A stretch of DNA of 21,437 bases, taken from positions 1 through 21,437 of IMG/VR virus record IMGVR_UViG_3300032053_000617; one strand, written 5' to 3'. The notes beneath the pieces were generated by a model. It worked only from the letters and a program-made list of their open reading frames with translations. It searched no databases and was not told the origin of the DNA. A program made the position numbers and the translations under genes. This document shows positions 1 to 21,437 of the stretch, piece after piece. The stretch is from a virus. Each line of letters begins with the position of its first letter. The first letter of the stretch is position 1.

Positions 1-644
1 CCCGCGTTGAATGCAACGACGACGCTTTTGCCGGTTGCCATATGTATGGAGCATCCCGTTGCGAATCCTTCGCAAATGTAGATGTCGTCCTGCATATCGC
101 CGATTTTGAAAAATGCTGCATCATTGTTTTGACCTTTCTCAAAGAACTTTTGGCCGTCGGCCAATATCCTTTGGGAGCCGATGATCTCCCCGCTGATATT
201 TTGCATGGGAATGATCAGCGTATCGCCGGTCACGCGGGCTCCATAGAGGCGATCGATCTTTTTACGTTCAAGATATGGCGTAAGGCGATCGGCAAAGCCC
301 TTGGAGAACCGTGTTTTCGCTTTCTCTGCTGCCTCTTTTTGTAGCACAGACTTTTCAACGGCTAACTTTCGCTTGGCCTCCGAAATTACTTGGTCAGCAA
401 GTTTCTTTTCGCCTGCACTCACATTAGTTGGGACATATAGCTGTTCTTCGCCGGTTCTCCAGTCGCCGAACGATGCAATCGCATATTGCCCAGAACGCTT
501 GATATAGTTATGAATCCAGCCGATAAACCAGCCGGAATCTTTTGAACCGTTGCGGGGAAATCGTTGGAGAGAACCGTTTAGAACAAATTTTTCAGCGGGG
601 ATAACATAGCCAAGCTCTGCGAGATATAGACGCAATTCTTCCAT
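1..644 (-). CDS. TOPRIM-domain DNA primase-like protein (C-terminal part cut by window edge)
   Basis: The open frame runs leftward off the window, giving about 214 residues without a stop. The N-terminal ~70 residues read like the lead-in of phage and plasmid primase-like proteins (a GSLQRFP stretch, then GWFIGWIHN and ASFGDWRTGEE). A charged, Lys/Ala-rich helical linker follows at about residues 75-115. The TOPRIM core begins with LIIPMQNISGEIIGSQRI and ICEGFATGCSIH, where the Glu of CEGFAT is the expected metal-binding TOPRIM glutamate. The likely role is primer synthesis for phage replication. ATG at 644 is preferred because CTGGAG lies 6 nt upstream. An in-frame ATG at 713 would overlap the stop of the VRR-NUC gene by ATGA but has no good ribosome site. 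If 644 is right, 645-709 is a short untranslated spacer in which I see nothing else. The TOPRIM assignment is good; the exact primase family is inferred. Confidence 0.8.
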   Translation of the reverse strand, partial: MEELRLYLAELGYVIPAEKFVLNGSLQRFPRNGSKDSGWFIGWIHNYIKRSGQYAIASFGDWRTGEEQLYVPTNVSAGEKKLADQVISEAKRKLAVEKSVLQKEAAEKAKTRFSKGFADRLTPYLERKKIDRLYGARVTGDTLIIPMQNISGEIIGSQRILADGQKFFEKGQNNDAAFFKIGDMQDDIYICEGFATGCSIHMATGKSVVVAFNA

Positions 645-709
645 GAATGCTCCAGGGTATCGGTGGTGATGGATGGAACAGCAGCGGAGAGGACCACCCG
701 TCCTTCCTC

Positions 710-1081
710 TCATACTCGCGAAGTATTTGCTGCTGCTTGCAATTGTTCTATCGCATGTTCTACTGAGCGAGCAACGAAATAAATGCCGCGCATGTTTATG
801 ATCATCTTGCCCCAAGCCTTCTGATTGTCTTGCTGCACAGCTTTGCCGGTTTTAACTTCAACTTCTAAGCGACGTCCATCTCGCATAATGCCGCTTATAT
901 CAGCACTGCCTTTCACGCCGTAGTGAATCAATGTGCCTTCTCTATAGGCAGCTCCCGTCGGTTGTTCCCAACATCTGCACAAATCAGTGGCACTCATTGC
1001 TTTGATAATTTCATGAACTAATATGTCATGACGGAGTCTCAACAAGCCTCTTTTTGACGACGGACCAGATCCGATTGGCAT
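710..1081 (-). CDS. VRR-NUC domain nuclease
   Basis: About 123 residues. The core GSADISG, then RRLEVEVKTGKAVQQ, then an N-Q-KAW helix and a RGIYFVARS strand matches the VRR-NUC fold (PD-(D/E)XK superfamily): the Asp of ADISG and the E-V-K of the EVEVKTG strand are the expected catalytic residues, with a following Gln. Stand-alone phage VRR-NUC proteins are predicted structure-specific nucleases acting in replication or recombination, for example on branched DNA. The frame can be opened at TTG 1093, but ATG 1081 has GGGGA 5 nt upstream and is chosen. It overlaps the 3' end of the helicase gene by 56 nt and is probably translationally coupled to it. The downstream primase-like gene follows within 65 nt. 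Family call is firm; substrate is not visible from sequence. Confidence 0.85.
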   Translation of the reverse strand: MPIGSGPSSKRGLLRLRHDILVHEIIKAMSATDLCRCWEQPTGAAYREGTLIHYGVKGSADISGIMRDGRRLEVEVKTGKAVQQDNQKAWGKMIINMRGIYFVARSVEHAIEQLQAAANTSRV

Positions 1082-2483
1082 TCGTTTCCCCAAATTTTTC
1101 GCGAAGCTGATAGTAAATCCAGCCCTTTTTGTAGCCTTTGAGTCGCATAATTCTATATTTAGCTTCGATGTATTGCAGCATCTGTGCGGTTTCTAGCTCG
1201 GTTAGATCTTTGACTTCGACCATTTCCGATGGAGCGGTTATGATCGTATGCTCCACTTCAGCTACGGCTTTGACCGGAGTCATATCGCGACCGCACAGCC
1301 TGCAGAGATAATCGCGACCGTTTGCGCCTTGATTATTCTCTCGATATTGCTCGATAGGGTTCCATGTGTGCCAACATACGTCGCAAGTTATATAGCTGTT
1401 CTCGACTGGCTTTCCCTCTTTCCCGTCGAGATTGCAGACGCGCTCGGTTTCGATGAAACCGTGTTCAGGAACGTTCGAGGCATGATCGAGCACAATAAAA
1501 TTTTCTTTGCCGGGGTAGGTCCGCGTTCCGCGACCTAATATCTGAATATAGAGATTATATGACTTCGTTGGGCGAGCAAGAATGATGCAGGAAGCACAGG
1601 GGATATCGACGCCGGTTGTAAGCACTCCGACATTGCTTATGATCTTAATTCGGCCTTCCTCGAGATCTTTGATCATGCGTACCCGTTCAGGCATCGACGT
1701 ATCGGCTTCCATATGTTCTGCAGGAATGCCAGCCGCATTAAAGGCTTCGACCATCTCGATAGAATGCTCAACGGTTACAGCGAATGCAAGAGCGGGGCGG
1801 TTCTGGCCATATGTCTTATAGCTGTGCGAGAGATGGCCGTATATGACCGTATTTCGCATTCTCTTTTCAAGCTGGTCTTGTTTATAGTCATGAGTTTTCT
1901 TGTCGATCTCGACTCCGTCTAGGTTCGGCTTCGACGGCAAGAAATAAGTGGCGGGGACAAGGTAGCCTTCGCGAATCAGATCTTTCATCGTGATCGGATA
2001 GACTACCTTGTCGGCGACGTGGCGGAGACCCTTTTTAACGTGGGGAGTAGCAGATACAGGGAGGAAAAAAGCGTGAGGATATTGTTTGCACAGCCACAAG
2101 TAGCTTTCGCTACTCGCTAGATGTGCTTCGTCGATAACAATTAAATCAGCCGGAGGAATTAATCGTCTTCTATATAGAGTATCAATCGAGCAAATCTGAA
2201 TCGGTTCATCGGGCATTCTTCGCCAATGATTGGCTTGCATAACTCCGTGTGGCACGTCCATGTGCGTGAGGCGTAGACTTGCTTGATCGACCAGGGCTTT
2301 ACCGCGAACAACCATGATAGCCTTGGTGCCCTTGGCTTTCGCGGATTTTAGAATCTCACAAAATATAGCGGTTTTTCCGGCTCCGGTAGCGAGATGCAAA
2401 AGAACTTTCTTAATGCCATCGCGATAACATCCCCGGATTTCGTCAAGTGCTTTTTCCTGATAGGGCCGGAGAGTTATGCGCAT
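1026..2483 (-). CDS. Superfamily 2 DEAH-type DNA helicase
   Basis: 485 residues with the full SF2 motif set: Q-motif-like RPYQ (6-9), Walker A ATGAGKT (32-38), DEAH Walker B (118-121), SAT motif III (144-146), a motif V region (GVLTTGVDIP) and motif VI QILGRGTR. A C-terminal Cys4 zinc ribbon (CDVC about 25 residues before CRLC) and a basic helical tail follow, as in many phage UvsW/RecG-like or type III restriction helicase-like (ResIII plus Helicase_C) replication helicases. It uses ATP to unwind or remodel DNA at phage forks, in the same leftward operon as the SSB-like protein, VRR-NUC nuclease and primase-like protein. ATG 2483 is preceded by a purine-rich AAGAAAGAAG tract and lies 11 nt after the stop of the preceding gene. 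The neighbourhood fits a replication helicase that loads with the primase. No missing motif was seen. Confidence 0.92.
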   Translation of the reverse strand: MRITLRPYQEKALDEIRGCYRDGIKKVLLHLATGAGKTAIFCEILKSAKAKGTKAIMVVRGKALVDQASLRLTHMDVPHGVMQANHWRRMPDEPIQICSIDTLYRRRLIPPADLIVIDEAHLASSESYLWLCKQYPHAFFLPVSATPHVKKGLRHVADKVVYPITMKDLIREGYLVPATYFLPSKPNLDGVEIDKKTHDYKQDQLEKRMRNTVIYGHLSHSYKTYGQNRPALAFAVTVEHSIEMVEAFNAAGIPAEHMEADTSMPERVRMIKDLEEGRIKIISNVGVLTTGVDIPCASCIILARPTKSYNLYIQILGRGTRTYPGKENFIVLDHASNVPEHGFIETERVCNLDGKEGKPVENSYITCDVCWHTWNPIEQYRENNQGANGRDYLCRLCGRDMTPVKAVAEVEHTIITAPSEMVEVKDLTELETAQMLQYIEAKYRIMRLKGYKKGWIYYQLREKFGETNANRIWSVVKKRLVETPS

Positions 2484-2494
2484 GGTCTTCTTTC

Positions 2495-3004
2495 TTAGAA
2501 TGGCAGCTCGACTGTCTCTATTTTAGCAGCACTTTTGCCTTTTAGATCAAAGCCTTTTTCTGCTGCGACTCGCATGAGCTCTGCAGTAAGGTTTCGAGCA
2601 TTGAGGAGCGGAGCGAATTCTTGAACCGTGATCGCGTTCTTGAATTTCGAAGCGCCGTCTTCGTTAATCCAATTCACTCGGTTATATTTCTTGGAAGGAT
2701 CATTTTGATCGGATTCGACTCCGATGTCCAGATCATATGTAAGAGTCAGATCGAGAGCTTTCGACGCCTTCCCGTCTGCGAGAAACATAAGATCTTGAGG
2801 GCTCTTCAAACCACACACCAGCAAGGCTTCCATGGCAAAGTCCATTGCTTTTCCATTCCAACTGCCTTGCCAGAATACTTTATGACCAGCTCCAGCTGAG
2901 TCCTTCACCTCAAATGCGATCGTCGGAGCCGGATCTCCCTTCGAAGTTTTCTTAATTCCGTAGTCCAAGATCTTTCCTTTGTAGTACCCTGCTTCAAGTA
3001 ACAT
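2495..3004 (-). CDS. Single-stranded DNA-binding-like replication protein (DUF669-like)
   Basis: About 169 residues, rich in predicted beta strands, opening with MLLEAGYYKGKILDYG and continuing with an APTIAFEVKDSAG strand, a pattern seen in the DUF669-type proteins that replace SSB in many phages. The extreme C terminus ends in KIETVELPF: an acidic residue followed by Leu-Pro-Phe, like the acidic tip (DIPF) that bacterial SSBs use to recruit partners. It sits between a RecA-fold ATPase and a helicase, the usual position for a phage SSB. Two starts are possible. ATG 3004 has AAGGGA 5 nt upstream and overlaps the 39-aa ORF by 11 nt. ATG 3022 adds six residues, with a GAGG about 10 nt away. I prefer 3004. 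ssDNA binding is inferred from context and the C-terminal tail rather than from a diagnostic motif. Confidence 0.7.
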   Translation of the reverse strand: MLLEAGYYKGKILDYGIKKTSKGDPAPTIAFEVKDSAGAGHKVFWQGSWNGKAMDFAMEALLVCGLKSPQDLMFLADGKASKALDLTLTYDLDIGVESDQNDPSKKYNRVNWINEDGASKFKNAITVQEFAPLLNARNLTAELMRVAAEKGFDLKGKSAAKIETVELPF

Positions 3005-3113
3005 CTCTGTCCCTTTCTTCATTGATAGAAGCCTCTTCTTTGGCCTCTTTTAGTTCTTTAAGTTTAGTTTCTTCCAAGAAATTTTCGAGAATCGTCCAAT
3101 CGTCGTCACGCAT
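2994..3113 (-). CDS. Small acidic/charged protein, 39 aa, between ATPase and SSB-like gene
   Basis: This short ORF fills the apparent gap between the ATPase and the SSB-like gene. ATG 3113 overlaps the ATPase stop as ATGCGTGA and has AAGGA 7 nt upstream; its own stop overlaps the SSB-like start (ATG 3004) by 11 nt. The product is almost entirely charged and helical (begins MRDDDWTILENFLEETK, ends EERDRDVT), with no membrane segment and no Cys. Tight coupling at both ends and a clean ribosome site are the reasons to call it a gene. The function is not recognised. Its acidic helix could be a partner or regulator of the recombination proteins on either side, which is speculation. The alternative is that it is merely spacer kept open by chance. 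Confidence 0.55.
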   Translation of the reverse strand: MRDDDWTILENFLEETKLKELKEAKEEASINEERDRDVT

Positions 3114-4008
3114 CGCCGATCCTTAGAGCCAACCGGTTTGCTATTGCATTAAGCTGAGCGAGATTATCGCCTGCTTTATCAACGGCTCCAATAGCTTTTT
3201 CAAGTAAATCATTATCGGATATGCAGGTCAGGAGCCCGGCGATTTTCGCTCGAACAGCATCGAGCGAGAGCGGATCGGAATTCGCGATAGCATCTGCGAG
3301 CGCGTTCCAGCTAAAATCCATTTTCGATGGTAAACCGAAACGATTTTTAGCATCCCATCCTGGCCGCCGCTCGGTGTGCATAACGCGAGCACCGTCGGAA
3401 TATGCCAGCACGTTGTTTCCATCTTTTTTCGCGAACGTCTCGTAATTCGCAAAGAGAACCGAATCGACATATTCTCTCCATAGGGCCGAAGATCGCTTGT
3501 GCAGCTTCATTTCATATCGCTGATAGCTGAGCTGGCTCGATGGATCGAGGAACGTTACAACCTCGCTATGCGCGATCAGAACGAGGTTCATGCCTCGCAC
3601 GTTTCGAAGATTCTCGAGTTGGTCCTTTAAAACCGACCACATTTCGAATGCTTTGACATATCCTTTTCCATATCCGCCGGCTGCGAGCTCAATTGTTTTG
3701 ACGTTATAGTCTTCGCAGATCGCTTTAAATAGTATCGGCTCTAACCAGTCTAGACTATCGATAACCAAAGTTTTGAAATCGTGTGCCTCTTTTGTGAGCG
3801 TTTCGACCGCTTTCGCTGCGTCCGCCCAGACTTTCGGTTGTGGAAACCGTGAAACATCTAGCCTTGAGGTTCCCATCTCAGGGCCGAAGAACACCGGATT
3901 GGGTGACTGTGAAGCAACGGTTGTTTTGCCTACGCCATCAATTCCATAGATGATAGCAGCTATGGGCCGCTGAACTTTACCCTTCGTTATTTGACTGAGT
4001 AGTGACAT
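3106..4008 (-). CDS. RecA-fold ATP-binding protein, Sak4-like (AAA_24 family)
   Basis: 300 residues. The N terminus carries Walker A GIDGVGKTT (22-30) after an AAIIY strand, then NPVFFGPEMG with the sensor-like Glu. Walker B is in the strand KTLVIDSLDWLEP, and a NLVLIAHSEV strand follows. This layout is that of phage nucleotide-binding proteins of the AAA_24 type, which include the Sak4 single-strand annealing/recombinase group that acts with a phage SSB. The gene sits directly upstream of the SSB-like gene, and a YqaJ exonuclease is encoded just across the divergent control region, supporting a recombination role. The frame can be extended to 4149, but the added residues overlap the HTH gene almost completely. 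ATG 4008 has GGGGAG upstream and overlaps the HTH gene by 32 nt, so it is preferred. Sak4 rather than another AAA_24 function is inferred. Confidence 0.8.
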   Translation of the reverse strand: MSLLSQITKGKVQRPIAAIIYGIDGVGKTTVASQSPNPVFFGPEMGTSRLDVSRFPQPKVWADAAKAVETLTKEAHDFKTLVIDSLDWLEPILFKAICEDYNVKTIELAAGGYGKGYVKAFEMWSVLKDQLENLRNVRGMNLVLIAHSEVVTFLDPSSQLSYQRYEMKLHKRSSALWREYVDSVLFANYETFAKKDGNNVLAYSDGARVMHTERRPGWDAKNRFGLPSKMDFSWNALADAIANSDPLSLDAVRAKIAGLLTCISDNDLLEKAIGAVDKAGDNLAQLNAIANRLALRIGDA

Positions 4009-4195
4009 TGGTTTTTTCTCCCCGAATGATCGCCAACACTTGATTGCGTGGGCGTAGTGGTATTTTGTTGTCTTTGATCCATTTGCCAATCGTTGAGCAA
4101 GATTTATAGCCGAGCAGGCCAGCGAGCTTGACCATTGTATTCTGCTCAATTTTTAACCAGTTGATGAGCTCTTTAATCTCCGGTTTGTATCGCAT
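3977..4195 (-). CDS. Small helix-turn-helix DNA-binding protein (Cro/regulator-like)
   Basis: 72 residues; a putative HTH lies at about residues 20-45 (TMVKLAGLLGYKSCSTIGKW): first helix, Gly turn, then a recognition helix with Ser/Thr/Lys, followed by a basic IPLRPRNQ segment. It is the first gene of the leftward early operon and faces the palindromic control region at 4196-4373, the classic position for a Cro-like or early regulator. GGAG lies about 10 nt upstream of ATG 4195. The gene overlaps the start of the ATPase gene by 32 nt, so the two are probably co-translated. It could bind the TGTATA/TATACA palindrome upstream of the plus-strand operon. That partnership is inference from position only. 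No dimerisation domain or cleavage site typical of a full CI repressor is present. Confidence 0.65.
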   Translation of the reverse strand: MRYKPEIKELINWLKIEQNTMVKLAGLLGYKSCSTIGKWIKDNKIPLRPRNQVLAIIRGEKTNVTTQSNNEG

Positions 4196-4224
4196 ATTTG
4201 AGGTCTCCGTTATTTGCTTGCCTG

Positions 4225-4253
4225 ACTTTACGTAATTTGTAATGCTCGATCAA
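4225..4253 (-). promoter_or_regulatory. Candidate leftward early promoter
   Basis: On the minus strand TTGATC (4253-4248) and TAAAGT (4230-4225) are separated by 17 nt, a workable sigma70-type pair about 30 nt upstream of the HTH gene start at 4195. The -35 matches TTGACA at four of six positions and the -10 is weak (TAAAGT). It is the best pair I can find for the leftward operon, but it is not strong. Confidence 0.35.
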
Positions 4254-4332
4254 GAAATATTCGAGAAAATATGAACAATATCGATAGAATGCTTACGGAC
4301 AAAGGCTTTGCTTCCATCTTATGAATATGCGC

Positions 4333-4349
4333 TGTATAATCAATATACA
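4333..4349 (+). promoter_or_regulatory. Palindromic operator overlapping the rightward -10 box
   Basis: TGTATA-ATCAA-TATACA is a perfect 6-bp inverted repeat with a 5-nt centre. The consensus -10 hexamer TATAAT (4335-4340) lies inside it, 34 nt before the first plus-strand start codon (4374). The -35 region is poor (TTCCAT at 4312-4317 at 17-nt spacing). A consensus -10 buried in a dyad is what is expected where a phage repressor or Cro-like protein blocks RNA polymerase. The rest of 4196-4373 is AT-rich and holds no ORF that I can support. Confidence 0.5.
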
Positions 4350-4373
4350 ATTTCACATTCGAAGGAAGCATAA

Positions 4374-4595
4374 ATGAGAAAATTCATCATTTCAGAAGCG
4401 CAATTTGTGATGCTCACTACTCTTGCAAAACCGTTGGATCTATCGCTTGCAGGCAGAAGGGATTGGAAGAAACTTTTAAATCAGTGTCGAAAATATGTGA
4501 TTCCAGAAGGCACTCACATGATTCGATTCTATGGCACGAGCCGTGATGGAAAGAATATAGTCGAAGAAATTACTTTTCCAACTTGGGAGTATTAA
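4374..4595 (+). CDS. Hypothetical early protein, 73 aa
   Basis: First gene of the rightward early operon, 34 nt beyond the TATAAT box. GAAGGAAG at 4361-4368 gives a strong ribosome site for ATG 4374. The 73-residue product is soluble, basic in the middle (GRRDWKKLLNQCRKYVIP) and ends with a beta-rich stretch (HMIRFYGTSRD, then VEEITFPTWEY). No motif or family is recognised. Position as the first product of an early operon, next to an exonuclease gene, suggests a host-takeover or recombination accessory role, but nothing in the sequence shows it. Confidence 0.7.
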   Translation: MRKFIISEAQFVMLTTLAKPLDLSLAGRRDWKKLLNQCRKYVIPEGTHMIRFYGTSRDGKNIVEEITFPTWEY

Positions 4596-4598
4596 AGG

Positions 4599-4823
4599 AT
4601 GATGGATATAATTTTTAACTGCGACGGATATGAGATGCTACGCCTTTGCGGAAATGGTGATATATTCGTCAAAACGATCAAGGTATCTAGGCATAAAAAG
4701 ACGGTGGAAGCGTTCCAAGAATGGCTCGCTAAAGCCAATCAAACGATCGGCGGTTCAATTGTTAAATGCGAGACGATCGCATCAAATGAGGTGAGCAAAT
4801 ATGAGCGACGAACCAACGAATAG
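4599..4823 (+). CDS. Hypothetical early protein, 74 aa
   Basis: Follows the previous stop by 3 nt and overlaps the next gene by 23 nt, so it is read as part of the same operon. Two adjacent ATGs (4599 and 4602) follow AAAGG. The second gives a slightly better spacing, and the choice alters one residue. The product has a short beta segment (DIIFNCDGYEMLRLCGNGDIFV) and then a basic amphipathic helix (RHKKTVEAFQEWLAKANQ). No family recognised and no transmembrane segment. Small phage early proteins of this kind are often inhibitors or adaptors; that is only a general expectation here. Confidence 0.65.
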   Translation: MMDIIFNCDGYEMLRLCGNGDIFVKTIKVSRHKKTVEAFQEWLAKANQTIGGSIVKCETIASNEVSKYERRTNE

Positions 4824-4971
4824 AATGATCCCCATCTCCGAAGCTGAGAAAGCATGGCTCAAGCAAATATTCATCGCAATGACGTCTCAGACAATGACGA
4901 GCGATACGATCGAGTTGGCGATGGAGCTCGCGTTTAAGAAGGGATATGAGGCAGGAAAACATGGAAAGTGA
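4801..4971 (+). CDS. Small hypothetical protein, 56 aa, nested between early genes
   Basis: ATG 4801 follows GAGGTGAGC, a usable ribosome site. The frame overlaps the previous gene by 23 nt and the YqaJ gene start (ATG 4961) by 11 nt, the tight coupling typical of this operon. The 56-residue product is helical: MSDEPTNRMIPISEAEKAWL, then a Met/Thr-rich middle, then ELAMELAFKKGYEAGKHGK. It ends in a basic GKHGK tail. No family recognised. The clean start, the coupling at both ends and the absence of any competing gene on this strand are the reasons to keep it. Confidence 0.6.
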   Translation: MSDEPTNRMIPISEAEKAWLKQIFIAMTSQTMTSDTIELAMELAFKKGYEAGKHGK

Positions 4972-5728
4972 AAACTGGCATGAGTGGCGGCGAAAAGGCA
5001 TAGGATCAAGTGATGCTCCGATCATTTGGGGAGTCTCCCCCTACTGCACTCCGCATGCTCTGTGGGAGCTCAAGACGGGCCGCAAGAAAACATGGGAAGG
5101 TAATTGGGCGACTCGAAAAGGAATCGCACTGGAGCCTATAGCGAGAGCTCACTATGAGCTCATGCGAGAGATAGAGATGCCCGCGACCTTGGTGCAGCAC
5201 AGCACGTTCCCCTGGATGCGTGCCTCTTTAGACGGTTATAATGACGGAGTGATCCTTGAAATTAAATGTCCCGGAAAAAAAGATCATGAGACTGCTGTGG
5301 CTGGCCATATCCCGATTCATTACTATCCGCAACTGCAACACCAGCTTTTCGTCTCGGGAGCGAGCCGATGCGATTATTTTAGCTTTACGCATGAGTCTCA
5401 AATAACGATCTCAGTATTTCCCGATGAGGAATTCATCAAGCAGTATTTCATGAAAGCGGTCGCTTTTTGGCTCGATGTGGAAAAGCAAACTCCCCCGCTT
5501 TTGGTCGAAAGAGATTGGAGGCTGGTTCGAAGTAAGCAATTGAGAATCGACCTCGAGGAATGGTACGCGGCAAGCCTGAAAGACTTTGAATGGGGGACAG
5601 CTCTTTGCCAAAGGTTGTTCCAGGTCCATGATCTGGACGATCGACGTTCCCGCTGCGCCGGATTTTTCCTCGACGGTTATTCCAAGCATATTTTCACCGA
5701 ATTTAACAGAGGCAACAATGAACAGTAA
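4961..5728 (+). CDS. YqaJ-family viral exonuclease/recombinase
   Basis: 255 residues of the lambda-exonuclease-like YqaJ family, PD-(D/E)XK fold. Visible family marks, counted from ATG 4961: WRRKGIGSSDAP (9-20), Glu58 in IALEPIAR, Asp91 in ASLDGY, the catalytic E-x-K pair Glu100/Lys102 in LEIKCP, and the glutamine helix YYPQLQHQL (121-129). Such enzymes digest one strand of duplex ends to make 3' overhangs for a single-strand annealing protein, and the Sak4-like ATPase across the control region is a plausible partner. ATG 4961 has AGGAAAAC just upstream. An in-frame ATG at 4946 has its purine tract too close, so I prefer 4961. It overlaps the previous gene by 11 nt and the next by 11 nt. Family call is firm. 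Confidence 0.9.
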   Translation: MESENWHEWRRKGIGSSDAPIIWGVSPYCTPHALWELKTGRKKTWEGNWATRKGIALEPIARAHYELMREIEMPATLVQHSTFPWMRASLDGYNDGVILEIKCPGKKDHETAVAGHIPIHYYPQLQHQLFVSGASRCDYFSFTHESQITISVFPDEEFIKQYFMKAVAFWLDVEKQTPPLLVERDWRLVRSKQLRIDLEEWYAASLKDFEWGTALCQRLFQVHDLDDRRSRCAGFFLDGYSKHIFTEFNRGNNEQ

Positions 5729-5888
5729 ACTTACGCTGGGATTTTTAGTCTACTCGATGCATGCAAGAATGATCGTTAATGCTATAATGCTCTGCACGCC
5801 AAGGAATAGGCGTTTAGAGTTTGCCGATCACATGGCCAGGAAGAATGGACATTACTCGGAGACATTGTGGCTAAGTATCTTTCAGTGA
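5718..5888 (+). CDS. Small hypothetical protein, 56 aa, last gene of rightward operon
   Basis: ATG 5718 lies 7 nt after GAGG and overlaps the exonuclease stop by 11 nt, the same coupling seen between other genes of this operon. The product begins MNSKLTLGFLVYSMHARMIV and ends RKNGHYSETLWLSIFQ. It is small, basic, and rich in Met and His, with a weakly hydrophobic N-terminal half that is not a convincing membrane helix. No family recognised. Its stop codon lies in the ascending arm of the terminator hairpin that closes the operon. Confidence 0.6.
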   Translation: MNSKLTLGFLVYSMHARMIVNAIMLCTPRNRRLEFADHMARKNGHYSETLWLSIFQ

Positions 5889-5906
5889 GAGGGTGCCTCA
5901 CTTTTA
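5885..5906 (+). terminator. Rho-independent terminator of the rightward early operon
   Basis: GTGAGAGG / CCTCAC form a stem (one bulged A) around GTG, followed immediately by TTTT. It begins within the stop codon of the last plus-strand gene and precedes the convergent leftward gene ending at 5962. The region 5889-5961 otherwise holds only a small GTC-GAAA-GAC hairpin near 5935-5944. Confidence 0.6.
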
Positions 5907-5961
5907 TGATTGGGGTTAAATGGTGGAGGAGTAGTCGAAAGACGAAGTTAAGCCCTCTCCA

Positions 5962-6351
5962 TTATATCTCCAATACGATTCCTAGATTCAGGGTTTCTTC
6001 TGGAATTTCAATCCCAAATTCTGCACTCTGAATTTTAAATTTAACCGTTGCATTTGTTCCTGATAAATCGACAATCCCCGAAACCGGTTGAGTATAACCG
6101 TTTAAAGTTAGGATTCCAGAAAACGCTTTTTTATTCCCACCAACTGCAGAGATAGGCAACAATTGCAATTTAGCATTCAGCTCTGAGACCGGAATGATCC
6201 AGGTCCCAGATAGCTTGTTATCGCTATCAATTACGGCTTTTTTGCCAAAGAAACTAGCAGCGATAAATGAAATTGCAATTGTTGATTGGATCAAAATCAA
6301 AATTATTAGATAAACGTTAACCATTTCCCATATCTTTTTTCGTCGTAACAT
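5962..6351 (-). CDS. Membrane-anchored protein with beta-rich exported domain
   Basis: 129 residues. The N terminus is basic (MLRRKKIWEM), followed by one hydrophobic helix (about residues 11-34) that can be an uncleaved signal anchor. The rest is beta-rich and lacks Cys: SGTWIIPVSELNAKLQLLPI, a SGILTLNGYTQPVSGIVDL segment and FKIQSAEFGIEIPEETL. This looks like an extracytoplasmic beta domain on a membrane tether, but I do not recognise the family. It is the last gene of the leftward cassette that starts with the GH5 gene. An alternative start at 6324 overlaps the previous stop as ATGGTTAA but removes the basic N-region. 6351 is preferred for topology. It might modify the cell surface or exclude superinfection, as phage-encoded membrane proteins often do; this is inference. 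Confidence 0.65.
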   Translation of the reverse strand: MLRRKKIWEMVNVYLIILILIQSTIAISFIAASFFGKKAVIDSDNKLSGTWIIPVSELNAKLQLLPISAVGGNKKAFSGILTLNGYTQPVSGIVDLSGTNATVKFKIQSAEFGIEIPEETLNLGIVLEI

Positions 6352-6523
6352 TAGGAACCCATTTCAGAGAGAAGTAAAAAGTCTTTCTGCATTTACCACA
6401 TAACATTTTTCTCTCTGCAATATCACCAAGAATTAGTATCGAGACTCTGTTTTCTGCCGCACAAATATGGCAAGGAACCACAACGAATTTAGGTATTGAC
6501 ATGGTTATGTGTCGCTCTTTCAT
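6317..6523 (-). CDS. Small zinc-ribbon protein, 68 aa
   Basis: Two CxxC knuckles about 24 residues apart, CHIC then CGKC, followed by RKTFYFSLKW, form a classic four-cysteine zinc ribbon. It resembles the small phage or bacterial zinc-ribbon proteins that treat a CxxC-Xn-CxxC as a DNA- or protein-binding module. ATG 6523 has AAGGA 6 nt upstream and is chosen over the internal Met at 6502, which lacks a ribosome site. The gene follows the 38-aa membrane peptide by 8 nt and overlaps the membrane-anchored protein by 35 nt. Function is unknown; metal binding is inferred from the cysteines. Confidence 0.7.
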   Translation of the reverse strand: MKERHITMSIPKFVVVPCHICAAENRVSILILGDIAERKMLCGKCRKTFYFSLKWVPNVTTKKDMGNG

Positions 6524-6531
6524 TGTGTTCC

Positions 6532-6648
6532 TTAGTTAAGCGCTAAATGGACTAGGTATCGGATAAAATCATAGAAGCCATCGCTCGTAACTATAGCGAC
6601 GAATAAGAAAGAAATTATCATGACGAAACATACCTTGCCGCTGATCAT
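6532..6648 (-). CDS. 38-aa single-pass membrane peptide downstream of GH5 gene
   Basis: A perfect TAGGAGG sits 6-7 nt before ATG 6648; it overlaps the end of the GH5 gene, whose stop is 3 nt upstream of this ATG. The 38-residue product has one hydrophobic helix (VCFVMIISFLFVAIVT, residues 6-21) followed by an aromatic, partly charged tail (SDGFYDFIRYLVHLALN). Its stop is 8 nt from the start of the zinc-ribbon gene. The strong ribosome site and the tight spacing on both sides argue that it is a real gene. A small membrane peptide in phage DNA could be a holin-like or superinfection-exclusion product, or an anchor for a partner; the sequence does not decide. Confidence 0.65.
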   Translation of the reverse strand: MISGKVCFVMIISFLFVAIVTSDGFYDFIRYLVHLALN

Positions 6649-6651
6649 TTA

Positions 6652-7797
6652 TTAACCTCCTATTTTAGCCCTTATGTAGCTGCCGGATTGGGAGTAATCC
6701 TTATCCGACCATTTGCCTTTAGTGTTCGCTCCAGGATTCAATGCTGCAGAGGATTCTGGCTTGTCGATGAGGCTCCAGTTAGCCCAAGAAATATTATTGT
6801 CCTTCATAAATTTCATCCAAATATCGGCTTCTTGAAAATTGAGATAACCGCCTCCCGATGCTTCGGAGATTCCAAACTCAGTAACGAAAATGGCCAGGCC
6901 ATTGTCCATGGCTCTCTGAGCCTTTTCGCGGAGCCATCCCTTGTGAGTCGAGGCATAGAAATGAAGGGCGTACATCGTGTTCTGATCGTCGATGCGATCG
7001 CTAACCGGTTCCTCTACTTCTTGCGACCATTGCCGAGTACCGACGATTATAACGCCGTCTGATCCCTGCTTTCTGATCTCTTTAATAACCGGCTCAGCAT
7101 AGCTTTTGATCGTCCCCCATGAGATATTGAGCGGTTCATTAAAGAGCTCGAACATCACGTTAGGAACGTCTTTATATTTTTTCGCCATGCGGCCAAAGAA
7201 TTCTATCGATTGCGCTTGGTGGTTCTGTGCGTTGTGATCATGCCAATCGATAATTACATAGATCCCTTCATCAATCGCCGCTGCGACAACGGTTTCGATC
7301 AATGCCTCTTGGGCGATAGGATTGGATAGGTATCCTCCCATCTCAATTCCCATTGCAGCTCTAATTACGGTTGCATTCCAATCTTGCGCAAGCGCTCGAA
7401 CAACATCTTTGTTGTAAAAAGGTTCGGACCACTGCGACCAGAAAAGGGACATTCCCCTAAGCTGAATAGGTTTCCCATCTTGATTCACGAGGCCAGATCC
7501 TTCGACATGGAGATGCCCGTTCCTTCCGACAACCGTATCGCGAGGAACCGGCTCAGGCACTGGAACAGGGCCTGGAATAGGTACAGGCACTGGAACAGGA
7601 CCTGGAACCGGAATAGGTGTCGGAGTAGGACTCGGAGTAGGACTCGGAGTAGGACTCGGAGTACTCGGAGTAGTACTCGTATTCGGCTCTGGGACTGAGA
7701 TTGGAGCTGGATAGTCTTTTCTCTTATCTCGAACGCAAGATAACTGAAGCCCGATGACCGCAAAAATAAAAAGGTATCTCTGAAATATGCTTTGCAT
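6652..7797 (-). CDS. Lipoprotein GH5 endoglucanase-like glycoside hydrolase
   Basis: 381 residues. Signal peptide with lipobox LQLSC (lipidated Cys21), a Pro/Ser/Thr-rich linker (30-85), then a complete GH5 catalytic domain (about 90-375). Family residues are in place: Arg146 in VIRAAMGIE, His186 in IDWHDH, the acid/base Glu221 in ELFNEPLN, His279/Tyr281 in LHFYAS, and nucleophile Glu307 in VTEFGIS. GH5 enzymes cleave beta-1,4 linkages such as cellulose by a retaining mechanism. Exposed on a membrane via the linker, it could act on a host or environmental polysaccharide. ATG 7797 has GAGGA 6 nt upstream. It heads a leftward cassette with the 38-aa peptide, zinc-ribbon and membrane protein genes. 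A lipid-anchored GH5 enzyme is unusual in a phage and may be cargo acquired from a bacterium. Enzyme family is firm; the true substrate is not visible. Confidence 0.9.
   Translation of the reverse strand: MQSIFQRYLFIFAVIGLQLSCVRDKRKDYPAPISVPEPNTSTTPSTPSPTPSPTPSPTPTPIPVPGPVPVPVPIPGPVPVPEPVPRDTVVGRNGHLHVEGSGLVNQDGKPIQLRGMSLFWSQWSEPFYNKDVVRALAQDWNATVIRAAMGIEMGGYLSNPIAQEALIETVVAAAIDEGIYVIIDWHDHNAQNHQAQSIEFFGRMAKKYKDVPNVMFELFNEPLNISWGTIKSYAEPVIKEIRKQGSDGVIIVGTRQWSQEVEEPVSDRIDDQNTMYALHFYASTHKGWLREKAQRAMDNGLAIFVTEFGISEASGGGYLNFQEADIWMKFMKDNNISWANWSLIDKPESSAALNPGANTKGKWSDKDYSQSGSYIRAKIGG
7621..7656 (+). repeat. 12-bp tandem repeat encoding the Pro-Thr-Ser linker
   Basis: Three exact copies of CGGAGTAGGACT are followed by partial copies up to 7680; on the minus strand they encode the Ser-Pro-Thr-Pro linker of the GH5 lipoprotein. 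A second, GGNACAGG-like proline repeat continues at about 7560-7620. The unit is a multiple of 3, so copy-number changes would lengthen or shorten the linker without a frameshift. Confidence 0.85.
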
Positions 7798-7919
7798 TTT
7801 CGTCCTCTAATTTATAAAAATTTTACTTTGGTTTGGTTGTGGGTAAATCCTACCAGAATCTGCTAATATTTGCATTATAGACGCACGCATAAAATATCCA
7901 TTGCATAGGCAGGAAAACT
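7798..7919. promoter_or_regulatory. Divergent promoter region between GH5 gene and plus-strand 124-aa gene
   Basis: AT-rich, non-coding. For the leftward GH5 gene, TTTACC and TAAAAT separated by 16 nt lie upstream of the AGAGGA ribosome site. For the rightward gene the best candidate is an extended -10-like TGCTAATAT at 7861-7869 with no good -35. Having its own promoter region would let the GH5 cassette be expressed independently of the phage late genes, as is typical of lysogenic conversion cargo. Promoter positions are tentative. Confidence 0.35.
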
Positions 7920-8294
7920 ATGTCCTTTTTCGACAGAGTTAAAGCGACTTTAATCGGCGAGAGAACCGTTGATGTATTGGATATAATCCAAGAATTTCCG
8001 ATATATGGAATAGATAACGAAAGTTATAGATTGGAGTTTCTAGAAAATTTTTTCGGATTTCGATCTATTAGAATTATTTCATCTGATTTTTGTTTCAACA
8101 GAAAACTTTGGATGGCAACTGAATTTTATGTTTTTACGGTTTTGCCTTGGATAAAATTCGAAATATCGAATGAAGCTCTAAAGTCTCATGTTGATATAAT
8201 AAGCGGAATTATAGACGATATGGAAGAAACCCCTGGAGTCATTCAGATAAATAAGTTCAAGAAGAAACCGAAGAAAAGACGCGATTTATTTTAA
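7920..8294 (+). CDS. Hypothetical protein, 124 aa, lone plus-strand gene
   Basis: ATG 7920 has AGGAAAACT just upstream. The soluble, aromatic-rich product begins MSFFDRVKATLIGERTVDVL, carries IYGIDNESYRLEFLENFFGF and a TEFYVFTVLPWIKFEI segment, and ends with a very basic tail (KFKKKPKKRRDLF). No family recognised. It is noticeably more AT-rich in its codons than the tail genes and is the only plus-strand gene inside the leftward late/accessory block, so it may be a recent acquisition. Its stop overlaps the convergent RHH gene stop by TTAA, leaving no room for an intergenic terminator. It diverges from the GH5 gene, with which it may share regulation. Confidence 0.65.
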   Translation: MSFFDRVKATLIGERTVDVLDIIQEFPIYGIDNESYRLEFLENFFGFRSIRIISSDFCFNRKLWMATEFYVFTVLPWIKFEISNEALKSHVDIISGIIDDMEETPGVIQINKFKKKPKKRRDLF

Positions 8295-8491
8295 GCTTCG
8301 TCTCTTTCATCTTGCATCTTGATCGAGACGTCAAGCATTGGATTTTGGGCTCGCTCCCTGAGCCATTTGCTTAAATTTCCACCGCAATATTTCTCAGCGT
8401 TTCCCCGAGCAACGGCCAATTCATCGACGCTCATGCGGATGAAGACTTTTTCGCTTCGGTTTTTTTCTTTTGGAGAAGGCGTCCCAGGCAT
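8291..8491 (-). CDS. Ribbon-helix-helix / MobC-like small DNA-binding protein
   Basis: 66 residues. After a basic leader (PKEKNRSEK) comes a strand KVFIRMS, helix DELAVARGNAEKYC, a Gly-Gly turn and a second helix NLSKWLRERAQN: the beta-alpha-alpha order of ribbon-helix-helix proteins, similar to the MobC/CopG-type pattern in which the strand reads DNA as a dimer. Phages use such proteins as regulators. ATG 8491 is needed to keep the strand; AGG is about 9 nt upstream. It is the last gene of the lysis region and overlaps a possible 49-aa ORF by 71 nt in another frame, so one of the two may not be expressed. The target site is unknown. Confidence 0.6.
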   Translation of the reverse strand: MPGTPSPKEKNRSEKVFIRMSVDELAVARGNAEKYCGGNLSKWLRERAQNPMLDVSIKMQDERDEA

Positions 8492-8570
8492 ATATCAAAC
8501 CTTGCATAATAATGTAATGACCGTACCTTTCGTATACCACTTTCGCTGCTTGCCATACAACGCCTATCAT
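8421..8570 (-). CDS. Possible 49-aa ORF coupled to amidase (holin/antiholin-like candidate)
   Basis: ATG 8570 overlaps the amidase stop as ATGA, a classic coupled junction. The product opens with MIGVVWQAAKVVYERYG, continues HYIIMQGLIYAWDAF and ends very basic (KRKKPKRKSLHPHERR). The first half is amphipathic and aromatic, not a clean transmembrane helix. A basic C-terminal tail next to an endolysin is reminiscent of holins, but the evidence is thin, there is no clear Shine-Dalgarno, and it shares 71 nt with the better-supported RHH gene in another frame. The same frame stays open upstream to 8654 inside the amidase gene. Kept as a candidate only. Confidence 0.3.
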   Translation of the reverse strand: MIGVVWQAAKVVYERYGHYIIMQGLIYAWDAFSKRKKPKRKSLHPHERR

Positions 8571-9124
8571 GACGCAAATGACTTGCGTATATCTGACATA
8601 CTCATTGATAAAGTGCATCCTGGATCGATCTTGCGCCCTTTGGGTAATGCGCATTCATCGTGCCCGCAAATATTCGCGGGAGTGATCCTAAAATCGATCA
8701 TGAGCCCCCGAAGAAGGCGATCGAGCATCTTCTCTTGGGCCATGCTCGCAGCGTCCCACAACTGGCCTTTTCGCTTCGTACCGACGACTCGAGTCCCATT
8801 CCAGGCAAGGCTGTCGTCATTGAGTAAACCCCAAGACACGATGGCCACGGCAATATGAGTGCGGTTCGGTGATTGTCCGTTCCACATCGCCTTGCCCGCA
8901 TGGTTGACAGACTTTGTTAGGTTCGCAGTCTGGTGCAGAAAACCGTCGCGATCGATAATGAAATGATAACCGATTTTATTTTTATCCATCTCGCGCTTTA
9001 CCCTGTCGATATCCCCGTCTGCAGTATAATGCACGGTTATCCCAGTGGGCAAAGCGGGCCAGAAATGAACGCCAAGGCGGTCAATTTCCCAGTATTCTTG
9101 CGCGCCTTCCCAGATCGACTTCAT
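8567..9124 (-). CDS. N-acetylmuramoyl-L-alanine amidase endolysin (Amidase_2/AmpD-like)
   Basis: 185 residues, one Amidase_2/PGRP-type catalytic domain with no cell-wall-binding domain or signal peptide. Visible marks: zinc ligand His32 in ITVHYTA, GYHFIIDRDG (52-61), NHAGKAMW (74-81), then His155 in CGHDEC and the AmpD-style K-x-D-P-G with Lys165 and Asp167. It cleaves the bond between muramic acid and the stem peptide of peptidoglycan and so lyses the host. The start overlaps the previous stop as ATGA. It follows spanin-like genes and the tail genes in the same direction, as expected for late lysis genes. With no export signal it would need a holin to reach the wall. Family call is firm. 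Confidence 0.92.
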   Translation of the reverse strand: MKSIWEGAQEYWEIDRLGVHFWPALPTGITVHYTADGDIDRVKREMDKNKIGYHFIIDRDGFLHQTANLTKSVNHAGKAMWNGQSPNRTHIAVAIVSWGLLNDDSLAWNGTRVVGTKRKGQLWDAASMAQEKMLDRLLRGLMIDFRITPANICGHDECALPKGRKIDPGCTLSMSMSDIRKSFAS

Positions 9125-9390
9125 ACGAGAGCCCCCACGAGTTTGAACATTGCTTCTTGAACCGCTTTCAAAACGATGTCTTTTTCTTCTCCATTCAGAT
9201 CCGCGAGCTCAAACTTAATATCACCAGATCCCCTCACAGCGGACAAAATGGAAGGGGACAATTTTAGAATGTTGACAAGATCGAAGGCATCAATCTTTCC
9301 ATCAGATTTGCAAGATTCGATGCAAGTTGCCAGATTATTAATTAGCTCGATCAGATCGAGAACTTCCTGAATTCCATAAGTCTTTTCCAT
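9121..9390 (-). CDS. Hypothetical lysis-region protein, 89 aa
   Basis: Helical, acidic, soluble protein opening MEKTYGIQEVLDLIELINNL, with a KSDGKIDAFDLVNILKLSPS segment and a C-terminal helix ending VQEAMFKLVGALV. No membrane segment. AAAGGG lies upstream of ATG 9390, which shares one base with the preceding stop (TAATG); its own stop overlaps the amidase start by ATGA. Such locked spacing places it in the lysis operon. I recognise this type of small protein as a frequent neighbour of phage endolysins but do not know its function; it could be a structural, regulatory or holin-partner protein. Confidence 0.7.
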   Translation of the reverse strand: MEKTYGIQEVLDLIELINNLATCIESCKSDGKIDAFDLVNILKLSPSILSAVRGSGDIKFELADLNGEEKDIVLKAVQEAMFKLVGALV

Positions 9391-9563
9391 TAATTTTCCC
9401 TTTTCTCTAATTGTTTTATGCGATATTCAAAAGAATGCAGTTGCTTCTCGATCCGAGAAATCCTCCATTCTTGATGCGAAAAAAGATCGGCGATAGTCGC
9501 AGCTCCAATCACGAGCGCGAAGAATGCCAATCTGTATATAAACCTTGAAGGATGTTTTATCAT
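9390..9563 (-). CDS. TM plus coiled-coil protein, 57 aa; inner-membrane spanin candidate
   Basis: Starts ATG 9563: basic MIKHPSRFIYR, one transmembrane helix (LAFFALVIGAATIADLF, about 12-28), then a charged heptad-like helix (WRISRIEKQLHSFEYRIKQ, LEKREN). This N-in anchor plus periplasmic coiled coil is the architecture of i-spanins, although at 57 residues it is short for one. Its stop and the next start share TAATG. The ribosome site AAGGA is somewhat distant (11 nt). An alternative frame on the same strand (ATG 9597 to 9427) gives a less protein-like product and is not preferred. Together with the lipoprotein just upstream it would make a two-component spanin that fuses inner and outer membranes at lysis. 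Function is inferred from topology and position. Confidence 0.55.
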   Translation of the reverse strand: MIKHPSRFIYRLAFFALVIGAATIADLFSHQEWRISRIEKQLHSFEYRIKQLEKREN

Positions 9564-9602
9564 GATCGGTGAATTCCTTTACCGTCGTCAAGGTCATCTT
9601 TG

Positions 9603-9821
9603 TTACGACAAGTATGGACATTCGACAAAAAGAAGGCTGTAGACTCCGCATTTATCGAAGTTATCCTCGGCAGGGGGAAAGAGATAACCGTCATCGTAAT
9701 GAGGTTCATCTGGTTCAAAAGGTTCTTCATCGACCGGTTCCAGCCGCGATTCTACAGGAGCAATTTTTTCCTTTTCGCAAGCCGCTAGAATGAAGCAGAG
9801 AATCACCATGAGTCTAAACAT
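9603..9821 (-). CDS. Small acidic, proline-rich lipoprotein, 72 aa; outer-membrane spanin candidate
   Basis: ATG 9821 is preceded by AAGGGGGA and starts a compact lipoprotein signal (MFRLMVILCFILAAC; lipobox LAAC, Cys15). The mature part is acidic and proline-rich (EPVDEEPFEPDEPHYDDG, then YLFPPAEDNFDKC), with no domain I recognise. Small proline-rich lipoproteins beside an endolysin and a TM/coiled-coil gene are typical of o-spanins. Here the lipoprotein gene comes before the candidate i-spanin rather than after or within it. The frame opens upstream to 9893, but that extension contains no signal-peptide logic or good ribosome site. Lipoprotein call is firm, spanin role is inference. Confidence 0.6.
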   Translation of the reverse strand: MFRLMVILCFILAACEKEKIAPVESRLEPVDEEPFEPDEPHYDDGYLFPPAEDNFDKCGVYSLLFVECPYLS

Positions 9822-9876
9822 TTTAATTTCCCCCTTGAATTTTCCTCCAACGGTTATTTTCTGATAACGAAATAAA

Positions 9877-9896
9877 CCTTTGGACGAATCCAAAGG
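9877..9896 (-). terminator. UUCG-loop terminator hairpin between tail and lysis blocks
   Basis: Perfect 8-bp stem CCTTTGGA / TCCAAAGG enclosing TTCG on the minus strand, followed by TTTATTTC; on the plus strand the loop is CGAA followed by CTTTTCT, so it could act in both directions. It lies 41 nt after the stop of the second lipoprotein gene and 55 nt before the first lysis-region start. A second small dyad, GTTAT-N6-ATAAC (9853-9868), follows it on the leftward transcript. Confidence 0.75.
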
Positions 9897-9936
9897 CTTT
9901 TCTACGTTTCAACTGAGAATCGGAGTAGTTCGGGGA

Positions 9937-10803
9937 TTATAGCACGGAGAATTGATCGAGGGTTAGTTTCGCAACAAAAAGCCACTCAGCTAAATAGTTT
10001 GACCGGACGTAGCTGCAATTAGGTTTGCTCGAGGCGAGCAATAATTCAACGGTTCGATCTTGGGAGCCGGTATACAAACCGTTTAGATAAGAATAAAAGG
10101 GGCATTCAGGTTCTCTATTTGCATGCTCTTTTATTCGATCCCGCATAACCGGCGAAATTGAACCTTTCATTTCTCCGCGAAGCCAAATATCCATCATTTG
10201 TAAATGAGCCTGATAGTCGTCAAATCCGGGCGGATAGAAGGAAGGAAGTTTCGCCTTTTCATTTGCATCGCCGCCGAGATTCTTAATAGCTGAATAGAGA
10301 ACCCCGATCACGCCCGGAGAATAGATCGCCCTGCCATCTGCTAGCGGTTCTCCCATATTCCATTTGTGCGCTTCCCCATACGCAGCATGATCTTGGAGTA
10401 GTTTCAGATCCCTTTTGCACCATGCTCCGGGGATGAGCCCGGCGATCCCCATGTCTCTCGACCACGTGGTCTTGGAGCCCTGATCGCCCTTCTCTTTCGT
10501 CCAGCAGAAGGGAGGCGGGCGACGATCGAACCGCCCTGGCTGGTCTGGATACTCGGAGGCTCTCAGATTAACCGTTGAGGCTTCGCCAAGGGAGCAGGAA
10601 TACTTTCCAGCCCAGATCATTCCATCGCAGTCGGAAACAGAGAGCCAGCCCGTAGCTGGATCTCTCAATTCTAATGCCCTCGCTTGATTCTTCTCGAACG
10701 CTTCCTTTAGCTCGGGCAGACGCACGGATGGAACCGGATCGATCTGGTCTTTGTCCTTGCTGCAAGAAATTAGGAGAACCGATAGGAGAAGAATATTTTT
10801 CAT
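9937..10803 (-). CDS. Cysteine-rich lipoprotein, 288 aa, downstream of tail fibre gene
   Basis: MKNILLLSVLLISC is a lipoprotein signal with lipobox LISC (lipidated Cys14 counted from ATG 10803, which has AAAAGG about 8 nt upstream; ATG 10809 is too close to that site). The mature domain has six further cysteines (in SDCDG, YSCSL, PFCWT, AWCKR, ECPF, NCSY), suggesting disulfides outside the cytoplasm. It is helical, with segments TTWSRDMGIAGLIPGAW and AIYSPGVIGVLYSAIKNLGG reminiscent of alpha/alpha-barrel glycosidases or lyases. That resemblance is only a visual impression. It follows the tail fibre gene at close spacing and precedes the terminator. It may be a surface enzyme or a receptor-masking (superinfection exclusion) lipoprotein. 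Function not established. Confidence 0.7.
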   Translation of the reverse strand: MKNILLLSVLLISCSKDKDQIDPVPSVRLPELKEAFEKNQARALELRDPATGWLSVSDCDGMIWAGKYSCSLGEASTVNLRASEYPDQPGRFDRRPPPFCWTKEKGDQGSKTTWSRDMGIAGLIPGAWCKRDLKLLQDHAAYGEAHKWNMGEPLADGRAIYSPGVIGVLYSAIKNLGGDANEKAKLPSFYPPGFDDYQAHLQMMDIWLRGEMKGSISPVMRDRIKEHANREPECPFYSYLNGLYTGSQDRTVELLLASSKPNCSYVRSNYLAEWLFVAKLTLDQFSVL

Positions 10804-10814
10804 TGTCATACCTT

Positions 10815-11765
10815 TTAGGCGATTCTGACAGCAAATAATTCATGACCATTTACAACTAATCCAGTTACAGAACTAACGTTGCCATAGATAGATACTACCG
10901 TAGTATCTGCGGATATGTTTATAGGAGCAGCTATAGCTACGGTCATATTATATCCACCAGTATTAGGGCTCCCTTGACTGACTGGGCTAGTTACTTGTGT
11001 AGTTCCAATAGTAAGATAACCAAATAATTGCCCCGCAACCGATAGCGCGCATCCAAGATTGCCGTAAATTAAATAAACACCTTTATTAAGGGTTAAAGAA
11101 ATTAAAGCAGTATAAGATGTTGTAGGTGTGGTTGTGCTTCGTGTCGAGTAAGTGAAACCGCCTGTACCACTTCTTAATGTACCAAACATCTCTCCAACTA
11201 AACCCGCAGCAACCGCAACACCATCTTTTTTTCCTTGGATATTATTTCCAGCAAAGCTTGCAGACGATGTGCCGAGTGTCCAAACTCCATTATCCGCAAA
11301 CGATCCGGCAGCAGTCCCCCCATCCTCTTGAAACGTAATACCAGACCCTGTGGAAGCCTTGATAGTAGCAAAGGCGACGTTTGAACTATCCACCGTCAAC
11401 GGAAAATTCGCACCCAATGCAGGAGCATTCAAATTATATTGAATGTATGCCGAGACGAATCCAGCGTAGCTGACCAGCGTCGCTCGCAATACGCTTCCCG
11501 ACATGGAAAAGCTGACAATCGGACTGCCTCCATTGTCATCCCCTGCAATGTCTGCTGCCGCTACTTCGTAAGTACCGGCTCCATTCTTGACGACTTGGAT
11601 ATTAACCGTTGCGCGATAGTCTATGGTTGCATCGATGAAGACAAAGCCGGTCAATTCTTGGCCATCGTAGGCTGCAAATTCTTGTACGGAAGTCGTCGCA
11701 TTATTTGCAAGCGTCACCCTGGTTTGAACAGGTGTAAATCCAGTTTTCGCTGATAAATTGGCCAT
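10815..11765 (-). CDS. Tail fibre/receptor-binding-like protein, C-terminal jelly-roll-like domain
   Basis: 316 residues, Cys-poor (one Cys) and rich in Gly, Ala, Ser, Thr and Val, as in beta-structured phage fibres. N-terminal third: NLSAKTGFTPVQTRVTLANN with a DGQELTGFVFID strand set. Middle: Gly-rich repeats (TGSGITFQEDGGTAAGSF) that look like shaft or trimer-interface segments. C terminus: TSYTALISLTLNKGVYLIYG, VAIAAPINISADTTVVSIYG and VVNGHELFAVRIA, a pattern like the C1q/TNF-type jelly-roll heads of phage fibre tips. It probably contributes to host recognition. AAGG precedes ATG 11765 by 8 nt, and the start is 3 nt after the stop of the upstream collar gene. The last step before the lipoprotein gene; exact place in the tail is inferred. 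Confidence 0.7.
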   Translation of the reverse strand: MANLSAKTGFTPVQTRVTLANNATTSVQEFAAYDGQELTGFVFIDATIDYRATVNIQVVKNGAGTYEVAAADIAGDDNGGSPIVSFSMSGSVLRATLVSYAGFVSAYIQYNLNAPALGANFPLTVDSSNVAFATIKASTGSGITFQEDGGTAAGSFADNGVWTLGTSSASFAGNNIQGKKDGVAVAAGLVGEMFGTLRSGTGGFTYSTRSTTTPTTSYTALISLTLNKGVYLIYGNLGCALSVAGQLFGYLTIGTTQVTSPVSQGSPNTGGYNMTVAIAAPINISADTTVVSIYGNVSSVTGLVVNGHELFAVRIA

Positions 11766-11768
11766 CGG

Positions 11769-12407
11769 TTAAACCTTAATTATGTAGTTAACGTATGCGT
11801 TTATTGGTCGGGTTTCTGTATCGCCGCCGCCTGTTACTGAAGATGCAGGAGCAGTTAAAATATGACCATGACCATGACCAGATCCAGAAGTATTTGTAGA
11901 TGCATTCTCAAGTGGACTAAGCGCAAACCCAGCACCAAAACCATAAACTGCTCCGGAGATTGCAACAAATCTCCCCGTATTGTCAAAACCATGTGTATGC
12001 GTTCCATCACTTCCACCAACTGTTCCGGTGACAGTTTGCGCTGCCGTAGTTAAAGCCGTCGTAGGTCGCTTAGTAGCCTCACCCTGCACCGATCCAACTG
12101 CATCCCCAGTATTTCCACCCGCATTTGCGGCGGTTCTTCCCGCTCTGTCTGGATCACGCGCGATACCTCCATCGACTCCGCGAATGATTCGACCGCGATA
12201 GTCGGGAAGGTTGAACGTAGTCGAGCCATCTCCCGAACCATGAGCCGATGCTATTGCAGCGAATAATGCTGCATATGTAGCCCTGGAAACCGCTGCTCCG
12301 TTGCATAAAAGCCAGCCAGTCGGAGCCGTTGCACCAGCGAAAGCATGAACAGCACCAGAGGGAGCCGCTTCTGTGCTTATCGTTCCCAATTGAAATCTTG
12401 TCGCCAT
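11769..12407 (-). CDS. Phage tail-collar domain fibre protein (copy A)
   Basis: 212 residues with a clear tail-collar domain: AFAGATAPTGWLLCNGAAVS, then STTFNLPDYRGRIIRGVDGG and RDPDRAGRTAANAGGNTGD. A His/Gly-rich region follows (DGTHTHGFDN, SGHGHGHI), as in fibres that bind metal along the shaft, and the protein ends ETRPINAYVNYIIKV. Tail-collar proteins sit on short fibres and help contact the host. AAGGAGG lies upstream of ATG 12407. It is a paralogue of the gene at 12653-13156, nearly identical in the collar core and in the last 14 residues but diverged in the middle, which suggests duplication with diversification of the distal part. Confidence 0.88.
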   Translation of the reverse strand: MATRFQLGTISTEAAPSGAVHAFAGATAPTGWLLCNGAAVSRATYAALFAAIASAHGSGDGSTTFNLPDYRGRIIRGVDGGIARDPDRAGRTAANAGGNTGDAVGSVQGEATKRPTTALTTAAQTVTGTVGGSDGTHTHGFDNTGRFVAISGAVYGFGAGFALSPLENASTNTSGSGHGHGHILTAPASSVTGGGDTETRPINAYVNYIIKV

Positions 12408-12432
12408 AGTTGTGCCTCCTTATTTTTTAAAA

Positions 12433-12645
12433 TTACTCTGGATCGGGAGGCAGTCCAGTCTCTGGATCAACACCGCGAAAAGTTCTGTCGGCTTGGATAT
12501 TCGCCCACACAGCTGCATAGACTGCATCTTCTACGTCCACATCGGTATCAACTTCTGCTTTCGTTGCGAATCCATGTTCGTCTATGACATGAGTGCCAGC
12601 TTCTGATCTGAGATATTCGCCTGCTACCAAGGAAATCGTTTGCAT
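12433..12645 (-). CDS. Small acidic tail-region protein, 70 aa, between the two collar genes
   Basis: ATG 12645 has GAGG 7 nt upstream, within the stop region of the upstream collar gene. The frame can be opened to 12684 but without a ribosome site. The product starts MQTISLVAGEYLRSEAGTHV and is acidic after that (AEVDTDVDVEDAVYAAVWANI), ending with PETGLPPDPE. No family recognised. Placed between two paralogous fibre genes, it may be a fibre accessory or assembly factor, as such small acidic proteins often are, but this is inferred from position only. Confidence 0.6.
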   Translation of the reverse strand: MQTISLVAGEYLRSEAGTHVIDEHGFATKAEVDTDVDVEDAVYAAVWANIQADRTFRGVDPETGLPPDPE

Positions 12646-12652
12646 ATTGACC

Positions 12653-13156
12653 TCAAATTTTAATGATGTAGTTAACGTATGCATTTATTGGACGGGTTTC
12701 GCTGCTAATTCTCGGTGTTCCATTGCTTCCGTCTGTAATTGGTCCACCTGTAGATTGCGAGCCGAAAAAAGAGTTAGGAGTTGTCGCAATAGACGCTGCG
12801 TTAGCACCGGCAGCAGGAACAGGCGATAAATGTATATGCCCTTGAATACAATCCGTTTGCACGCTCCCGACATTATCGCCGGTATTTCCCCCTGCATTCG
12901 AGGCGGTTCTCCCTGCTCTATCTGGATCTCGAGCAATACCGCCATCGACTCCGCGCAAGATTCGTCCACGATAATCGGGAAGGTTGAACGTGGTCGAGCC
13001 ATCTCCCGAACCATGAGCCGATGAAATGGTGCTAAATAGAGTAGCATAAACAGATCTTGAAACTGCTGAACCGTTACATAAGAGCCAGCCATCGGGAGCA
13101 GTTGCACCCGCGAATGGAAAGACAACACCGGAAGGAACAAAGTTAAGAAATGCCAT
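12653..13156 (-). CDS. Phage tail-collar domain fibre protein (copy B)
   Basis: 167 residues with the same collar core as the downstream paralogue: FPFAGATAPDGWLLCNGSAVS, TTFNLPDYRGRILRGVDGG, DPDRAGRTASNAGGNTGD, followed by QGHIHLSP and a C-terminal ISSETRPINAYVNYIIKI. It is shorter than copy A because the His/Gly-rich middle is largely missing. ATG 13156 directly follows the TAA of the preceding gene, with GGGAG upstream. Likely a second short-fibre or host-contact protein, or an alternative version. At DNA level a stretch around 12977-13021 matches 12204-12248 of copy A almost base for base. Confidence 0.87.
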   Translation of the reverse strand: MAFLNFVPSGVVFPFAGATAPDGWLLCNGSAVSRSVYATLFSTISSAHGSGDGSTTFNLPDYRGRILRGVDGGIARDPDRAGRTASNAGGNTGDNVGSVQTDCIQGHIHLSPVPAAGANAASIATTPNSFFGSQSTGGPITDGSNGTPRISSETRPINAYVNYIIKI

Positions 13157-14560
13157 TTAGAAAATCTCCCATCCTGTGCCGTTGCTCATGAGCTGAATCG
13201 ATTCAAATCTTGCAATCGTTCTCGGAGTTACTCCAGGGTTTACCCCGTCAATTGTCTGACTGGAAACCGTGGAAATATTCAAAAGGATACCTGTGTTCAT
13301 CAGAGACTTGATTACGAAAATTCTGCCAGCTCCTGCCGCTGCCGCGCTGGGAAGCGTGATAGCATAGTTTGCAGCTCCGGAAGCTGAGATATAATAGTCA
13401 GCTAAGGTCAGCGAGTCTGCAGCGGTCACAGCCCTAAAAGAACCGGTTTGAGCGTTATATTGAATCGAGTTTACAGACTTCAGAGACCAGCTCGAGAGCA
13501 CTGAATTCCAGCTGAGCTCTACCCATCCTCTTTTGACGTCGCAAACCAAAGATTCGTTGGTCGCGAGATTGTCTATTTTTTCACCAGTCGCGGGAGCGAT
13601 AGTCAATTGAAACGTATCCCATGTTTCATTGGCATCGCTAAAACCAATTACACTGCCCGCAATGCCAGCTGGAAGCGTCGCAGTAAATGCACCGCCCGAA
13701 GTGTTAGTCAGATAGTGAGTCCCGGCCACTGCAGGGTTAACCGTTGCCGAAGCAGGTAAAGGCGCAAGCCCACCGCCTCCGCCTCCACCCGAAAGCACCC
13801 AGCGACTCAGACCAGAGTTGTAAATCAAACTGATAGCAGCCTGATTTTTGAGCGTGAAATCGGCTCCAGTACCGGTATAGATACGGTTTGCTGCCGTTGC
13901 ACCCGTATCATTTTTAACCTGAATCGAAGATCCAGTTTCGTTGATAATGACGTAAAGCTTGCCATTGATTGGCGATGCGACCATTTGCAAGTCTGCAGCA
14001 CCGCTCGTAATGCGCTGGATATTCGATCCCGTGGGAGGCGTTAGCGTGTTGCTTGCGATCGAAGTTGATTCGGTTTTATATTTGAGGTAGTTCGCGATCC
14101 ATTTACTTGTTGCTGTGTCGTAAATGAAAAATTGACCATCGATCGGAACCGCTGGATTAATGTCATCCAGATCCGCAAGCTTTTCAGCTCCCCTCGATTG
14201 CATGGTAATGACTGCAAATGTGTGAGGGCCGCCCGAAGCCGGAGCGGTCACGTCGATTTTGGTCTTGAGGAATCCAGAAGTCGCCACAATCGTCCAGCCG
14301 GAAGCCACTGGATCGGCGACGCGCACAAGGTTCGGATGCGTCCCGGTATAAAGCAGAACCTTAAGATCTGCAAACTGCACTCCGAAATTGTGGGTAAAAG
14401 TTGTCACAGCACTATTTGCAATCGATGCAGCAGTATCATATCGAGCTGCTAAATGATTCCCGATATTCGTGTAAATTGTTTCGATCGAAGCATGCAATGC
14501 ACTTCCGCCAGCCGTGCCTAGAGCTGGATGGTCGATCTGGGAACGTCCGACGATAGTCAT
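13157..14560 (-). CDS. Large tail fibre / virion structural protein, 467 aa
   Basis: Beta-rich, Ala/Ser/Thr/Gly-rich and almost Cys-free, as expected of an extracellular tail fibre. It begins MTIVGRSQIDHPALGTAGG, has a fibre-like N-terminal region (NHLAARYDTAASIANSAVTT) and a central linker of eight Gly in a row (SGGGGGGGG, about residue 258). Repeated segments of the kind TLPAGIAGSVIGFSDANETW and LPSAAAAGAGRIFVIKSL flank it; these look like beta-helix or shaft modules. ATG 14560 is adjacent to the previous stop (TAA-ATG). It is the first of the fibre genes after the two small proteins. Exact position (side fibre or tip) cannot be fixed from sequence. The DNA for the Gly run is a simple repeat and may be prone to length change. 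Confidence 0.7.
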   Translation of the reverse strand: MTIVGRSQIDHPALGTAGGSALHASIETIYTNIGNHLAARYDTAASIANSAVTTFTHNFGVQFADLKVLLYTGTHPNLVRVADPVASGWTIVATSGFLKTKIDVTAPASGGPHTFAVITMQSRGAEKLADLDDINPAVPIDGQFFIYDTATSKWIANYLKYKTESTSIASNTLTPPTGSNIQRITSGAADLQMVASPINGKLYVIINETGSSIQVKNDTGATAANRIYTGTGADFTLKNQAAISLIYNSGLSRWVLSGGGGGGGLAPLPASATVNPAVAGTHYLTNTSGGAFTATLPAGIAGSVIGFSDANETWDTFQLTIAPATGEKIDNLATNESLVCDVKRGWVELSWNSVLSSWSLKSVNSIQYNAQTGSFRAVTAADSLTLADYYISASGAANYAITLPSAAAAGAGRIFVIKSLMNTGILLNISTVSSQTIDGVNPGVTPRTIARFESIQLMSNGTGWEIF

Positions 14561-14869
14561 TTAAACTACTCCATACCGTATGAGGTGCTCATTCCAATTT
14601 TTAATCTTGTCTGACAGATCCATGACGTCCTCAAAAGGAAGCACAGACTGGAAACCGTCTTGAATGATTCCGAATGCATTCGAAAAATGAGATTGCATGA
14701 CGTTATTATAATCGCACGGAAGCGACCAGTGCTCGATGCTAGCCGTTTGGTGATTAAAATAAAATCCTGGAGCTGCGATTTCATCCATGCCGCCGTCTGG
14801 ATATTCAAAGACTTCAAGTCCTTGTCCATTCAGGGTAGAGATAATCGTTTCCGAGCTGTCTAGGTTCAT
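14561..14869 (-). CDS. Conserved-type hypothetical tail-region protein, 102 aa
   Basis: ATG 14869 has GGGAG 8 nt upstream and overlaps the previous gene by 56 nt. The soluble, acidic product begins MNLDSSETIISTLNGQGLEV, has a GGMDEIAAPGFYFNHQTASI strand set and ends KIKNWNEHLIRYGVV. No Cys-rich motif and no membrane segment. I do not recognise a family. Lying between a hub-type structural gene and the fibre genes suggests a fibre chaperone or minor tail protein; that is position-based inference. Confidence 0.7.
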   Translation of the reverse strand: MNLDSSETIISTLNGQGLEVFEYPDGGMDEIAAPGFYFNHQTASIEHWSLPCDYNNVMQSHFSNAFGIIQDGFQSVLPFEDVMDLSDKIKNWNEHLIRYGVV

Positions 14870-15236
14870 GAACTACGCTCCCGTCCTCATAACAATTAAT
14901 GACTTCATTCCGAGCCTGAATCCTCATGCCATAAACATGATTTATCGATCGACCATTGGCCTGATTTATAAGCACTGCAAGATGCTCAAAGTTTACGAAA
15001 TCTGGTCCGGCGACTCGGACAAAGATTTTTGATCGCTCTCTAAAGGTCCAGTGCTTTCCTTCGATGTAAGCCCAAAGTAAACCGTCTTTGTTGACCGTCG
15101 AAGCCATGTCTTCGATTCGGGAAGCTGGCAACCACCCACCGACCTTCGTGGGCCGATTGACAAATTCAAATCCCCATCGAAACATCCACCGATCACCTGG
15201 ACTCTCACGAAGGGTTTTCGTGGGCTCATAGTGCAT
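14814..15236 (-). CDS. Hypothetical tail-region protein, 140 aa
   Basis: The frame opens as far as TTG 15242, but ATG 15236 (MHYEPTKTLRESPGDRWMFR) is the natural start. Its upstream AGGGG is distant and lies within the end of the endonuclease gene. The product is mixed, aromatic-rich (GFEFVNRPTKVGGWLPASR, DGLLWAYIEGKHWTF) and ends NDYLYPEWTRT, with no recognised motif. It overlaps the endonuclease by 11 nt upstream and the 102-aa gene by 56 nt downstream. If the endonuclease is a mobile insertion, this gene was previously directly downstream of the 223-aa structural gene and may have borrowed new translation signals from the insertion. Function not known. Confidence 0.65.
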   Translation of the reverse strand: MHYEPTKTLRESPGDRWMFRWGFEFVNRPTKVGGWLPASRIEDMASTVNKDGLLWAYIEGKHWTFRERSKIFVRVAGPDFVNFEHLAVLINQANGRSINHVYGMRIQARNEVINCYEDGSVVHEPRQLGNDYLYPEWTRT

Positions 15237-16158
15237 ATTCAAAACGATAACCCCTGTATGACGGCTTAGATCCTGTGCAGCATTGTTGTATTACCTTTTC
15301 CCCTTTTCCTTCAAAAAGTTTCAAAGATACCTCCTTTGCACACCTGAAAATTTCTCCGGTTTCTTTACACCGGACAGCTCTCGCTTTCAATGTCATATTA
15401 CCGCGAGCGAGCTTCGTAGCTTTGGCCTTATCTGTGATTTCTTTTCCGTAAACTCGACCAATTGCAGCCTCTGACATTTTAGCCTTTGTTTCTTCGGATA
15501 TCTTACGACCTAGAAGACCGTTTGGCTTGCCTTTTTTGGCTTTACTGATCTTTTCTCCGTGTTCAGGGCCGAAGTCATAACCGTTCATTTTTTCTGAAAG
15601 ATTGTTTCTTCTTTCATCTGCATTATTCCAGCCGAAATTATCCAAAGATCTTGTTGCTACAGATTTGGCTATCGCTTCTGGTGTATGTGACGCTTCGACA
15701 AGCTTTTTAATCAGTTCTGGATCGCGTGTTTTACCTGTCCAATAACGCGTATGGCTTCCACGTTCTCTCTTGGTCTTCTCACCCTTTTCCACAGTTTCAC
15801 GATTCCTATTTTTACCAAACCAATAAGAACCAGAACCTTTCCTCATTTCTGAGAGTCTTTTTCTGGAATGCTCATCCCAGTTTCGAGTGTCTCCCCCATA
15901 TCCTCCAGCGCATACATTTATCAGAATACAATTATGATCTAGTTTTCGAGTCGAAATTTCTCGTCTTTCAAGCTCAAATGAGGTTTGCTCATCTAAATTT
16001 TCGTGTAACATATGTACACTATAGTTATCACGAAAACTCTGTCGCCAAATTACTGATCGACCGTCTTTTCTCCATGCTCTATTACCGCATCCCTTTCCTA
16101 TATATTGAAAAAGTCCGTCAAAAGAAACATGGTGATAAACGTAAAATTTGCTGGGCAT
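15226..16158 (-). CDS. GIY-YIG homing endonuclease with NUMOD3 and IENR1-type motifs
   Basis: About 310 residues from ATG 16158. N-terminal nuclease: KFYVYHHVSFDGLFQYIGKG with NRAWR, the GIY-YIG pattern (here V-Y and Q-Y-I-G-K). Then basic DNA-recognition modules: GYDFGPEHGEKISKAKKGKP and RKISEETKAKMSEAAIGR (NUMOD3-like), and a C-terminal ARAVRCKETGEIFRCAKEVS with SYRGYRFEYAL (IENR1/NUMOD1-like). Homing endonucleases cut cognate genomes lacking the gene and spread through repair. GGAG lies 7 nt before ATG 16158 inside a hairpin. An upstream in-frame TTG extends the frame to 16230 but is not needed. It is freestanding between tail genes, both of which look intact; I see no intron boundary. Composition is more AT-rich and Lys-rich than the surrounding structural genes, consistent with horizontal entry. 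Confidence 0.85.
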   Translation of the reverse strand: MPSKFYVYHHVSFDGLFQYIGKGCGNRAWRKDGRSVIWRQSFRDNYSVHMLHENLDEQTSFELERREISTRKLDHNCILINVCAGGYGGDTRNWDEHSRKRLSEMRKGSGSYWFGKNRNRETVEKGEKTKRERGSHTRYWTGKTRDPELIKKLVEASHTPEAIAKSVATRSLDNFGWNNADERRNNLSEKMNGYDFGPEHGEKISKAKKGKPNGLLGRKISEETKAKMSEAAIGRVYGKEITDKAKATKLARGNMTLKARAVRCKETGEIFRCAKEVSLKLFEGKGEKVIQQCCTGSKPSYRGYRFEYAL

Positions 16159-16163
16159 AAAAG

Positions 16164-16182
16164 TTCTCCAAAATTTGGAAAA
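16164..16182 (-). promoter_or_regulatory. Hairpin that sequesters the endonuclease ribosome binding site
   Basis: On the leftward mRNA UUUUCCAA pairs with UUGGAGAA (eight pairs, one of them G-U) around a 3-nt AUU loop. The GGAG Shine-Dalgarno of the homing endonuclease (16166-16169) lies in the 3' arm, 7 nt before its ATG. In late transcripts reading through from the tail genes this would hide the ribosome site and limit nuclease synthesis. That reading follows from known RBS-blocking hairpins ahead of T4 homing endonucleases and is inferred here. Confidence 0.5.
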
Positions 16183-16233
16183 CTCTATCCTCAACATAAA
16201 ATCATTTAAACAAAATACGAAAAAGATCAATGA

Positions 16234-16905
16234 TTACGCCGAGTACGCAAAACTGGCCACAGTATCCCACTGAATAATTCCGCCATCGACGGCTGCAGTA
16301 TGCAGATAGCCGCGCATACGGATATGACCACGGTTGCCAAGAACAGTATCGGAAGCTTTTCCGATCTTTCCTGTGACGGGTGCGCTAGCGTCAACTTCGC
16401 TTGATCCGTTCCAGTAGGACGCCGCATCGATGTGCATGCTATGAGCATCTCCGAGTGAGAGACCATCGAGGCCGCTATAGTCTTTTCCGAATATTCGCAT
16501 CTGTCCAGTCGCCTCGCGTGTGAAGGCAAACTGAGAAGCCGTTGCAACATCCCACGACATGTCGATACGAATTCCGCGGGATAGGCCATCAGCATTATTC
16601 GCTGTCGCTCCAGTGTCGGCAGCACCGTAGGCGCCGATTGTGGTGAAATCTGCACCCGAGCTATTCGCTCCGCCATAGGTGCCAGAAAACGTAGCAAGGT
16701 AGAATTTCACATCGGTCACAGGATCGACCACAGCATCGTGGCGAATATAAATATCTTGATGTCCAGTGTTCGCTGATTGCAGCGTCAAAGGGGCGTACTG
16801 GCCATTAGTTACCTGTCCAAGGTCCAATCCTGTGCTCCCCCCCGCCAATGTGTCGGATACGTTCGCACCAGTAATCGTTTCTGATATGGTTAATGTTACA
16901 GCCAA
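16234..16905 (-). CDS. Virion structural protein (tail-region), 223 aa, TTG start
   Basis: 223 residues, Cys-free, rich in Ala, Gly, Ser and Thr. N terminus MAVTLTISETITGANVSDTL; middle TGHQDIYIRHDAVVDPVTDV and ATFSGTYGGANSSGADF; C terminus GNRGHIRMRGYLHTAAVDGG, ending TVASFAYSA. The composition and place among tail genes indicate a structural protein. The start is a TTG at 16905, supported by AGGGGA about 6 nt upstream; no ATG lies near the N terminus. The stop is followed by the short leader of the homing endonuclease. Exact role (hub, fibre base or head decoration) is not visible. Confidence 0.7.
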   Translation of the reverse strand: MAVTLTISETITGANVSDTLAGGSTGLDLGQVTNGQYAPLTLQSANTGHQDIYIRHDAVVDPVTDVKFYLATFSGTYGGANSSGADFTTIGAYGAADTGATANNADGLSRGIRIDMSWDVATASQFAFTREATGQMRIFGKDYSGLDGLSLGDAHSMHIDAASYWNGSSEVDASAPVTGKIGKASDTVLGNRGHIRMRGYLHTAAVDGGIIQWDTVASFAYSA

Positions 16906-16916
16906 GGTTATTCCCC

Positions 16917-18623
16917 TTATTCTTGAGTTATACTTTGATTATATCCGCCCACTGTACCAGAATATCCTGGAGTATATCCACTGAAAGGGAGAAGTTGCAT
17001 GCACCACAATGTGACCGGAATTTGAATGCCTGCAGGATCATATCCCTTTGATCTTATCATTGCCGGTACATTCTCATATATCACCGATCCTATCTCAATA
17101 TTCAAAAAGACAAAATCTCCAACATCTAATAGTAATGCACGCCATGTTAAAGAGCATTCGACAATTTCAAAAAGAGAGGAAGAAATTCTGAGGATTTCTA
17201 TGAGCTGATATTGAACGTCGGAAAGGATATAAAGGTTCGGAAACTCGATCCGCTTTGAAATGAACCGTCCTATTTGAGTAAAGCTTGCAGCATTGTTGTA
17301 TATGCTTGAGCTCCGAGCCTGTTCATTACGGTTCGGGTTAAAATCAAAGGTAGCTTGCGCACGGTTAAAATTGTTTCTCTCATCGGTTTTCGGCTTAAGG
17401 CTTTTCTCGACGACATCCCAATTTTTAACCGTGAAAGAAGGGGAGGCATTCCAATTTTCAAAGTGCAGACTATTAATCTTGAGTTTTAGGTTTTCATCGA
17501 CGAAAGCCTCAAGCCTGACCTGTTCCAAAAGCGATAGGGCAAACTCCATCACTGGCTTCGGTTCATTCTCCCATATACGGCTCTTGATCGTCGATATTGC
17601 CGATTGTGCAGGACTAGCCTTATCTCTGAACGTCGCCCAATTCGCATCGAAGTCTCCGGATAGAGCGAGCCCTTGCGTGATCAGAATATCCCTGGCCTGC
17701 CATACGATATTATCGTCATATGCTCCAAGGTCTTTCCCCTTGACTCTGACTAGAAATTTATCGTCTTTTTCGAAGAAATATTTATTGTTTCCTTCGGTCC
17801 AGTTTTTTGAATTCTGCTTTATTTCAAAATAGTTGTTGTTGACGTTAACGTTCACTATGTCTAATGGATCGACTAGAAAAAATACGTCAGACTTCTGGAA
17901 ATAAACATTATTAGGATCAAAGTAAGATAAATCATGCTCGGCTATCCTCACCTTCAAATTGTTTCGCGATCCGCCTATGACGTTCGCTGAACCGCCATTC
18001 AAAATATAGACCGGGATGACTGCTGGATCTGGATCGAGATTCACTGTCCAATCGCCATAAATAACCGGAAGTATTTGGCCAGCTATATTATCGGCTAGAT
18101 CCGGATATACTCCCGTGGTTAAAGCGGTCTTGGGAAAGGCCACATTAAGCAATTCGTAGTCGTCTCGAGCGATGAAAGTAACCGAATAAGTGCCTCGAGA
18201 GAATCCGCCTACCTCTGTGATCTTGCCTTTGAAAATTGTGAAGTATGTCGATGCTTGTTGAGCGATCCCTATCTTGACCTGGATCTGCCGACCGATGAAA
18301 GAGTTGTAGGTTGCACCGCCCGGAAGGTAGGTATTGAATCTCCCATCGGCATTGGATAGCTCTAGCGTGATCGTCGAGAATTGCAGCGTGGGAGACAACC
18401 ATTCCCCAACGGTTCTCGCGATCGTCGGAAACACAAGCAGGGCCTCGTAAAAAGTATTCCCTACATATTTGTTTCGATCGCTCGCATAAATGAATCCGCC
18501 TCCCGGCTTTTCTATTTCAACGACCATTTCGATCCGCGTGGAAAAATTGTCGGCACAATTATTCAGCAAGCTCTGGTCGAGAACCGTTGCTGTCAGATAG
18601 CTTCGTCGATCGCTTCCGCTCAT
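16917..18623 (-). CDS. Tail tip/hub-like structural protein, 568 aa
   Basis: Starts MSGSDRRSYLTATVLDQSLL, with ATG 18623 sharing one base with the previous stop (TAATG). The N-terminal third is beta-rich (TRIEMVVEIEKPGGGFIYAS, STITLELSNADGRFNTYLPG, QIQVKIGIAQ), like the hub or tip proteins that cap a siphovirus tail; the middle includes AGQILPVIYGDWTVN and repeated F-x-K-x-D/N segments. The C-terminal half has ESKLRI-like strands (DENLKLKINSLHFEN) and RISSSLFEIVECSLTW. It lies two genes after the tape measure, the usual location of tail tip or baseplate hub genes. The family is not named with confidence. No signal peptide or enzymatic motif is seen. Confidence 0.65.
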   Translation of the reverse strand: MSGSDRRSYLTATVLDQSLLNNCADNFSTRIEMVVEIEKPGGGFIYASDRNKYVGNTFYEALLVFPTIARTVGEWLSPTLQFSTITLELSNADGRFNTYLPGGATYNSFIGRQIQVKIGIAQQASTYFTIFKGKITEVGGFSRGTYSVTFIARDDYELLNVAFPKTALTTGVYPDLADNIAGQILPVIYGDWTVNLDPDPAVIPVYILNGGSANVIGGSRNNLKVRIAEHDLSYFDPNNVYFQKSDVFFLVDPLDIVNVNVNNNYFEIKQNSKNWTEGNNKYFFEKDDKFLVRVKGKDLGAYDDNIVWQARDILITQGLALSGDFDANWATFRDKASPAQSAISTIKSRIWENEPKPVMEFALSLLEQVRLEAFVDENLKLKINSLHFENWNASPSFTVKNWDVVEKSLKPKTDERNNFNRAQATFDFNPNRNEQARSSSIYNNAASFTQIGRFISKRIEFPNLYILSDVQYQLIEILRISSSLFEIVECSLTWRALLLDVGDFVFLNIEIGSVIYENVPAMIRSKGYDPAGIQIPVTLWCMQLLPFSGYTPGYSGTVGGYNQSITQE

Positions 18624-20188
18624 TAAAGTGCCTCATCGACATTGACGTCCATATCAATATAGTCGGCTGTCTCAGAAATTGCTTGGTGATTCTCTACAGG
18701 AATCTCGCTCAACTTGCCGAACACAGCGAACCGCGACGCATACTGAGGCGTCGGAATCCAAAGGCATTTTAGCGAAGTCCGTGCGGTATCGATTACAGAT
18801 ACAAGGCTAGAGTAATTCTCTCGCAAGTAGTTCAGCTTCCTAAAGGAAAGAGCAACCGCTCGCTTGAGAGCTCTGTCATTACTAACCGATGAATATCCTT
18901 CGGTTCGGATTCGATCCGCAAAATGCGTTTTTCTTCGAACTACTTGATCGGTAAAACATTCGCCATTAAAAATGATCGAAGGGCCAAAGACGATCGTACC
19001 GATCTCAATAAATCCATTTGGGTTAGTGGAGTCATTGATCAGTAATCGCCAATATCGATAGGAATTGAGAGGAAGAAATTCAGAGATCCAATACATATTT
19101 TCAGTTTCAACGAAGAGCGTTTCCGATAGGGGAATGGATGAGAATCCAACATCATTCGATCCCTGCAAAGTAACGACCGCCGAAGTCGTGAAATTGTGTC
19201 CCAGAATCGCAAGCGTATCGTTGAAAATACCTTGGCTTATCTGAGTATCGCATTGCAGAGTTATAGTCGTATTTAGCGACCGGTAAACTTGCTCTACTAT
19301 ATCCGTATTAACGTTATTAACACCCCTATCTCCACTCGCGGTTCCACCAGCAACAACCGTCCAGTTTGTTCCACTGGTTCCACGCGAAGGGAAGTCGCAG
19401 AGGATGCGGAGGTTCGTCGTGTTGTAAATGGCGAAAAGAAGTTGGGAATTGAGTTTGTAAGCCGAACTTCTTAAGAGCTGCGACCTGATCGCAAAGTCAT
19501 CGTATATCTGCCTTCGCATCTGTGATCTGGTGATCTTGGAAGCGTTGACAATTTTGCGATCAAGCTGAGTATTAACCGCACGAGCCTTTTCGAGTCGGCG
19601 ATCAAGCTGCTGGTACATGTGAGCACAAATGAATGGACCTAAGTAGGGCTCAGTCAAATAGGCGCTAAGTAAATAGCCGCCGCATGATTGGTGCGAGATA
19701 GGACCTCTGCCCATTTCTTGAGCAGTGACCTTTGATCCATTCGTGATGAACCGAGCAAGCTGAGTTGGAATCTCTCGAGTCTTCTCAAGCTTGCGCTGGA
19801 TCTGTGTGGGGATTGCAAAATCGTCCGTCAAACGGCGATCGAGCTGAGATGGGACCAATGATAGCCCGACCGTGGTCCGATCGATCTGGGAGCGAATTGG
19901 GCTAGCAGTAGAGAGTTGTCGATCCATTTGCGATCTGACCGAACTGCTCGATACGATGGATCGGTCAAGTTGCTGCTTTATTGGCACAAGTCCAGAATCA
20001 ATACGTCTGTCAAGTTGACTGCGAATGCTGGTGATAGTTTCGATCCGGGCAGCAAGCTGAGTTTTAACCGGAAACGATCCAATGATCTGCCGCTGCATCT
20101 GGGAAGGTGTCGCGCCGGTCCCAAAACCAGCAAGGTACGGAACCGTCAAATAGGCTGTCTCGAGGTAGCCAAAAAAAGTGCTGATCAT
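18623..20188 (-). CDS. Tail protein with 14-residue QxxR repeats and a C-terminal beta-sandwich-like domain
   Basis: 521 residues. Residues 30-160 and 194-240 are a series of 14-residue units opening Q-[LMI]-x-R (QLDRR, QMDRQ, QIDRT, QLARF and so on). Each block is preceded by a Y-L-x-x-A-Y-L-T-x-P-Y-L motif (8-19 and 172-183). The middle contains LQGSNDVGF, then YRYWRLLINDSTNPNGFIEIG, like the F5/8-type carbohydrate-binding folds found in phage tail proteins. The C terminus is alpha/beta with KLNYLRENYSSL and ends MDVNVDEAL. The start overlaps the tape-measure stop by ATGA. It follows the tape measure, so a distal-tail or tip role is likely; the repeat itself is not one I can assign to a family. 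Repeat organisation is directly visible; the carbohydrate-binding idea is inferred. Confidence 0.75.
   Translation of the reverse strand: MISTFFGYLETAYLTVPYLAGFGTGATPSQMQRQIIGSFPVKTQLAARIETITSIRSQLDRRIDSGLVPIKQQLDRSIVSSSSVRSQMDRQLSTASPIRSQIDRTTVGLSLVPSQLDRRLTDDFAIPTQIQRKLEKTREIPTQLARFITNGSKVTAQEMGRGPISHQSCGGYLLSAYLTEPYLGPFICAHMYQQLDRRLEKARAVNTQLDRKIVNASKITRSQMRRQIYDDFAIRSQLLRSSAYKLNSQLLFAIYNTTNLRILCDFPSRGTSGTNWTVVAGGTASGDRGVNNVNTDIVEQVYRSLNTTITLQCDTQISQGIFNDTLAILGHNFTTSAVVTLQGSNDVGFSSIPLSETLFVETENMYWISEFLPLNSYRYWRLLINDSTNPNGFIEIGTIVFGPSIIFNGECFTDQVVRRKTHFADRIRTEGYSSVSNDRALKRAVALSFRKLNYLRENYSSLVSVIDTARTSLKCLWIPTPQYASRFAVFGKLSEIPVENHQAISETADYIDMDVNVDEAL
19469..20101 (-). repeat. 42-bp (14-codon) degenerate repeat array, interrupted
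   Basis: In-frame repeat units of 42 nt (two of 45 nt) encode Q-[LMI]-x-R motifs at residues 30, 44, 58, 73, 87, 101, 115, 129, 143 and 157, then, after a 36-residue break containing the second AYLTxPYL motif, at 194, 208, 223 and 237. Units are diverged at DNA level, so the array is old and under protein-level selection rather than a fresh tandem expansion. Confidence 0.85.
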
Positions 20189-21437
20189 CGGATGCCTTTC
20201 TGGCTCAGAACGAATTTACCATCGAGCGATGCCCTCTTTAGTTCTTCGCTCATTCTGGGTATGAGTGTTCCTCGGATGTAGCCTTCGTCCATGGAAGTCT
20301 TCGCTTCGACATTTATTTCAAATGACATATTATACGTATTCGATCCGCCGAGCGAGGAACCGTTGTTCATTGCCCTAAGATTATCCAGGCCGATCGATTG
20401 AACCGCTGGACGGCTCATAACAAACTCGCCCGGAGTTAGCATCGCAGGCACTGTATCAGTTCCCATATTAGGGACCGGGCCACCGAGAGCGAACCGATTG
20501 TTTTTGAACATCGACATAATCATATCATTAAAGACTTTGTCCTTGACGACTTCCCACATTGCCTTAAGGGGATTCGCATTGTTGAATACATCGCCCAACC
20601 AATCTCCAGCGCCCTGAGCAGCTCCAGAAACTTGGTCTATTACAGCTTGACCAGCATCGCCAAGGTCTTGCAAGACTCCGCTTACTGCCTTACCTCCGCC
20701 TTTCACAATCGCCCCAAGCGTTCCACCTGCGAATTGAGGCAGCTCAAGCTCTCCTTTCAAAATTTGATCGACCAGGGCGCGAACCTTAGGATCATCCATT
20801 TTCGATCGCGGTATGATTGCCTCTCCCGGCGAAAGCATGGCTAGGATGCGATCATTCTGTAGCGAATCGCCTTTGATCTTGGCTTGACCGGGGACCAATC
20901 CCCCGCTTGCGAAGGACATAAAAGGAATGTCGATTCCTAAAGCTTTTTCAACGGTTCCTTTTCCTCCCATATCGACCTTGAATATTTTGGCAAAAAGGTT
21001 CGAAGGATCTAGTTTGTCGAATATATTTTTCAGGAAATTACCGATTCCGCTTAAGCCTGATTTGAGGCTTTCCCAAATTTGAGTCCCTATATTGCCAAAG
21101 ATAGCTCCGGCTTGCTGTATCCCGTTTTTTAGTCCTTCCCATATTTTGGAGCCAAGCCCTACCGCTTGATCAAAAACATCTTTGACGAATTGGAATGCGC
21201 CTTGAACTATTCCCGCTAGACCGTCGAAAAGGTCTTTCACATATTGGAATGCAGTCATCACAACCGAAATGATAGGGCCGATCACATTGTCATAAACCCA
21301 TACGAAGACGCTCCTGATTCCATCGATAATTGGCTTGAAAATATTGTCGTTGATCCAATTAAATACAGCCTTATAAGCATCGATAATTGGCTTGAAAATA
21401 TTGTCGTTGATCCAATTAAATACAGCCTTATAAGCAT
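20185..21437 (-). CDS. Phage tape-measure protein (5' end beyond window)
   Basis: 417 residues remain and the frame is open to the window edge, so the N terminus is missing; the GTG at 21285 is not the true start. From the edge: two identical 19-residue units (AYKAVFNWINDNIFKPIID), a degenerate third (GIRSVFVWVYDNVIGPIIS), then related helical units (TAFQYVKDLFDGLAG, GAFQFVKDVFDQAVG), as in the repeat body of tape measures. The C-terminal part carries two GG-x-V-P...PGE blocks (SGGLVPGQAKIKGDSLQND with AMLSPGEAIIPR, and GGPVPNMGTDTVPAMLTPGE), the usual end of phage tape measures, where the central helix meets the tail tip. It fixes tail length and assists DNA ejection. The stop overlaps the next gene by ATGA. 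High confidence. Confidence 0.9.
   Translation of the reverse strand, partial: AYKAVFNWINDNIFKPIIDAYKAVFNWINDNIFKPIIDGIRSVFVWVYDNVIGPIISVVMTAFQYVKDLFDGLAGIVQGAFQFVKDVFDQAVGLGSKIWEGLKNGIQQAGAIFGNIGTQIWESLKSGLSGIGNFLKNIFDKLDPSNLFAKIFKVDMGGKGTVEKALGIDIPFMSFASGGLVPGQAKIKGDSLQNDRILAMLSPGEAIIPRSKMDDPKVRALVDQILKGELELPQFAGGTLGAIVKGGGKAVSGVLQDLGDAGQAVIDQVSGAAQGAGDWLGDVFNNANPLKAMWEVVKDKVFNDMIMSMFKNNRFALGGPVPNMGTDTVPAMLTPGEFVMSRPAVQSIGLDNLRAMNNGSSLGGSNTYNMSFEINVEAKTSMDEGYIRGTLIPRMSEELKRASLDGKFVLSQKGIR
21324..21437 (-). repeat. Perfect 57-bp tandem repeat (19 codons) in the tape-measure gene
   Basis: Two identical 57-bp copies lie at 21324-21380 and 21381-21437, each starting CGATAATTGG and ending TATAAGCAT. 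The second copy ends exactly at the window edge, so the true copy number is unknown. The unit is 19 codons, in frame, and encodes the AYKAVFNWIN...IID helix repeat. Each copy would change tail length slightly. Confidence 0.95.

Follow-up and report, generated by a model that had tools for sequence, protein, structure and literature searches.

The tail-tip gene of the virus recorded as IMGVR_UViG_3300032053_000617 in IMG/VR encodes a protein with an N-terminal array of short tandem repeats, and among the relatives of this protein the part of the array that adjoins the C-terminal domains holds 2, 5 or 8 units (3k+2) in 66 of 67 arrays counted. The window studied here is the whole stretch of DNA analysed, 21,437 nucleotides covering positions 1 to 21,437 of that record. 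The protein, which we call REP (521 aa; 18623..20188, minus strand, ATG start), joins its array of strand repeats to a C-terminus of the phrog_8610 type. We consider it very likely that REP belongs to the tail tip and that its beta-repeat is genuine and extendable. A more specific reading of the sequences, to which we give slightly less than an even chance, is that the array forms an extendable three-sided beta-solenoid stalk with three units (~43 aa) per turn.

The array is divided into two blocks. A first-pass annotation of the window span 19469-20188, which corresponds to REP residues 1-240, had proposed that each block is led by a YLxxAYLTxPYL motif, and the motif is indeed found exactly at residues 8-19 (YLETAYLTVPYL; 20132..20167, minus strand) and 172-183 (YLLSAYLTEPYL; 19640..19675, minus strand). 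The first copy opens block 1, with 10 units of 14/15 residues according to the unit profile (residues 27-163; 19700..20110, minus strand), whereas the second opens block 2, with 5 units (residues 191-254; 19427..19618, minus strand) and a last spacing of 12. Two cysteines, C169 and C188, flank the second motif (19625..19684, minus strand) as a possible disulfide or metal clasp, which the N-terminal motif does not have. Both are present in 49 of 69 family members, one in 5 and none in 15, and the pair is missing from all untruncated single-block members; the sequences suggest that it may act as a clasp between the blocks. Downstream of the array follow a discoidin/CBM32-like beta-sandwich (residues 255-402; 18983..19426, minus strand) and a C-terminal alpha/beta domain (residues 405-521; 18626..18976, minus strand).

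The repeat stands well above chance expectation. Exact Q[LMI]xR motifs occur 12 times in REP. When residues 1-270 were shuffled 20,000 times, the motif appeared 0.49 times on average and never more than 5 times; nine of the spacings in REP are of 13-15 residues, against at most one in the shuffles. Self-identity has maxima at lags 14 and 28 (0.188 and 0.157, respectively) and lies between 0.04 and 0.09 at most other lags. The exact motifs lie at residues 30, 58, 73, 87, 101, 115, 129 and 143 in block 1 and at 194, 208, 223 and 237 in block 2 (8+4). A unit profile learned from the relatives recovers 15 units (10+5), with Gln or Glu at 30, 44, 58, 73, 87, 101, 115, 129, 143 and 158, and Gln at 194, 208, 223, 237 and 249. 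The 14 QxxR units and the 10+4 split first described are thus replaced by these counts, and the near-fixed spacing of 14 residues is in fact 14 or 15, while almost every array has a spacing of 12 ahead of its final unit. The Gln/Arg pair that had been taken to define the unit is characteristic of the clade of the window, where Arg at +3 is prominent, and of some others, but across the family this Arg is found in only 32% of units; the key position is Gln (80%) or Glu (17%), on the polar face, with Ile, Leu or Val five residues later.

Over 773 units, hydrophobic residues occupy the odd offsets (-3, -1, +1, +5) and polar ones the even offsets (Gln/Glu at 0, and +2), and the hydrophobic moment over -3 to +5 peaks at 180 degrees. 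On this pattern, the unit is a predicted nine-residue amphipathic beta-strand with a loop of 5-6 residues. The absence of a named family, as first supposed, was borne out: no model in Pfam, NCBIfam or PHROG matches the repeat unit (46 members were tested against NCBIfam, Pfam and Dit PHROGs), and a literature search gave no account of it. Beta repeats of 14 residues are also found in the head of YadA-type proteins (Hep_Hag), but the REP units are Gln-anchored, alternate between 14 and 15 residues with a period of three units, and have no Pfam match.

The rule of three is strictest in block 2. Its sole exception, L052, is a single-block protein with 12 units, and all other single-block proteins also fit 3k+2; the counts of two arrays (L028 and L062) were changed from 1 to 2 after inspection by eye. 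Measured from the second motif to a conserved YNTTNLRIL junction, the distances fall into groups at about 40, 83 and 127 residues, with none between, and a tree of the C-terminal part implies at least 18 changes in the block 2 count. For block 1, all but one of the 54 arrays (53) have a count of 3k or 3k+1, the exception being L036 with 8 units; here the counts of four arrays with a degenerate last unit (L006, L022, L038 and L098) were corrected by eye. Relatives may differ by a single unit in block 1 (10 in the window and 9 in L004; 10 in L018 and 9 in L031), so such changes are mutationally possible, whereas none was seen in block 2 among the relatives' arrays counted. Taken as a whole, the family offers a natural series of lengths from 2 to more than 20 units, whose shortest members, L061, L063 and L130, have two.

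The period of three is also written in the units themselves. In 13 diverged arrays with the end units removed, lag 3 alone gives a clearly positive similarity between units (0.353, p < 0.0005), with values of -0.06 at lag 1 and 0.06 at lag 2, and the pattern of 14- and 15-residue spacings recurs at lag 3 as well (p 0.0005 over 42 arrays and 0.04 over these 13). Moreover, L015 carries a 132-bp tandem repeat (2.2 copies, 99% identical) that spans exactly three units (44 aa). The lag-3 similarity could, however, derive partly from duplication steps of three units rather than from structure.

These observations can be brought together if the array is a solenoid with three units per turn. The residues from -3 to +5 around the conserved Gln would form an amphipathic beta-strand and the remaining 5-6 residues a turn, with one unit per face, the hydrophobic side inward and a Gln/Glu ladder outward. 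The YLxxxYLxxPYL segments would cap the array, together with the Cys pair between the blocks. The gain or loss of a whole turn, that is three units, would change the length of the stalk without moving the point at which the chain enters the C-terminal core, and block 2, fixed at both ends, would therefore keep 3k+2 units. Three units per turn would thus explain why copy numbers follow the rule, why units resemble each other at lag 3 and why the constraint is tighter in the block fixed at both ends. The 3k+2 counts and lag-3 signals are what an integral number of units per turn with a conserved register would give in a beta-solenoid.

Three repeat elements per turn are known from the left-handed beta-helix and from choline-binding modules, with units of 6 or about 20 residues. 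The geometry proposed for REP is alike, but its units have 14/15 residues and show no Pfam similarity to those families. That REP represents a solenoid class of its own in tailed phages, with one-strand units of 14/15 residues, three per turn and a length evolving in whole turns, is a tentative proposal to which we give a little less than an even chance. To our knowledge, no known beta-solenoid is as wide as a three-sided coil of 43 residues built from 9-residue strands would be.

Structure prediction was less conclusive for the array than for the rest of the protein. AF2 was run on monomers, once with the full window protein and 46 relatives and once with an 8-unit block and 62 relatives; in both models the C-terminus is confident while the array has a pLDDT below 50. 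The first model places a strand at offsets -1 to +5 in 6-7 of the first 9 units of the window protein, at low confidence, and the second has no strands in the array. Of the two folds first suggested, the ladder keeps the 180-degree alternation and the coincidence of these low-confidence strands with the units in its favour, with the low pLDDT against it. The coiled or helical element finds no support, as neither model shows helix in the array and the hydrophobic moment reaches 9.1 at 100 degrees versus 13.8 at 180. Disorder in such predictions had been named as an outcome that would count against a regular repeat, and with a pLDDT below 50 in both models this outcome was partly observed. Since confident parallel stacked strands are absent, we propose only that REP works like a beta-solenoid and do not file it as a member of that class. 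Covariation between units in volume, hydropathy and charge likewise gave no clear contact map, and its sole strong lag-1 signal came from a residue counted twice. Also to be set against the solenoid are the single-unit differences in block 1, the exceptions L052 and L036, and the fact that the length of the array does not track that of the tape-measure protein (rho 0.11, n 12). This last result rules out the array as a ruler of tail length.

Arrays that remain unfolded in monomer models are expected of intertwined fibres, and strand-loop units of 14/15 residues with an evolving copy number are fibre-like, so that an oligomeric shaft (a homotrimer, beta-prism or triple beta-spiral) folding only in the assembly deserves consideration. 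The equivalent faces of a threefold homotrimer, however, need neither steps of three nor similarity confined to lag 3, and no fibre-family match was found; we regard such a shaft as unlikely, at about one chance in four. A less probable arrangement is an array that wraps a symmetric ring at the tail tip, with three units per subunit sector (e.g. 60 degrees in a hexamer), which would account both for the rule and for the failure of the monomer models. Dit forms hexameric rings, whereas Tal/hub proteins are trimeric (PMC7291167), and REP lies at the Dit position; but there is no direct sign of wrapping, and two-unit members exist, one of which (L061) keeps the same gene order.

The steps of three might also be a mutational habit only, arising through slippage between three-unit repeats that are more alike, as the fresh duplication in L015 would illustrate. 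Changes by one unit are seen in block 1 and so are mutationally possible, yet block 2 has kept 3k+2 through at least 18 changes in lineages whose units are highly diverged, which makes this reading quite improbable. We give an equally low probability to a linker, disordered or elastic, along which docking motifs are evenly spaced. The pLDDT below 50 and the second, strandless model would fit such a linker, as would an array pN that drifts 2-5 times faster than that of the C-terminus; however, a pN/pS of about 0.2 in the array and the strict alternation of the strands make it unlikely, and neither the lag-3 loop pattern nor the 3k+2 rule would be expected of it. The three-sided solenoid, although the monomer models do not fold it, is our preferred reading and is favoured by counts of 2, 5 or 8 in 66 of 67 arrays, by the changes on the tree, by the lag-3 signals and by the L015 duplication.

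The C-terminal half of REP has recognizable relatives. The PHROG 8610 profile matches 45 of 46 members across the discoidin domain and the region after it (best E-value 4.9e-20; 1.7e-9 for the window protein), and the same PHROG contains gp39 and gp40 of Caulobacter phage Sansa (AKU43443 and AKU43444; 1.6e-89 and 8.9e-88), to which this half is therefore homologous. A Sansa protein in BFVD has a predicted fold like that of the REP C-terminus (TM-score by target 0.72), and gp39 and gp40, like REP, are encoded downstream of the tape measure among the tail-tip genes. The two Sansa proteins, however, are copies of 264 and 263 aa that follow a 543-aa gene (gp38), with neither an N-terminal array nor a YL motif, whereas REP has 521 aa with an array at 27-254 and so departs from the compact form of 260-270 aa. 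The link is the shared PHROG; a direct HHalign of REP with gp39/gp40 gave a 24-column match with a probability of 2%. Since the Sansa proteins have no array, this would be either an addition to a compact core or a loss in Sansa.

Both AF2 runs modelled residues 255-402 confidently, most of the region reaching a pLDDT of about 90 or more. In a Foldseek search of the PDB these residues matched CBM32/F5-8C domains with E-values from 1e-5 to 1e-4, a probability of 1.00 and TM-scores by target of 0.6-0.75, and the jelly-roll beta-sandwich of these discoidin domains is seen in model regions of mostly 90+ pLDDT. The predicted folds are alike at about 7-20% identity, with no Pfam match. The domain at 405-521 has a pLDDT mostly of 87-92, except at about 421-440, and alone gave no family match; the discoidin domain, itself confidently modelled, dominates the Foldseek lists for the modelled C-terminus. 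From gene position, the last domain may be a tail-ring (Dit-like) anchor.

This position is well conserved. In all 20 loci examined, REP lies directly after the tape-measure gene, in agreement with the first assignment of a repeated structural step to a tail protein, and is followed by a hub-like protein of ~570 aa and a protein of ~225 aa. In the window these are the C-terminal part of the tape-measure protein (20185..21435, minus strand), which runs off the window end, a hub-like protein of 568 aa (16917..18623, minus strand) and a conserved tail-operon protein of 223 aa (16234..16905, minus strand). PHROG tape-measure matches reach E 3e-16, and the hub identity rests on one weak match to phrog_196 ('baseplate hub') in 1 of 18 members. 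In the majority of siphophages examined, tmp is followed by the Dit gene (PMC7291167), and REP is therefore at the Dit position, in all 20 loci between the tape measure and a hub or Tal candidate identified by that one weak match. Like REP, Dit and 'evolved Dit' proteins are encoded directly behind tmp and ahead of a hub-like gene, and a domain of carbohydrate-binding type is a further shared trait (PMC7291167). However, their domain order is unlike that of REP, and no Pfam, NCBIfam or Dit PHROG sequence match (Sipho_tail/Dit) was found in 46 members. We know of no Dit with a comparable repeat array.

About 70 relatives of REP were found, almost all on contigs of uncultured viruses; 61 loci came from an alignment-based scan of IMG/VR, and a further scan yielded 78, mostly on the same contigs. 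No match was obtained by tblastn with four different family queries in 50,697 phage records. Sequence searches of the PDB, for which the REP protein and profiles of three proteins (REP, hub-like and 223-aa) served as queries, gave nothing below E 0.1, and PADLOC gave nothing meaningful. The only match in 84,980 prokaryote genomes, L068, is a 7-kb contig in a Bacteroidetes-labelled MAG, which may be a free virus binned with its host.

Closely related viruses (the window and L002; L083 and L085) are patchily mosaic along the tail operon. The window and L002 (1119-2681) show no differences in about 800 bp of the C-terminal half, but 12% of synonymous sites differ in their arrays. Both pairs look mosaic at the array border, but mismatches are patchy along the region, and the idea of the array as a privately recombining module was rejected. 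The L002 alignment also breaks at a NUMOD3-containing homing endonuclease gene (window 15226-16230, minus strand; Pfam 8.8e-11, phrog_314 1.1e-13), which sits between the 223-aa gene and the next gene of the tail operon and has a homologue at the same place in L025 (9429-10148). Elsewhere in the window, a perfect 57-bp tandem repeat of 2.1 copies (21321-21437) lies in the tape-measure gene at the contig end, possibly as a real repeat of that protein or as an assembly end effect, and two proteins with phage-tail-collar domains (12653-13156 and 11769-12407, minus strand; Pfam 9.5e-23 and 7.4e-23) are possibly a duplication.

A rule of copy number can seldom be read from sequence alone, and counts of 2, 5 and 8 kept through at least 18 changes predict the geometry of a turn before any structure. 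The lineage has no match in the 50,697 phage records searched, and its tail tip would therefore otherwise go unannotated. An adjustable stalk at this place would determine how far the discoidin domain, or the N-terminal cap, reaches or where it stands with respect to the host envelope. If the three-sided solenoid is true, a large lineage of uncultured tailed phages would use it as a tail-tip stalk, and the family would provide a new repeat fold together with a natural series of stalk lengths for studying reach against the host surface.
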